Below are positions 1 to 56,974 of a stretch of DNA of 56,974 nucleotides, piece by piece (the first letter of the stretch is position 1; every line of letters starts with the position of its first letter). The stretch is from SAR86 cluster bacterium (GTDB lineage: Bacteria; Pseudomonadota; Gammaproteobacteria; Magnimaribacterales; AG-339-G14): positions 1 through 56,974 of the forward strand of contig JAOIOC010000006.1 in NCBI GenBank assembly GCA_028140145.1, read 5' to 3'. The notes under the pieces were generated by a model. The model did not search any database. It was not told the origin of the DNA and worked only from the letters and a program-made list of their open reading frames with translations. Position numbers and translations under genes: made by a program.

Positions 1-1615
1 CAATCTCTTTATTTTTCATTTCATTTTCTTTCAGAATTTCTTTTTCCTTGCTTTTTTCAAGCGCTTTCATAGAACCCCAGATTTTTCTTTCTTTTCTGTC
101 TATATTTGAAATCAAAAAGCTTATTTCATTCCCTTCTTCAATTGTAGAGCTTTCATCTTCTATAAAGTCTCTTTTTCTCATAAAAACAGATATGCTTTCA
201 TTTACAGTTAATTTCAAAATCTCCTCCTCAATATTTGAGATTATTCCCGTAACAGAAGTTCCTTTTGGGTGATCTTTGATGAAGTTTTCAACTGGGTCAT
301 CTTCTAGTTGTTTAATGCCTAAAGATATCCTTTCTTTTAGTGGATCCATGGCCAAAATAAGGGCTTGAACATCTTGGCCTTTTTGAAATTTTTGCACCGC
401 ATTTTCTTCTGCTTCTGTCCAAGATAAATCTGAAAGATGAACTAATCCATCAATATCACCGTCAAGACCAACGAACATACCGAAATCAGTTATAGATTTA
501 ACAGAACCATTGACAGTATCTCCTACAGAATTATTTTCAGAGAAGATCAGCCAAGGATTTTCCTGACATTGCTTCATTCCTAGTGAAATTCTTCTTTTTT
601 CTAAGTCAAGCTCTAAGACCATAACATCTATCTCATCTCCCGGAGATACAACCTTAGATGGGTGAATGTTTTTATTGGTCCAATCGATTTCAGAAACATG
701 TACTAAACCTTCAGTATCCTTATCAAGCTCAGCAAAGAAACCATAATCTGTAAGAGTTGAAACTTTAGCTTTATGCACTGAGTTTACTGGATAAAGAGTT
801 TCTATTGTCTCCCAAGGATCTGAAGACATTTGCTTCAATCCTAAAGAAATTCTTGATTTCTCCTTATCAAAATTTGTGACCTTTAAATTAAGTTGATCTC
901 CAATATTAAGAACCTCAGATGGATGATTAATTCTTTTCCAAGTAATATCTGTGATGTGAAGAAGACCATCAATGCCTCCTAAATCAATAAAGGCTCCATA
1001 ATCTGTTAGATTTTTAACAGCACCTTCTATAGTTGAACCTTCTTCAATAGTTGCAAATAGCTTCTCTCTTTCCTCAGAATTAATATCTTCCTGAACAGCT
1101 TTTCTGGATAGAACTACATTAGACTTATCTTTGTCTAATTTGATGACTTTAAAGTCTTGAAAAGTTTTTTCTAAATGATCAAAACTTTCAAGTTGTTTTG
1201 AATCGACAAGAGAACCGGGCAGAAAAGCTCTTACTCCTGCTACGTCTACGGTCATTCCACCTCTAACTTTGCCAGTTATGTATCCTTTGACTATTGAGCC
1301 TGTTTTGAGTGATTCCTCTAAATTAAGCCAACTTTCATCGTGCATTGCACGTAATCTTGAAACCCTAGTCTCACCATAGCCATCTTCAACAGCCTCTAAA
1401 GTAACTTTTACTTCATCACCTACCTCAAGTTCCTTATCAGATTCGTCTGCTAAAAATTCACTTCGAGCCAAAACCGGTTCTGATTTTAAACCTACATGAA
1501 CAGTGACCCAGTCAGGTTTCAGATCTACTATGACTCCGGTAATGATAGTTCCTATCTGAAAATCTAATGTCGATAGACTCTCGTCTAGAAGTTTTCCGAA
1601 GTTTGCTTGTTCCAT
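1..1615 (-). CDS. rpsA: 30S ribosomal protein S1 (partial, 3' end off the left edge)
   Basis: RpsA binds mRNA on the 30S subunit and helps recruit structured or leaderless-poor messages. Translation from the ATG at 1615 begins MEQANFGKLLDESLS and runs open to the window edge, giving 538 codons with no stop. E. coli S1 has 557 residues, so only about 20 are missing. Successive S1 (OB-fold) repeats of about 70-85 residues are visible, with the recurring pattern of a G..V.G.V segment, a G..G.V....SE stretch and a closing LK..D. It lies 3 bases downstream of the cmk stop in the operon running from gyrA, as in Pseudomonas. It is the only confident gene here that has no stop codon inside the window on this side. 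Identification is secure. Confidence 0.96.
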   Translation of the reverse strand, partial: MEQANFGKLLDESLSTLDFQIGTIITGVIVDLKPDWVTVHVGLKSEPVLARSEFLADESDKELEVGDEVKVTLEAVEDGYGETRVSRLRAMHDESWLNLEESLKTGSIVKGYITGKVRGGMTVDVAGVRAFLPGSLVDSKQLESFDHLEKTFQDFKVIKLDKDKSNVVLSRKAVQEDINSEEREKLFATIEEGSTIEGAVKNLTDYGAFIDLGGIDGLLHITDITWKRINHPSEVLNIGDQLNLKVTNFDKEKSRISLGLKQMSSDPWETIETLYPVNSVHKAKVSTLTDYGFFAELDKDTEGLVHVSEIDWTNKNIHPSKVVSPGDEIDVMVLELDLEKRRISLGMKQCQENPWLIFSENNSVGDTVNGSVKSITDFGMFVGLDGDIDGLVHLSDLSWTEAEENAVQKFQKGQDVQALILAMDPLKERISLGIKQLEDDPVENFIKDHPKGTSVTGIISNIEEEILKLTVNESISVFMRKRDFIEDESSTIEEGNEISFLISNIDRKERKIWGSMKALEKSKEKEILKENEMKNKEI

Positions 1616-1618
1616 AAT

Positions 1619-2269
1619 TTAAATTAAATCCATTATTTTATTTACTACCTCAACTATTGATAGATTTGTGGAATCAATCACTTTTGCTCCTTCCGGAATC
1701 AAAAGAGGAGATACATCTCTATTTTTATCCTTTAAGTCTCTATCTTCTAAGCTTGAGATAAGGTTGCGCATGTTAACCTCCATACCCTTTTCTTTCAACT
1801 GAATTTGACGTCTTTTTGCTCTCTCTTCGATTGATGCATCTAAATAAATTTTTATCTCAGCTTCAGGAAAAACTACCGATCCCATATCTCTTCCATCAGC
1901 AATTAAACCTGTATTTGGATCATAAAAGGACCTTTGGGTATCTTTAATAAGGTCTCGAATATGTTGGTTATGTGCCAGGTCTGAAGCTTTTGTCCCTATC
2001 TCTTCTCTTCTAATGGAATCTGTTACATCCTTACCATCAAAAAAAAGATGGTATTGGTCTCCTTTAAGCTTAAAAAAGATGTTCTTATCTTTGAGTTCTA
2101 TTCCAATTGAATCGGGATCAGTTTCTTTAATATTCTCAGAAATCAAGGCTATTAGCCTGTATAGAGCTCCGCTATCTAGAATATTCCATCCTAGTTTCGC
2201 AGCTAACAATTTAGCTACTGTTCCCTTGCCAGAACCACCTGGGCCATCAATGGTTATTAAATTATCCAT
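1619..2269 (-). CDS. cmk: Cytidylate kinase
   Basis: Cmk phosphorylates CMP and dCMP using ATP in pyrimidine salvage and dNTP supply. I chose the ATG at 2269, which gives 216 residues starting MDNLITIDGPGGSGKGT. The P-loop GPGGSGKGT then lies at residues 8-16, as in the family. A longer open frame begins at 2341, but its extra 24 residues are antisense-like and would bury the P-loop. The NMP-binding DGRDMGSVVFP segment is present. Its start overlaps the end of aroA by 8 bases (ATGGATAA), and rpsA follows 3 bases after its stop, so it is probably translated by coupling within the aromatic operon. Confidence 0.95.
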   Translation of the reverse strand: MDNLITIDGPGGSGKGTVAKLLAAKLGWNILDSGALYRLIALISENIKETDPDSIGIELKDKNIFFKLKGDQYHLFFDGKDVTDSIRREEIGTKASDLAHNQHIRDLIKDTQRSFYDPNTGLIADGRDMGSVVFPEAEIKIYLDASIEERAKRRQIQLKEKGMEVNMRNLISSLEDRDLKDKNRDVSPLLIPEGAKVIDSTNLSIVEVVNKIMDLI

Positions 2270-3572
2270 TTTTAAAACTGAATCCCAACAATTTTGCTTG
2301 ATCGATGAATTCTGGAAAAGAAGTATTGATACACTCGACATTGGTAATTGTTAAACCTTCAGAAGATCTCAGCCCTGCTACTAACATTGTCATCGCAATT
2401 CTATGATCCCCATGCGAGTCAAATACTTCATCAGAAAAAATTCTATCCTTTTTGCCAATTATTTTTAGACTATCCTCATTTAATTGAACTTCAACATCTA
2501 GTTTTTGAAGGTTATTGATCATGATTGAAAGTCTATCGCTCTCTTTGTGCTTCAATTCTGATAAACCATTAAATTCTGATTCTCCTTCAATCAAGCTTGC
2601 AATCAAGAAAAATAATGGGAGCTCATCAATTAAATTAGGAACGATATCTTCCATTATTTTTGCTGGCAATAAGTCCGATGACTTTATGACTAAATCAGCC
2701 ACTTCTTCGTTTCCTAATTGTCTAATATTTGTAAGATCAATACTTGCATTCATATCTAAAAGACAGTCAAGAAAAGCTTTTCTAGTCTTATTTATTCCAA
2801 CATTTTTAATTTTTATTTCAGAATTTTCTGAAATTAAGCATGCACCTATGAAAAAGGCTGCTGATGAGAAATCCCCAGGAACTTCAATCTGCCCTGGAGT
2901 TTTTAAATCACTTCTCTCAATTTCAATAATCCCTTTCGAAGATGAAATATTAGCTTCAAAAGTTTTCATCATCCTTTCTGTATGGTCTCTAGTTGTATAT
3001 TTTTCTTGTACCTGAGTTTTACCTTCCGCATTTAATCCTGCCAATAAAATTGCAGATTTTACTTGCGCGCTTGCAATTGGCATTTTGAAAGTGATACCTT
3101 TTAAACCAGTTGAGGGACTAATTTTAAGAGGTGGATTTTCATCATTGGTCGCAGAAATTTTTGCTCCCATTTTTTGCAATGGGTCAATAATTCTCATCAT
3201 TGGCCGATTTGAAAGAGAGGCATCTCCGGTCAATGTGGATGAAAAGCTTAACGAGCTTAAAAATCCTGCAAAAAGTCTCATGCCTGTTCCAGAGTTACCA
3301 AAATAGAGATCTTTTTTTGGAGCAGACAATCCTTCTATGCCAGGAGAATCAAGAAAAATAGTAGAGCTTTTAACTTTGGATTCGATTCCAAGAAATCTAG
3401 CTACATTGAGCGAATTAAGAACATCTTCGCTATTTTGTGAGCCATGAATTTCCGTTTTTCCTTTGCTTAAAAGTCCAAATAAGATTGCTCTGTGCGAGAT
3501 AGATTTATCACCTGGAATGACAATCTCTCCCGAAAGGTTATTTTTCTTTGACGACTTTAAAGATGCAGTCAT
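2262..3572 (-). CDS. aroA: 3-phosphoshikimate 1-carboxyvinyltransferase (EPSP synthase)
   Basis: AroA joins PEP to shikimate 3-phosphate, the sixth step of the shikimate pathway. The protein has 436 residues. The N-terminal substrate motif PGDKSISHRA is at about residues 20-29, GNSGTGMR near residue 92, and KHKESDRL in the C-terminal half. The PEP-site stretch reads GTGMRLF, where E. coli has GTAMRPL. This resembles class II enzymes, which as a class are less sensitive to glyphosate, but that cannot be decided from the motif alone. The ATG directly follows the tyrA stop with no gap. In Pseudomonas tyrA and aroA are fused; here they are separate adjacent genes. Confidence 0.96.
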   Translation of the reverse strand: MTASLKSSKKNNLSGEIVIPGDKSISHRAILFGLLSKGKTEIHGSQNSEDVLNSLNVARFLGIESKVKSSTIFLDSPGIEGLSAPKKDLYFGNSGTGMRLFAGFLSSLSFSSTLTGDASLSNRPMMRIIDPLQKMGAKISATNDENPPLKISPSTGLKGITFKMPIASAQVKSAILLAGLNAEGKTQVQEKYTTRDHTERMMKTFEANISSSKGIIEIERSDLKTPGQIEVPGDFSSAAFFIGACLISENSEIKIKNVGINKTRKAFLDCLLDMNASIDLTNIRQLGNEEVADLVIKSSDLLPAKIMEDIVPNLIDELPLFFLIASLIEGESEFNGLSELKHKESDRLSIMINNLQKLDVEVQLNEDSLKIIGKKDRIFSDEVFDSHGDHRIAMTMLVAGLRSSEGLTITNVECINTSFPEFIDQAKLLGFSFKNG

Positions 3573-4403
3573 TCAATCAATTATTTTTTTTCTTGCCTTG
3601 TTAGATTCAGCAATTAAGTTTTTAGTTTTAGATCTACTTCTTAAAATATTTTTTTCCATTACCTCTAATTCTTTCTTGAAACCTTTTATTGAATTTAAAA
3701 TTTCCTTTTTATTTAGATCAAAAATATCACTCCACATTTCTGGATCACTTGAAGAAATTCTAGTGAAGTCTTTAAGTCCACCTCCCATAAGAATTTTATT
3801 CTTTATATTTGAGGATTTTTCGATATATCTCATTAAGCTAAAACTAATTACATGAGGTAAGTGACTGGTAGCCGCTAATATTTTATCGTGGGAATTTAAA
3901 TCCATTTTTATGCAATTAGAGCCTAAAGATTTCCATAATTTTTGGGCCTTTGTAATTGAATTTTTTGACGTCTTTTTCAATGGAGAAAGAATACAAATTT
4001 TGTTTTCGAAAAGATTTATGTCAGATGCATCTATCCCGCTTCCTTCGTTCCCTGCAATTGGATGCGAAAGAATAGCATTTTCAATTTTATTGATAAAAGC
4101 ATTCTTTTTTATTTTATTTTTAGAGCTGGATGTCTCAGTAAATAGAACAGCATTTTTAATGAGATCTTTATTTTCGTTAACTAATTTATTGGTAACAATT
4201 GGAGGAGTTGAGAAAATAACTGAATAGGGTTTTGAAAGGTCTAAATCTGAGAATGTTCCTTTAATAATTTTATTTTTTATTGCATATGAGATTGTTTTTT
4301 TACTCAAATCCTCTGCATAAACTCTAATTGCCTGTTTGCAAAGAGATTTGGCTATAGATCCTCCAATATGACCTAAGCCGAATATTAGTATTTGTTCTTT
4401 CAA
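3573..4403 (-). CDS. tyrA: Prephenate dehydrogenase
   Basis: TyrA oxidises and decarboxylates prephenate to 4-hydroxyphenylpyruvate for tyrosine synthesis. The 276-residue protein opens with the dinucleotide-binding motif GLGHIGGSIA at residues 9-18, and carries the SHPIAGNE segment that holds the conserved histidine. There is no chorismate mutase domain and no ACT domain, so this is a monofunctional short form. Feedback control by tyrosine is probably minimal or mediated elsewhere. The start overlaps the hisC stop by 4 bases (ATGA). It stands where Pseudomonas has the TyrA part of a TyrA-AroA fusion. Confidence 0.93.
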   Translation of the reverse strand: MKEQILIFGLGHIGGSIAKSLCKQAIRVYAEDLSKKTISYAIKNKIIKGTFSDLDLSKPYSVIFSTPPIVTNKLVNENKDLIKNAVLFTETSSSKNKIKKNAFINKIENAILSHPIAGNEGSGIDASDINLFENKICILSPLKKTSKNSITKAQKLWKSLGSNCIKMDLNSHDKILAATSHLPHVISFSLMRYIEKSSNIKNKILMGGGLKDFTRISSSDPEMWSDIFDLNKKEILNSIKGFKKELEVMEKNILRSRSKTKNLIAESNKARKKIID

Positions 4404-5509
4404 TTCCTTGAACCTTTAATCTTTTTTGTAGCTTCAATAAAAGCATCGTTTTCATATTCCTGACCAATGCTTACTCTTACAAATCTATCCATATTGTATG
4501 ATTTGAGAGATCTCAATATGATTCCTTCATTTAAAAAGGCTTCAAAGGTTTCATCAGAATCTGTATCCAAACTAAAAGAAAAGAAATTGCCCTGAGTGGG
4601 CAAATATTCAATATTTTCTTTTTTAAAGAATTGCATTAATTTATTTTTTTCTCTTTGGTTTAAATCGATAGATTTTCTTAAATGCTCCTTATCATTTAAA
4701 GATGCAATACCCGCCTCAAGGGCAAAAGAACTCACATTGAATGGCTGTCTAACACGATTTAAATAATCTGCGATTTTTTGAGATGAGATGCTGTAACCAA
4801 GTCTATAAGCTGCAAGGCCGTGCGCCTTTGAAAAACTCCTAGAAATTACTAAATTTTGATACTTATCGATCAAATCAAAAGGTAGTTTGTAATGTTCATC
4901 TTCTATATATTCAAAGTAAGCCTGATCAAGAAAGACGATTAAATCATTTGGTAAATCATTCAGCATTGCTTCAATTTCAGATAATGTATTTGCTGATCCT
5001 GTAGGATTATTTGGCGATGCGATAAAAATTACTTTAGATTTTTCATCAATGAAATTAATGACTGAAGTTAAGTCTTGATTATAATTTTTAGTCACAGGCA
5101 ATTCTCTTAAATCTGCTCCTGTTGCTAGGATGGCAAGGGGATATATTGCAAATCCATGTTTGAAAAAAAGTGCATTATCTCCATTAGTTAAAAAAGCCCT
5201 AGCTGAAAACTCAATCAAATCATTGGATCCGTTTCCTAACGTGATGCAATCAAGTGGAACTTTTTCCAACTTTGAAATTTCTTGTTTTAGTTTTGTTCCA
5301 TTTCCATCAGGATATCTATGCGCTTCTTCAACAATATGACTAATTGCTTTGGTAGCTAACTTGCTAGGACCTATAGGATTCTCATTGCTGGCAAGCTTTA
5401 TCAGCTTTTCTTTGCTCATGTTAAGGCTATCGGATGATTTCCCAGGTTTATAAGGAGTTATCTTATTTACACCAATATTTACACTATCTTCTGGAAAAGT
5501 CTTTTTCAT
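4400..5509 (-). CDS. hisC: Histidinol-phosphate / aromatic aminotransferase
   Basis: This is a class I/II PLP aminotransferase of 369 residues with the HisC pattern: KLASNENPIGPS near residue 40, SPNNPTG near residue 165, and the PLP-lysine segment SRSFSKAHGLAAYRLGY near residue 223. HisC converts imidazole-acetol phosphate to histidinol phosphate. Copies in this aromatic operon, called HisC2 in Pseudomonas, are thought to also transaminate aromatic keto acids, which fits its place between pheA and tyrA. The pheA stop and this start overlap by one base (TAATG). No other his gene apart from hisZ lies in the window, so which role dominates cannot be told here. Confidence 0.92.
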   Translation of the reverse strand: MKKTFPEDSVNIGVNKITPYKPGKSSDSLNMSKEKLIKLASNENPIGPSKLATKAISHIVEEAHRYPDGNGTKLKQEISKLEKVPLDCITLGNGSNDLIEFSARAFLTNGDNALFFKHGFAIYPLAILATGADLRELPVTKNYNQDLTSVINFIDEKSKVIFIASPNNPTGSANTLSEIEAMLNDLPNDLIVFLDQAYFEYIEDEHYKLPFDLIDKYQNLVISRSFSKAHGLAAYRLGYSISSQKIADYLNRVRQPFNVSSFALEAGIASLNDKEHLRKSIDLNQREKNKLMQFFKKENIEYLPTQGNFFSFSLDTDSDETFEAFLNEGIILRSLKSYNMDRFVRVSIGQEYENDAFIEATKKIKGSRN

Positions 5510-6600
5510 TAAATTCCTTTGGGATAGGATCCCAAAACTTTTAAATTTAGTGAGAGCCGTGATATTTTTTTTAGCGCAATGTCCACATTCTTATCAGTCG
5601 TGTGCCCATCTAATTCTATAAAAAACATATATTCCCAGTTGTTCTTTTTAGTTGGCCTCGATTGAATATTTGTAAGATTGATTTTTTGATCTTTGAACTT
5701 TTCTAAAATATCTGAAAGTGCCCCAGACTTATTTTTTGTTATTATGCTTATGCTGGTTTTATCCTCTTGGGTAGCTGAAACATCATGATTTCCAACAATA
5801 ATAAATCTTGTTTTATTATTTTTGTAATCTTGAATATTTCGCTTCAAAACTTTCATGTCGTACTTTTTTGCAGCCTCGGTAGAAGCTATGGCAGCGGAAT
5901 AATTTGTTCTTTTTGACTGCAATACACCTTGAGAATTGCTTGTTACATCTTTTTTTGTAGCTTTAGGTATGTTTTTACTAATCCAAGACTGGGACTGTGC
6001 AAAAGCCTGACTGTGCGCGTAGATAGTTTTAATGCTCGAAAGAGCAATGTTTTTCTTTGATATAAGGCTTAAATTAATTGGAATGCTTATCTCACTGCAA
6101 ATCTTTAGATTACTTTCAATGATTTCATCTAAAGTAGAATTAACAAGGCCCTCAGTTGAATTTTCAATTGGCAAAACTCCATAGTATTCAGAATTTTCTT
6201 CAACTGAATCTATAATTTCTCTGATAGATCCGCAGGGAACAAAGTTTGTAGAGGACCCGAAGTGTTTTTTTGCTGCTTTTTCTGAAAATGAACCTTCAGG
6301 CCCCAAATATGCGACCTTAATTTCAAATGCTGTTGAAAAACAAGCAGATATAATATCCTGAAAAATTGTTCGAATTTTATTATCCTCTAGCGGCGAGTTA
6401 TTCAAAGATTGTAAACGCCTAATAATTTCTTTTTCTCTATCTGGACGATAAAAAGGGCCTTTCGATGTATTTTTTTTTAAGTTCTCAGCATCAATAACCA
6501 AGGAGACCCTTTCTTCAAGCAGAGAGAGCATCTGGTCATCAATTAAATCAATTTTCTTACGAATTAAACCTAATGATTTTTCTAATTTTGAGTTAGCCAT
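5509..6600 (-). CDS. pheA: Bifunctional chorismate mutase / prephenate dehydratase (P-protein)
   Basis: PheA converts chorismate to prephenate and then to phenylpyruvate for phenylalanine synthesis. With the ATG at 6600 it has 363 residues starting [21 protein letters not shown]. An AroQ-type helical mutase domain occupies about residues 1-90, the dehydratase domain about 95-270 (YLGPEGSFSEKAA near its start, TRFIIVG near its end), and an ACT domain about 280-360. In the ACT domain the phenylalanine-binding motifs read SGALSDIL and NIQSRPTK; the usual ESRP has become QSRP. The start overlaps the serC end by 8 bases (ATGGCTAA). A start at 6618 is possible but less likely. Confidence 0.95.
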   Translation of the reverse strand: MANSKLEKSLGLIRKKIDLIDDQMLSLLEERVSLVIDAENLKKNTSKGPFYRPDREKEIIRRLQSLNNSPLEDNKIRTIFQDIISACFSTAFEIKVAYLGPEGSFSEKAAKKHFGSSTNFVPCGSIREIIDSVEENSEYYGVLPIENSTEGLVNSTLDEIIESNLKICSEISIPINLSLISKKNIALSSIKTIYAHSQAFAQSQSWISKNIPKATKKDVTSNSQGVLQSKRTNYSAAIASTEAAKKYDMKVLKRNIQDYKNNKTRFIIVGNHDVSATQEDKTSISIITKNKSGALSDILEKFKDQKINLTNIQSRPTKKNNWEYMFFIELDGHTTDKNVDIALKKISRLSLNLKVLGSYPKGI

Positions 6601-7672
6601 ACTTACTTGCAAATACATCCATAAAAGAAACTAAAGCATCTATAGCTTCTTCTGGCACAGCATTGTATATGCTAGCTCTCATCCCTCCAACTGATCTATG
6701 ACCAGCAAGATTCAGTAAACCTTCTTTTTCGCTTTCTTTAAGAAATGAATCATTTAAGGAATCATCGTTCAACAAGAATGGAACGTTCATGATAGACCTG
6801 CTCTCGATAGATACATCGTTGTAATAAAAATCACTTTTGTCTATGTAATCGTATAGTTTTTTTGCTTTTCTCAGATTAATTTCTTCAATTGATTTAAGAC
6901 CACCGTTTCTTTTAAGCCAAGAAAAAACTTTTCCTGAAAGATACCAAGCAAATGTAGGAGGCGTGTTGTACATTGATTCTGAATCTGCATATGTCTGATA
7001 ACTCATTAAAGCAGGGAGATCATCTCTTTTCTGAATTAAGTCTTTTCGAATAATTACAATTGCTAGCCCAGCTGGACCAATATTTTTTTGAGCGCCTGCA
7101 TAAATGAGTCCAAACTTTTTTACATCTAGAGGCTCAGAGAGTATGTTGGAAGAACAGTCAGAAACTATTACTTTTTCTGGTAAATCATTTAATGACCTGC
7201 ATGCGACTCCTTCAATTGTCTCATTCATTACCATATGTATGTATGAGGAATCTTCTGTAATATTCCAGTCATTTATTGAAGGATATTTTTTGAAAGAAAT
7301 ATCTTTTGAAGATGCAGTTATGTTAACGTCATGAAATTTTTTAGCTTCAGCTATAGCTTTTTTAGACCACGATCCGACTTCTAAGTAATCTAGTTTTTGG
7401 TTCTTATTTCCGAGATTCATTGGAATCATTGAAAATTGAAGACTGGCGCCTCCTTGAATGAATAAAACATCGTACTCATTAGGTATAGATAATAAATCAA
7501 TGAAGTCCTGCTTTGCTTGCTCCGCTATGGATACAAACTCTTTGCTTCTATGGCTCATTTCCATAACCGCTAAACCATGATTTTTATAATCTAAAGTTTC
7601 TTCTTGTAACTCCTTCAAGACTTCTTCAGGAAGCGCAGCTGGACCTGCACAAAAATTAAATGCCCTAGTCAT
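6593..7672 (-). CDS. serC: Phosphoserine aminotransferase
   Basis: SerC transaminates 3-phosphohydroxypyruvate to phosphoserine, and also acts in pyridoxal phosphate synthesis. The chosen start at 7672 gives 359 residues beginning [15 protein letters not shown], the canonical opening of the family; the upstream in-frame start at 7684 adds only four residues. The PLP-lysine region reads [12 protein letters not shown], and the C-terminal [14 protein letters not shown] segment is intact. Its start overlaps the gyrA stop by 8 bases (ATGACTAG), and pheA overlaps its own end in the same way, so gyrA, serC and pheA look translationally coupled. The order matches Pseudomonas. Confidence 0.96.
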
Positions 7673-10193
7673 CTGTATCTTCAATTATTGAAGCCAGCCC
7701 CACAAGCTTTTCTGAGTCTTTAAGTTTTATAACAGTTACTCCTTGAGTATTTCTTCCGATAACATTAATTTGATCAACTTTAGTTCTGACTAAGGTTCCT
7801 TTGTTGCTTATCAACATTATTTCTTGGTCTTCAATAACCTGATTTGCGCCTATAAGTAATCCATTCCTATCGGAGGTTTGCATTGCGATAACACCTTTGG
7901 CTCCTCTCCTAGTTTTTCTGAAGTCATCGACATTTGTTCTTTTCCCATAACCGTTTTCAGAAACAGTGAAGATTGTATTTTCTTTTTCAGGAACAAGAAG
8001 AGATATGACCTTATCATCTTTCCCTAAATTAATTCCTTTAACTCCCCTAGCAGCCCTTCCCATTGATCTAGCTTCCTTTTCATCAAAAAAAACTGCTTTG
8101 CCAGATTGAGAAACTAGCATGATGAATTTTTCTCCATCGGTTAAAGTTGAACCTACTAATTCATCATCAGGATCAAGTTTTATAGCTCTTTTTCCAACTT
8201 TCCATTGTCTTTTAAATTCATCTAATGAAGTTTTCTTTACCACACCTTTTTTCGTTGCCATAAAAACAAATCCTGGCTCTTCAAATGATTCAACGTTCAA
8301 TAAACTCGTTATTCTCTCTCCTTCATCTAAATTTATTAAGTTAATTAGCGGCCTACCTTTGGCAACTCTTGATGCTGCAGGGATTTGATAAACCTTAAGC
8401 CAATATACTTTGCCTAAATTAGAAAAACATAAAAGCGTTGAATGAGTATTAGCAACTATAAGCTGCTCTACAAAATCCTCATCTTTTACAGATGCAGCCG
8501 TTTTACCCACACCGCCTCTTCGTTGAGATCTGTAAACTTCAAGAGACTGAGTTTTTGCATAACCTAGGTGGGAGATAGTCACAACCATATCTTCCTGTTT
8601 TATCAAATCCTCATCAGTAAGATCCAACTTATCCTCGATAGGAGTCTTTCTAGCATCTCCATACTCTTCTTTAATCTCATTTAGCTCATCTTTGATAACG
8701 CTTATTAGCTTATTTTTATCAGAAAGAATTTCTTGTAGTTTTTTTATCTGATCTAATATTGCAGCATACTCTTCTTTTAATGATTCTTGTTCAAGTCCAG
8801 TAAGTCTTTGAAGTCTGAGATCTAATATTGCCTGTGCCTGGTGATCCGATAGTTGGTATTTATTTCCGGACAATCCAAAATCATTTTTTTTACTTCCGGA
8901 TATATCAGCGCCAGATGCTTTGAGAAGCTTAACCACATTAGAGGCTTTCCATGATTTTGATAACAATTTTTTCTTGGCCTCTTGTCCATCCTTTGATTTT
9001 TTAATCAGATCTATAACAGGATCTATGTTTTCTAAAGCTACGGTAAGTCCCTCGAGAACATGAGATCTATTTTTTGCTTTTTCTAAATCAAATTTTGTTC
9101 TTCTGGTTACTACCTCTTTCCTATGATCAATAAATACTTCAAGAATTTGTTTTAAATTTAAAAGTTTTGGGACGTTGTTTATTAATGCTACGTTATTGAT
9201 CCCGTAAACATTTTCCAAAGGAGTTAATGCATATAAGTTATTAAGGATAACTTCTGGAGATTGACCAGATCTAATTTCAATTACTATTCTGACGCCATCT
9301 TTATTAGACTCATCCCTTATTTCAGAAATTCCCTCAATTCTTTTTTCTTTGGAAAGTTCAGCAATTTTCTCTACCAATCTTGATTTATCTACTTGGTATG
9401 GAATTTCAGAAACTATGATTTTACTACGGTCTCTTTTGTCTGTTTCTATGTCGGCTTTTGCTCTGAGATAGACTCTGCCCTTTCCAGTTTTTGCTGCTTC
9501 TATAAGGCCAGCTCTTCCATTAATGAACCCGCCGGTTGGAAAATCTGGACCAGGTATAATCTCTAAAAGGGAATCAATATCAGCATCCGGATTATCAATA
9601 AGCAACAAGCATGCTTCTATAGACTCAGTTAAATTATGAGGAAGCATGTTTGTAGCCATGCCTACTGCAATTCCAGATGATCCGTTAACAAGAAGATTTG
9701 GGATTTTTGTAGGAAGAACTTCAGGCATTAACTCAGTGCCGTCATAATTTTCCACAAAATTAACTGTATCTTTATTCAAATCTGCAAGTAGTTCATGAGC
9801 AATTTTTGAAAGTCTGACTTCGGTATATCTCATTGCTGCTGGCGGATCTCCATCCATAGATCCAAAATTTCCTTGGCCATCAACTAAGGTATAACGAAGA
9901 GCAAAGTCTTGCGCCATTCTAACAAGCGTGTGATAAACGGCAGCGTCTCCGTGAGGATGATATTTACCTATGACGTTACCAACTATTCTTGCTGACTTTT
10001 TATAAGCCCTATTCCAATCATTGCCCTCTACATTCATGGCAAATAATGTTCTCCTATGAACTGGCTTTAGCCCATCTCTAGCATCAGGCAATGCTCTTCC
10101 TACAATTACGCTCATTGCGTAATCCATATAGGAAGATTTAAGCTCTTCCTCAATACTTATAGTGGAATCTTTATCGTCAAAAATGTCAGTCAT
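7665..10193 (-). CDS. gyrA: DNA gyrase subunit A
   Basis: GyrA forms the breakage-reunion core of gyrase, which introduces negative supercoils. The protein has 842 residues (E. coli 875). The catalytic tyrosine is Y123 in [10 protein letters not shown]. The quinolone-contact helix reads HGDAAVYHT at residues 81-89, so the positions equivalent to E. coli S83 and D87 are Ala84 and His88. The GyrA box that starts DNA wrapping reads QRRGGVG at 557-563, with valine where lysine or arginine is usual. The six-bladed C-terminal wrapping domain follows. It heads the minus-strand aromatic operon and has a plausible extended -10 promoter at 10250-10258. Confidence 0.98.
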
Positions 10194-10249
10194 TCAATGA
10201 AATGATACTAAGAAAAATCAATAGAAAATAAGCTCAAAATACTAGACAA

Positions 10250-10276
10250 ATTATAGCATTTCTAACGTATTGTTAG
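10250..10276 (-). promoter_or_regulatory. Putative gyrA promoter: extended -10 plus inverted repeat
   Basis: On the minus strand TGCTATAAT (10258 to 10250) is a perfect extended -10 element, about 57 bases upstream of the gyrA ATG. The -35 position holds CCCTAA, which is not consensus, as is common for extended -10 promoters. A 5-bp inverted repeat, CTAAC/GTTAG with a 5-base spacer (10262-10276), overlaps the spacer and -35 region and could be an operator or part of a weak hairpin. This is a sequence-pattern call only; no start site is known. Confidence 0.55.
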
Positions 10277-10286
10277 GGGGTTTATT

Positions 10287-11717
10287 TTATGACTTAAACT
10301 CAGAAACTAAGCCACTTACAGACTCTTTTGCATCACCAAAAAGCATGCGAGTATTTTGTTTAAAAAATAAACTATTTTGTATTCCTGCGAAACCAGAAGC
10401 CATGGATCTTTTTAGGACAAAGACTGTTTTAGCTCTATCAACCTCTATGACGGGCATGCCATATATAGGACTTGATTCGTCCTCTCTAGCATCAGGATTC
10501 ACAACATCATTAGCACCAATGACAATGCATACATCTATGGTATCCATAATAGGATTTACATCTTGAGGCTCAACAAGAACATCGTATGAAACATTTGCTT
10601 CTGCTAACAGCACATTCATGTGTCCTGGCATCCTGCCAGCAACTGGATGAATTGCATACTTAACTTCGCAACCATTATCTTGAAGCAACTCCCCTAACTC
10701 CCTTACAGAGTGTTGTGCTTGAGAAACAGCCATCCCATAACCTGGAACGATAAGAACTGATGAAGCAGCCTCTAATATGAGGTAAGAATCTGCAATGTTG
10801 ATAGGCTTTACATCACCTTGAACCTTTCCTTCGCCCGAAGACGAGGAGGAGTCAGTCGCTCCAAAACCTCCAAAAAGAACGTTAAGCAATGATCTGTTCA
10901 TTGCCTTACACATTATATTAGTAAGGATCAATCCGCTTGCCCCTACTAATGAACCAGCAACAATCAATACATTGTTCCCTATTACAAATCCTGCTGCACA
11001 TGCAGCAAGGCCAGAATAACTGTTAAGAAGAGCAATAATTACAGGCATATCAGCACCACCTATAGGTATGGCTAATAAAATTCCCAGCAAAAGAGATAAT
11101 GCTATTAGGAGAATTAATGCATATTGCTCGTTAATCCAATCAAAGCCAAAAAGAATTTCAGCAAAGAAAATACCCGAACAAAACTGAAAAAGTAATAGAA
11201 GAAGTAATAAAATTATTAATCCAGTGAGAATTTTTTGACCGATAAATAAATAAGGTTTACCGGGCATAATTTCTGAAAGTTTCCCAAATGCAATTAAGCT
11301 TCCTGAGAAAGTTACCCCACCAATGATAGTTGCGATTCCTATTGCAATCATTGCCACTAGATTAGAAGTTGTTAAAGCAAATAATTCTGCAGAGGCAACC
11401 AGAAGGCTTGATGCTCCACCAAAGCCATTCAATAAAGCAACTAATTCAGGCATTGATGTCATTTTTATCCTTAATGCAGCAATTGCTCCAACTGCTCCGC
11501 CTCCAATGAGACCTAAAAAGATAAATTGAAATGAAACTATTTCTTTGCTTAATAAAGTTACAACTACAGCAAGAAGCATTCCTAGAGAAGATACAAAATT
11601 TCCTCTTTGAGCTGTATCGGGTGAGCTCAACATCTTCAAGCCAAATATAAATAAAACCGAAGCCAAGATATAACTAAGGTTGATAAAAGTATTATTCTGT
11701 AAGGCTTCCAAAATCAT
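10287..11717 (-). CDS. pntB: NAD(P) transhydrogenase subunit beta
   Basis: PntB carries the NADP(H)-binding domain III and most of the membrane domain II of the proton-translocating transhydrogenase, which makes NADPH from NADH using the proton gradient. The 476-residue protein begins with about nine hydrophobic segments (residues 10-280). A soluble domain follows with GYGMAVSQAQH near residue 325 and VIGANDVVNP near residue 410, both characteristic of domain III. Its start overlaps the small pntAB gene by 4 bases. The subunits are split into three polypeptides, as in Rhodospirillum, rather than two as in E. coli. Confidence 0.96.
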   Translation of the reverse strand: MILEALQNNTFINLSYILASVLFIFGLKMLSSPDTAQRGNFVSSLGMLLAVVVTLLSKEIVSFQFIFLGLIGGGAVGAIAALRIKMTSMPELVALLNGFGGASSLLVASAELFALTTSNLVAMIAIGIATIIGGVTFSGSLIAFGKLSEIMPGKPYLFIGQKILTGLIILLLLLLLFQFCSGIFFAEILFGFDWINEQYALILLIALSLLLGILLAIPIGGADMPVIIALLNSYSGLAACAAGFVIGNNVLIVAGSLVGASGLILTNIMCKAMNRSLLNVLFGGFGATDSSSSSGEGKVQGDVKPINIADSYLILEAASSVLIVPGYGMAVSQAQHSVRELGELLQDNGCEVKYAIHPVAGRMPGHMNVLLAEANVSYDVLVEPQDVNPIMDTIDVCIVIGANDVVNPDAREDESSPIYGMPVIEVDRAKTVFVLKRSMASGFAGIQNSLFFKQNTRMLFGDAKESVSGLVSEFKS

Positions 11718-11989
11718 TTTTTCTTAAACATTCTAAGCATTCTATTTGTGACTAAATATCCGCCAACAACATTAAGACTTGCCAAGAAAACAGCTACTGT
11801 TCCTAAGGCGATAGTAATACTTGAAGAGTCGCCCCCCGAAGATAAAATTGCTCCAACAAGGGTTATTCCAGAAATCGCATTAGCACCTGACATCAAAGGA
11901 GTATGAAGAGTAGATGGAACCTTATTAATAAGCTCAAAACCCAAAAATATTGAAAGGACAAGGACAAACAGTAGCAGCATCATTTCCAT
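11714..11989 (-). CDS. pntAB: NAD(P) transhydrogenase subunit alpha, membrane part (PntAB)
   Basis: This 91-residue protein has three hydrophobic segments (about residues 2-20, 34-52 and 58-78) with the family signature STLHTPLMSGANAISGI between the first two. It supplies the N-terminal membrane helices of domain II, which in E. coli are fused to the C-terminus of PntA. It lies 4 bases downstream of the soluble alpha subunit gene and overlaps pntB by 4 bases, so the three subunits are made from one transcript. Length and motif both fit well. Confidence 0.94.
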   Translation of the reverse strand: MEMMLLLFVLVLSIFLGFELINKVPSTLHTPLMSGANAISGITLVGAILSSGGDSSSITIALGTVAVFLASLNVVGGYLVTNRMLRMFKKK

Positions 11990-11993
11990 TAAA

Positions 11994-13112
11994 TTAACTC
12001 CTTAGAATTTCTGATATGTAATTACCATCTTTTGTAACTATGCAGCTTTTTAAAATTTCATCTGATTCATCTAATTCGAGTTTTTTTGCATCTTGATCCC
12101 AAAACTCTTCAATTAAATTATAGATATTGCTTGCGTATACTTGAGTGGAATGTTCCGGAACATACCCTGGAAGATTTTCATGCCCTATTATTTTCACCCC
12201 ATTTTTTTCAACAGTCTCACCCAAGACTGAACCTTCGACATTTCCACCTGTGGTGACAGCCATATCAACAATGACACTTCCCGGCTGCATGCTGGAAATC
12301 ATATCTTCAGATAAAATTCTAGGAGCTGGCTTACCAAAAACTTGTGCCGTAGTTATTACAATATCTGAATATCCACAAACCTTTTTCATTCCTTCTCTTT
12401 GTAACTCTAATTGTTTCTCTGTTAATTCTTTTGCATAGCCTTGATCAGTCTCTTCAGTTTCACCGATATCTATTTTTATAAATCTTGCACCTAAAGACTT
12501 CACTTGTTCTTCAACTGCTGGTCTAGTGTCGAATGCTTCAACGCGAGCTCCAAGTCTTTTTGCTGTTGCCATAGCTTGAAGTCCTGCAACTCCAACACCA
12601 ATTACAAAAACTCTTGCTGGAGAAATTGTTCCTGCAGCTGTCATCATCATTGGCATTGCCTTATTCATTTCAGATGAGGCTAACATTACTGCTGAATACC
12701 CAGCTAAATTAGCTTGAGATGACAATGCATCCATTTTTTGAGCTCTTGTAATTCTTGGAATTAATTCCATACTAATTGAAGTAATTTTTTTTTGCTTTAG
12801 CTTCTCTAAAAATTCTTTTTCATTAAATACATCAAGAAAACTTATTGTTAGTGTCTTTTCAGAAACTGAATCCAAGTCTGATAAAGGCAAATGATTTACT
12901 GAGGAAATAATTTCTGAGTTAGACAAACCCTCTGATCTAGATTTATTTTTACATCCTATATCTTCTAAATCTTGATCTGCGATGTCTATCTTTTGAGTGA
13001 CTCCTGATTCAAACGAAACTTCTATTCCAAGATCAATCAATCTCTGAGCAGAAGCAAGATCCAGAGCAGATCTTGTTTCTTTATCAGATTCCTTTGGAAA
13101 GAATATTTTCAT
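11994..13112 (-). CDS. pntAA: NAD(P) transhydrogenase subunit alpha, NAD-binding part (PntAA)
   Basis: This 372-residue soluble subunit binds NAD(H) (domain I). It is related to alanine dehydrogenase: the N-terminus MKIFFPKESDKETRSAL fits the family, the Rossmann motif GVGVAGLQAMATAKRLGA lies near residue 170, and the conserved GHENLPGYVPEHSTQVYA segment near residue 315. It is the first gene of the pntAA-pntAB-pntB operon, transcribed away from ubiG. The 120-base divergent space upstream is very A+T-rich and holds a 14-base perfect palindrome at 13156-13169. Confidence 0.95.
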   Translation of the reverse strand: MKIFFPKESDKETRSALDLASAQRLIDLGIEVSFESGVTQKIDIADQDLEDIGCKNKSRSEGLSNSEIISSVNHLPLSDLDSVSEKTLTISFLDVFNEKEFLEKLKQKKITSISMELIPRITRAQKMDALSSQANLAGYSAVMLASSEMNKAMPMMMTAAGTISPARVFVIGVGVAGLQAMATAKRLGARVEAFDTRPAVEEQVKSLGARFIKIDIGETEETDQGYAKELTEKQLELQREGMKKVCGYSDIVITTAQVFGKPAPRILSEDMISSMQPGSVIVDMAVTTGGNVEGSVLGETVEKNGVKIIGHENLPGYVPEHSTQVYASNIYNLIEEFWDQDAKKLELDESDEILKSCIVTKDGNYISEILRS

Positions 13113-13155
13113 TTCAAGTTTTAAGCAAAAAATTAAAAATTAATTTTAAACAAAG

Positions 13156-13169
13156 TATTAAGCTTAATA
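13156..13169. promoter_or_regulatory. Palindrome in the pntAA/ubiG divergent region
   Basis: TATTAAGCTTAATA is a perfect 14-base palindrome 44 bases upstream of the pntAA ATG and 63 bases upstream of the ubiG ATG. It could be an operator, but in a 120-base region this rich in A and T a chance palindrome is quite possible. The rest of the intergenic region holds only weak -10-like hexamers, such as TATACT at 13208-13213 for ubiG, without a matching -35. Confidence 0.25.
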
Positions 13170-13232
13170 TAAATGAAGCTTTAACTTTTTTTTACAATGT
13201 AATTCAATATACTTATTCAGATTGTCAGAAAT

Positions 13233-13925
13233 ATGAATATCGATCAAGCAGAAAAAGATAAGTTTAATAAAATAGCAGAAGAGTGGTGGGATCCTTCTGG
13301 AAAATTTGCACCTCTTCACAAAATTAATCCCTTACGTTCAAATTATATTAATGACAAAAAAAACGTAAATAATTTAGAGGTTCTTGATGTTGCTTGTGGT
13401 GGCGGATTATTAGCAGAAGCTTTGTATGATTTTGGAGCTCAAGTCACAGGAGTTGATATATCAGAAGTTGCAATAGAAACAGCGAAACTTCATGCCTCAA
13501 AAAACAACAAGGACATAAGCTACATCCTTGGAGAGGCTGAAAGCTTACTTCTTGATAAAAAAGCTTTTGATGTCGTTTCTTGTCTTGAAGCTATAGAACA
13601 TGTTCCCGATCCTGAATTGCTCGTGAAGACTTGTTCAGATTTATGTAAGCCGGGAGGTGAAGTGTTTTTTTCAACTATCAATAGAAATCCAAAATCCTTT
13701 CTGTTTGCAATTGTTGGTGCTGAATACATCCTTAACTTATTACCCAAAGGCACCCATGATTTTAATAAGTTCATAAAACCATCAGAACTTCATGGTTTTA
13801 TGACAAATTCAGGGTTAGAAGTTAAAGAAATCATTGGAATGAGCTATAACCCACTTTCAGGCAATTATTGGTTAGGTGATGATGTTACAGTTAACTATTT
13901 AGTTCATGCTCATAAACCATACTGA
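13233..13925 (+). CDS. ubiG: Ubiquinone biosynthesis O-methyltransferase
   Basis: UbiG performs both O-methylations of the ubiquinone ring using SAM. The 230-residue protein starts MNIDQAEKDKFNKIAEEWWD, and the early EEWWDPSGKFAPLHKINPLR stretch is diagnostic. SAM motif I reads VLDVACGGGLLAEAL (residues about 50-64) and the post-I acidic residue lies in VTGVDIS. ubiG follows gyrA in Pseudomonas too, so the neighbourhood is conserved apart from the inserted transhydrogenase operon. The next gene starts 20 bases before its stop, implying translational coupling. Confidence 0.95.
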   Translation: MNIDQAEKDKFNKIAEEWWDPSGKFAPLHKINPLRSNYINDKKNVNNLEVLDVACGGGLLAEALYDFGAQVTGVDISEVAIETAKLHASKNNKDISYILGEAESLLLDKKAFDVVSCLEAIEHVPDPELLVKTCSDLCKPGGEVFFSTINRNPKSFLFAIVGAEYILNLLPKGTHDFNKFIKPSELHGFMTNSGLEVKEIIGMSYNPLSGNYWLGDDVTVNYLVHAHKPY

Positions 13926-14565
13926 TATTGACCTATACCTCTTTGATTTAGATGGCACCATTCTGGATACTGCTAAAGAATTTCATGTGTCTCTTAATTT
14001 TTTGCTTCAGCAAAAGAAATTAATTGAAAAAGATTTTTCATCTGTAAGACAAATTGTTTCTGAGGGTGCTGGAGCCTTGATTTCACTTGGATTCTCAATT
14101 TCAGATAATCATGCTAATTTCGAAAGTTTAAGGAAAGAGCTTATTGAGGAGTACGAAAAAATATGCACTGACTCCGTAACATTTGGAGGCTTTGAAGAAC
14201 TTATAAAATTCATCAAAGATAATAATAAAAAGTGGGGGATAGTTACAAATAAACCTAAATTCCTCACTGATAAAATCTCAAATTTTTATAAATGGAATGA
14301 AATGGCAGATATAGTTATCTCTCCAGAAGATACTGAGAACAGACGAAAACCCGATCCAAGCGGTATAAATTTAGCTATAAAGAAGTTAAATTGTTCTCCT
14401 GAAAATACTCTCTTTTTTGGAGATCATTTCAAAGATTTTGAAGCATCAAAACGTGCGAAAACCTCATTTATATTTGCAGAATATGGCTATCATAATAACT
14501 CTATCAAAGATGAGGATCTAAATGATATTGTTAAAATTAAATCCCTAAGAGAGATTCTTAATTAA
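13906..14565 (+). CDS. HAD-family phosphatase, MupP/Gph-like
   Basis: This is a haloacid dehalogenase-type phosphatase of 219 residues. Motif I is DLDGTILDT (residues 13-21), motif II is in WGIVTNKP, the motif III lysine is in RRKPDP, and motif IV is FFGDHFKDFEAS. A helical cap lies between motifs I and II. Sequence alone fits phosphoglycolate phosphatase (Gph). However, in Pseudomonas the HAD gene directly after ubiG is mupP, the N-acetylmuramic acid 6-phosphate phosphatase of cell-wall recycling, so synteny favours MupP. The start overlaps ubiG by 20 bases and the end overlaps rluB tail to tail by 21 bases. Confidence 0.85.
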   Translation: MLINHTDIDLYLFDLDGTILDTAKEFHVSLNFLLQQKKLIEKDFSSVRQIVSEGAGALISLGFSISDNHANFESLRKELIEEYEKICTDSVTFGGFEELIKFIKDNNKKWGIVTNKPKFLTDKISNFYKWNEMADIVISPEDTENRRKPDPSGINLAIKKLNCSPENTLFFGDHFKDFEASKRAKTSFIFAEYGYHNNSIKDEDLNDIVKIKSLREILN

Positions 14566-15270
14566 GTTATCAATTTCTTTTTGACTCAGTTCTTTATAGG
14601 AGCCCTGCTTTAACGTTGAGGGTAAAAAAATATTTGCGTATCTTACTCTCTTGAGGCGACTTACTTCGTAGCCTAATGCATTCCATAGCTTTCTGACTTC
14701 TCTATTTTTTCCCTCTTGTATAACAAGAGCAAACCAAGAGTGAGATTTGGTTATCCTGCCTTCAACTAAATCATTGAATTTCATTCTATTTCCATCAATT
14801 TGAATACCTTTTTTTAATTTATCTATATCAGCTGGTTCAACTTGCCCCCTAATACGAGCAATGTATTCTCTATCAAGCATTGATGAGGGATGCATTAGTT
14901 GATTGGCAACTTGGCCATTGTTTGTAAACAAAAGAAGGCCCGAAGTATTTAAGTCCAATCTACCTACTGATATCCATCTGAAGTTTTTTTCAGGTGGCAA
15001 CAAATCAAATATTTTTTTCTTAGGGCTTTTTTCTGATCTAGTGCATTCAAAACCTTCAGGTTTATTTAAAGCTAATATTCTTAACTTATTATTTACATTT
15101 AGAGTAATTTTTTTTCCATCAAGGAAGATTTGATCTTCTCTTGAAATTTTCTCACCAAGTTTGGCGAGTCTGTCACCAACAAAGATTCTTTTTTCTTGAA
15201 TGAACTTTTCAATCTGCCGTCTAGATGCGATGCCTGAATCGGAAAGAACCTTTTGGATTCTTTCTTTCAC
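14545..15270 (-). CDS. rluB: 23S rRNA pseudouridine synthase, RluB type
   Basis: This 241-residue enzyme isomerises a uridine in 23S rRNA (position 2605 in E. coli for RluB). An S4 RNA-binding domain is at residues 1-60 (KVLSDSGIASRRQIEKFI). The catalytic domain follows, with aspartate in GRLDLNTSGLLLFTN and the RsuA/RluB-family segment EGKNREVRKLWNALG. It is shorter than E. coli RluB and lacks its long C-terminal tail. It overlaps the scpB stop by 4 bases; scpA-scpB-rluB is a common order. RluE or RluF are less likely given this context. Confidence 0.9.
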   Translation of the reverse strand: MKERIQKVLSDSGIASRRQIEKFIQEKRIFVGDRLAKLGEKISREDQIFLDGKKITLNVNNKLRILALNKPEGFECTRSEKSPKKKIFDLLPPEKNFRWISVGRLDLNTSGLLLFTNNGQVANQLMHPSSMLDREYIARIRGQVEPADIDKLKKGIQIDGNRMKFNDLVEGRITKSHSWFALVIQEGKNREVRKLWNALGYEVSRLKRVRYANIFLPSTLKQGSYKELSQKEIDNLIKNLS

Positions 15271-15866
15271 TGGATTATCTCATTTCCCTCAATGGAATTT
15301 TGATCTGGATCCTCCAAAGGTAATGGCATGGTAGATTCAGTAGAAATATTTATTTCAGGTAAAGAAGGCAAATCCGATAGTTTCTTGAGCCCTAAGTCAT
15401 CAAGAAACTCTTTTGTAGTCCCCAGCAAACTTGGTTTTCCAGGTACATCTCTAATACCGACAACTTTAATCCATCCCTTTTCAAATAAATTCTTAATTAA
15501 ATTACTGCTTACTGAAACTCCTCTTACTTCCTCTATCTCGCTTCTTGTTATGGGCTGCTTGTAGGCTATCAAAGTTATAGTCTCCATTAACGCTCTGGAA
15601 TATCTTTGATTCTTCTCTTGCCAAATTTTAGCAATGTAAGGGGCATAAGCTTGATCAACTTGAAGTCTAAATCCACTTGCAACCTTTGATAAAGTAAAAG
15701 AATTATTTTGAGAGTTTTGCTCAATCAAATCTAAAGCGTCTTTAAATTCTGAATGAGATGGTTTTTCCTCTTCGTCAAATAGATTAGTGATCTCTTTTTC
15801 GCTTAAAGGTCTGCCAGACGATAGAAGTATCGCCTCAATAATTTTTGAAAGTGTGATCGTATTCAT
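15267..15866 (-). CDS. scpB: Segregation and condensation protein B
   Basis: ScpB is a winged-helix kleisin-interacting subunit that works with ScpA and SMC in chromosome condensation. The 199-residue protein has the family features: IIEAILLSSGRPLSEKEI at the start, RYSRALMETITLIAYKQP near residue 85, then ITRSEIEEVRGV and GKPSLLGTTKEFLDDLG. The C-terminal 30 residues are acidic and low in complexity. Its ATG directly follows the scpA stop. SMC itself is not in this window. Identification is secure. Confidence 0.94.
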   Translation of the reverse strand: MNTITLSKIIEAILLSSGRPLSEKEITNLFDEEEKPSHSEFKDALDLIEQNSQNNSFTLSKVASGFRLQVDQAYAPYIAKIWQEKNQRYSRALMETITLIAYKQPITRSEIEEVRGVSVSSNLIKNLFEKGWIKVVGIRDVPGKPSLLGTTKEFLDDLGLKKLSDLPSLPEINISTESTMPLPLEDPDQNSIEGNEIIQ

Positions 15867-16712
15867 TTAGTGGACGCCTGTAATTTTTTTTGAAAGATGA
15901 ATCTTTCCGAAAGGTTCGTTTTGAATCCCCTTTATTAATGAATCTTTAAGCAACTCCGTAATTGCTAACAAGACAACTGCGACGCCCATTTTTCCTTCTG
16001 ACTTCTTTATCAAATCATTGAAAGCTATCAAGTCACTTTGTTGCAGTAATTCAAGAATTTCGGTCATCCTTTCTCTTGTTGAAAGTTCTTCAAAATCAAT
16101 AACATGACTTTTATTAAGACTTATTCTTTCTTTAAGCTCATTAAAAATAAGCACTAAGTCTTCTCCGGTAATTTTTGGTTTTTCTTTTGATGCTTCAAAT
16201 TCAGGTTTTGCAGCACTAGCGAGATAAAAATCTCTATTTACCATTGGAATATCATTTAAGCTTTCAGATGCTTTTTTATATCTCTCGTATTCTTGAAGTC
16301 TTCTAATTAATTCTGATCTCGGATCGTCCTCCATCTCATCATCTTCAGATAGCGAAGGTAGCAAAATCCTAGATTTTATCTCTGCAAGATAAGCAGACAT
16401 TACTAGGTATTCTCCAGCCAAATCAAACTGAAGTTCTTCCATGAGGTTTATGTATGAAATGTATTGATCAGTAATCAAAGAAACATCTATGTTGGCAATA
16501 TCAAGGTTCTGCTTTTTAATAAAATACAAAAGGAGATCTAACGGGCCTTCAAATGAATCCAAAAATATCCTCAAAGAATTAGGTGGGATATATAAATCTT
16601 CGGGAAGGTCAGATATATTCTCGCCTTGCAATTTTAGAGGCAATTCTTGTTGTTCAGCTTTATTGATGTCTTTTATTGTATCCACAGCTGTTTTGAGCGA
16701 ATTATAGCTCAA
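15867..16712 (-). CDS. scpA: Segregation and condensation protein A (kleisin)
   Basis: ScpA is the kleisin that bridges SMC heads. The 281-residue frame has the signature FEGPLDLLLYFIKKQNLDI (about residues 53-71) and EYLVMSAYLAEIKSRILLP (about 103-121), with the C-terminal winged helix at the end. The start is uncertain. The frame opens with TTG at 16712, and there is no ATG before the conserved core; GTG at 16685 or TTG further in are alternatives. A TATAAT hexamer at 16706-16701, within the first codons of the long form, would favour a start at 16685 or later if it is used. Confidence 0.9.
   Translation of the reverse strand: MSYNSLKTAVDTIKDINKAEQQELPLKLQGENISDLPEDLYIPPNSLRIFLDSFEGPLDLLLYFIKKQNLDIANIDVSLITDQYISYINLMEELQFDLAGEYLVMSAYLAEIKSRILLPSLSEDDEMEDDPRSELIRRLQEYERYKKASESLNDIPMVNRDFYLASAAKPEFEASKEKPKITGEDLVLIFNELKERISLNKSHVIDFEELSTRERMTEILELLQQSDLIAFNDLIKKSEGKMGVAVVLLAITELLKDSLIKGIQNEPFGKIHLSKKITGVH
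16701..16706 (-). promoter_or_regulatory. Possible -10 element for scpA
   Basis: The minus strand reads TATAAT inside GAGCTATAATTCGCTC, a short inverted repeat GAGC/GCTC framing the hexamer. No good -35 stands upstream; TTGTGC with an 18-base spacer is the best. If used, the transcript would begin near 16694, just after the TTG at 16712 and just before the GTG at 16685, so it bears on the choice of the ScpA start. Confidence 0.35.
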
Positions 16713-16758
16713 TTGCCTTCAAAAGCACAAAATGTAGTGATTTTTTCTATTAATAACC

Positions 16759-18360
16759 CTATATATTGGGTTTCCATGAATTGGTAATAGGATATCTTCT
16801 ACCCTTGTCAAAATTTCTATCGGATATTTTCACTCCCAATGGAGCCTGTCTTCTTTTGTACTCATTAAAATCAATAAGTCCAATTATTTTTTCTACAGTC
16901 TTTTTATCAAAACCTTCTTGGATTATCTCTTTTACGGAAAAATCCTTTTCTACGTAGAGCTCTATTATTGGATCCAATATTTCATAATCTGGCAGGGAAT
17001 CAGAATCTTTTTGATCTGGAGCTAGTTCAGCGCTTGGAGGCCTTGTAATGATTCTTTCTGGAATCACTTCATTTAATCCATTTCTATATTTTGATAGTTC
17101 ATAAACCAAAGTCTTTGACACATCTTTTAAAACTGCGAATCCACCTGCAGTGTCACCATATAACGTCGAGTAGCCAACTGCAGTTTCACTTTTATTTCCT
17201 GTTGTGAGAACTAATAAACCGTCTTTATTTGAAATTGCCATCAGAGTCACTCCTCTGATTCTAGACTGCAAATTTTCTTCGGTTTTATCAATTTTTTTAT
17301 TGTTAAAGATTTCAGAGAGCTTGCTCATATGAGCGTCATAAACCATCTCTATCGGGATTTCTTGATGGCTAATTTTTAAATTCTTTGCCAAAAGCGCTGC
17401 ATCATTGATACTGATGTCTGCAGTATATTTAAAAGGCATCATAATCGTTCTAACTTTATCTGAACCAAGGGCATCTGTTGCAATCGTTGCTGTCAAGGCA
17501 GAGTCAATGCCGCCGGATGAACCAATTAGCACGCCTTTGAAGTTATTTTTTTCTACGTAGTCTTTTGTAGCCAAAACTAATGAATCATAAAGATCTTTCA
17601 ATCTGTTAGATGTTTTTTCTTTGATTGAACTTTTGTTTATTTCTTCATGACTAAATTGAATAGAGTCAGTTGCAAAGCTTTTAAGTTCAAAAGTTACATC
17701 CCCTTGCTTGTTGACTACCGAGGACGTGCCATCAAAAACCAGTTCATCCTGCCCGCCAGTTTGATTTACATAAATCAAAGGAATGTTTAATTTTTCTGAG
17801 ATCTTGGTAAAAATATTACCTCTCTCTTCTTTCTTGCTGGTAGTAAATGGTGAAGCACTCAGATTTATGAGAAGGTCCAAATTATTTTCTTTTTGCAGAT
17901 CTATAAATCCTTCATCCCAAATGTCTTCGCAAATTGAAAGTCCTATTTTGAGATCATTAAATTGAAAGAAGTTCTTGGAGCTGCCATTGGAAAAATATCT
18001 CTTTTCATCGAATTCGATGTAATTGGGAAGAACATGCTTATCATAGATTTGAATGATTCCAGACTTATCGAGTAAAGCAGCAGAATTGTATCTTTTGCCG
18101 TCTTTCCATGTTGGCAGTCCAATTAAAACTTTTGATTTTTTTATTGTTGATGACAAATTTTCAACACTTTTTTGTGCAGAAATAAGAAAATCTTCTCTCA
18201 ATAACAAATCTTCAGGAGGATAACCTGTAATAAAGAGCTCACTAAATACAATGAGATCTGAACCAGATGAGTCAAATTTCAAAATATAATCTCTTGCTAT
18301 AGAAGCATTTCCTTCTATATCACCAACAACGGGATTTTCCTGTACTAGAGAAATTTTCAC
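16759..18360 (-). CDS. nadE: NAD+ synthase, glutamine-hydrolysing
   Basis: NadE amidates deamido-NAD to NAD with ATP, the last step of NAD synthesis. The 533-residue protein has an N-terminal nitrilase-type glutaminase domain (residues 1-250). Its catalytic triad lies in FSELFITGYPPEDLL (Glu), DKHVLPNYIEFDEKRYF (Lys) and GLSICEDIWDEGF (Cys). A synthetase domain follows with the PP-loop GSSGGIDSALTA near residue 281 and NKSETAVGYSTLYGDTAGG near residue 393. It can therefore use glutamine, unlike the short ammonia-dependent form. It diverges from the DAHP synthase gene across 66 A+T-rich bases. Confidence 0.95.
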   Translation of the reverse strand: MKISLVQENPVVGDIEGNASIARDYILKFDSSGSDLIVFSELFITGYPPEDLLLREDFLISAQKSVENLSSTIKKSKVLIGLPTWKDGKRYNSAALLDKSGIIQIYDKHVLPNYIEFDEKRYFSNGSSKNFFQFNDLKIGLSICEDIWDEGFIDLQKENNLDLLINLSASPFTTSKKEERGNIFTKISEKLNIPLIYVNQTGGQDELVFDGTSSVVNKQGDVTFELKSFATDSIQFSHEEINKSSIKEKTSNRLKDLYDSLVLATKDYVEKNNFKGVLIGSSGGIDSALTATIATDALGSDKVRTIMMPFKYTADISINDAALLAKNLKISHQEIPIEMVYDAHMSKLSEIFNNKKIDKTEENLQSRIRGVTLMAISNKDGLLVLTTGNKSETAVGYSTLYGDTAGGFAVLKDVSKTLVYELSKYRNGLNEVIPERIITRPPSAELAPDQKDSDSLPDYEILDPIIELYVEKDFSVKEIIQEGFDKKTVEKIIGLIDFNEYKRRQAPLGVKISDRNFDKGRRYPITNSWKPNI

Positions 18361-18394
18361 TGTATATTTAGATTAAAACCTTTAAATTGAAGAG

Positions 18395-18400
18395 ATTATA
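18395..18400 (-). promoter_or_regulatory. Possible -10 element for nadE
   Basis: The minus strand reads TATAAT 35 bases upstream of the nadE ATG, within an alternating TATATATAAT run. The plus strand of the same run offers TATAAA (18401-18406) for the DAHP synthase gene 21 bases before its ATG. Neither has a convincing -35, so this 66-base divergent region is only a candidate shared promoter. Confidence 0.35.
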
Positions 18401-18426
18401 TATAAAATGCTTTCACTTAAAAGATT

Positions 18427-19497
18427 ATGCAATATTTAACGGACAATACTAGGATAAAAGGGCTTTTGGAGGTCACACCTCCAATAAAGCTAATTGACAA
18501 GTTGCCGCTGTCCTCAAAAGCATCAAAGCTGGTTTACGAATCAAGAAATGAATTATCCTCAATTCTTAAGCAAGAAGATGACCGTTTGTTAGTTGTAGTA
18601 GGTCCTTGTTCAATTCATGACCCAAAGGCTGCCATTGAATATGCAAAAAAATTAAAGCCACTTGCTGATGCTTTATCGAAAGAGCTCAAAATAGTCATGA
18701 GGGTTTATTTTGAAAAACCTAGAACCACAATTGGATGGAAAGGTTTGATAAACGATCCAGACATTGATAACAGTTTCAATATTAATAAAGGACTGAAAAC
18801 TGCCAGGAAACTTCTTTTAGAAATAAATGAATTAGGATTGCCTGCGGGAACAGAATATCTCGATATTATCACTCCGCAATATATCTCTGATTTAATAACT
18901 TGGGGGGCCATTGGAGCTAGAACCACTGAGAGTCAGATTCATAGAGAATTAGCCTCTGGTTTGTCTTGTCCTGTTGGCTTTAAAAATAGTACTAATGGTT
19001 CAGTAAAAGTAGCTGTTGATGCTTTAAAGGCCGCTAGTCATTCACATATCTTCCTCTCAATCACCAAAGAAGGTAAGTCAGCTATTTTCAACTCGGCGGG
19101 CAATCAAGATTGTCATGTCATCCTTAGAGGAGGAAGCGAGCCCAATTACAAAGACAAAGATATAAAAGAAACATCAAAAATACTTAAAGAAAATGGACTG
19201 ATAGATTCCGTCATGGTTGATATGAGTCATGGGAATAGCAGCAAACAATTCAAAAAACAGTTAATAGTAAATCAAGACCTTTGTAACCAAATATCATCTG
19301 GATCTAAAAATATCATTGGGGTTATGATCGAAAGCAATTTAATTGAGGGAAACCAAAGCTCCGATAAAAAAGATAAGCTCGAATACGGACAAAGTATCAC
19401 CGATGCTTGTGTGGGTTGGGAAGATACAGAAATTATGCTGAACTTGCTTTCTAGTGCTGTCAAAAATCGAAGACAGAATATGAAGGTTTCAGCATAA
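18427..19497 (+). CDS. aroG: 3-deoxy-7-phosphoheptulonate synthase (DAHP synthase, type I)
   Basis: This enzyme condenses PEP and erythrose 4-phosphate, the committed step of the shikimate pathway. The 356-residue protein aligns along its length with the AroF/AroG/AroH family: DDRLLVVVGPCSIHDP at about residues 52-67, VYFEKPRTTIGWKGLINDP, GARTTESQIHRELASGLSC, and DMSHGNSSKQFKKQ carrying metal ligands. Which aromatic amino acid inhibits it cannot be read safely, so the symbol marks the family only. The TAA is followed at once by the ATG of the DnaT-like gene, so the two are probably co-transcribed. Confidence 0.93.
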   Translation: MQYLTDNTRIKGLLEVTPPIKLIDKLPLSSKASKLVYESRNELSSILKQEDDRLLVVVGPCSIHDPKAAIEYAKKLKPLADALSKELKIVMRVYFEKPRTTIGWKGLINDPDIDNSFNINKGLKTARKLLLEINELGLPAGTEYLDIITPQYISDLITWGAIGARTTESQIHRELASGLSCPVGFKNSTNGSVKVAVDALKAASHSHIFLSITKEGKSAIFNSAGNQDCHVILRGGSEPNYKDKDIKETSKILKENGLIDSVMVDMSHGNSSKQFKKQLIVNQDLCNQISSGSKNIIGVMIESNLIEGNQSSDKKDKLEYGQSITDACVGWEDTEIMLNLLSSAVKNRRQNMKVSA

Positions 19498-20409
19498 ATG
19501 TCTGAAAAGAAATATACGTTTTCAAGAGAAATTGCTGAATCTCTTGGTATTACTGAAGCAATAATTCTAGAATTTTTTCAAAATAATCCAAAAAACTTTT
19601 CCTTGGATACTTTGAAGAATGAGTTTAGGTTCCTGGATGTTTCGCAAATAGAAAATTCTTATAAAAAATTAAATAATTTAGGCCTTTTCAAGATTATTCC
19701 TACAGAAGATAGTTCGCCCGAGCCAGATGAGACCATGAATTTTTATCCAAGTGATGATTTGATTAAGCAGGCGTGCAATTTAGGAATCGAAGAGGATTTC
19801 TTAGGAGATCAGTTACCAAGTTTTAATTTATTTTGGAAAGGAAAAGATTTAAAGCCACATTTAAAGGAGTCAAAATTTCTTCAATATGCTTTAAAAAATT
19901 GGAGGGAGAAGGAAAAAATTGAATATCAAGAATCGAAAAAAGTTCTTATAGATAGCAACTGGCGGCCTTCAGAAGATGCAATATCTATTCTCAAAAGTCT
20001 AGACATAAATGATTCTTTCTTTGAGAGCCTTTTACCAGAATTTATCTTATTTTGGAAAGAGAAAAGAATTAAATCCAATTCTTGGAATTCTACTTTTTTA
20101 AATCATGTAAAAAAACAATGGGCTAAAAAGAGCTTTAAGCTAGATAGTGGCAAAGAAAATCATCCTATGTCAAAAAACTGGGCCCCCAGTGAGGATTGCA
20201 TAAAAGTATTGGAAGTAACAAATATTCCCGTAGATTTTATAGAATCAAAATTACCTGAATTTAGACTTTATTGGATTGATGCAGGAGAAATTTCTGCAAA
20301 CTGGAATAATAAATTTATAAACTTTGTAAAAAATTCCTGGGAAAAGGATTCAAAAAAAAGTTCCAATATATTGGAAAGGCTTGCGAACACTGAATGGGCG
20401 AAAAAATAA
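19498..20409 (+). CDS. DnaT-like protein with three tandem DnaT domains (putative primosome/helicase-loading factor)
   Basis: This 303-residue protein was not recognisable as a named gene, but its architecture can be read. Residues 1-70 look like a winged helix. Three repeats of about 57 residues follow at 81-137, 154-210 and 227-283. Each has the pattern (N/W)xxPSEDxI, then FxxxLPEFxLxW, then WNxxFxxxVKxxW. The pattern matches the C-terminal single-stranded-DNA-binding domain of E. coli DnaT (WQPDADFI, F.AYWQAEG, W...), which occurs once there. Repeat 1 is the most diverged. The gene abuts the DAHP synthase stop and overlaps the lambda-P-like gene by 16 bases, a layout like dnaT-dnaC. A role in loading the replicative helicase is inference. 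Confidence 0.75.
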   Translation: MSEKKYTFSREIAESLGITEAIILEFFQNNPKNFSLDTLKNEFRFLDVSQIENSYKKLNNLGLFKIIPTEDSSPEPDETMNFYPSDDLIKQACNLGIEEDFLGDQLPSFNLFWKGKDLKPHLKESKFLQYALKNWREKEKIEYQESKKVLIDSNWRPSEDAISILKSLDINDSFFESLLPEFILFWKEKRIKSNSWNSTFLNHVKKQWAKKSFKLDSGKENHPMSKNWAPSEDCIKVLEVTNIPVDFIESKLPEFRLYWIDAGEISANWNNKFINFVKNSWEKDSKKSSNILERLANTEWAKK

Positions 20410-20981
20410 AAATTCCTAACAACCACATAGAGTTGGTTAATCTAATTTTTGCTCAATTGGAAATCACTTATCACAATCAATTTCATAAAGCTTTTAAGGA
20501 TGAAGTTAGTTTAAATTTAGCAAAACAATTATGGCTAAAAAAATTAGAAATATTCTCTCTGGATTTGATATTTGAAGCAATTGATGAATTAACTTCAAAA
20601 TCAAAATTTCTTCCGTCGTTAAGTCAAACTCTAGAAGAAATTAAAAACCATTATTTAAAAAAAGAAGGAATTAAATCTATTGAATCTGCTTTTGCTGAGG
20701 CTTGCTTAGGATCAGATGATCCTGAAAATTTCAAATGGTCACATCCTTTAGTATATGAAACAGCTAAAAATTTTGGTTGGGCCGATCTAAGACGCTCAGA
20801 AGAGAAAATAGGTTTTGAAAAGTTTCAATCTCTCATGTCCGATTCGATAAAAGATTATCTTAGCGATGCCAGTAATTTTTATCTTCCAGAGTTAAATGTA
20901 ACTGAGGAAAGAAAAACAAATTTATCTCAGCAAGAACAAATTCAACTCCTTGAAAAATTAAAAGAAAAGCATTCATATTGA
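20394..20981 (+). CDS. Lambda-P-like replication protein (putative replicative helicase loader)
   Basis: This 195-residue protein resembles phage lambda replication protein P, which binds DnaB and loads it at the phage origin. Residues 12-86 follow the lambda P pattern: a hydrophobic VNLIFAQLEITY stretch, a KQLWLKKL segment (P has RRQWVLAF), an alternating helix, and SKFLPSLSQTLEEIK (P has RPFLPSPGQF). A second helical block follows, SHPLVYETAKNFGWADLR (residues 116-133), and a charged tail. No Walker motifs are present, so it is not DnaC. Its start overlaps the DnaT-like gene by 16 bases. No integrase, capsid or other phage gene is nearby, so this looks like a resident, domesticated gene. 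Similarity is judged by eye. Confidence 0.72.
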   Translation: MGEKIKIPNNHIELVNLIFAQLEITYHNQFHKAFKDEVSLNLAKQLWLKKLEIFSLDLIFEAIDELTSKSKFLPSLSQTLEEIKNHYLKKEGIKSIESAFAEACLGSDDPENFKWSHPLVYETAKNFGWADLRRSEEKIGFEKFQSLMSDSIKDYLSDASNFYLPELNVTEERKTNLSQQEQIQLLEKLKEKHSY

Positions 20982-21034
20982 TAATTGACATATAAACTGT
21001 CATAAGATAAAAAGCGTATATTGTTTGGCTAAGT

Positions 21035-21043
21035 TGATATAAT
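21035..21043 (+). promoter_or_regulatory. Putative promoter of the RND efflux operon (extended -10)
   Basis: TGATATAAT is a perfect extended -10 element, 24 bases upstream of the adaptor-protein ATG. A TTGACA hexamer also stands at 20985-20990, right after the lambda-P-like stop, but at a wrong distance from this -10. The rest of the 86-base gap shows no clear terminator for the upstream genes. Confidence 0.5.
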
Positions 21044-21067
21044 CCTTTTCGTCTCCATATTAAATAC

Positions 21068-22138
21068 ATGAAATTTTTGAGCTCAATCTTAAAATCCATC
21101 CTTTCAGTATCAAATCTTCAATCTGCTGGAATATTCCTTTTTTTTGCTTCTATATGGATGATTTCCGGATTTTTTGTTGAGAATGAAATACCAACTAAGC
21201 AGATAGTTTTAGAAGAGACGACTGTTAGAGTGATGAAACAATCAGCACAACCTTTCTCAAGAAATATTATTCTAAAAGGCTCAGCAGAAGCAGACAAAAA
21301 TGTTCAACTTAGAGCAGAAACATCCGGTCAAGTAATTGGCCTCCCAGTCGCACAAGGTCAATTTGTCAAAAAAGGCAGTCCAATATGTCAAATCTTTGTC
21401 GGAGACAAAGACGAAGTGGCAAAAGAAGCTTCTTTGAATTACGAAACTGCCAAAAAACTTTTTGATGAGGGTCTCTATTCCAACAGTCAACTTCAAGCAG
21501 CAAAAGCAAGATACGAGCGAGCTTTCCAAGATCTAGATTTTGCCTCTGTTAAGGCGCCTTTTGATGGAATAGTAGATAGAATAGATCTTGATGTAGGTGA
21601 CTTCTTACCAAGACAAGGCATTTGCGCTACAGTTTTAGATCTAAATCCAATTCTCATTTCTGCAGAAATTTCTGAAAATGACATGTCAGAAATCTCTCTA
21701 GATTCTTTAGCAAAAGTTGAATTAAATAATGGAAAAGTCTTTGAGGGTGAAGTTAAATTTATTTCTTCATCAGCGAATCCACTTACTAGAACATTCAGAG
21801 TAGAGATATCTGTTCCTAATCCAGAATCAGATATAAAGGATGGTATGACAGCTGAGGTATCCCTCAAAGGTATAGAAAGAATTGCTCATTTGGTTCCGGT
21901 ATCCATTCTCAGGCTAGATAACCGAGGAAATTTAGGAATTAGGACGATCGATACGGATGGTCTCGTGGCTTTTAGAGAGGTCGACATTATTGAGGATACT
22001 GGTGTAGGAGCATGGATTACTGGCCTAGAGACTATTTCAACCATCATCACAGTTGGTCAGGATTATGTTTCACAGGGTGAAAAAGTTGGAATTGCCTTAG
22101 ATACAAGATTCGATAGCTTGAATGAAAGGATTAATTGA
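21068..22138 (+). CDS. RND efflux periplasmic adaptor (membrane fusion protein)
   Basis: This 356-residue protein links an inner-membrane RND pump to an outer-membrane channel. A single hydrophobic anchor lies at residues 19-37 with no lipobox. The biotinyl-lipoyl halves are at about 75-105 (VQLRAETSGQVIGLPVAQGQFVKKG, split across the motif) and 160-185 (ASVKAPFDGIVDRIDLDVGDF). They flank a short alpha-hairpin, and beta-barrel and membrane-proximal domains follow. The hairpin (about residues 115-155) is short, as in adaptors whose partner channel differs from TolC-AcrA types. It overlaps the permease gene by 17 bases. Substrate is not predictable. Confidence 0.9.
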   Translation: MKFLSSILKSILSVSNLQSAGIFLFFASIWMISGFFVENEIPTKQIVLEETTVRVMKQSAQPFSRNIILKGSAEADKNVQLRAETSGQVIGLPVAQGQFVKKGSPICQIFVGDKDEVAKEASLNYETAKKLFDEGLYSNSQLQAAKARYERAFQDLDFASVKAPFDGIVDRIDLDVGDFLPRQGICATVLDLNPILISAEISENDMSEISLDSLAKVELNNGKVFEGEVKFISSSANPLTRTFRVEISVPNPESDIKDGMTAEVSLKGIERIAHLVPVSILRLDNRGNLGIRTIDTDGLVAFREVDIIEDTGVGAWITGLETISTIITVGQDYVSQGEKVGIALDTRFDSLNERIN

Positions 22139-25100
22139 TTTTTTTGTAGATCGCTACAGAACCACATTAACAATGATGTTTCTAGTTTTAACACTAGGAA
22201 TGTACTCTTATAGTCAAATCCCAAATGCTTCGGAACCTGATATTGATGTTCCTTTCGTAATTGTTTCCACTTTCTATGAGGGAGTTTCTCCTGAAGATGC
22301 TGAAAGATTAATTTCCAGACCTATTGAAAAAAGACTCTTAACAGTCGAGGATGTTAAAGGCGTTCAGTCATACAGTAGATTGAATTTTTCTACTGTTATT
22401 GTTGAATTTCCAAATGATTTTGATCCTGATACAGCCAAAACTAATATTAGAGATGCTGTAGATGAAATTGCATTTAAGTTACCCGCAGAGGCTGAAGAAC
22501 CAACGGTCAGTAACTTTAACTTTGCTCTTGTGCCGATTATGAGAGTCAACTTAGTTTCTAATGAACTTTCCAAAAGAGAATTGAATTTTATCGCTAAGGA
22601 TTTGCAATCAGATATTGAAGCTATACCTTTGGTTTTGGAAGCTAATGTAGTTGGTGTTCCTGAAGATTTACTAGAAGTAGAAGTTGATAGAACCAGACTG
22701 GAAAGTTTTGGTATTACTGCTCAAGATTTTTACAACGCTATTTCACAAAATAACAGGGTTATTCCTGCTGGAATAATTAATACCGGAACAGGTACATTTG
22801 CTGTAAAAGTGCCCTCTATTTTTGAGGAAGTTAATGACGTCAGAAAAATTCCTTTAATAAAGAGAGATAACGCGGTAATCAGAATTGAAGATGTTGCTTC
22901 AATAAGAAGGTCCTTCAAGGATCAACAAAGTTTTGCAAAAGTTAATGGAAAAAATACTGTCTCAGTTGAAGTTGTAAAAAAAACAGATGCTAATGAACTT
23001 GATGCTGTTGAATTGATAAATAATCTTTTAGCAGAAAAAAATGAACGTTATCCCCCTTCTCTTGAAATTGTTGTAACCGAAGATAGAACAGCTTGGAATA
23101 CTGTAATGTTGAAAGAGCTTATGGGAAATGTGATTACTGCATTGGTTTTGGTGATGGCGGTAGCACTCGCAACTATGGGTATACGGTCTTCTTTGATGGT
23201 AGGAGCTGCAATACCATTGTGCTTCTTTTTTGGCATGATTATCCTGAATGCCTACGGAACTTCTTTCAATTTTTTAGTTTGTTTTGGTATTTTAATTTCT
23301 CTCGGCATGTTGATAGATGGAGCAGTAGTTGTAATCGAATTCGCAGACCGAAAAATGGCTGAGGGACTTGATAAAACCACTGCTTACAAATTGGCAGCTA
23401 GAAGAATGTTTTGGCCGGTAATTGCCTCGAATCTAACGACTCTTGCTGCGTTTTTCCCTTTATTATTCTGGGATTCTTTATCAGGCTCTTTTTTAAGAAC
23501 TTTAATCGTCACAGTTTTTGCGGTTCTAGGAGGTTCTCTTATATATGCTCTGCTTTTTACGCCAGCAATTGGATCTTTGTTTGGAAGCATAGGCAATCGA
23601 AGCCAAGAATCTATTCAAAACACATCAAAGTTAGAAAATGGGGATCCAACGGAACTTCCTGGAATTACTGGTTCTTATGCAAGAACCCTAAATTTCATCC
23701 TTGAGAGGCCTCTGCAAGTTTTATTTTTTACCATTCTATTGGTTTACACAATTTTCTTACTTCAAGGACGTCATGGGGCGGGCTCAACTTTTTTTGTTGA
23801 TGGAGAACCGACCTTTTTAAGCGTTAATATTGAAGCAAGGGGAAACCTAAATGCTCCTGAAAAATTAGAATTAATGGAACAGATTGAAAATGAGATGGTT
23901 AAAATACCTGAAATTCTCAGACTTTCAATGTATACCAAAGGAGAGTCAGTAGGCGATCCCAGAAGCAGAGGTTCCTCTGATGGTATCGGTGGCTTTTTGG
24001 TTGAACTGCCATTCTTGGATGAGGATATTTTGCCAGGCGGAAGGGATGGCTATGAAGTCTTGGATAGTTTGAGAAATATGGAAAAAGACTTCCCGGGACT
24101 GAAATTTGTTATAAGAAGAGAGGAAGGTGGTCCTCCAGTTAATTCCCCAATTGAAATAGACGTTTCTGGAAGAGACTCTCAAGTTGTCTTCGAAGCTACT
24201 CTCGCCTTAGAAGAATTTATGAAAAATTCTATTGAAGGTGTGGATAATGTAAAGACCACTATACCAGTGAGAAAAATTGAATGGTCTGTGGATATAGATA
24301 AAGAGAAGGCATCTTTATTTGGCGTATCAACCACAGAAATAGGTGCAGCCGTTCAATTTCTTACAAACGGACTTAAGCTCGGCGAGTACAGGCCCGAAGA
24401 CGTTGATGATGAAGTTGAGATTAGAGTTAGGTACCCTGAGTCTGAAAGGCGGATAAATCAGTTAGGTCAATTAAATATTCCAACCAGACAAGGATTAATG
24501 CCTTTAAGCAGTTTTGTTGAAATAAACCCCAAATTTGATGTCCCTTCTATAAGAAGAGTTGATGGAGAGAGAGCGTTTACTGTCACGGCAGATTATCTTG
24601 AAAATGCCGTACCTTCCTTGGTAACTCAACAAATTGATGAATGGATTGATGAGAACATTGAGTTCCAAAATATAAACTTTATTTTTGGTGGTGAGCAAGA
24701 AGAAGTTGAAGATGCTGCATCATTTTTTGCTTTGGCTGGAATAATCTCCATTTTCTTAATGGCTATGCTTTTGGTTACTCAACTGAATAGCTTTTATCAA
24801 GCATTCGTTATAGTTTTTGCGATCATATTGTCTACTGCGGGCGTTCAACTAGGATTATTCCTAACACAATCTATTACCAGTGTGTTGTTCACAGGATTAT
24901 CTGTTGTAGCTTTGGCGGGGATAGTTGTAAACAATAATATAGTTCTGGTGGATACTTATAATGTCCTAAAACGCAACTCAATTAATTTGAAAGAGAAAGA
25001 TATTCTAATTAGAACTTGTGCTCAGAGGTTAAGGCCCGTTTTCCTTACTTCCTTCACTACGGTGGTTGGACTATTACCTCTTGCAAGCAGTATCGGTGTC

Positions 25101-25307
25101 GACTTCATATCAAGAGAAATTGGATTAGGTGGAAGAGTAGCAGTTTATTGGCAACCTCTTGCCTTTGGCTTAGTTTGGGGCTTATCTTTTGCTACTATAC
25201 TAACTCTCTTTGTGACCCCAGCATGGCTGATTTTGCCTTCCAGGCTTAAAGAAATTTTTTCAAAATTTGAAATGTTTAGTAAAAAAGTAAATGTCCAGCA
25301 ACAGTAA
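22122..25307 (+). CDS. RND-family efflux permease
   Basis: This is a 1061-residue inner-membrane proton antiporter of the RND superfamily, with two repeats of one plus five transmembrane helices and two large periplasmic loops. In TM4 the proton-relay stretch reads LGMLIDGAVVVIEF: one aspartate is followed by glycine where AcrB has two aspartates, as in CzcA-like metal pumps. In TM10 the segment reads GIVVNNNIVLVDTY, with asparagine at the AcrB lysine position. Length and overall layout fit drug or lipid exporters of the HAE-1 group. No outer-membrane channel gene is adjacent. Substrate is unknown. Confidence 0.9.
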   Translation: MKGLIDFFVDRYRTTLTMMFLVLTLGMYSYSQIPNASEPDIDVPFVIVSTFYEGVSPEDAERLISRPIEKRLLTVEDVKGVQSYSRLNFSTVIVEFPNDFDPDTAKTNIRDAVDEIAFKLPAEAEEPTVSNFNFALVPIMRVNLVSNELSKRELNFIAKDLQSDIEAIPLVLEANVVGVPEDLLEVEVDRTRLESFGITAQDFYNAISQNNRVIPAGIINTGTGTFAVKVPSIFEEVNDVRKIPLIKRDNAVIRIEDVASIRRSFKDQQSFAKVNGKNTVSVEVVKKTDANELDAVELINNLLAEKNERYPPSLEIVVTEDRTAWNTVMLKELMGNVITALVLVMAVALATMGIRSSLMVGAAIPLCFFFGMIILNAYGTSFNFLVCFGILISLGMLIDGAVVVIEFADRKMAEGLDKTTAYKLAARRMFWPVIASNLTTLAAFFPLLFWDSLSGSFLRTLIVTVFAVLGGSLIYALLFTPAIGSLFGSIGNRSQESIQNTSKLENGDPTELPGITGSYARTLNFILERPLQVLFFTILLVYTIFLLQGRHGAGSTFFVDGEPTFLSVNIEARGNLNAPEKLELMEQIENEMVKIPEILRLSMYTKGESVGDPRSRGSSDGIGGFLVELPFLDEDILPGGRDGYEVLDSLRNMEKDFPGLKFVIRREEGGPPVNSPIEIDVSGRDSQVVFEATLALEEFMKNSIEGVDNVKTTIPVRKIEWSVDIDKEKASLFGVSTTEIGAAVQFLTNGLKLGEYRPEDVDDEVEIRVRYPESERRINQLGQLNIPTRQGLMPLSSFVEINPKFDVPSIRRVDGERAFTVTADYLENAVPSLVTQQIDEWIDENIEFQNINFIFGGEQEEVEDAASFFALAGIISIFLMAMLLVTQLNSFYQAFVIVFAIILSTAGVQLGLFLTQSITSVLFTGLSVVALAGIVVNNNIVLVDTYNVLKRNSINLKEKDILIRTCAQRLRPVFLTSFTTVVGLLPLASSIGVDFISREIGLGGRVAVYWQPLAFGLVWGLSFATILTLFVTPAWLILPSRLKEIFSKFEMFSKKVNVQQQ

Positions 25308-25533
25308 AAAGAAATCCCTTAATTTTGAATCTACTCTCAGCGAAATAGAGAAAATTATCGAGAGCTTGGAAGATGGAAACTTATCTTTGGAAGATTCAAT
25401 AGAAGCTTATGAGAAAGGCATATCTCTAACTAAAGCTTGTCAAAAAATGCTCTCGGATGCAGAGTTAAAAATTAAAAAATTATCCTCTAAAGAAGGAGAA
25501 GATGTTTCTTTTGAGGATATATCGAATGATTGA
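25291..25533 (+). CDS. xseB: Exodeoxyribonuclease VII small subunit
   Basis: XseB is the small accessory subunit that associates in several copies with XseA in exonuclease VII, a single-strand DNA nuclease. The 80-residue protein shows the family core FESTLSEIEKIIESLEDGN, LSLEDSIEAYEKGI and CQKMLSDAELKIKKL, forming a helical hairpin. It starts 17 bases inside the RND permease gene and overlaps ispA by 8 bases. The xseB-ispA-dxs order is widespread in Gammaproteobacteria. Confidence 0.95.
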   Translation: MSSNSKKKSLNFESTLSEIEKIIESLEDGNLSLEDSIEAYEKGISLTKACQKMLSDAELKIKKLSSKEGEDVSFEDISND

Positions 25534-26419
25534 TGATTTCTCTTTTCTGGAAAAAAATCAAAAAAGAATTGAGAAGGCTTTAAATAAAGCATTGCCTGCA
25601 AAAGATTTTTCAAATATCACAGAGGCTATACATTATTCTGTTCTAGATGGCGGGAAAAGAATAAGACCGCAACTAATATATCTTGTTGCAGATTCCCTTA
25701 ATTTAAATCTTAAAGATGAAACCATTGATGCTATGGCAGCATCTGGAGAACTAATTCACTGTTACTCTTTGATCCATGATGATCTGCCTGCCATGGACAA
25801 CGATGATTTGAGAAGAGGCAAACCTTCCTGTCACATAAAATTTGGTGAGGCATCAGCTATTCTTGCTGGCGATGCTATCCAACCTCTGGCACTGGAAATA
25901 ATTACTGACATTGATGATCCTAATTTATCTGCTGAAACCAAAATAAAAATTATTAGTATTTTTTCAAAGGCTTGTGGTCCCTTTGGAATGGTAGAAGGGC
26001 AAAATAGAGATATTAAATCTGAAAATATTGATATCTCTCTGGAAGAACTGGACAAGATTCACATTCTAAAGACAGGCAAATTAATTTCTGCCTGCGTTCA
26101 TGCCACTTGTCTGTTGAAGGAAGACTTACCTGAAAATGATATGAAAGCATTCATTAAGTTTGCAGAATGTATTGGTCTAGCTTTTCAGATAAAAGATGAT
26201 ATTTTAGATTGCACCTCATCAACAGAAGATCTTGGCAAGCCAGCAAATTCCGACGAAAATTTAAAAAAAAATACATATCCAAAATTAATTGGTATAGAAG
26301 AATCTAATTCAAGAGCAGACTCTTTATGCAATGAAGCTATTCAGTGTTTAAACTCTCTCCCTTACAATACTGAAAAATTAATTAAGTTATCAAAATTCAT
26401 AGTTGAGAGAACACATTAA
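25526..26419 (+). CDS. ispA: Farnesyl diphosphate synthase (polyprenyl synthetase)
   Basis: IspA makes geranyl and farnesyl diphosphate from IPP and DMAPP. The chosen ATG at 25526 gives 297 residues starting MIDDFSFLEKNQ; the longer frame from 25502 adds eight residues that read from xseB sequence. The first aspartate-rich motif is DDLPAMDNDD with RRGKP after it, and the second is FQIKDDILD, followed by TSSTEDLGKPANSDE. The start overlaps xseB by 8 bases (ATGATTGA) and dxs follows 6 bases later, so the isoprenoid genes form one operon. Confidence 0.95.
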   Translation: MIDDFSFLEKNQKRIEKALNKALPAKDFSNITEAIHYSVLDGGKRIRPQLIYLVADSLNLNLKDETIDAMAASGELIHCYSLIHDDLPAMDNDDLRRGKPSCHIKFGEASAILAGDAIQPLALEIITDIDDPNLSAETKIKIISIFSKACGPFGMVEGQNRDIKSENIDISLEELDKIHILKTGKLISACVHATCLLKEDLPENDMKAFIKFAECIGLAFQIKDDILDCTSSTEDLGKPANSDENLKKNTYPKLIGIEESNSRADSLCNEAIQCLNSLPYNTEKLIKLSKFIVERTH

Positions 26420-26425
26420 AATAGA

Positions 26426-28294
26426 GTGAAAATATTTGATTCCATTCCAGATAAATGCCCTGATACACCTTTACTAGATAGAGTGAATTCACCTTCAGAC
26501 TTAAAACAGCTTAAAGAAAATCAATTAGGAGATTTCTGTGATGAACTTAGAGAATTTCTCCTATACACAGTTGGACAAACGGGTGGACATTTCGGGGCTG
26601 GATTAGGTGTTGTAGAGCTAACCGTTGCTCTTCATTATGTCTTCGATTCTCCTAAAGATAAGATAGTTTGGGATGTTGGTCATCAGACCTATCCTCATAA
26701 AATTATTACTGGGAGAAAAAGCTTGATGTCATCCATGCGACAAAAAAATGGTTTACATCCCTTCCCTTCCAGAGAAGAAAGCATCTTTGATACTTTCGGT
26801 GTGGGCCATTCAAGTACTTCTATTAGCGCCGCTCTTGGTATGACAGTCGGTTCAAATGAAAAAGCTATAGCAGTTATAGGCGACGGTGCATTAACTGCCG
26901 GTATGGCATTTGAAGCCTTGAGTCATTCTGGCAATCTAAATAAGGATTTGTTAGTAATTCTTAATGATAACAATATGTCAATTTCGAAAAATATTGGCGG
27001 GTTATCTAATTACCTGGCAAGAATTTGGTCGAGTCGATGGTATACGCAGATAAGAGAGGGAGGGAAAATGGCGCTAAGATTGATACCTTCTGCGAGAAAC
27101 TTTGCTAGTAAAGCTGAAGAGCATATCAAAGGAATGGTTGCACCAGGAACACTATTCGAAGAACTTGGTTTTAACTATGTTGGACCCATGGATGGGCATA
27201 ACGTTAAAGAAATAATAAGAACTTTAAGAAATCTTAACGATACCTCTGGTCCTAAGCTTCTTCATTTGATTACTAAAAAAGGAAAAGGATTTAAACCCGC
27301 AGAGGACGATCCAATTGGATTCCACGCGATCACAAAAATGGAAAATCCTAATTCATCAAAGAAGAAAAATGTTGGCATGAAATATTCAGATGTTTTTGGA
27401 TCTTGGCTAACTTCAAAAGCAAATGTTGATACTTCACTTGTTGCAATCACTCCTGCTATGAAAGAGGGTTCAGGGATGGTTGAGTTTGCGGATAAATTCC
27501 CATCGCGTTTCTATGATGTAGCAATCGCTGAACAACATGCTATGACTTTTGCTGCTGGACTTGCCTGCGAAGGGAAAAAACCTGTTCTAGCTATATACTC
27601 TACCTTTTTACAAAGGGCATATGATCAATTAATCCATGATGTAGCAATTCAAAACCTTGATCTTTTAATTGCTATTGATAGAGCTGGATTAGTTGGCGAG
27701 GATGGGGCAACGCATTCTGGCATATTTGATTTATCTTTCATGAGGTGTATTCCTAACTTGATTGTTATGACTCCCTCTTCTGAAGCGGAATGTTGGAGGT
27801 TGTTGGAAACCGGTTATAATTTTGAAGGTCCGGCTGCAGTTAGATATCCCAAAGGCTTTGGATTAGGAACAGATCTACCTAATGAATTTGAAGAAATTGA
27901 GATTGGAAAAGCAAAAGAAATCAAATTTTCTGAGTCGAATAAAATATCTATCTTAAATTTTGGCTCTATGTTGTCACTCTCAGATGAAATAAGTAAAGAT
28001 TTGGATGCAAATTTGATAGATATGAGATTTGTTAAACCGTTAGATACTGAGTGCATTATCAAGTGCGCAAATCACTCTGATTTGCTTGTAACACTAGAAG
28101 ATAATGTCGTTGCCGGAGGTGCCGGTTCAGCCATAAATGAATTTATTGCAGAAGAAGATATTAAAGTTAAGGCAATAAATTTTGGAATTTCTGATGATTT
28201 CCCATCGATCGGAGGCATATCTGAACAGAGGGAAGATTATCAATTAGATAGAGATAAAATAGTAAGGAAAATTAAAGAGAAATTAAGTAAGTAA
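26426..28294 (+). CDS. dxs: 1-deoxy-D-xylulose-5-phosphate synthase
   Basis: Dxs condenses pyruvate and glyceraldehyde 3-phosphate using thiamine diphosphate, the entry step of the MEP isoprenoid pathway. The start codon is GTG at 26426, preceded by a weak purine stretch (ATAGA). The product has 622 residues, the usual length. The ThDP motif runs from GDGALTAGMAFEAL to LNDNNMSIS (residues about 151-190). DRAGLVGEDGATHSG and the C-terminal transketolase domain are intact. Its 3' end overlaps pgpA by 12 bases tail to tail. Confidence 0.96.
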   Translation: MKIFDSIPDKCPDTPLLDRVNSPSDLKQLKENQLGDFCDELREFLLYTVGQTGGHFGAGLGVVELTVALHYVFDSPKDKIVWDVGHQTYPHKIITGRKSLMSSMRQKNGLHPFPSREESIFDTFGVGHSSTSISAALGMTVGSNEKAIAVIGDGALTAGMAFEALSHSGNLNKDLLVILNDNNMSISKNIGGLSNYLARIWSSRWYTQIREGGKMALRLIPSARNFASKAEEHIKGMVAPGTLFEELGFNYVGPMDGHNVKEIIRTLRNLNDTSGPKLLHLITKKGKGFKPAEDDPIGFHAITKMENPNSSKKKNVGMKYSDVFGSWLTSKANVDTSLVAITPAMKEGSGMVEFADKFPSRFYDVAIAEQHAMTFAAGLACEGKKPVLAIYSTFLQRAYDQLIHDVAIQNLDLLIAIDRAGLVGEDGATHSGIFDLSFMRCIPNLIVMTPSSEAECWRLLETGYNFEGPAAVRYPKGFGLGTDLPNEFEEIEIGKAKEIKFSESNKISILNFGSMLSLSDEISKDLDANLIDMRFVKPLDTECIIKCANHSDLLVTLEDNVVAGGAGSAINEFIAEEDIKVKAINFGISDDFPSIGGISEQREDYQLDRDKIVRKIKEKLSK

Positions 28295-28774
28295 CAAATA
28301 AAAACAAATAAATACAAGAAAACTCAAAAATCCTGCAATCAAATCATCTAAAAAAACTCCAAATCCATTTTTTAAATTTTGATCTACGTAAGAAATAGGC
28401 CAGGGCTTGACTATGTCAAAAGCTCTAAAAAGTGCAAAACCTACAAAATAACCAAATATTTCATCTGAAATGATACTCACCAAGAATAAGGTGAGCAGCA
28501 TTCCGCCCATTTCATCGGAAACTATTCTTGAGTCATCCTTTATGTCTGCATCTTTCGAGGCAACTATGCATGAAATCAAAAATATTATTAACAAGGAGGA
28601 GATGAAGATAAGTAGATGCAAGAGTTCATCTATAAAACCTTCTACAATAATAAACAAAATTAAGGCGACAGTGGATCCCCAAGTTCCCGGAGCAATTCTA
28701 ATTAGTCCTGAACCGAAGCCTACAGCGATAAAGTGGAATATATTCCTTATATTAGGAAAATTATTTTTCTCCAT
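28283..28774 (-). CDS. pgpA: Phosphatidylglycerophosphatase A
   Basis: PgpA dephosphorylates phosphatidylglycerophosphate to phosphatidylglycerol at the inner membrane. I prefer the ATG at 28774 (163 residues, MEKNNFPNIRNIFHFIAVG), since the longer frame to 28858 adds residues that read through thiL. The family motif GSGLIRIAPGTWGS is at about residues 21-34, and the DEMGG and FDIVKPWP segments are present. There are four hydrophobic segments. It overlaps the end of thiL by 14 bases; thiL-pgpA is the normal pairing, here detached from nusB. Confidence 0.92.
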   Translation of the reverse strand: MEKNNFPNIRNIFHFIAVGFGSGLIRIAPGTWGSTVALILFIIVEGFIDELLHLLIFISSLLIIFLISCIVASKDADIKDDSRIVSDEMGGMLLTLFLVSIISDEIFGYFVGFALFRAFDIVKPWPISYVDQNLKNGFGVFLDDLIAGFLSFLVFICFYLLLT

Positions 28775-29708
28775 GATTCCAACCCCTCTTTCTTGGAAAT
28801 TGTACTTCTTCATTATTGAGGAAGTATTTAATTTCATCATTTCTTTTAGTATGTCCAATCAGGTTAATCTTAATTCCGGAGTTAACAGAAAGTTTATTAA
28901 TTTTCTTATGATATTTTTTATCTGCTGTAAAAATCAATTCCAAGTCATCTCCAAATATAAAATCTTGAAGAGATGACTTATCAACCCTAGGAATATCATC
29001 AAGATAGATTACTGCTCCTTGATTGCTGGGAATTAGGATTTTTTCCAAGTCTGCAATAAATCCATCTGAAACATCGATGCACGATGATGCATACTGTGAA
29101 ATGGAATTAGAAATTTCTAATCTCAGCTTAGGAAAAATAAATCTTTTTACATTTTTTTTTCTGTAAATATTGTTATTAAAATTTTTTGTAATTTCTTCTA
29201 AACCTTTTCTGGCAAGCCCCAATTCTCCAGTTAGATAAATATTTTGATTGTGTTTGGCGCCAGATCTCGAAAGATGATTGTTTTTCTTTGTTTCTCCAGA
29301 TACCGAGACAGTCACAGCCTTTTGACTTGTTTTTATTAAATCACCGCCAATTAAAGGAACACTTAATAAGTTTGATACTTTATTTAAGCCTTTTGAAAAG
29401 TCATTTATGAATTTCTCATCAAAATCACATGCAAGAGCAACACTAAACCAAAGAGGTCTAGCTCCCATCGCTGAAATGTCGCTAAAAGAGCGCAGAACTG
29501 ATCTTGTTGCTATAAATTCGGGCGGTAAAGATTTAGGAAAATGAATTCCTTCGTAATTTTGATCAATCGAGTAACAGAGATTGTTTTTGCTCTTGAAAAC
29601 AGCTGAATCATCACCGGAACCTAGAATAAAATTTTTTTTAGATAAAAATTTTGATCCAATATCTTTAAAATATTTATCAATTAAAAAAAATTCGTCTACC
29701 TGTGACAT
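28761..29708 (-). CDS. thiL: Thiamine-monophosphate kinase
   Basis: ThiL phosphorylates thiamine monophosphate to the active diphosphate. The 315-residue protein starts MSQVDEFFLIDKYF, matching the E. coli N-terminus (GEFSLIARYF), so this start is well supported. ATP-site features follow: SGDDSAVF at residues 31-38, LIGGDLIKT in the middle and CIDVSDGFIADLEK later. The start codon and the first eight codons lie in a strong hairpin with a U-tract (29683-29726), so expression may depend on read-through from the thiolase gene 27 bases upstream. Confidence 0.93.
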   Translation of the reverse strand: MSQVDEFFLIDKYFKDIGSKFLSKKNFILGSGDDSAVFKSKNNLCYSIDQNYEGIHFPKSLPPEFIATRSVLRSFSDISAMGARPLWFSVALACDFDEKFINDFSKGLNKVSNLLSVPLIGGDLIKTSQKAVTVSVSGETKKNNHLSRSGAKHNQNIYLTGELGLARKGLEEITKNFNNNIYRKKNVKRFIFPKLRLEISNSISQYASSCIDVSDGFIADLEKILIPSNQGAVIYLDDIPRVDKSSLQDFIFGDDLELIFTADKKYHKKINKLSVNSGIKINLIGHTKRNDEIKYFLNNEEVQFPRKRGWNHGEK

Positions 29709-29726
29709 TTACAGATAGACGAATTT
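29683..29726 (-). terminator. Terminator-like hairpin enclosing the thiL start codon
   Basis: On the minus strand a 16-bp stem (arms 29726-29711 and 29703-29688) closes a 7-base loop (29710-29704) that contains the thiL ATG. Eight U residues end the structure (29690-29683, three of them in the stem). All 16 pairs form in the minus-strand RNA, one as a G-U wobble (29699 with 29715). In the plus-strand RNA the same position is a C-A mismatch, so the structure fits minus-strand transcripts. It begins 10 bases after the thiolase stop and looks like the thiolase terminator, yet its 3' arm and U-tract encode ThiL residues 2-8. Confidence 0.8.
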
Positions 29727-29735
29727 AATTTTTTA

Positions 29736-30929
29736 TTAAGAATTGTAAGCTTCAAATAGACCAGTGGCACCCATTCCGCCACCAACACACATGGTGACAA
29801 TACCGTATTTGCCGCCTCGCCTGTTTAGCTCCCTTGCGACATGTCCTACCTGTCTAGAACCGGTCATTCCAAAAGGGTGACCAATAGAGATAGATCCACC
29901 ATTTACATTAAGCTTTTCAGTAGGTAGTCCGAGGGTATCTCTTATGTATACAACTTGAGAGGCAAAAGCTTCATTAAGTTCCCATAAGTCAATATCTTCG
30001 ATAGATAGATTAGCTGATTTCAACAGCTTAGGTATTGAATAAACTGGACCAATTCCCATTTCATCTGGTTGACAACCCACAACAGTAAAGCCTCTAAAAT
30101 AGAGTTTAGGTTCCAAGCCAAGTTCTTTAGCTTTATCTTCGCTCATGACTAAAGTAACAGATGCACCATCAGATAACTGGGAGGAATTACCAGCAGTGAC
30201 AGAACCGTTTTCAGGATCGAAAACGGGCTTCAGAGATGAAAGACCTTCAATAGTAGTTTCTGGTCTATTACAATCGTCTCTGTCTACAGTAACTTCAACA
30301 TCTTTCTCCTCACCAGTTTCCTTGTTGACGAGTTTCATAACAGTATCCATTGGAATAATTTCATCATCGTAAAAACCGGCTTCTTGAGCTGCTGCGGTTC
30401 TAAGCTGACTGGACAAAGCATACTCATCTTGAGCTTCCCTAGTGACGTTGTATCTTTTTGCTACACACTCAGCTGTCTGACCCATGGCATGATAAATTCC
30501 TGGTACGTCTTCAGCTAACTTATCGTTAACATACATGTGCATGTTAGTTTGGCCTTGAGTAGTGCTTATTGATTCTACTCCTCCCGCCATTATGCAGTCT
30601 GAAAAACCACTGGCAACTTGGTTAGCAGCCATTGCTACGGTTTGTAAACCTGATGAACAGTATCTATTAACTGTTGTTCCACCAACCTCAATTGGAAGAT
30701 CTGATAATACTGCGACATTTCTTGCTATGTTATGACCTTGAGCACCTTCAGGCGCTCCGCATCCTAAAATCATATCCTCTACCATTTCAGGTTTTAGTGA
30801 TGGATTTCTTTCTAAAAGTGCATTCACTAAGTGAGCAGTCATATTGTCAGCTCTTGTTTGGTTGAACCCCCCTCTGAAGGACTTTGCTAAACCAGTCCTA
30901 ACACTATCAACGATTACTACGTTTCTCAT
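29736..30929 (-). CDS. Acetyl-CoA C-acyltransferase (thiolase)
   Basis: This thiolase has 397 residues and cleaves 3-ketoacyl-CoA or condenses acyl-CoAs. The acyl-accepting cysteine is C91 in NRYCSSGLQTV, the histidine is H351 in GHPFGMTG, and the second cysteine is C381 in TMCVGGGMGATG; NEAFA is also present. The pattern fits FadA/AtoB-like degradative thiolases, but chain-length preference cannot be read. No FadB partner is adjacent. A strong ribosome binding site AAGGAG ends 5 bases before the ATG, rare in this window, which suggests high expression. A hairpin terminator follows its stop. Confidence 0.92.
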   Translation of the reverse strand: MRNVVIVDSVRTGLAKSFRGGFNQTRADNMTAHLVNALLERNPSLKPEMVEDMILGCGAPEGAQGHNIARNVAVLSDLPIEVGGTTVNRYCSSGLQTVAMAANQVASGFSDCIMAGGVESISTTQGQTNMHMYVNDKLAEDVPGIYHAMGQTAECVAKRYNVTREAQDEYALSSQLRTAAAQEAGFYDDEIIPMDTVMKLVNKETGEEKDVEVTVDRDDCNRPETTIEGLSSLKPVFDPENGSVTAGNSSQLSDGASVTLVMSEDKAKELGLEPKLYFRGFTVVGCQPDEMGIGPVYSIPKLLKSANLSIEDIDLWELNEAFASQVVYIRDTLGLPTEKLNVNGGSISIGHPFGMTGSRQVGHVARELNRRGGKYGIVTMCVGGGMGATGLFEAYNS

Positions 30930-30934
30930 AAATT

Positions 30935-30940
30935 CTCCTT
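30935..30940 (-). promoter_or_regulatory. Strong Shine-Dalgarno site of the thiolase gene
   Basis: The minus strand reads AAGGAG five bases before the thiolase ATG. Most other starts in the window lack such a perfect site, so this gene is probably well translated. The rest of the 124-base gap to nth holds only weak -10 and -35 hexamers, for example TTGACG at 30992-30997 on the plus strand without a well-placed partner. Confidence 0.7.
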
Positions 30941-31053
30941 AAATTAATTGAACCGTAAAATAAAACAAATATAAATTTTACTTATTTTTATTTGACGAAA
31001 GCATATACTAATCTAGTTTTTAAGAAAGTATAAGTAATTCTTCCTGCAAATTT

Positions 31054-31707
31054 ATGAATAGAAAACAAAGGGCTGTTTTTATTGCTAATAGGTTGCAAGA
31101 AATGTATCCCAATCCTAGGGTACCTTTAAATCATAAAAATTCATTTACTCTTTTAATTGCTGTCTTACTAAGCGCACAATGTACTGATGAAAGAGTCAAT
31201 ATTGTAACTAAAGAACTTTTTAAAGTTGCTTCCTCTCCAGAACAAATGCTGTCTCTTGGCCATGACAAGATATACAACTACATAAAAAGTTGTGGGCTTG
31301 CCCCCAAGAAAACTAAGGCGATAGTTGAAACTTCAAAAATGTTAATAGATCAGCACAACTCTAGAGTTCCAAAAGATATAAAGGCATTAGAAGATCTTCC
31401 AGGAGTTGGGCATAAGACTGCATCTGTAGTTCTGAATCAAGCTTTTGGAATAGAGACATTTCCAGTAGATACTCATATTCATAGATTGGCACAAAGGTGG
31501 GATCTTACAAATGGAAAATCCGTAGTACAAACTGAAAAAGATTTGAAAAATCTCTTCGATAAATCACTTTGGGGCAAATTGCACATACAAATTATTTTGT
31601 ATGGAAGACAATTTTGTACTGCCAGGGGATGTGATGGAACCATATGTTTCATGTGTACCGAATTATTTCCAAAAAGAAAGAAGAAGGTTATAACCAATAA
31701 AGCTTAG
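31054..31707 (+). CDS. nth: Endonuclease III (DNA glycosylase/AP lyase)
   Basis: Nth removes oxidised pyrimidines and cuts abasic sites. The 217-residue protein has the helix-hairpin-helix LPGVGHKTA with catalytic Lys121 and the catalytic Asp139 in FPVDTHIHR. The C-terminal cluster region has cysteines at 188, 193, 198 and 201, giving C-X4-C-X4-C-X2-C, instead of the E. coli C-X6-C-X2-C-X5-C. The position of the fourth standard cysteine is lysine. A four-cysteine cluster may still form with changed spacing. It is transcribed divergently from the thiolase; glyA follows 30 bases later. Confidence 0.93.
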   Translation: MNRKQRAVFIANRLQEMYPNPRVPLNHKNSFTLLIAVLLSAQCTDERVNIVTKELFKVASSPEQMLSLGHDKIYNYIKSCGLAPKKTKAIVETSKMLIDQHNSRVPKDIKALEDLPGVGHKTASVVLNQAFGIETFPVDTHIHRLAQRWDLTNGKSVVQTEKDLKNLFDKSLWGKLHIQIILYGRQFCTARGCDGTICFMCTELFPKRKKKVITNKA

Positions 31708-31725
31708 AAAATTTGCTTTAGAAGC

Positions 31726-31731
31726 TATAAT
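31726..31731 (+). promoter_or_regulatory. Possible -10 element just before glyA
   Basis: TATAAT stands only 6 bases before the glyA ATG. If it works as a -10 box the start site would fall at or within a base or two of the A of ATG, so this transcript would be leaderless. There is no good -35 (CTTAGA at 17 bases) and no TG extension. Read-through from nth is the alternative route of expression. Confidence 0.35.
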
Positions 31732-31737
31732 TCTCGT

Positions 31738-33006
31738 ATGTACACAGAAAATTTATCTATTCAATCTTTTGATGAAGAACTTTGGAGTTCTTTAGAAAAT
31801 GAAAAAAAACGTCAAGAAGAACACATAGAGCTTATAGCTTCTGAAAATTATACTTCGCCAAGAGTCTTGGAAGCTCAAGGTTCTGTTCTTACAAATAAAT
31901 ATGCTGAAGGATATCCTGGAAAAAGATACTACGGAGGATGTGAATATGTTGATGTTGCAGAACAACTTGCTATTGATAGAGCAAAAGAATTATTCGGAGC
32001 AGATTATGCCAATGTACAACCTCATTCTGGGGCAAGTGCTAATGCGGCAGTTTTCTTAGCTTTATGTGATGCTGGAGATAAAGTTCTTGGAATGAGTCTT
32101 GATCAGGGAGGTCATTTAACGCATGGCGCTAAAGTAAATTTTTCTGGAAAAATTTATGAGTCATTCAGTTATGGTTTGGATGAAAGTGGAGACATTAATT
32201 ACGACGAGGTCCAAGCTTTAGCTGATGAACATAACCCCAAAATTATTATCTCTGGATTTAGTGCATTTTCTGGGATTATTAAATGGGATAGGTTCAGGGA
32301 AATAGCCGATTCAGTTGGAGCTTATCTACTGGCAGATATGTCACATGTATCTGGATTAGTGGCTGCTGGCATTTATCCCTCACCAGTTCCTTATGCAGAT
32401 GTTGTAACAACAACAACTCATAAGACTCTTGTAGGTCCTAGGGGTGGACTTATTTTGGCTAAAGAAAATGAGGATATTCACAAAAAATTAAATTCAGCAC
32501 TTTTTCCTGGCTCTCAAGGAGGGCCTTTAATGCATGTGATTGCAGCAAAGGCAGTATGTTTCAAAGAAGCAATGGAACCTGAATTCAAAGAATATCAAAA
32601 TCAAGTTCTTAAAAATGCGCAATACTTGAGTAAAAAAATTATGGAGAAAGGTATCGATATTGTCTCCAATGGAACAAATAATCATATGTTTCTAGTTAAT
32701 CTTGTAAGTAAAGATCTTACAGGAAAGGAAGTTGATAATGCGTTAGGTAGAGCCAACATAACTGTTAATAAGAATGCAGTACCGAATGATCCAAAATCTC
32801 CTTTTGTTACCTCAGGAATACGAATTGGAACTCCAGCTGTTACAAGAAGAGGCTTTAAAGAAGATGAAATGGATATTCTTTCAGATTGGATTTCTAATAT
32901 AATTTTAGATGTGAAAAACGATAATTTAATAGAAAGCACAAAATCAGAGGTAAAAGATCTTTGTGCTGCCTTCCCCGTTTATGAATCATCTAAAATTAAT
33001 CCATGA
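31738..33006 (+). CDS. glyA: Serine hydroxymethyltransferase
   Basis: GlyA interconverts serine and glycine while charging tetrahydrofolate with a one-carbon unit. The 422-residue protein has [20 protein letters not shown] near the start, [15 protein letters not shown], and the PLP-lysine in [14 protein letters not shown] near residue 230. Length matches the family. It overlaps nrdR by 4 bases (ATGA), so one-carbon metabolism, the NrdR regulator and riboflavin genes share a transcript; glyA-nrdR-rib is a known gammaproteobacterial order. No glycine riboswitch fits in the 30-base leader space. Confidence 0.97.
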
Positions 33007-33455
33007 AGTGCCCTTTTTGCTCATACGAAGAAAGCAAAGTAATTGATTCAAGGCTGGTTGCAGACAGTAGCCAAATCAGAAGGCGCAGGGAGTGTAATAA
33101 GTGTAATGAAAGGTGGACTACTTTTGAGCTCGCAGAACTGCTTATGCCCAAAATTGTTAAACAAGATAAATCGAGAGTTCCCTTTGATGAAATTAAACTT
33201 AAAGAGGGGATTTCGCGTTCTTTAGAAAAGAGACCAGTAAGTGAAGAAGACTTTGAAACACTAATTGAGCAAATTAAAAGAGATATAAGAGGGTTTGGTG
33301 AAAGAGAAGTTTCATCTAGAGTTATCGGTGAAACTGTCATGAAGCATTTAAGAAAAATTGATGAAGTAGCCTTTGTAAGATTTGCCTCTGTGTACAGAAG
33401 CTTCCAAGATCCGCTTGAGTTTAGTGAAGAGGTTAAAAAACTTTCTAACGAATAA
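33003..33455 (+). CDS. nrdR: Transcriptional repressor NrdR
   Basis: NrdR senses ATP and dATP and represses ribonucleotide reductase genes. The 150-residue protein starts with a zinc ribbon, CPFC at residues 3-6 and CNKC at about 31-34, followed by an ATP-cone domain ([19 protein letters not shown] onward) ending near residue 140. No ribonucleotide reductase gene lies in this window. It sits between glyA (4-base overlap) and ribD (1-base overlap, TAATG), the usual place. Confidence 0.96.
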
Positions 33456-34561
33456 TGAATAAATCAGCTTTGATGGAAAGAGCTGTCCATTTGGCTTTAA
33501 AAGGAAGTTTTACAACAAGAGAAAATCCTAACGTGGGATGTCTTATTTATAAGAACGGTATGGTAATCTCAGAGGGATGGCATGTCTCCCCAGGCTCAAA
33601 CCATGCCGAGGTAAATGCAATTCTCAATGCTGAATCGAAATTTAAAGATTCTACAAAAGATGTCCTTGATGGGAGTACTTTGTTCGTAACTCTTGAGCCG
33701 TGTTCTACAGAAAAAAGGACGCCGCCTTGCACAGATTTGATTCAAAAATATTCTTTCAAAGAAATTATTTATATGCAGAGCGACCCATCCCAAAAGGGAT
33801 CAGATATTCTAAAAGAAAAGGGTTTTGGGATTGAAAAGTTAAGCCTAAATAACTCAGTTTTAAATAACGGTTTTTTTAAACATTTAGCGGAAGGAAAGCC
33901 CTATGTTAGAGCTAAGATAGCTTGCTCTATGGATGGGAAAATTGCTTTTAAAAACAATAATGAGCAATGGATAACAACTCAAGCATCAAGGAAAGATGGT
34001 TATTTTTATAGAGCCATATCAGGGGCAATTATCACTGGATCAGGAACTTTAGAAATAGACGATCCTCTTCTAAACGTAAGACTTGAAGAGGCAGTTAATG
34101 ATCAAGACTTTAAACAACCTCTCAAAGCTTTATTATCAACAAAATCGTACATTGATTACAATAAAAAGTTCTTTCAAGATAACTCCAAAAAAATTATTTT
34201 TACTAATAATGAAAATTTAGAAATGAAATTCGGTGAAACTTTAAATACAGAGATAATTAAGATTGAATCTGATGCTAATCAAATATCTATTCCTTCGGTG
34301 CTCAACTACCTTGGTTCTATAAATGTTAAAGATGTTCTTCTAGAAGCGGGCCCTAGATTGATCTCAAGTTTTATTGATTTAAACCTTATTGATGAATATA
34401 TTTTTTACATTGCGCCTAAAGTTTTAGGGAATAAAGCAAATAGTTTTTATACAAATAAAAATTTAGAAGGTATATTGAATTCTCCTGAATTAGAAATCGT
34501 TGAAGAAAAATCCATTGGAAGAGACCTTAAATTAGTGCTTAGAAAGAAAAATGCCTCTTAA
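33455..34561 (+). CDS. ribD: Riboflavin biosynthesis bifunctional deaminase/reductase
   Basis: RibD deaminates and then reduces the pyrimidine product of GTP cyclohydrolase II. The 368-residue protein has a deaminase domain at 1-145 with zinc ligands His50 (SNHAEVNA), Cys83 and Cys92 (LEPCSTEKRTPPC). Where most RibDs have HTGRTPPC this one has STEKRTPPC. A reductase domain follows from about residue 147 (RAKIACSMDGKIA, ITGSGTLEIDDPLLNVR). It overlaps nrdR by one base and ribB by 11 bases, so there is no room for the riboflavin synthase gene often found next. Confidence 0.95.
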   Translation: MNKSALMERAVHLALKGSFTTRENPNVGCLIYKNGMVISEGWHVSPGSNHAEVNAILNAESKFKDSTKDVLDGSTLFVTLEPCSTEKRTPPCTDLIQKYSFKEIIYMQSDPSQKGSDILKEKGFGIEKLSLNNSVLNNGFFKHLAEGKPYVRAKIACSMDGKIAFKNNNEQWITTQASRKDGYFYRAISGAIITGSGTLEIDDPLLNVRLEEAVNDQDFKQPLKALLSTKSYIDYNKKFFQDNSKKIIFTNNENLEMKFGETLNTEIIKIESDANQISIPSVLNYLGSINVKDVLLEAGPRLISSFIDLNLIDEYIFYIAPKVLGNKANSFYTNKNLEGILNSPELEIVEEKSIGRDLKLVLRKKNAS

Positions 34562-35624
34562 TACTACAAGTGAATTACTATCTGACCTTAAAAAAGGAAA
34601 GATGGTCGTGTTAATGGATGATGAAGATAGAGAGAATGAAGGAGATTTAATTTTACCTGCAGGAAATGTTTCTCCCGAGGCCATCAATTTTATGGCAATG
34701 CATGGAAGAGGCCTTATTTGTCTTGCATTAACAGAAGATCATTGCGACAGACTAAAACTTGATCAAATGGTTAAGACTAATAAAAGTAAGCATGAAACTG
34801 CTTTTACAGTTTCCATAGAAGCCGCGAGTGGAATAACAACAGGCATTTCTGCCAAAGATAGATCAAAAACAATAGAGGTTGCATCAAATCCTCAAGCTCA
34901 TAGTTCAGACATAGTTCAACCAGGGCATATTTTTCCACTTAAAGCAGAAAATGGGGGAGTCTTGAATAGATCTGGACATACAGAAGCTAGTATTGATCTA
35001 GCAAGATTATCAGGATTCCATCCTGCTGCAGTAATTTGCGAGATAATGAATGAAGACGGCTCAATGTCCAGAAGACCTGATTTAGAGAAATTCTGCAAAA
35101 AACATGATCTCAAGATTGGGACAATCGCGGACTTAATTAACTACAGATTGACGAATGAAAAATCCATTGAATTAATCAGTGAATCATTTATCCAAAATAA
35201 ATATGGAGATTTCAGTTTTTTTGTCTATAAAGACTCTCTTTTAAATGAGGTCCACTATGCTTTAAAAATGGGAGAAATAAAGTCATCTGAACCAACCCTT
35301 GTTAGAGTCCAACAAATTAATATTAAGCATGATATTTTTAAATCCAATGATTTTGGTGAGAGATGGTCTCTTGAGGATGCGATGAAAAAAATATCTGCAT
35401 CTGAAAATGGTTTAATCGTATTAATTAGTTCAGATTTAACTCAGCCTGACGATGATATTGAAGAAAAAAATGATTCTTCAGATTCAGATAAAAGAAGGAT
35501 AGGTGTTGGTTCACAAATACTAAAAGAGTTTGGCGTGTCAAAAATTAGGCTCCTTGGCGCAGAAGCTAAATATCCATCGCTATCTGGATTTGATTTAGAA
35601 GTTATTGAATTTATTTCAAATTGA
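34551..35624 (+). CDS. ribB: 3,4-dihydroxy-2-butanone 4-phosphate synthase with degenerate GTP cyclohydrolase II-like tail (RibBX)
   Basis: The N-terminal 200 residues make the four-carbon precursor of riboflavin: MDDEDRENEGDLI at about 21-33, GRGLICLAL, and HTEASIDLARLSGFHPAAVI are typical. Residues 205-357 align in outline with GTP cyclohydrolase II (RRIGVGSQILKEFGVSKIRLL near the end). They lack the zinc-binding cysteines and the GD.FGS.RCDCG region, so that half is probably not catalytic. Such RibBX fusions are known in Gammaproteobacteria. A separate ribA must therefore exist outside this window. It overlaps ribD by 11 bases, and ribH follows 2 bases later. Confidence 0.93.
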   Translation: MPLNTTSELLSDLKKGKMVVLMDDEDRENEGDLILPAGNVSPEAINFMAMHGRGLICLALTEDHCDRLKLDQMVKTNKSKHETAFTVSIEAASGITTGISAKDRSKTIEVASNPQAHSSDIVQPGHIFPLKAENGGVLNRSGHTEASIDLARLSGFHPAAVICEIMNEDGSMSRRPDLEKFCKKHDLKIGTIADLINYRLTNEKSIELISESFIQNKYGDFSFFVYKDSLLNEVHYALKMGEIKSSEPTLVRVQQINIKHDIFKSNDFGERWSLEDAMKKISASENGLIVLISSDLTQPDDDIEEKNDSSDSDKRRIGVGSQILKEFGVSKIRLLGAEAKYPSLSGFDLEVIEFISN

Positions 35625-35626
35625 TC

Positions 35627-36091
35627 ATGACTGACTTTAGTAAAACAGAAATTAACGTCGATAAAAAAGATTATTCTAACTATCGTATTTTAATAATCTC
35701 AACCTCCTGGAATAAAGAGATCATAGATGTCATGCAAGAGGATGCAATTTCTAAACTAAAAGGGTTTAACGTCAATCATATTGATAGCATTGAGGTACCA
35801 GGCGCATTTGAGTTATCCCAAGCAGCGGAAAAATTTATTGGTTCATACGATGCAGTCTTAGCTTTAGGCATCATCATCAAAGGAGAAACATATCACTTTG
35901 AGGTGCTTGCTCATGAAACTGCAAGGTCCTTATCTCAAGTAAGCATTTCAAATAAGAAACCAGTGATTTTTGGAGTATTGACTACTAATAATGAATTACA
36001 GGCAAAACAAAGGGCAGAGGTTAAAGGATCTGAGTATGCGAAAAGTCTTCTTATGATGATTGACTTATTTTCTAAAGATGCCGCTGGTTAA
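35627..36091 (+). CDS. ribH: 6,7-dimethyl-8-ribityllumazine synthase
   Basis: RibH condenses the butanone phosphate and ribitylaminouracil to lumazine. I chose the ATG at 35627 (154 residues, MTDFSKTEINV), two bases after the ribB stop; the frame also has TTG at 35621. Substrate-site motifs are STSWNKEI, VPGAFELS, GIIIKGETYHFEV (catalytic histidine) and FGVLTTNNELQAKQRA. It lies between ribB and nusB as usual, and nusB overlaps its end by 14 bases. Confidence 0.95.
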   Translation: MTDFSKTEINVDKKDYSNYRILIISTSWNKEIIDVMQEDAISKLKGFNVNHIDSIEVPGAFELSQAAEKFIGSYDAVLALGIIIKGETYHFEVLAHETARSLSQVSISNKKPVIFGVLTTNNELQAKQRAEVKGSEYAKSLLMMIDLFSKDAAG

Positions 36092-36485
36092 AAAAAAGAT
36101 CTCCCCAACAAAGACCAGAGAGATTCTTTTACAGGCTCTATATCAAAAAGAAATATCAGAAATTTCTAATACTAATTTAATTAATCAATTCAAGAAAGCA
36201 TATAGAGAATTTGATATTTCCAACGTTGCCGAAAAATTAAAGGGAATAAGTAAAAATAATGATTCATTGAATAAAAGTATCGCTGATAATTCGAGCATTG
36301 AAATTAAGTCAATCGGTGAAATAGAAATTTCAATTCTTCGACAATCTATCTATGAAATTGAAAATTCAGAAATAGATTATCCAATAGTAATTAATGAGGC
36401 TGTAAAATTAGCCAAAAAATTTGGCCAAGAGGATAGTTTTAGATTCATAAATGGAGTACTGGACTCTTATATTGCTACTAGATAA
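36078..36485 (+). CDS. nusB: Transcription antitermination protein NusB
   Basis: NusB binds boxA RNA with S10 (NusE) and supports rRNA antitermination. The ATG at 36078 gives 135 residues starting MPLVKKKISPTKTREILLQALYQ; an upstream TTG at 36060 is less likely. The typical KTREILLQALYQ and the C-terminal INEAVKLAKKFGQEDSFRFI and NGVLDS segments are present. It overlaps ribH by 14 bases and purA tail to tail by 8. In many relatives thiL and pgpA follow nusB; here they are about 7 kb away on the other strand. Confidence 0.93.
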   Translation: MPLVKKKISPTKTREILLQALYQKEISEISNTNLINQFKKAYREFDISNVAEKLKGISKNNDSLNKSIADNSSIEIKSIGEIEISILRQSIYEIENSEIDYPIVINEAVKLAKKFGQEDSFRFINGVLDSYIATR

Positions 36486-37761
36486 CTTCGTTTTTGAATA
36501 TAGTACTTTCTCTTTCTGGCCCAGTTGAAATGATGTCAACAGATACGCCGCAAACCTCTTCGATTTTAGAAATAAATTCTATAGCTTCTTTTGGAAAATC
36601 ATCCAAAGTTTTTAAACCATGAATGGGTTTTTTCCATCCTGACAACTCAATATATTGAGGCTTTACATGATCTAAATTGAGAGATTCTTCAAAGAATTCA
36701 TCTGAATTATCATAGCTATCACAAATTTTAACACTTTCCATTCCATCAAAAACATCAAGTTTTGTAATACACAGGCTTTTAATACTATTGGACTGAATAA
36801 CCTTTTTCATAGCAACTGCATCAAACCATCCGCATCTTCTTGGCCTTCCTGTGGTCGCCCCTACCTCGCCACCTTTCTCTGCAATATGAATGCCAATGTC
36901 ATCAAACAATTCTGTAGGCATTGGTCCCTCACCGACCCTGGTAGTATAGGCTTTCGCAATACCTAAAATATTAATTACAGATAGCGGTCCTAAGCCGGAA
37001 CCAGAAGCAATGCCTGCTGCGGATGAGTTACTTGATGTAACATAAGGATAAGTTCCATTATCGACGTCTAGTAATGCTCCTTGAGCACCTTCAAAAAGAA
37101 CCTTCTTTCCATCATTGTTCATTTCTATAATAAGTTTCGAAATATCTTTCGTCATAGGTCTCAATCTTTCACCATAACTTAAGGCCTTTTCAAATGTTTC
37201 CTGAAAACTTACCTCTTCAACTGAGAAAAGTTTATTAAACATAAAATTATAAAAATCTAAATTTTCTCTTAATTTTTCTTCCAAAATCTTTTCGTAAAAA
37301 CAATCAACCAATCTAATCGCTCTCCTTCCTACTTTATCTTCATATGCAGGACCTATACCTCTCCCTGTGGTTCCAATAGTTTTAAATGAATTAGATTTTT
37401 CTCTGCATTGATCAAATTTTTTATGATGATCGAGGATAAGAACACAGGCAGAACTTATCTTTAATCTATCTTCGACACCTTCTAAAAAAGTATTGGCTTC
37501 TGACATTTCCTCAAATAAGTCATTGGGTGAAAGAACCACACCTTTACCAATCAGTGAAAGAGCATCTTTTTCACAGATAGAGGATGGTAGTAGATGAAGA
37601 ATTAATTTTTTGCCGTTCACAATAAGAGTATGACCAGCGTTATGACCACCTTGAAATCTACAGGTTGCATGAAAATTTGGAGACAAGAAGTTTACTATTT
37701 TTCCTTTTCCCTCATCTCCCCATTGAAGACCAAGAACTGCAAAATTTTGCGTTTTTGTCAT
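36478..37761 (-). CDS. purA: Adenylosuccinate synthetase
   Basis: PurA links aspartate to IMP using GTP, the first step to AMP. The 427-residue protein starts with the GTP-binding LQWGDEGKGKIV (residues 12-23), then GGHNAGHT with the catalytic histidine, TIGTTGRGIGPAYEDK near residue 128, and GATTGRPRRCGWFD near residue 297. Length fits. It overlaps the hisZ stop by 4 bases and closes the hflK-hflC-hisZ-purA operon, the order seen in many Gammaproteobacteria. Confidence 0.97.
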   Translation of the reverse strand: MTKTQNFAVLGLQWGDEGKGKIVNFLSPNFHATCRFQGGHNAGHTLIVNGKKLILHLLPSSICEKDALSLIGKGVVLSPNDLFEEMSEANTFLEGVEDRLKISSACVLILDHHKKFDQCREKSNSFKTIGTTGRGIGPAYEDKVGRRAIRLVDCFYEKILEEKLRENLDFYNFMFNKLFSVEEVSFQETFEKALSYGERLRPMTKDISKLIIEMNNDGKKVLFEGAQGALLDVDNGTYPYVTSSNSSAAGIASGSGLGPLSVINILGIAKAYTTRVGEGPMPTELFDDIGIHIAEKGGEVGATTGRPRRCGWFDAVAMKKVIQSNSIKSLCITKLDVFDGMESVKICDSYDNSDEFFEESLNLDHVKPQYIELSGWKKPIHGLKTLDDFPKEAIEFISKIEEVCGVSVDIISTGPERESTIFKNEVI

Positions 37762-38738
37762 TTACTCTGCAATTTTAAAATAGATATTAAATCTATATCA
37801 AAACCCATACCCTTTCTTTCTTTTTTATTTGCTTTTGAAAAAGGGGTTTTATACTGTCCACCATTAATCAAGGGAACTCCCGTCTTTGGCTGAAAGATAG
37901 AAAAAACTATACCAGAGTGATACGAGTAACCAGGAAAATCAACCATATCAACTAAAACATTCTTAATTTTATTTTTTTTAAGAATATTAAAAGATTGTTT
38001 AATACTTTTTAATTTTTTAGGATCAATTTTTAGTTCCTTGCAAATTAAATTAAGGTTCTTAAATTCCTGTTCATAATCGCCAATAATGTCGAGCAGCTCC
38101 GACAAAATTGATAAAGTTCTTTTTCCTTTACCTTCTTGCTTTAGAAATTCAGACAAATCACTTTTTGATCTTGAGGATAAAATATCCTTTAGTTTAATTC
38201 TTTTATCGAAAGGAAATCTTAGTTTATCAAGTATTTCATCAAGAATAGAAATATCACCAATGGTGAGAACATAATCTTTGAGGCCTAATTTTTTAAGAGC
38301 TCCAGATAAAGAATTAAAAATATCTTCTTTGACACCTGCCTCACTGTCATAAAAAATTTCTAGTCCAACTTTCATGGTGCTAATTGCTTTAGTAAAAGAG
38401 CCAAGTGGCTTTTTTGTAACTTCGCCGTAGTAACAGTATTTTTTATTTTTTTCTGTTAGAAACCTTCTATCTATTCTAGCTACCTGTTGTGAAATATCAG
38501 GTCTTAAAGCAAGAGATCTTTCCGAGTTTGTATCTGAAAACTGAAAACTTGACCTTGATAATTCTTCATTTGCTAGACCTCCAATAGAATCAGAATATTC
38601 GACCAGGGGAGTAAAAATGAGATCGAAACCTTTATTTTGAAAATAATCTAGCAACTCAGTTTTTGTTTTTTCTAAGTCAGTAGAAAGAGGAGGAACGATT
38701 TCTTCGACTCCATCCGGGAGATTCCAGAAATCTGACAT
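37758..38738 (-). CDS. hisZ: ATP phosphoribosyltransferase regulatory subunit
   Basis: HisZ is a catalytically inactive HisRS-like protein that pairs with short-form HisG in histidine synthesis. The 326-residue protein starts MSDFWNLPDGVEEIVPP, with the class II synthetase-like segment ALRPDISQQVARI near residue 77 and YHSGIVFSIFQP late in the protein. It is shorter than Pseudomonas HisZ. Its presence implies a short hetero-octameric HisG elsewhere. It sits between hflC (5 bases) and purA (4-base overlap), as in Pseudomonas. Confidence 0.92.
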   Translation of the reverse strand: MSDFWNLPDGVEEIVPPLSTDLEKTKTELLDYFQNKGFDLIFTPLVEYSDSIGGLANEELSRSSFQFSDTNSERSLALRPDISQQVARIDRRFLTEKNKKYCYYGEVTKKPLGSFTKAISTMKVGLEIFYDSEAGVKEDIFNSLSGALKKLGLKDYVLTIGDISILDEILDKLRFPFDKRIKLKDILSSRSKSDLSEFLKQEGKGKRTLSILSELLDIIGDYEQEFKNLNLICKELKIDPKKLKSIKQSFNILKKNKIKNVLVDMVDFPGYSYHSGIVFSIFQPKTGVPLINGGQYKTPFSKANKKERKGMGFDIDLISILKLQSK

Positions 38739-38743
38739 ACCTA

Positions 38744-39619
38744 TTAATTACCTTTTGAGCTATCCAAGTATTTGAAAAAATCACTATCGGGATCAATTAA
38801 AAGAACATCTGATTTGTTTTTAAAAGACATCTGATAAGCTTTTAGACTTCTAGTGAATTCATAAAATTCTGGGTCTTCATTAAATGCATCTGCATAAATG
38901 TTAGCTGCAGTTGCATCACCCTCACCTCTCAGCTCTTCAGAAATTTTATACGCATTAGCTAGAATTATTGTCCTTTCTTTATCAGCTGTAGCTCTTAATT
39001 CTTCAGCAATTTCGTTACCTTGAGCCCTTAGCTCTTGAGCCAACCTTTCACGCTCAGTTCTCATCCTATTATAGACTGAGTCATTAACCTCATTAGGTAG
39101 TTCAATCTTTTTTATCCTTACATCAATCACTTCAATTCCTAATTCATCGCCAACTGTTTGATTAAGATTGGTAGTTAGATTTGCCATAAGCTCATCTCTT
39201 TCTCCTGAAACAACCTCTTGAACACTTCTTGTACCAAATTGATTTCTTAAACCTTCATCAGCTCTTTGAGTCAAAAGCGCTCTTAGGGCGGAAAGTTGAC
39301 CGCCTGATGTAGTGATGTAAAACTGCTCATCATTTGTAATTCTCCACTTAACAAAATAATCAACAATCAATCTTTTTTTCTCAGCAGTGAAGTAAGGTTG
39401 AGGTAAATTATCTAGAGTTAAAACTCTCTCATCAAATTTTTTAATTGTGTGAAGGATTGGAACTTTGAAATGCAGTCCTGGCTCAATTGAAGAATCAATA
39501 ATCTCACCAAATCTTAGTTTGATTGCCGTTTCTCTATCGGTAACTATGTAGAGTGTATTAGCAAGGATCACAACAGTTATAACAACTGCTGATACAATAA
39601 ATAAACCAAGCCTGCCCAT
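38744..39619 (-). CDS. hflC: Membrane protease modulator HflC
   Basis: HflC is an SPFH-domain protein that forms a large periplasmic-facing cage with HflK around FtsH. The 291-residue protein has an N-terminal anchor (residues 4-24), then the band-7 domain with TDRETAIKLRFGEI and FDERVLTLDNLPQPYFT, and a helical region rich in E, R and A (RTERERLAQELRAQGNEIAE). It overlaps the hflK stop by one base, so the two subunits are made together. Confidence 0.96.
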   Translation of the reverse strand: MGRLGLFIVSAVVITVVILANTLYIVTDRETAIKLRFGEIIDSSIEPGLHFKVPILHTIKKFDERVLTLDNLPQPYFTAEKKRLIVDYFVKWRITNDEQFYITTSGGQLSALRALLTQRADEGLRNQFGTRSVQEVVSGERDELMANLTTNLNQTVGDELGIEVIDVRIKKIELPNEVNDSVYNRMRTERERLAQELRAQGNEIAEELRATADKERTIILANAYKISEELRGEGDATAANIYADAFNEDPEFYEFTRSLKAYQMSFKNKSDVLLIDPDSDFFKYLDSSKGN

Positions 39620-40743
39620 TATCTTCTCTCCTGTCTTTTTCTTATTTCTTCTATTACTTGATCAGTGATATCTCCTATAGAAATATCTTGGTCATTATTA
39701 GATGATGAATTATTTCTATCTGCAGCTACTGCAGCAGATGCGATTTTATCTAAGGGTAAATAGAGAATGTTATTGCCATCTTGTACATCGATCATAACCT
39801 TGGTGCTACTGTCCATTACAGACTGAACCGCATCCAGGTAAAGCCTTTGTCTGGTAACTTCCGGTGCTTTTTTATATTCAACAAGTAATTGACTGAAACG
39901 AGAGGCATCACCTTCTGCCTCTGCTATTACTTTGTTCTTGTAACCCTCTGCATCCTGAATAGTTCTTTGTGCATCACCCCTGGCTATTGGAACCACTTCA
40001 TTTGCATAAGTTTCAGCTTGGTTCCTCAATCTAACCTCATCCTCTCGAGCCTTTACTACATCATCAAATGCTTCTCTAACCGCATCGGGTGGCTTAGATT
40101 CTTTAACGTTGACTGTAACAACCTCAATTCCAGTTAAGTAATCATCAAGTCTTTGTTGTAATCTATCTTTAACGTCGAATGCAATTTGTTCTCTTCCAGT
40201 GGTCAGAACATCATCCATAATGTTGCTGCCTACAACGTGCCTTAAGGCAGCCTCGGATGCTTGTGCAAGACTATCATCTGGCGTTGAAGCTTCTAATAGA
40301 TAATTTACTGGATTAGATTTTTTGTACTGAACTCCTATCTCAACAATAACGATATTTTCATCTTTAGTTAGCATCGAGGAAGTCGCTGTATGAGTGAACA
40401 ATTTTTCAGTATTCACAATAGTTCTTGTATCAATAATGGGAGGATTCCAATGTATGCCTGGGCCCTTAGTATTAACGTACTCACCAAATCTAAGGACGAC
40501 CGCTTGTTCCTGAGCATCTACAGTATAAATCCCTAAAGCTGCGTATAAGATAGAAATAACCGCTAGGGTAGAAGTTAGAATTTTTCTTGGTTTAAAATCA
40601 CCACCTCCAGAACTAGATCTTTTTCCAAATAAAAAACTAAATTGTTCTCTAAATTTTTTTAAAGCTTCATCAATATCTGGAGGGCCATCCTTCCCTCCCC
40701 AAGGATCTCTTGATCCATTATTTCCGTTGTTATTCCAAGACAT
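39619..40743 (-). CDS. hflK: Membrane protease modulator HflK
   Basis: HflK pairs with HflC to control FtsH. The 374-residue protein has a glycine- and asparagine-rich cytoplasmic N-terminus (WNNNGNNGSRDPWGG), an anchor near residues 55-72, and an SPFH domain (VDAQEQAVVLRFGEYVNTKG). A coiled region (VRLRNQAETYANEVVPIARG) and a polar tail follow. Upstream, only 37 bases separate it from the miaA stop. The hfq and hflX genes that stand at this place in many Gammaproteobacteria are absent. Confidence 0.96.
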   Translation of the reverse strand: MSWNNNGNNGSRDPWGGKDGPPDIDEALKKFREQFSFLFGKRSSSGGGDFKPRKILTSTLAVISILYAALGIYTVDAQEQAVVLRFGEYVNTKGPGIHWNPPIIDTRTIVNTEKLFTHTATSSMLTKDENIVIVEIGVQYKKSNPVNYLLEASTPDDSLAQASEAALRHVVGSNIMDDVLTTGREQIAFDVKDRLQQRLDDYLTGIEVVTVNVKESKPPDAVREAFDDVVKAREDEVRLRNQAETYANEVVPIARGDAQRTIQDAEGYKNKVIAEAEGDASRFSQLLVEYKKAPEVTRQRLYLDAVQSVMDSSTKVMIDVQDGNNILYLPLDKIASAAVAADRNNSSSNNDQDISIGDITDQVIEEIRKRQERR

Positions 40744-40780
40744 AAATCACATTCTAAAGATAAGATTAATAGAAAGATAC

Positions 40781-41695
40781 TCAATGAGATAAATATTCCA
40801 TAATTTCTTTCTTTGCAGTATCCACAGTTTGAAAAGCTTTTAAGTTAGGGATTTTTTTGATCCAAGTTCTTTGATGCTTTGCTAATTTCTTATGGGCAAA
40901 AAATATTTTTTCAATAAGAACATCCTTTTTAATTTTATTCTCTAAAAACATTGAAACTTCTTTGTACCCAGCAGAATTTAAAAGGGGTAATTGGTTAGAT
41001 TTGTAAATTTTTATTATTTCATCCACTTCGTCAATAAAACCTTTCTTTAACATTTCTATGACTCTATTTTTTAGTTGGGCATCAAAATCTGAACCTCTGC
41101 CTTTATCAATTACGATAGGAAAAACCTTAGGAATAAAATTTTTTTTTCTATTAAAAAAAGAACTCATAGTCGTTTTTGAAATTTCTATAACTTCCAAGGC
41201 CCTAACTAATCTTTGAGTATCATTAGGATGAATATTTTTTGCTGCCTCAGGATCTTTTGCTATCAAATCGTTGTAAGCAATTTCTTTACCCTTTTCATCA
41301 ATGTCTTGAAGAATTTTTCTTCTAATTTCGGGATCAGACTTAGGAAGATCATCAAATCCAACCAGATATGAAAAAAAATACATCATTGATCCGCCAACTA
41401 AAATTGGTACTTTATTTGACTCAGTTGATTTGTCCATGGAGAACTTCAAATCCTTTAAGAATTCACCAACGGAATAAACTTCATTAGGCTCAATAATATC
41501 GATAAGCTCAAGAGGATATTTTTTTTGTAGTTCTTTGGATATTTTGTTGCTCCCAATGTCTGCATGTTTGTAAATTTGAACAGAATCAACACTTATCAAC
41601 TCTGCGGATACTTCATCAAAAAGTCTCAGCGATAAATCTGTCTTTCCAGAGTTTGTCGGTCCTAGAATACAAATGACTGGGGATAAGGTTTTCAA
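40781..41695 (-). CDS. miaA: tRNA dimethylallyltransferase
   Basis: MiaA transfers a dimethylallyl group to A37 of tRNAs that read codons beginning with U. The 304-residue protein has the P-loop GPTNSGKTDLSL (residues 12-23), DSVQIYKHADIGSNK with the catalytic aspartate, and NDTQRLVRALEVIEISK near residue 157. It is the first gene of the minus-strand run to purA. Upstream is an 80-base divergent region shared with an acyl-CoA synthetase gene and containing a perfect inverted repeat (41721-41733). Confidence 0.95.
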   Translation of the reverse strand: MKTLSPVICILGPTNSGKTDLSLRLFDEVSAELISVDSVQIYKHADIGSNKISKELQKKYPLELIDIIEPNEVYSVGEFLKDLKFSMDKSTESNKVPILVGGSMMYFFSYLVGFDDLPKSDPEIRRKILQDIDEKGKEIAYNDLIAKDPEAAKNIHPNDTQRLVRALEVIEISKTTMSSFFNRKKNFIPKVFPIVIDKGRGSDFDAQLKNRVIEMLKKGFIDEVDEIIKIYKSNQLPLLNSAGYKEVSMFLENKIKKDVLIEKIFFAHKKLAKHQRTWIKKIPNLKAFQTVDTAKKEIMEYLSH

Positions 41696-41720
41696 AATAT
41701 TTTCAAACTATTGTATTTTG

Positions 41721-41733
41721 GTTAATTATTAAC
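41721..41733. promoter_or_regulatory. Inverted repeat between miaA and the acyl-CoA synthetase gene
   Basis: GTTAATTATTAAC is a perfect 6+1+6 inverted repeat in the middle of an 80-base divergent region. It contains GTTAATTA, which resembles the core of the published ArcA recognition sequence, but such A+T-rich words are frequent by chance here. A TACAAT hexamer on the minus strand, about 7 bases downstream, could be a miaA -10. Function unproven. Confidence 0.35.
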
Positions 41734-41775
41734 TAATTTAACACTACGAAACACAAGAAAATTTTTGGGGGAAAT

Positions 41776-43395
41776 ATGAACATGCATTTTGCATCTGTTT
41801 TTGAAAAAATTTCAAGGATCATTCCTGAAGAACCGGCTCTCGTTTGCGAAGATAAAGTAGTAACTTGGCGCGAGTACGAAGATCAAGCGGCAAAGTTAGC
41901 TAATTACTTAGAAAAAAAAGGCCTTTCTTTTGATTCGAAAGTTGGTCTTTACCTTCATAACTCAAGTGAATACCTCGTAGCCCAGTTTGCCGCTTTTAAA
42001 AATGAATGTGTTCCCATCAATGTGAATTATCGTTATCAAGAAGATGAGTTAATTTACTTATTGAATAATTCAGATGCAGAGGCCATTTTTTACCAAGCGT
42101 GTTACTCAAATAGAATTGAAGCCATAAAAAATAAGCTTCCAAAAATTAAAGCTTATATTCAAGTGATGGACGGTAGTGAAGATCTTTTAGAAGGATCAGA
42201 CGAATATTCAGAAATTATTCAAAAAGAAAACAGGCAGGATGAAAGAGAAAGATCTGAAGAGAATTTTTATATGCTTTATACCGGCGGAACTACTGGAATG
42301 CCAAAAGGAGTTATGTATAAGCAAGGTTTATTTCTTGGCTCAATGATGAAAACAGCTTTTGCGATGGGTTTTTCCGTCCCTGAGGACATAAATGATATCG
42401 AGGCTCTAATTAAAGAAAAGGCTGGATCTAATGAATTACCGGTCAGTCTTGTTGGGTGCCCTTTAATGCATGGAACAGGAATGTGGTTAGGAGCATTTTT
42501 GCCTCATCTGTCCGGCGGGAGTGTTGTGACCATGCCCTCTTTAGGATTTGATCCAGATCGTTTATGGAGAGAAGTAGAAGCTAAAAAGGCTACTAGTGTT
42601 GTAATAGTTGGTGACGCATTTGCAAAACCTATGTTGGATTCATTGAATAAGGCTTCAGATGATGGGAATGATTATTCTATAGAAAGTTTACAAACAATAA
42701 TTTCTAGCGGAGTTATGTGGAGCTCTGAAGTAAAAGATGGACTTCTTAAGCATAAGGATATGGTTTTAATTGATGCGATGGGATCAACGGAAGGTGGAAT
42801 GGGTTCATCAACATCCTCTAGAGATAATCCAGCGAAAACAGCTAAATTCAGCATAAATCCAGGAGTAATTATTGTAGATGATGAAGGTAAAGAAGTTTCA
42901 CCTGGTTCAGGTATAAGAGGAAAAATTGGCACAAGCGGCCTAGTTCCAGAGGGTTATTATAAAGATCCTGTTAAGTCTGCTGAGACTTTTAAAGAATTCA
43001 ATGGAATAAGGTATAGCTTTCCCGGAGATTATGCTCTTCTCGAAGAAGATGGATCGATTACGCTATTAGGTAGAGGCAGCAATTGCATCAATACAGCTGG
43101 AGAGAAAGTTTATCCTGAGGAAGTCGAAGAAGCCTTAAAGCTTAACGATAGTGTTTACGATTGTCTTGTTGTTGGCCTGCCTGATGAAAAATTTGGTCAA
43201 AAAGTTGTCGCTGTTGTTTCTTCAGAAAAAGATAATAATCCTAGCGAAGCAGAACTGACTGCTTTCTTAAAAACAAGTTTAGCCGGCTATAAAGTTCCAA
43301 AAAGTATTCTTCTAACAGAAGAGGTAAAGAGGGCACCAAATGGAAAAGCTAATTACAAATGGGCAAAAGAATTTGCTGAATCGTGTTTGAGCTAG
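41776..43395 (+). CDS. AMP-dependent acyl-CoA synthetase
   Basis: This 539-residue ANL-superfamily enzyme activates a carboxylic acid to its CoA thioester through an acyl-adenylate. The phosphate-binding motif YTGGTTGMPKGVM lies at about residues 173-185, the adenine motif at DAMGSTEGG, the hinge in FPGDYALLEEDG and LLGRGSNCINTAGEKVYP, and the C-terminal lysine in RAPNGKANY. The sequence looks closer to medium- or long-chain and FadD3-like synthetases than to acetyl-CoA synthetase, but the substrate is not readable. GGGGGAAAT before the ATG may be the ribosome site. It is monocistronic, facing the PII gene. Confidence 0.9.
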   Translation: MNMHFASVFEKISRIIPEEPALVCEDKVVTWREYEDQAAKLANYLEKKGLSFDSKVGLYLHNSSEYLVAQFAAFKNECVPINVNYRYQEDELIYLLNNSDAEAIFYQACYSNRIEAIKNKLPKIKAYIQVMDGSEDLLEGSDEYSEIIQKENRQDERERSEENFYMLYTGGTTGMPKGVMYKQGLFLGSMMKTAFAMGFSVPEDINDIEALIKEKAGSNELPVSLVGCPLMHGTGMWLGAFLPHLSGGSVVTMPSLGFDPDRLWREVEAKKATSVVIVGDAFAKPMLDSLNKASDDGNDYSIESLQTIISSGVMWSSEVKDGLLKHKDMVLIDAMGSTEGGMGSSTSSRDNPAKTAKFSINPGVIIVDDEGKEVSPGSGIRGKIGTSGLVPEGYYKDPVKSAETFKEFNGIRYSFPGDYALLEEDGSITLLGRGSNCINTAGEKVYPEEVEEALKLNDSVYDCLVVGLPDEKFGQKVVAVVSSEKDNNPSEAELTAFLKTSLAGYKVPKSILLTEEVKRAPNGKANYKWAKEFAESCLS

Positions 43396-43482
43396 TTCAA
43401 ATAGGATCCCATAAGAAATTAAGAGCAGTGATAAATCATTAAAAGGAATAATGAGAAGGATCTGACTCTGAAAGAAATAATT

Positions 43483-43824
<342 letters not shown>

Positions 43825-43847
43825 TTATTTTCCCCAGAAATGTAAGT

Positions 43848-43872
43848 CTAAATATTACTATAAATATTTTAG
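43848..43872. promoter_or_regulatory. Imperfect inverted repeat upstream of the PII gene
   Basis: The sequence pairs CTAAA with TTTAG and, after one bulged base, AATA with TATT, around a central ACTATA. The minus strand of the centre reads TATAGT, a possible -10 hexamer 32 bases before the PII ATG. It could be an operator over the promoter or a hairpin in the leader. It does not resemble NtrC or sigma-54 sites. A run of nine T residues with only A/T pairing follows the waaA stop next to it. Confidence 0.3.
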
Positions 43873-43898
43873 AAAATGTTTCTATGTTAAAAAAAAAT

Positions 43899-45143
43899 TT
43901 AAATTAAATTAAATTCTTTGCAGACTTTTTTGCTAATAAACTTTGACGCACCTCTATTTTCATTCAGCCAAAGGTTAGTATCCTTTTTCAGAGAATCAGA
44001 AATAGCTTCAATATTCTCAACTGCGGAGGATATTTCATCTTTGTTGGAAACAAATTTTAATAATCCTAAATCACTTAATTTCTTAGATATTTCATCAAAA
44101 TTGTAGGTGCTTCTTCCTGAAATAATAGGCTTATTAAAGAAAGCTGGTTCCAGGAAGTTTTGTCCTCCATGATCCACTAAAGTTCCTCCAATGAAAACAC
44201 AATCTGCAATCTCATAAAAATCTAATAACCTTCCTAATACATCAACTATAGTGACATCGCTCTTGATATTAGGATTGGAAGAAATTTCAGTATATAAAAT
44301 GTTAGATAAATTTTTTTTATTTACTAATTCCTTAATCTCACCAACTCTTTCTGGATGTCGTGGCGCTAAGACTAAATGCTTATTTTCTTTATTTAAATCT
44401 ATAAAACTATCAATAAGGATTTCTTCCTCTCCTGGATGCGTACTACCACAAACAAATAGATATTTTTCTTTGTAAAAATTAACTTCATTTTCGGTAAAGT
44501 TTTTTAAAGCCATTAAGTTGATATCAAACTTAATTGATCCACTCACACTCATTGCATCCCTATCAATACCAGCCTCAAAAAATCTTTCAAAATCATTTTT
44601 TGATTGAACAAAAGCGTGATCAATTTTATTAAAACTACCTTTGAAGAAGGAGCTCAATCTTTGATATTTTTTTAAGGATTTATCAGATAGTCTCCCATTG
44701 ACTAAAACAACTGGTAGCTTTAATTCATTGGATACATTAATGAGATTCGGCCAGATTTCGGTTTCTACAAGAAGGAGTATCGAGGGATTATAAAAACTTA
44801 TGAATTTTTTACAGATAAATTTTAAATCGAAAGGAAAATAAACATGTTTTAAATTTTTACTGTGATTTTCTTTAGCTTTTCTTGCTCCAGTTAAGGTTGT
44901 TGTAGATAAAATAAAATTAGGACTTTCTAAGATCTCTTCTAGGTCTTGAATTAACTTTAAGGCAACATTCACCTCGCCAACTGATACAGCATGGATCCAA
45001 ATTGATTTATTTACATTTTTCTCTCCTTGAAAAAAACCAATCTTTTCAAAAGCTCGAAGTTTTTTTTCTCCGAAAGAACTTGCTTTGAGCATATGCCTCA
45101 ACAAAGCAAAAGGAATTATTAGAGAAATTAAAAAATTGTACAA
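43899..45143 (-). CDS. waaA: 3-deoxy-D-manno-octulosonic acid (Kdo) transferase
   Basis: WaaA adds Kdo to lipid IVA at the cytoplasmic face of the inner membrane. The 414-residue GT-B protein has an N-terminal membrane segment (residues 3-20), the catalytic IHAVSVGEV with glutamate near residue 56, VETEIWPNL near residue 125, CGSTHPGEEEIL near residue 234, LAPRHPERV, and GGTLVDHGGQNFLEPA near residue 318. It lies with an LpxL-type acyltransferase and a heptosyltransferase in one envelope region, which fits a normal lipid A and inner core. Confidence 0.95.
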   Translation of the reverse strand: MYNFLISLIIPFALLRHMLKASSFGEKKLRAFEKIGFFQGEKNVNKSIWIHAVSVGEVNVALKLIQDLEEILESPNFILSTTTLTGARKAKENHSKNLKHVYFPFDLKFICKKFISFYNPSILLLVETEIWPNLINVSNELKLPVVLVNGRLSDKSLKKYQRLSSFFKGSFNKIDHAFVQSKNDFERFFEAGIDRDAMSVSGSIKFDINLMALKNFTENEVNFYKEKYLFVCGSTHPGEEEILIDSFIDLNKENKHLVLAPRHPERVGEIKELVNKKNLSNILYTEISSNPNIKSDVTIVDVLGRLLDFYEIADCVFIGGTLVDHGGQNFLEPAFFNKPIISGRSTYNFDEISKKLSDLGLLKFVSNKDEISSAVENIEAISDSLKKDTNLWLNENRGASKFISKKVCKEFNLI

Positions 45144-45188
45144 AAAGAAAATAAAATGCTCCGAATCTTCAATTTATTCAAATGCTAC

Positions 45189-45194
45189 TATAAT
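45189..45194 (+). promoter_or_regulatory. Possible -10 element for the LpxL-like gene
   Basis: TATAAT stands 23 bases before the ATG at 45218 in the 74-base divergent region with waaA. The -35 region (TCTTCA at a 17-base spacer) is weak. An overlapping short frame from the ATG at 45193 stops after 16 codons and is not considered a gene. Confidence 0.4.
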
Positions 45195-45217
45195 GGGAAA
45201 AATTTTAAATGTCTTAA

Positions 45218-46069
45218 ATGCTGCATCTATTGAACCTTTTTGAATTTATTTTTTCAAAACCTATTGCCTATTTTTTAAAAACTTTTGGAAAAATAAGAAG
45301 AAAGATAGCCGAAAAGAATTTAGAAGTTTGTTTTCCAGAATTAAATGAATTAAATAGATCCAAAATTCTAAATAAACATTATCTTCACCTTGGTGCTTCA
45401 ATTTTTAAAGGTTTTAAAGCTTGGATTCTTAGCAATCAAAATTTTGAAAAGCTTCTTATAAATCTTGATGAATTTGATTTAGATGAGCTCAGAAAATCGT
45501 TGCAAGGTAATCTTGTTTTAATTCCTCACACAACGGACCTAGAAATCACAGGTCGAGTAGCAGCAATGATGTTTGACGTAAATGCAATGGCAAAAAAACA
45601 AAAAGGTAAGTTAGTGAATAATTTTATTTTTAGTTCAAGAGATAAGTATTTCAAACAAATTCTATTTCCAAACGAAGTTTTAAAATCTATGAGGCTTTTG
45701 CAAAAAGGAGAAAATTTACTTTATTTGCCAGATCAGGACTATGGATATGATCACTCAATATTTGTACCGTATTTCAATATACCTTCATTAACCGTTAAAT
45801 TTCCTTCAATCGCTAAAAAAAGGGCTGAGTGCAAAGTTTATTTCCTTTATTTGGAAGATATAAAGAATAGATACAAAATAAATTTAAAAGAATTAGAAAT
45901 GAGGGGTAAAAATCTTTATGAAGACTTAAGCTTGCTTAATAAAGAGATTGAAATATCAATAAAAGAACAACCAGAGAGATATCTTTGGATTCATAGAAGA
46001 TTCAAACATCGACCTAAAAATACTCAAGATATTTATGATGAGAGCCTTTTACGAAAAAGGCTAGATTGA
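45218..46069 (+). CDS. Lipid A biosynthesis acyltransferase, LpxL/HtrB family
   Basis: This 283-residue inner-membrane acyltransferase would add a secondary acyl chain to Kdo2-lipid IVA. The N-terminal hydrophobic stretch (residues 4-22) and the RRKIAEKNLEVCFPELN segment are typical of the family. The catalytic H-X4-E motif is HTTDLE near residue 105, and LLYLPDQDYGYD and YLWIHRRFKHRP follow (LpxL has LPDQDYGP.. and W.HRRFK). It is about 20 residues shorter than E. coli LpxL. Whether it uses lauroyl or another chain is unknown. It diverges from waaA. Confidence 0.9.
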   Translation: MLHLLNLFEFIFSKPIAYFLKTFGKIRRKIAEKNLEVCFPELNELNRSKILNKHYLHLGASIFKGFKAWILSNQNFEKLLINLDEFDLDELRKSLQGNLVLIPHTTDLEITGRVAAMMFDVNAMAKKQKGKLVNNFIFSSRDKYFKQILFPNEVLKSMRLLQKGENLLYLPDQDYGYDHSIFVPYFNIPSLTVKFPSIAKKRAECKVYFLYLEDIKNRYKINLKELEMRGKNLYEDLSLLNKEIEISIKEQPERYLWIHRRFKHRPKNTQDIYDESLLRKRLD

Positions 46070-46124
46070 AAAAAAGTATTATTTATTAGTCTTGTATTTC
46101 CAATTTTGCAGAGATTGCCAAAAC

Positions 46125-46150
46125 AAAGTTACCCTCAAGGTGGGAACTTT
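46125..46150. terminator. Hairpin between convergent genes, possible terminator
   Basis: AAAGTT (46125-46130) pairs with AACTTT (46145-46150) and, after a bulged A, CCC pairs with GGG around a 7-base loop. That is a 9-bp stem in the 113-base space between the convergent LpxL-like and alpha/beta hydrolase genes. The U-tract on the minus-strand side is poor (GUUUUGG), so it may act weakly or mark an mRNA 3' end. I see no gene in the rest of this space. Confidence 0.4.
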
Positions 46151-46182
46151 CATTAATTGATTTCAAAGATTCTGCATCAAAA

Positions 46183-47055
46183 TCACAAGATAAATGATTC
46201 TATATCGGAACTGAGTTGATCACCTTTTTCCATTGGCAGGAAATGAGAAGCATCGTATGGTTTAAGCCTAAAATTATGGTTTTTTTGGAGACCTTTTCTT
46301 GCACCATTTCCCATGGTTGAAGCAATTAATGCATAGGGTACGAATACTTTACACTTCACTTTTTTTATGTAGCGCCATGTATCCAGTGATGCGGTGTTGA
46401 AGACCTGTGCTTCCCAATGAGGATGGCAACTTAAATATGATTTATCCTCTTCGACAATCATTCCTCCATTTAAATAATCTTGCAAAATATCGTCATTCCA
46501 AGATTTATAGGCACCTCTGCCCTTAAAATGATTGAATGCTTCTTGCTTTGATGCAAATTCAAACCTTCTATTTTTAGCAGCCAAGACCATATGAGAAGTT
46601 TTATTCAATCTAAAAAATTTTTTTAATCTTCCATAAGCAGAAAATTTGGGACCCGGTAAAACAGGATCTATCAAAAATAATCTAGAAATTTCTGAGAACT
46701 CTGTTGAAAGCTTTAACGCAATAATTGCTCCCATTGAATGACCAGAAAAATATAATTTATTTGAGGAAAATTTTTGAACGAAGTCTTTTGCGTCATCAAC
46801 AAATGAATTCCATGTGGTTAGCTTACTGGGATTTGCGTTTGCTAAAGATAATCCATGACCTCTTTGATCTAAAGAAATTATTTTGTAATTGTAGCCCAAT
46901 TTTTTTGATAGATTGCTTAGAAATTCATTGTAAGTCTCGGCATTAAAACCAGTGGCATGAAAGAAAAAGATTATGTTTTCTGCTGCTTGGTTCCCATGAG
47001 TCAGATAAGAAAAATCTTCTCCTTTTGAATTCGTGTAGACTTCTCTAGTAAACAT
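46183..47055 (-). CDS. Alpha/beta hydrolase
   Basis: This 290-residue serine hydrolase has the nucleophile elbow FSGHSMGAI with Ser107, an oxyanion segment FFHATGFNAETY near residue 32, LDQRGHGLS near residue 62, an acid candidate in FLIDPVLPG, and the catalytic histidine in YDASHFLPMEKG near the C-terminus. There is no signal peptide, so it acts in the cytoplasm. The cap region between residues 130 and 220 is large. Substrate is unknown; epoxide hydrolases, esterases and haloalkane dehalogenases share this fold. It starts only 7 bases from the divergent methyltransferase gene. Confidence 0.85.
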   Translation of the reverse strand: MFTREVYTNSKGEDFSYLTHGNQAAENIIFFFHATGFNAETYNEFLSNLSKKLGYNYKIISLDQRGHGLSLANANPSKLTTWNSFVDDAKDFVQKFSSNKLYFSGHSMGAIIALKLSTEFSEISRLFLIDPVLPGPKFSAYGRLKKFFRLNKTSHMVLAAKNRRFEFASKQEAFNHFKGRGAYKSWNDDILQDYLNGGMIVEEDKSYLSCHPHWEAQVFNTASLDTWRYIKKVKCKVFVPYALIASTMGNGARKGLQKNHNFRLKPYDASHFLPMEKGDQLSSDIESFIL

Positions 47056-47062
47056 TTTTAAA

Positions 47063-47686
47063 GTGAATTGGATTAAAAATTTTAGTAATCATATAGGTTT
47101 CCTTGATTTTTCTGAAGCAGAAAGACTTTTTGAATTAGCTTCAGAAGCATCAAGAAAAGGCCCTTGCCTTGAAATCGGAACATATTGCGGGAAGTCTTCG
47201 TTGGTCATTGCCGAAGCCTGTGCAGCTAATGATAGTTATTTAATAACAGTCGATCATCATATAGGCTCCGAAGAGCATCAGCCTGGCGAAGAATATTTTG
47301 ATAAAAATTTTTATGACGAAAGAATTAATAAATTTAATACCTATCCTGTTTTTAGGTCTTATATAGAGAATTTTCCTTACAAAGAATCTATATTGCCTGC
47401 AGTGGGTGATTCAAAAGAAGTAAGTACACTCTGGCCAAAGAATTATGAGATCAGTCTCCTCTTTATTGATGGCAGTCACAGCAAAAAATCAGCCTTTGCA
47501 GATTTTAAAGCTTGGAGTGATTTCATTTGCAAAGATGGTTATTTGCTCATCCATGATGTTTTTCCTAATCCAAATGATGGAGGTAGGCCGCCCTATGAAT
47601 TATTTGAATATGTTAAAGAAACAAAGGAATTCAAATTTATGGAACTATACAAAACTTTGGGAATATTAAAAAAATTTAACCTATAA
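47063..47686 (+). CDS. Class I SAM-dependent methyltransferase (Methyltransf_24 type)
   Basis: This 207-residue protein starts at a GTG (47063). SAM motif I reads CLEIGTYCGKSSLVIAEA (residues about 35-52), followed by the acidic VDHH, LLFIDGSHSKKSAFADF near residue 133 and LLIHDVFPNPNDGG near residue 162. The D-G-S-H and H-D-x pattern suggests a metal-assisted O-methyltransferase of the kind found in sugar or secondary-metabolite clusters. It converges with the alpha/alpha-barrel gene (6-base overlap) and may act with that gene, the next methyltransferase and the GT4. The acceptor is unknown. Confidence 0.82.
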   Translation: MNWIKNFSNHIGFLDFSEAERLFELASEASRKGPCLEIGTYCGKSSLVIAEACAANDSYLITVDHHIGSEEHQPGEEYFDKNFYDERINKFNTYPVFRSYIENFPYKESILPAVGDSKEVSTLWPKNYEISLLFIDGSHSKKSAFADFKAWSDFICKDGYLLIHDVFPNPNDGGRPPYELFEYVKETKEFKFMELYKTLGILKKFNL

Positions 47687-48676
47687 CTTCTTAAAAAAAT
47701 CACTTGCCGGAGTAAATCTATTCAATGCATTCGCAGCGAGAATATATGCTGCTGCAGTCCAAGTAGGTTTTTCAATTGGCCAATATTTCTCATCGTCAAA
47801 AACATAACCCATCCAGAAAATGTTGTCTTTAGGATCTTTTAATTCGCTTACTTTTTCAAATAGATCTTTGGCTTTTTTTATCTCATCTATTTTATTTAGC
47901 GTTATTATTAATTCTGATGTTTCAGCTACAGTAATCCAAGGTCTATCGCTCACACATCTACAGCCAAACTCTTCATTAATAAAGATGTCCCATTTAGAAT
48001 TAATTTTTTTAATGGCCTCAGATTTATCATAAATTCCTGCCAAAATTGGATAATACCAATCCATACTATATCTTTCTTTTGAATCCCAATTTCTATCAAA
48101 TCTAGGAGTGTTATTTAAAAAAACTTTTTTTAAGGCTATCAGTGAAGTTTCTATTTGATTAGAATTTTGACCTAATAAATCAAAAATTTTTTTATAAGCT
48201 TTCAAACTCATATAAATCGATGAGTTACCAGTTTTTAAAGCATCGTCTAACCATTTTCCATTTTCCATGGCCCAAGAGAATTCCCCAAAATAAGTTTGAG
48301 CTGAAAGAGTAAATTCAAGAGACTTTTCGAGAGTAGGAAACAAGTTTTCTAAGAATTTCAAATCTCCATAGCTCTCGTAATTATGTAGTGCTCCAATTGC
48401 AATATACGAAGAGAAGTTCGATTCTTTTCTTGAGGAAATATTTTTGTTTGCTTGATACTCTGAATACCATGATCCATCATCCTCTTGATGATCAATAAGC
48501 CATTGGAAACCAAGCGAAGATCTTTCTTTCTCTCCGAAAACATCCAAAGCCATGCAGCATTCAATATGATCCCAAGGATCAAGGATTTTCTCTTTCTCTG
48601 AAGGAATTCCTCCCAATTCATCTTGACTCTCCGCAATGTATTGCGAAAGATGACTTAACTCAGATAAAGATTTCAA
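47681..48676 (-). CDS. Alpha/alpha-barrel protein resembling prenyltransferase/squalene-cyclase repeats
   Basis: I do not recognise a named gene. The 331-residue protein is built of helix pairs with a QW-like repeat (QEDDGSWYSEY near residue 64) and a late WTAAAYILAANALN segment, as in proteins labelled prenyltransferase-like. WDHIECCMALDVFG near residue 35, MDWYYPILAG and CVSDRPWITVAETSEL also suggest a six-hairpin glycosidase-like barrel. Neither the DXDD of squalene cyclases nor a zinc site of protein prenyltransferases is visible, so the catalytic role is open. It is in line with methyltransferase and GT4 genes on the same strand. Confidence 0.75.
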   Translation of the reverse strand: MKSLSELSHLSQYIAESQDELGGIPSEKEKILDPWDHIECCMALDVFGEKERSSLGFQWLIDHQEDDGSWYSEYQANKNISSRKESNFSSYIAIGALHNYESYGDLKFLENLFPTLEKSLEFTLSAQTYFGEFSWAMENGKWLDDALKTGNSSIYMSLKAYKKIFDLLGQNSNQIETSLIALKKVFLNNTPRFDRNWDSKERYSMDWYYPILAGIYDKSEAIKKINSKWDIFINEEFGCRCVSDRPWITVAETSELIITLNKIDEIKKAKDLFEKVSELKDPKDNIFWMGYVFDDEKYWPIEKPTWTAAAYILAANALNRFTPASDFFKKL

Positions 48677-48685
48677 AACTAGATT

Positions 48686-49390
48686 CTATTTTTTTTCAAA
48701 GTAAATAACTGTGCTTTTACCAATCAGTGGTTGCAATATTTTTTCTAGAAGTCTTGTTATAAAAGGTTTTTTCATCATATCCCATACTAGAAAGTCATGA
48801 TATTTGTTCACTAAGTATGAATTATTTTGGCTCTTCCAAAATAAACATTTTAACCACCAATACGGACTATGAAGTGCGTGTTCACGATGTTTCTCTATGA
48901 ATTTACAATTCCTTTTTTCAATCATTTTTCTAAGTTGTTTATATTTAAAAATCCTTACATGTCCACCTGGTGTTAATTGGTAATCTCTACTCAAGGACCA
49001 GCAAACCCATTCTGGAAAGAAAGAAGGAACACTCACAGCAATTTTACCTCTTCGCTTGGTAACTCTAATAATTTCATCAATTGCACAATCAACTTCTGGA
49101 ATATGCTCTAGCACCTCCGAGCAAATCAAGTAATCAAAAGTCTCGTCGGCAAAAGGGAGTTTTGTAGCATCCGTACATCCGAAACTGCAACTTTTTCTAT
49201 CAGATTTTTCATCAAATTGTGGAAAATTCTTAATAGCTTTCTGAACATCCTTCGGATTTAGGTCAAAACCATAAACATCTAAATTTGCATGCATGTATGC
49301 ACCAAAACAATGCCGACCTTCTCCACAACCTAGATCAAGAACTTTTGCATTATCCAAAAGATTAAGTTTTTGAATATTTATTGTTTGCAT
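48686..49390 (-). CDS. Class I SAM-dependent methyltransferase (Methyltransf_11 type)
   Basis: This 234-residue methyltransferase has motif I VLDLGCGEGRHCFGAYM (residues about 17-33), the acidic post-I residue in VYGFDLNP, motif II in FDYLICSEVLEHIPEVD, and motif III in GKIAVSVPSFFPEW. The C-terminal half is rich in tryptophan, lysine and arginine, which suggests contact with a membrane or lipid substrate. It starts 29 bases inside the GT4 gene, so the two are coupled. Substrate is unknown but probably a glycolipid or saccharide made by the neighbouring transferase. Confidence 0.85.
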   Translation of the reverse strand: MQTINIQKLNLLDNAKVLDLGCGEGRHCFGAYMHANLDVYGFDLNPKDVQKAIKNFPQFDEKSDRKSCSFGCTDATKLPFADETFDYLICSEVLEHIPEVDCAIDEIIRVTKRRGKIAVSVPSFFPEWVCWSLSRDYQLTPGGHVRIFKYKQLRKMIEKRNCKFIEKHREHALHSPYWWLKCLFWKSQNNSYLVNKYHDFLVWDMMKKPFITRLLEKILQPLIGKSTVIYFEKK

Positions 49391-50621
49391 GATTCTCTAT
49401 CATTTGTTGATAAATATTTTCTAGCTTTAAAGCAGCATTGTGCCATGTAAATTTCTCTTTAACTCTAGAGATCCCTTTGACTACAATGTTTTTTCTTAAA
49501 TCTTCTGAAGAAAATAATTCATTTACAGCATCAACAATAGCATTTTCATTTCCAGGAATAATAACCTTTCCCGCCTCTCCAATGATTTCCTTTAAAGATC
49601 CGCCATCGGATACCACTGCGGGAACTCCGCAAGCCATTGCTTCTGCTGCAGCAAAACCAAAACCTTCATACAAGGAAGGGATAACTACTACATGAGATGA
49701 GCAATATTGTTCTCTTAATTCTGAATGAGATAGACCTGATACAAAATTTATATCATCTTTGAGATCTAAACTGCTTATCAGTCTCTCTGTATGTCCTTTC
49801 TCTCTCATTTTTCCTAAGACAATTAATTTAGCTTTTGGATAATTTTTTTTTATTTCTGGAAAAGCTTTGATCATGAAATCTAAACCTTTCATCGGTACGT
49901 CAGAACTTGCTATGGATAATATTTTGTACTCCTCATAAGGCTTTTCAGAGGGATAGAAAAAACCTAAATCTATACCGTTGTGAACAACTTCTATGCTTTC
50001 TTCTTTCAATGAAAAATCCTTCACAACATCTTTTCCAGATGATTCAGAGGGCACAACAATTTTTTTTAATTTTTTTGCAACCTTTATTTGAGTTGGAATA
50101 AATGAGTGCCATCTTTTTATGAGGAGTTTTAAGAAAAAATCATTTGTACTTTTTAGCTGAAATTCTAAATCTTTCGTAATTGGGTGATGGATGGTTGTTA
50201 CTAAAGGAAGCTTCTGCTGAAGAGAAATTAGTTCTTTACATAAAGTTTGATTGTCATGAATCAAATCAAATTGGTCAGCATTTTCTTCAATAAATTTCTC
50301 TAATCTTGGGCCAAAAGTATGAGGTTCAGGAAAACCGCCAGTGTTTGCGCTTATCCATTCTTTAAAGTTATTTAAAGATAATAATTTTGAAAATTTAACG
50401 TCAAGAAATTTGTTTTTTTTTGAAAATAAGTCAAGACTGGGTATTTTAACTAGTTCGATATCTTTTCTTATTTCAGGATAGGGAGGGCCGGAAATTACAG
50501 TAACATCATGGCCAAGATCTGATAGAGCTCTACTTAGATAGTTTATGTAAATACCTTGACCTCCTGATGAAGGATTACCTCTATAAGTGATGAGACCTAT
50601 TCTAAGTTTATTATCAATCAA
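49362..50621 (-). CDS. Glycosyltransferase family 4
   Basis: This 419-residue GT-B enzyme transfers a sugar from a nucleotide donor with retention. The N-terminal acceptor domain starts RIGLITYRGNPSSGGQGIYINYLSRAL, spread over residues 6-32. In the donor domain VHNGIDLGFFYPSE lies near residue 220, and the E-X7-E motif is EGFGFAAAEAMACG near residue 318, followed by AVVSDGGSLKEIIGEAG. The acceptor is unknown; context (waaC upstream, methyltransferase downstream) points to lipopolysaccharide core or another glycolipid. Its start overlaps the waaC stop by 8 bases (ATGATTGA). Confidence 0.9.
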   Translation of the reverse strand: MIDNKLRIGLITYRGNPSSGGQGIYINYLSRALSDLGHDVTVISGPPYPEIRKDIELVKIPSLDLFSKKNKFLDVKFSKLLSLNNFKEWISANTGGFPEPHTFGPRLEKFIEENADQFDLIHDNQTLCKELISLQQKLPLVTTIHHPITKDLEFQLKSTNDFFLKLLIKRWHSFIPTQIKVAKKLKKIVVPSESSGKDVVKDFSLKEESIEVVHNGIDLGFFYPSEKPYEEYKILSIASSDVPMKGLDFMIKAFPEIKKNYPKAKLIVLGKMREKGHTERLISSLDLKDDINFVSGLSHSELREQYCSSHVVVIPSLYEGFGFAAAEAMACGVPAVVSDGGSLKEIIGEAGKVIIPGNENAIVDAVNELFSSEDLRKNIVVKGISRVKEKFTWHNAALKLENIYQQMIENHANNKYSKT

Positions 50622-51570
50622 AATTTTCCTCTTTAAGAAATGAAATTATTTCTTCTGGATCTATTTTATCCATTGATTTTTGTCTTATAACTTTTTGATG
50701 GTTAAAGATAGGTCCGGCCTTTATTGGGTCTGTTTTAGCAAGAAGAAATATCCCGGACATACCAAAACTTGAGCATATGTGAGTAAAACCAGTATCGACA
50801 CCTATAAAAAAAGAACATTTTGCTAATTCATTTTTTATTTTCTCTAAGTCTTCAGTCTCTAATTTATAAGCTTTTTTATTTAATCCATTAATTTCATTAA
50901 AAAAAATTCTTTGTTCATTGTCATTTACCGGAATGCAGATATCAACCATATAGTTTTTAAGGTAACGTGCAATTTTTTTCCAACTTTCAGTGGAGTATTC
51001 TTTACTTTTTTTGCTTGAACCATGGATGAAAACAACCTTATTTTCTCTTTTAAGATTGTTGATCTCATATCCAAAATTAATGTCTTTCTCCTGAGGGAAA
51101 TTTAAACAGGATGCAACTAAATTTTTCATGCGCGTCACTGCATGCAAATTTTTTGAAACTCCAATTTTTTTATCGTATAAAAAAACAAGCAATGATTCTC
51201 TGGCTGATTTGAAGTCATATCCATTAAATTGTTTTGAGCCAGTGATTTTTCTTATTCTTGCACCAAGTATTTGAGTTCTAATCAATCCTTGTAAATCAAT
51301 AATTTGATCATAGTATCTATTTTTAAATATTGAATTAAGTTCTTTATCAAAATCTTTAATTCTTAAGAAAATTGACTTGTTCATTTTCTCTCTGTGAGAA
51401 ATAGTAAGAAAATTATCAATATTTTTATTAAGTCTCGCTGTTCTGAGAAAAACATTATCAACTAGATAATCAATTTTGCAGTTAGGAAATTTTTTTTTAA
51501 TATCTTCAATAGCGGGAAAGGAATGAATTATATCTCCCAGAGAAGAAGTTTTTATTATCAAGATTCTCAA
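50614..51570 (-). CDS. waaC: Heptosyltransferase (GT9), WaaC-like
   Basis: This 318-residue protein belongs to the ADP-heptose:LPS transferases. It begins MRILIIKTSSLGDIIHSFPAI, with IIDLQGLIRTQILGARI near residue 90, VVFIHGSSKKSKEYSTESW near residue 185 and the donor-site FIGVDTGFTHICSSFGM near residue 255. The N-terminal TSSLGDIIH and the D-Q-G stretch favour heptosyltransferase I, but WaaF or a related GT9 cannot be excluded. It overlaps ilvE by 4 bases and GT4 by 8. Confidence 0.85.
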   Translation of the reverse strand: MRILIIKTSSLGDIIHSFPAIEDIKKKFPNCKIDYLVDNVFLRTARLNKNIDNFLTISHREKMNKSIFLRIKDFDKELNSIFKNRYYDQIIDLQGLIRTQILGARIRKITGSKQFNGYDFKSARESLLVFLYDKKIGVSKNLHAVTRMKNLVASCLNFPQEKDINFGYEINNLKRENKVVFIHGSSKKSKEYSTESWKKIARYLKNYMVDICIPVNDNEQRIFFNEINGLNKKAYKLETEDLEKIKNELAKCSFFIGVDTGFTHICSSFGMSGIFLLAKTDPIKAGPIFNHQKVIRQKSMDKIDPEEIISFLKEENFD

Positions 51571-52505
51571 TTATCAGAAATATTAGTTAACCATTCTGGA
51601 AATAAAATGTTTTCCCCTCTCACATGACTGGAGTATTTTGATTGAAGAATCTTGGTAATAGGTCCTCTTTGACCATTTGATATTTTATTTTTATCAACAT
51701 ATGTAATTGGTAATACCTCTGCTGCAGTTCCTGTAAAAAAAAGTTCATCTGCCTGAATTACCTGTTCTGGAGAAATATTCTTTTCAATGACGTCAATTTT
51801 TTCATTCTTGGCTAAATCAATGATGCTCTTTCTTGTTATACCATTAAGTGAAGCTTCAACATCAGGAGTGAATATTTTCCCATTTTTCACCATGAAAAAA
51901 TTTTCTCCAGAACCTTCAGCAACGTTGCCTTCTGTATCTAACATTAATGCTTCATCAAAGCCTGCTTCAAGAGCTTCATTAAGTGCAACAATAGAATTAA
52001 CGTAGTTTCCGTTAACTTTTGATCTCGAAACTTTATTTCCTCTTTGTCTTGTATAACTAGATAATTTTACTTTGATTCCTCTCTCGTAAAGCTCTGGAGA
52101 GAGGTAGCTTGGCCAGTACCAAGCAGCGACAACACAGTGAACTTTAAGATTATCAGCTCTGAGTCCTAAACCCTCAGAACCATAAAAACACATTGGCCTT
52201 ATATAAGCTTCCTCTAATTTATTTCTTTTTACGACTTCTATTTGTGCCTTATTTATTTCGTCTTTCGAATAAGGAATTTTTAATTTAACTGTTTCTGCAG
52301 ATTCAAAAAGGCGATTTGTGTGGTCTTTAAGACGGAAAATCGTTGGTCCTTGCGTGGTAGAATATGCTCTAACACCTTCAAATACACCTAATCCGTAATG
52401 AAGAGTATGAGTTAAAACATGAACTTTGGCATCTTTCCAGTCAACATACTGGCCGTCAAACCATACTATGCCATCTATATTATCGAGGCCTTTTGAAGTA
52501 TCCAT
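51567..52505 (-). CDS. ilvE: Branched-chain amino acid aminotransferase
   Basis: IlvE is the fold-type IV PLP aminotransferase for leucine, isoleucine and valine. The 312-residue protein has LTHTLHYGLGVFEGVRAY near residue 31, IRPMCFYGSEGLG near residue 102, the PLP-lysine in SRSKVNGNYVNS near residue 165, EALMLDTEGNVAEGSGENFF, and ADELFFTGTAAEV late in the protein. Length is normal. It is separated from the divergent algC by 17 bases only, so promoters of one must lie within the other gene or be very compact. Confidence 0.95.
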   Translation of the reverse strand: MDTSKGLDNIDGIVWFDGQYVDWKDAKVHVLTHTLHYGLGVFEGVRAYSTTQGPTIFRLKDHTNRLFESAETVKLKIPYSKDEINKAQIEVVKRNKLEEAYIRPMCFYGSEGLGLRADNLKVHCVVAAWYWPSYLSPELYERGIKVKLSSYTRQRGNKVSRSKVNGNYVNSIVALNEALEAGFDEALMLDTEGNVAEGSGENFFMVKNGKIFTPDVEASLNGITRKSIIDLAKNEKIDVIEKNISPEQVIQADELFFTGTAAEVLPITYVDKNKISNGQRGPITKILQSKYSSHVRGENILFPEWLTNISDN

Positions 52506-52522
52506 ATTTAAATTTGAACTAA

Positions 52523-53902
52523 ATGAAAATTAATCAAAATATTTTTAGAGCATATGATATCAGAGGTATTGCATCTGAGGACCTGAACGATGAATTTGTT
52601 TCGTCATTGGGATCAGCTTTGAGTCATAAAATTAAAAAAATAGGTTCAAAACAAGTTGCTGTAGCACGCGATGGAAGATTATCTGGAGAAAGAATTTGCT
52701 CTGCCTTGGTTAAATCATTCTTAGATAATGGCATAAACGTGATAAATATGGGTATGGTACCCTCACCTTTACTTTATTTTGCAGTTGAGAAATTCAGTAC
52801 TGAGAATGGAGTCATGATCACAGGAAGCCACAATCCTAAAGAATACAATGGTTTTAAAATAATTATGGGTGGCAAAACTATTTTTGGGCAAGAAATTCAA
52901 GATATTAAAAATGACATACTGCTAGGTAGATACTCAAAAGAAACAAAGAAAGGTAATTTAGAAGAGATAGACATTTTGGATGATTATATTAATGAGCTCA
53001 GAAGCAACATCTCATTAAAAAGACCCATGAAGATTTGTCTTGATTGCGGAAATGGTGTTGGAGGAGTAATTGCGCCACAAGCATTTAAAGCAATTGGTTG
53101 TGAAGTTATAGAACTTTACAGCGAAGTTGATGGAAATTTTCCAAATCATCATCCTGATCCTAGCAATCCTAAGAATCTTGAAGAGTTGCAGAGCGAGATA
53201 AAAGAATCAAATGCTGATATTGGTATAGCCCTAGATGGTGATGCAGATAGAGTTGGAATTATTGATAACTCAGGAAAAGTTATCTATCCGGATATTCAAA
53301 TGATCCTCTATGCAGGTCAAGTTTTAGAAAAAAATAAAAACGCGACAATTATTTTTGATGTTAAATGTTCTAACGTCCTAAAAAATTTCATTGAAGAAAA
53401 TTCTGGCATAGCTTACATGTCAAAAACTGGTCACTCCTTCATAAAGAAAAATCTTTTTGAAAAGAATGCTCTTTTAGCAGGAGAAATGAGTGGGCATATT
53501 TTCTTCAAAGACAGATGGTTCGGTTTCGACGATGCAATTTATGCTGGGAGTAGGATGCTAGAAATTTTGTCCGAAAAAGAAAAAAGTTCATCAGAAATTT
53601 TTTCTGAGCTGCCTCAAAATTTTTCTACTCCAGAGATAAATATATCCGTTTCAGATGAAAATAAGTTTTCAATAGTAAGCAAACTAAAAGATATACTGGA
53701 GAAGGAAAATGGAGAAATTAGCTCCTTAGATGGAATCAGAATAGATAAAGATTCATGCTGGGGCCTTATTAGAGCATCAAATACTTCTCCAAACTTAGTT
53801 TTGAGATTTGAAGGAAATTCACCTAAAGATTTGGATGACATAAAAAATGTATTTAAAAATGCTATTTCAAAAGTAGATAATACGATCAAAACAAATTTTT
53901 AA
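52523..53902 (+). CDS. algC: Phosphomannomutase/phosphoglucomutase
   Basis: AlgC interconverts hexose 1- and 6-phosphates for LPS and exopolysaccharide precursors. The 459-residue protein has IFRAYDIRGI at residues 7-16, the phosphoserine loop TGSHNPKEYNGFK near residue 105, the metal site DGDADRVG near residue 240, GEMSGHIFFKDRWFGFDDA near residue 323 and RASNTSPNLVLRFEG near the end. Length is close to Pseudomonas AlgC. argB follows with a one-base overlap, as in Pseudomonas (algC-argB-slmA). Confidence 0.95.
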   Translation: MKINQNIFRAYDIRGIASEDLNDEFVSSLGSALSHKIKKIGSKQVAVARDGRLSGERICSALVKSFLDNGINVINMGMVPSPLLYFAVEKFSTENGVMITGSHNPKEYNGFKIIMGGKTIFGQEIQDIKNDILLGRYSKETKKGNLEEIDILDDYINELRSNISLKRPMKICLDCGNGVGGVIAPQAFKAIGCEVIELYSEVDGNFPNHHPDPSNPKNLEELQSEIKESNADIGIALDGDADRVGIIDNSGKVIYPDIQMILYAGQVLEKNKNATIIFDVKCSNVLKNFIEENSGIAYMSKTGHSFIKKNLFEKNALLAGEMSGHIFFKDRWFGFDDAIYAGSRMLEILSEKEKSSSEIFSELPQNFSTPEINISVSDENKFSIVSKLKDILEKENGEISSLDGIRIDKDSCWGLIRASNTSPNLVLRFEGNSPKDLDDIKNVFKNAISKVDNTIKTNF

Positions 53903-54753
53903 TGATCAAAGATAGCAAATCAGCAGAATCACTAGCAAAAATTCTTAGTGAAGCTTTGCCATACATACAAAAGTTTTCTGGGAAGATAGTGGTCATTAAG
54001 TACGGTGGCAGCGCTATGAAAGAGAACAAATTAAGGCAAAATTTTGCTAGAGATATTGCTTTGATGAGACAAATTGGAATATTTCCTGTTCTAGTTCATG
54101 GAGGCGGTCCTCAAATTGAAAGGAATTTAAAGAAGAGCAATATAAAGAGTATTTTTATTGATGGTCTAAGAAAATCAGATGAAAATTCAATAAAAATTAT
54201 TGTTAAAACTCTAAGAGAAGTAAACGGAGATATTGCTGAACTAATCAAAACTTGGGGAGCAAGAACAAAAACATTCAATGACGTAAGAGAAAGTATTCTT
54301 ATCTGTAAAAAAATTAAAACAAAGATGGATCTTGGCTTTGTGGGAGATATTACAAAAGTTGATGGTAATTTGATAAGGAAAAATATTTTTAATGGAAAAA
54401 TTCCTGTAATTGCTCCAATTGGCAGGGATAGATTTGGAATGCATTACAATATCAATGCTGATCATGTGGCTTGCAAGGTTGCTGAAAAATTAAAGGCTGA
54501 AAAGATAATTATGATGACGGATGTAAAAGGAGTGTTGTCAAATACAGGGAAGAAAATTTCTGAAATGGATATCAAAAAAGCTAAAAAAATTGCTAAAACC
54601 ATAAAAGGAGGAATGCTTCCAAAACTCTCATCTGTGATAAAGAGTCTAGAAAGCGGCGTGAAAAGTGCTCATATCGTTGATGGTAGAGTGCCGCATGCAG
54701 TTTTAGTTGAGATACTTACAGACAAAGGCGTTGGAACTTGGATAACTAAATAA
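53902..54753 (+). CDS. argB: Acetylglutamate kinase
   Basis: ArgB phosphorylates N-acetylglutamate in arginine synthesis. The 283-residue protein has VVIKYGGSAMKEN near residue 30, LVHGGGPQIERNLK near residue 63, and the nucleotide-site GMLPKLSSVIKSLESGV near residue 235. A helix precedes the kinase core (SAESLAKILSEALPYIQKF), as in hexameric arginine-inhibited forms, so feedback inhibition by arginine is plausible. It overlaps algC by one base and slmA starts two bases after its stop. Confidence 0.96.
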   Translation: MIKDSKSAESLAKILSEALPYIQKFSGKIVVIKYGGSAMKENKLRQNFARDIALMRQIGIFPVLVHGGGPQIERNLKKSNIKSIFIDGLRKSDENSIKIIVKTLREVNGDIAELIKTWGARTKTFNDVRESILICKKIKTKMDLGFVGDITKVDGNLIRKNIFNGKIPVIAPIGRDRFGMHYNINADHVACKVAEKLKAEKIIMMTDVKGVLSNTGKKISEMDIKKAKKIAKTIKGGMLPKLSSVIKSLESGVKSAHIVDGRVPHAVLVEILTDKGVGTWITK

Positions 54754-54754
54754 A

Positions 54755-55339
54755 ATGACCGAAACTCTGACAAATAGACAAATTAATATTATGCAGACTT
54801 TGGTTTCCATGCTTGAAAGTAAGGAACCGATAAAAATTACTACTGCTGAATTGGCAAAAAGATGTGAGATAACTGAAGCTGCCATCTATAAACATTTTCC
54901 AAGCAAAAGAAAGATATATGAAGGTTTAGTTGATTTTTGTGAGGAAAATATATTTCCAAGAATATCATCCATCAAAAAAGAAGTTTCCAGTCCAGAAACT
55001 CCCTTTAATATTTGCACTCTAATATTAGCGTTTTGTGAGAAGAACAAAGGTATTTGTAAAATTTTGACTAGAGAAGTACTTACTCCAGATGAAATAAAAA
55101 TTGAAGAAAAAGTAAATCATTTATTTGAAAGATTCGAGCTTGAAATAAAACTTGCCTTCCAAAATTACGAACAATCCAGCAAAGCAAAATTCAACTTAAC
55201 TCCAACTGATTCAGCTGGATTGATCGTTTCTATTCTAGAGGGAAAGATTCAAAGCTTTGTAAGATCAAATTTTAAAAGAAAAGTATTAGAAGAATGGAAT
55301 GAATATTCTTCAAGATTAAAGCTAACAATTTATAAGTAA
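54755..55339 (+). CDS. slmA: Nucleoid occlusion factor SlmA (TetR family)
   Basis: SlmA binds specific chromosomal sites and blocks FtsZ ring assembly over the nucleoid. The 194-residue protein has a TetR-type helix-turn-helix at about residues 28-60 (ITTAELAKRCEITEAAIYKHF) and the family-specific ILAFCEKNKGICKILTREVL segment in the ligand-like domain. Length agrees with E. coli (198). It stands after argB as in Pseudomonas and ends 5 bases before the convergent mrcA stop. I did not see a perfect SlmA-binding palindrome (GTGAGTACTCAC) in the parts I checked. Confidence 0.92.
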   Translation: MTETLTNRQINIMQTLVSMLESKEPIKITTAELAKRCEITEAAIYKHFPSKRKIYEGLVDFCEENIFPRISSIKKEVSSPETPFNICTLILAFCEKNKGICKILTREVLTPDEIKIEEKVNHLFERFELEIKLAFQNYEQSSKAKFNLTPTDSAGLIVSILEGKIQSFVRSNFKRKVLEEWNEYSSRLKLTIYK

Positions 55340-55344
55340 TTTAA

Positions 55345-56974
55345 TTAGTTTATAAGAAAGTCAAAGAAGATATTCTTTTCATCCGGTCTAGCAATTTCTC
55401 CTGTACTTTTATTTAGTCTTGCTGCTGATAAATTCTTGGGTCTTGGTTGCGTTCCTTTGTCAATATAATTCTCAACCTCGGAGACATAATCCATCCAGAT
55501 AGGTAGAGCAGTTGTACTTCCAAACTCTCTCTCCCCAAGTGGTTTAGGTTGATCATATCCAAACCAAACTGTTGCTAAGAAGTTATTATTAAAGCCTGTA
55601 AACCAAGTACTTTCTGCATCATTAGTTGTCCCAGTTTTTCCTGCAAAATCATCTCTGGATAATTTTTTTATATTGCTTGCTGTTCCTCTTTTTGCCGCTT
55701 CTATCAAAATATCGTTAATTACATATGTAATTCTAGGATCAATGATTTCTTCTTCATTATTTTTTTCATTGTATCCATTCCATAATCTTGAGGTTCTTAA
55801 ATCTAAAGTTTTAGTTTTTGAGAAATCTAATATTTCTGAATTAGGAAGAACAATTTTTTCAATGAAATAAGGTTCTATAGCTTTTCCTCCATTAGCAATG
55901 ATAGAAAAGGCTTTTGCATTTTGTAGAGGAGTTGAGCTATAAGATCCTAGTGCCAGAGACAAATCATTCGGAATTTCATCTTCTTGGAATCCATATTTCT
56001 GTACATGACTTCTTACTTTATCGATACCTAATTCCTGAAGAAGTCTCACTGAAACTATATTTCTTGACTGAACCAATGCCTCTCTTAATCTTGTTGGTCC
56101 ATAGAATCTTCCGGATGAATTTTTTGGACGCCAAACGTCTTCTAAATTCTCATCTTCAAAAACTATAGGCGCATCAAGAATTATTGAGGATGGGTTATAA
56201 CCATTCTCAAAGGCAGCACTGTATAAAAAAGGTTTAAAGTTAGAACCAAGCTGAGGTTTTGCTTGAAAAACTCGATTGTAGTTACTTGAATAAAAGTCAT
56301 ATCCACCGACCAATGCCAAGATCTTTCCATCCTTTGGATCAAGACTCACGATGCATGATTGAATCTCTGGATATTGAGAAAGTTCTACTTTTTCGCTTCT
56401 TTCATTCATCCAAACGAGATCTCCAGGAGAGAAGAAATCCGAGAATTCCTGCACTTCTCTATCTATTCTATTTTCATCTATTTTTGGTCTAATTTTCGTA
56501 CTCAAGTCCTCTTTAAAGATTCTTATGAGCTCGAGATTAGAGTTGATAAGAAATACAACTTGATCTTCTACTGAGAGAAATATAGCGGGGACGAAATTTT
56601 TGTATTTTGGGAGTGACTGATAAAGAGATTCAATCTCCTTAAAAGGATGCACATCCGTTTTTTCTATTCCATACTCATCAGAAAAATCTATATCTTGATA
56701 AAAAAATTGATAGAACACTTCGGACTTATTGAGAAATTTATTTGGAATCAAATTTTCATAATTCTTCGGCTTTCTAAATCCGTGTCTAGCCTCATAACCC
56801 TCTATTCCAGTTTTAAGGGCTTTATTGGCAGAGAGTTGATGTTCTGCATTTATTGTTGAATAAACTTCATAGCCATCTTTGTATACTTTCTTTCCATAGT
56901 TACTAACCATGTATTTTCTAATTTCCTCCGCCAAATGACCGGCTTCCACTTCAGGCTTAATTCCAAAATTGTCT
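55345..56974 (-). CDS. mrcA: Penicillin-binding protein 1A (partial, N-terminus off the right edge)
   Basis: This bifunctional peptidoglycan synthase is open to the window edge; 542 residues are visible, beginning DNFGIKPEVEAGHLAEEIRK. E. coli PBP1A has 850 residues, so the membrane anchor and the glycosyltransferase domain lie outside. Visible parts are the linker (GYEVYSTINAEHQ), the OB-like insert (SPGDLVWM region) and the transpeptidase domain with SxxK in GSNFKPF, SxN in SRN and KTG in GKTGTT. A GTG at 56949 is in frame but is internal. It converges with slmA. It is intact as far as seen. Confidence 0.95.
   Translation of the reverse strand, partial: DNFGIKPEVEAGHLAEEIRKYMVSNYGKKVYKDGYEVYSTINAEHQLSANKALKTGIEGYEARHGFRKPKNYENLIPNKFLNKSEVFYQFFYQDIDFSDEYGIEKTDVHPFKEIESLYQSLPKYKNFVPAIFLSVEDQVVFLINSNLELIRIFKEDLSTKIRPKIDENRIDREVQEFSDFFSPGDLVWMNERSEKVELSQYPEIQSCIVSLDPKDGKILALVGGYDFYSSNYNRVFQAKPQLGSNFKPFLYSAAFENGYNPSSIILDAPIVFEDENLEDVWRPKNSSGRFYGPTRLREALVQSRNIVSVRLLQELGIDKVRSHVQKYGFQEDEIPNDLSLALGSYSSTPLQNAKAFSIIANGGKAIEPYFIEKIVLPNSEILDFSKTKTLDLRTSRLWNGYNEKNNEEEIIDPRITYVINDILIEAAKRGTASNIKKLSRDDFAGKTGTTNDAESTWFTGFNNNFLATVWFGYDQPKPLGEREFGSTTALPIWMDYVSEVENYIDKGTQPRPKNLSAARLNKSTGEIARPDEKNIFFDFLIN

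Follow-up and report, generated by a model that had tools for sequence, protein, structure and literature searches.

How does SAR86 load its replicative helicase onto the chromosome? SAR86 is an abundant, uncultured bacterium of the surface ocean with a tiny, streamlined genome, and no description of helicase loading in it was found in the literature that we searched. A pair of overlapping genes raises the question. They lie in the window, by which we mean the whole stretch of 56,974 nucleotides that was analyzed (contig JAOIOC010000006.1 of assembly GCA_028140145.1). An earlier note, made from the letters of the sequence, proposed that the pair loads DnaB in a lineage that has neither DnaC nor DciA, and that it resembles the domesticated phage O/P genes known as DopC/DopE. 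The lambda P fold of the second protein, a census of other loaders and the synteny of the locus all support this proposal, with the function itself inferred from homology. We conclude, with a probability of about 0.8, that this pair loads DnaB onto the SAR86 chromosome and represents a domesticated system of the phage O/P type and of the DopC/DopE kind that replaces DciA and DnaC.

The source genome (1.10 Mb) is 71.5% complete, and claims of absence therefore depend on its relatives. We used 61 genomes of the SAR86 order, which fall into four families (f1 to f4; the window genome belongs to f1), and 185 genomes drawn from the class.

Organization of the locus

The two open reading frames have the coordinates and the overlap originally claimed for them, and all features described here are on the forward (+) strand. 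The gene for DAHP synthase, an enzyme of the aromatic amino acid pathway (18427-19497; PF00793, E = 8e-95), is the direct upstream neighbor and ends with no gap before the first gene of the pair (19498-20409), which encodes a DopC-like protein of 303 aa with DnaT repeats. The second gene (20394-20981) encodes a lambda-P-like, DopE-like protein of 195 aa. The 16-nt overlap between them (20394-20409) likely reflects translational coupling; in relatives the overlap ranges from about 11 to 120 nt. Downstream lies a gene for an HlyD-type efflux membrane-fusion protein (21068-22138; PF16576, E = 7e-23), which is also the neighbor in SAR86 relatives, whether the P gene is present or not. The four SAR86 families all have DAHP synthase upstream of the DnaT-repeat gene, as does a genome of another order (G105), where the gene order is DAHP synthase, DnaT repeats, P.

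The DnaT-repeat protein

The first protein contains three DnaT-type domains, as had been noticed from its sequence (PF17948, whole-protein E = 2.1e-52). The first domain (19735-19914; 40 bits) is the most diverged, the second (19948-20133) scores 71.6 bits, and the third (20164-20358; 75.7 bits) can be aligned with the ssDNA-binding domain of E. coli DnaT. The predicted structure has three three-helix bundles that match the complex of DnaT with dT10 ssDNA (4ou6) with a probability of 0.98. ssDNA binding by E. coli DnaT requires Tyr127, Trp128 and Lys143 (PMC4132743). On inspection of the alignment these residues map to conserved positions of the repeats with some substitutions, and the lysine is replaced in the second repeat of the window protein. 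E. coli DnaT forms filaments on ssDNA (PMC13377028), and tandem repeats would thus amount to a pre-assembled piece of such a filament. The threefold repetition, which had been thought unusual, turned out to be standard for the family: all 79 relatives from named genomes have three domains. Two domains are found in f3, f4 and part of f1.

The N-terminal domain (residues ~8-62; 19519-19683) had been described as winged-helix-like. AlphaFold2 does predict helices there (residues 10-16, 19-29, 36-42 and 48-61, at moderate pLDDT), so the helical character holds, but the resemblance to a winged helix is weak (pLDDT ~65-80, with low-significance matches to winged-helix regulators). Residues 7-64 also match the phage initiator family PHROG 11233 weakly (E = 0.01). 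Pairwise dN/dS of the protein within the genus is 0.10-0.18.

The protein ends in NTEWA (20386-20400), a variant of the motif (D/N)xSWA. The strict motif ends 58 of the 79 DnaT-repeat relatives versus 7 of 888 other ORFs. The C-terminus of lambda O, which binds P, ends in NTDWI, and a marine phage (L236:2274-3339) has an O-like HTH_36 protein without a DnaT domain that ends in TDRSWAE. We propose that (D/N)xSWA would be the O-side contact for P. As a separate observation, seven viral contigs (L221-L227, positions ~2869-3543) encode small DnaT proteins with two domains and a (D/N)RSWA-type motif at the end; in L221 the gene has Mu GemA and Mor genes (Pfam) for neighbors. No P turned up at these seven loci, and the small protein looks like a phage adaptor for a host P (DopE).

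The lambda-P-like protein

The sequence pattern that first suggested lambda P (VNLIFAQL, KQLWLKKL and SKFLPSLSQTLEE) is present in full, and no Walker motif is visible. The protein scores 26.8 bits against PF06992 (Phage_lambda_P), barely over the 26-bit cut-off, and matches PHROG 109 ('P-like helicase loader') with E = 5.4e-14. Searches of NCBIfam and PADLOC added nothing informative to the analysis. Alignment with lambda P by hhalign extends over 176 columns and includes the C-terminal tail (E = 1.3e-5). Structure agrees with sequence, and the expected structural match to lambda P was obtained. The three best PDB matches of the model in Foldseek are lambda P chains of the DnaB-lambda P complex (9oa1: E = 4.9e-4, probability 1.0), and the fourth is the loader G39P of SPP1 (1no1), which matches the N-terminal domain (TM 0.78 of target, rmsd 2.1).

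The model (mean pLDDT 90.9) has two helical domains, an N-terminal one (residues 9-90; 20418-20663; pLDDT >93) and a C-terminal one with a WSHP motif (residues 96-157; 20679-20864). These are followed by a flexible, more weakly predicted linker (residues 160-178) and by a C-terminal helix (20928-20978, with LEKLKEKHSY; residues 179-192 helical at pLDDT ~93) that aligns with the C-terminus of lambda P. We propose that this helix is a DnaB-docking tail. In the cryo-EM structure of lambda P with DnaB, a lasso-like segment of each P places a helix against the C-terminal domain and linker helix of DnaB; the authors tentatively assign the end of the lasso as the carboxy terminus of P (PMC6391071). 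Pairwise dN/dS within the genus is 0.05-0.09.

Distribution in SAR86 and its relatives

The DnaT-repeat protein was found in 54 of the 61 genomes of the order and in 28 of the 29 high-quality ones. P was found in 41 of the 61, all of them f1 or f3, a count that a profile search left unchanged. The pair, present in one copy per genome, is conserved in f1 and f3, and the locus is syntenic across all four families, a conservation that counts in favor of the proposal. One of the seven genomes without the DnaT-repeat protein is a single contig and 93% complete (G045, f4). The entire DAHP-DnaT-efflux neighborhood is missing from it, so an assembly gap is possible, if unproven, and we do not conclude that the DnaT gene was really lost.

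A scan of GTDB genomes, from which 80 of 485 stretches in total were kept, placed DnaT-repeat loci in SAR86, Cellvibrionales (Porticoccus, Spongiibacter, Gilvimarinus, Simiduia, SAR92 and Pseudohongiella) and Oceanospirillales (Thalassolituus, Bacterioplanes, Bermanella and Oleispira). Homologous pairs are present in named Cellvibrionales genera and in Thalassolituus-type Oceanospirillales. One record in the scan (L160), titled as a Klebsiella pneumoniae MAG, carries a DnaT-repeat gene of the Cellvibrionales type, and its label is therefore probably wrong.

Families without P and a P-type tail on their DnaT-repeat protein

P is absent from all 16 genomes of f2 and f4, where the slot between the DnaT-repeat gene and the efflux gene measures 0-56 nt. 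A broad P profile found none in eight f2/f4 genomes, and the same profile found P in a positive control (G248). Thus, SAR86 can do without P, which counts against the reading of the pair as its loader, and the pair is not universal in the order. Two other sets of candidates were rejected. Five Cellvibrionales-like loci (L160, L168, L177, L191 and L198) seemed to have lost P, which is elsewhere in their genomes (E ~1e-80), and a P-like match in G156 (E = 0.1) is an unrelated protein.

A tree of three proteins, which replaced one of DAHP synthase that had left f2 unresolved, has the topology ((f3,f4),(f1,f2)) and requires two changes in the presence of P; a clade of f2 and f4 is rejected (AU p = 3e-6). 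The tree alone does not distinguish gain from loss. P occurs in relatives outside SAR86, and we therefore take both changes as losses; if P is ancestral, it was lost at least twice independently.

The DnaT-repeat proteins of f2 and f4 end in sequences (LENLKKKHHI, LANLREKYKI) that resemble the ends of P in f1 and f3 (LFESLRKKHNV, LEKLKEKHSY). One reading of this resemblance is that at least two SAR86 lineages deleted the P-type loader and transferred the DnaB-docking helix at its C-terminus to the DnaT-repeat protein, which would give a single-protein, ATPase-free loader. We hold this idea tentatively, at somewhat less than even odds. The competing explanation is that the end of the f2/f4 protein, rich in lysine and leucine, resembles the P tail by chance or serves another partner, and that these families use another loader. 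The stretch in question is short, its regular expression was composed after the sequences had been seen, f4 has lost (D/N)xSWA as well, and the pattern describes one genome (G042) poorly. Of 307 distinct ends of genes in SAR86 loci, however, 37 match the pattern, and all of these belong to P (f1/f3) or to the DnaT-repeat protein (f2/f4). Moreover, the tail is on P in f1 and f3 and on the DnaT-repeat protein precisely in the two separate lineages that lack P, and a mini-P in G050 has kept the tail despite deletion of the C-terminal domain. A profile trained only on P ends from Cellvibrionales and Oceanospirillales places lambda P in the top 0.3% and the f2/f4 DnaT ends at null fractions of 0.1-11%; these ranks are individually moderate, which favors chance, and the null set contained the SAR86 P and DnaT ends themselves, which makes the test conservative. 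We regard the profile result as supportive, not decisive alone, and coincidence or another partner as rather unlikely. f2 and f4 may use a one-protein, ATPase-free loader.

Intermediate, reduced forms exist as well. The mini-P of G063, like that of G050, is missing the C-terminal domain, and in the marine phage described above the O-like gene is overlapped by one for a 148-aa mini-P (N-terminal domain and tail), the phage counterpart of these reduced proteins. In G220, which belongs to another family and is negative for DciA, one 385-aa protein (L114:730-1887) joins winged-helix-like segments to the P N-terminal domain and tail; it has no DnaT domain, and its P-type tail scores 26.6 bits, above the entire null set. 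Separately, the initiator of Stenotrophomonas phage StM171 (L127:2069-2935) consists of an N-terminal domain and one DnaT domain, and its end, PLSPDENRKRFAEAFALLK, resembles a P tail (null fraction 0.0045); the phage has no annotated P gene. The one-protein form may have a precedent in this phage. The StM171 initiator has the layout of the DnaT-repeat protein, and lambda O shares the C-terminal W motif; the first gene of the pair may derive from a phage O-type initiator.

Other helicase loaders and PriA

The expected lack of other loaders was borne out in the lineage. DciA (PF05258) was found in none of the 61 genomes of the order versus 147 of the 185 genomes of the class, and no DnaC-sized AAA+ protein (PF01695) is present among the 61; their PF01695 matches were assigned, on the basis of length, to DnaA, Lon, ClpX and RuvB. 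The absence of DciA is judged by sequence profile, and a highly diverged loader could still exist. In the class sample, the other genomes with a three-domain DnaT protein (G063 and G105) also have no DciA. Two genomes with a single DnaT domain (G136 and G159) have DciA; the DnaT gene of G159 has a prophage context, with genes for a repressor-like and a P-like protein next to it, and that of G136 adjoins a DnaB-like gene. In these genomes, DciA and the pair of DnaT-repeat and P proteins have mutually exclusive distributions. Species lacking dciA and dnaC have been reported in the orders of the named relatives, Cellvibrionales and Thalassolituus-type Oceanospirillales (PMC5109545).

The pair could instead be an adaptor for replication restart only, as E. 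coli DnaT is with PriA and PriB, with DnaB loading at the origin by itself, through DnaA alone or through some other loader. DnaT domains are indeed known from the PriA-PriB-DnaT preprimosome, and PriA exceeds the family cut-off in 44 of the 61 genomes. However, PriA falls below that cut-off in every one of the 15 genomes from the SAR86 genera g2 and g4, among them a single-contig genome that is 97% complete (G009), and most of these genomes keep the pair. PriA-dependent restart cannot, therefore, be the only role of the pair. In addition, the partner is a loader of the lambda P type and not a PriB-type protein, and DciA and DnaC are both absent. We consider a restart-only role improbable. The PriA scores throughout g2 and g4 also suggest that PriA-dependent restart has been lost there.

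That the genes are a prophage remnant, or phage-derived genes with no role in chromosome replication, is highly improbable: both proteins have phage homologs and similar pairs occur in prophages, but throughout the order the SAR86 genes lie at one chromosomal site, flanked by DAHP synthase and the efflux operon, as single copies under purifying selection and with conserved housekeeping neighbors, and no phage genes are present among the neighbors scanned.

A model for loading and its implications

We postulate that chromosomal loading by the pair works as follows. The DnaT repeats would serve as a covalently joined stretch of DnaT filament that coats the ssDNA exposed at the origin or where a fork has stalled, and the (D/N)xSWA end would hold P, much as the C-terminus of O does with P in lambda. 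P has no ATPase and, if it works as its lambda-type fold suggests, would dock on DnaB through its body and its C-terminal lasso helix, open the DnaB ring and thereby place DnaB onto the coated strand. In f2 and f4, which have no P body and a DnaT-repeat protein with a P-type tail at its end, that protein probably recruits DnaB directly.

Two points are new here: the DopC/DopE-type system extends to SAR86, and P was lost repeatedly while the DnaT-repeat protein apparently retained the P tail. If this is correct, a phage-derived O/P loader is found across a whole streamlined order, and its variants represent a loader stripped step by step, from a full P to a mini-P without the C-terminal domain to a docking tail on an ssDNA-binding protein. 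No known loader would then be smaller in design than a grip on ssDNA combined with a docking helix. Because the variants lend themselves to expression and parallel assays, they would show directly which elements suffice for loading.

Comparison with known systems

The pair most likely belongs to the DopC/DopE system by homology. In 2017, Brezellec et al. reportedly described DopC/DopE in Genome Biol Evol as a putative helicase 'matchmaker', a pair derived from phage O and P. We use the name on the basis of papers that cite that work and of the matching distribution. Both are adjacent pairs of the phage O/P type, found where DciA and DnaC are missing, with homologs in Cellvibrionales and Oceanospirillales; the second SAR86 gene is homologous to lambda P, and the host has neither DciA nor DnaC/DnaI. 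Unlike DopC/DopE, the SAR86 pair adjoins DAHP synthase, and f2 and f4 have no P (DopE) gene and a P-type tail on the DnaT (presumed DopC) protein.

The SAR86 system shares with lambda O and P the P fold, an alignment over the full length of P, the C-terminal tail, an O-type C-terminal (N)TDW motif and the overlapping O-P gene order. In contrast to lambda, it has DnaT repeats instead of the origin-binding architecture of O, and it is chromosomal and fixed rather than phage-borne. As in E. coli DnaT/DnaC, there is a DnaT ssDNA-binding domain and the gene for a loader adjoins; the SAR86 protein, however, has two or three tandem domains instead of one and a winged-helix-like N-terminal domain, and its partner is P-like, with no Walker motif, and not an AAA+ DnaC. 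G39P of SPP1 shares the fold of the P N-terminal domain, but has no significant full-length similarity, a different tail and a different partner helicase; a marine mini-P does score to PF11417, below its cut-off. DciA has a KH-type fold (PMC9912922). It is unrelated to the SAR86 pair in sequence and fold, yet the job that we propose for the pair is the same.
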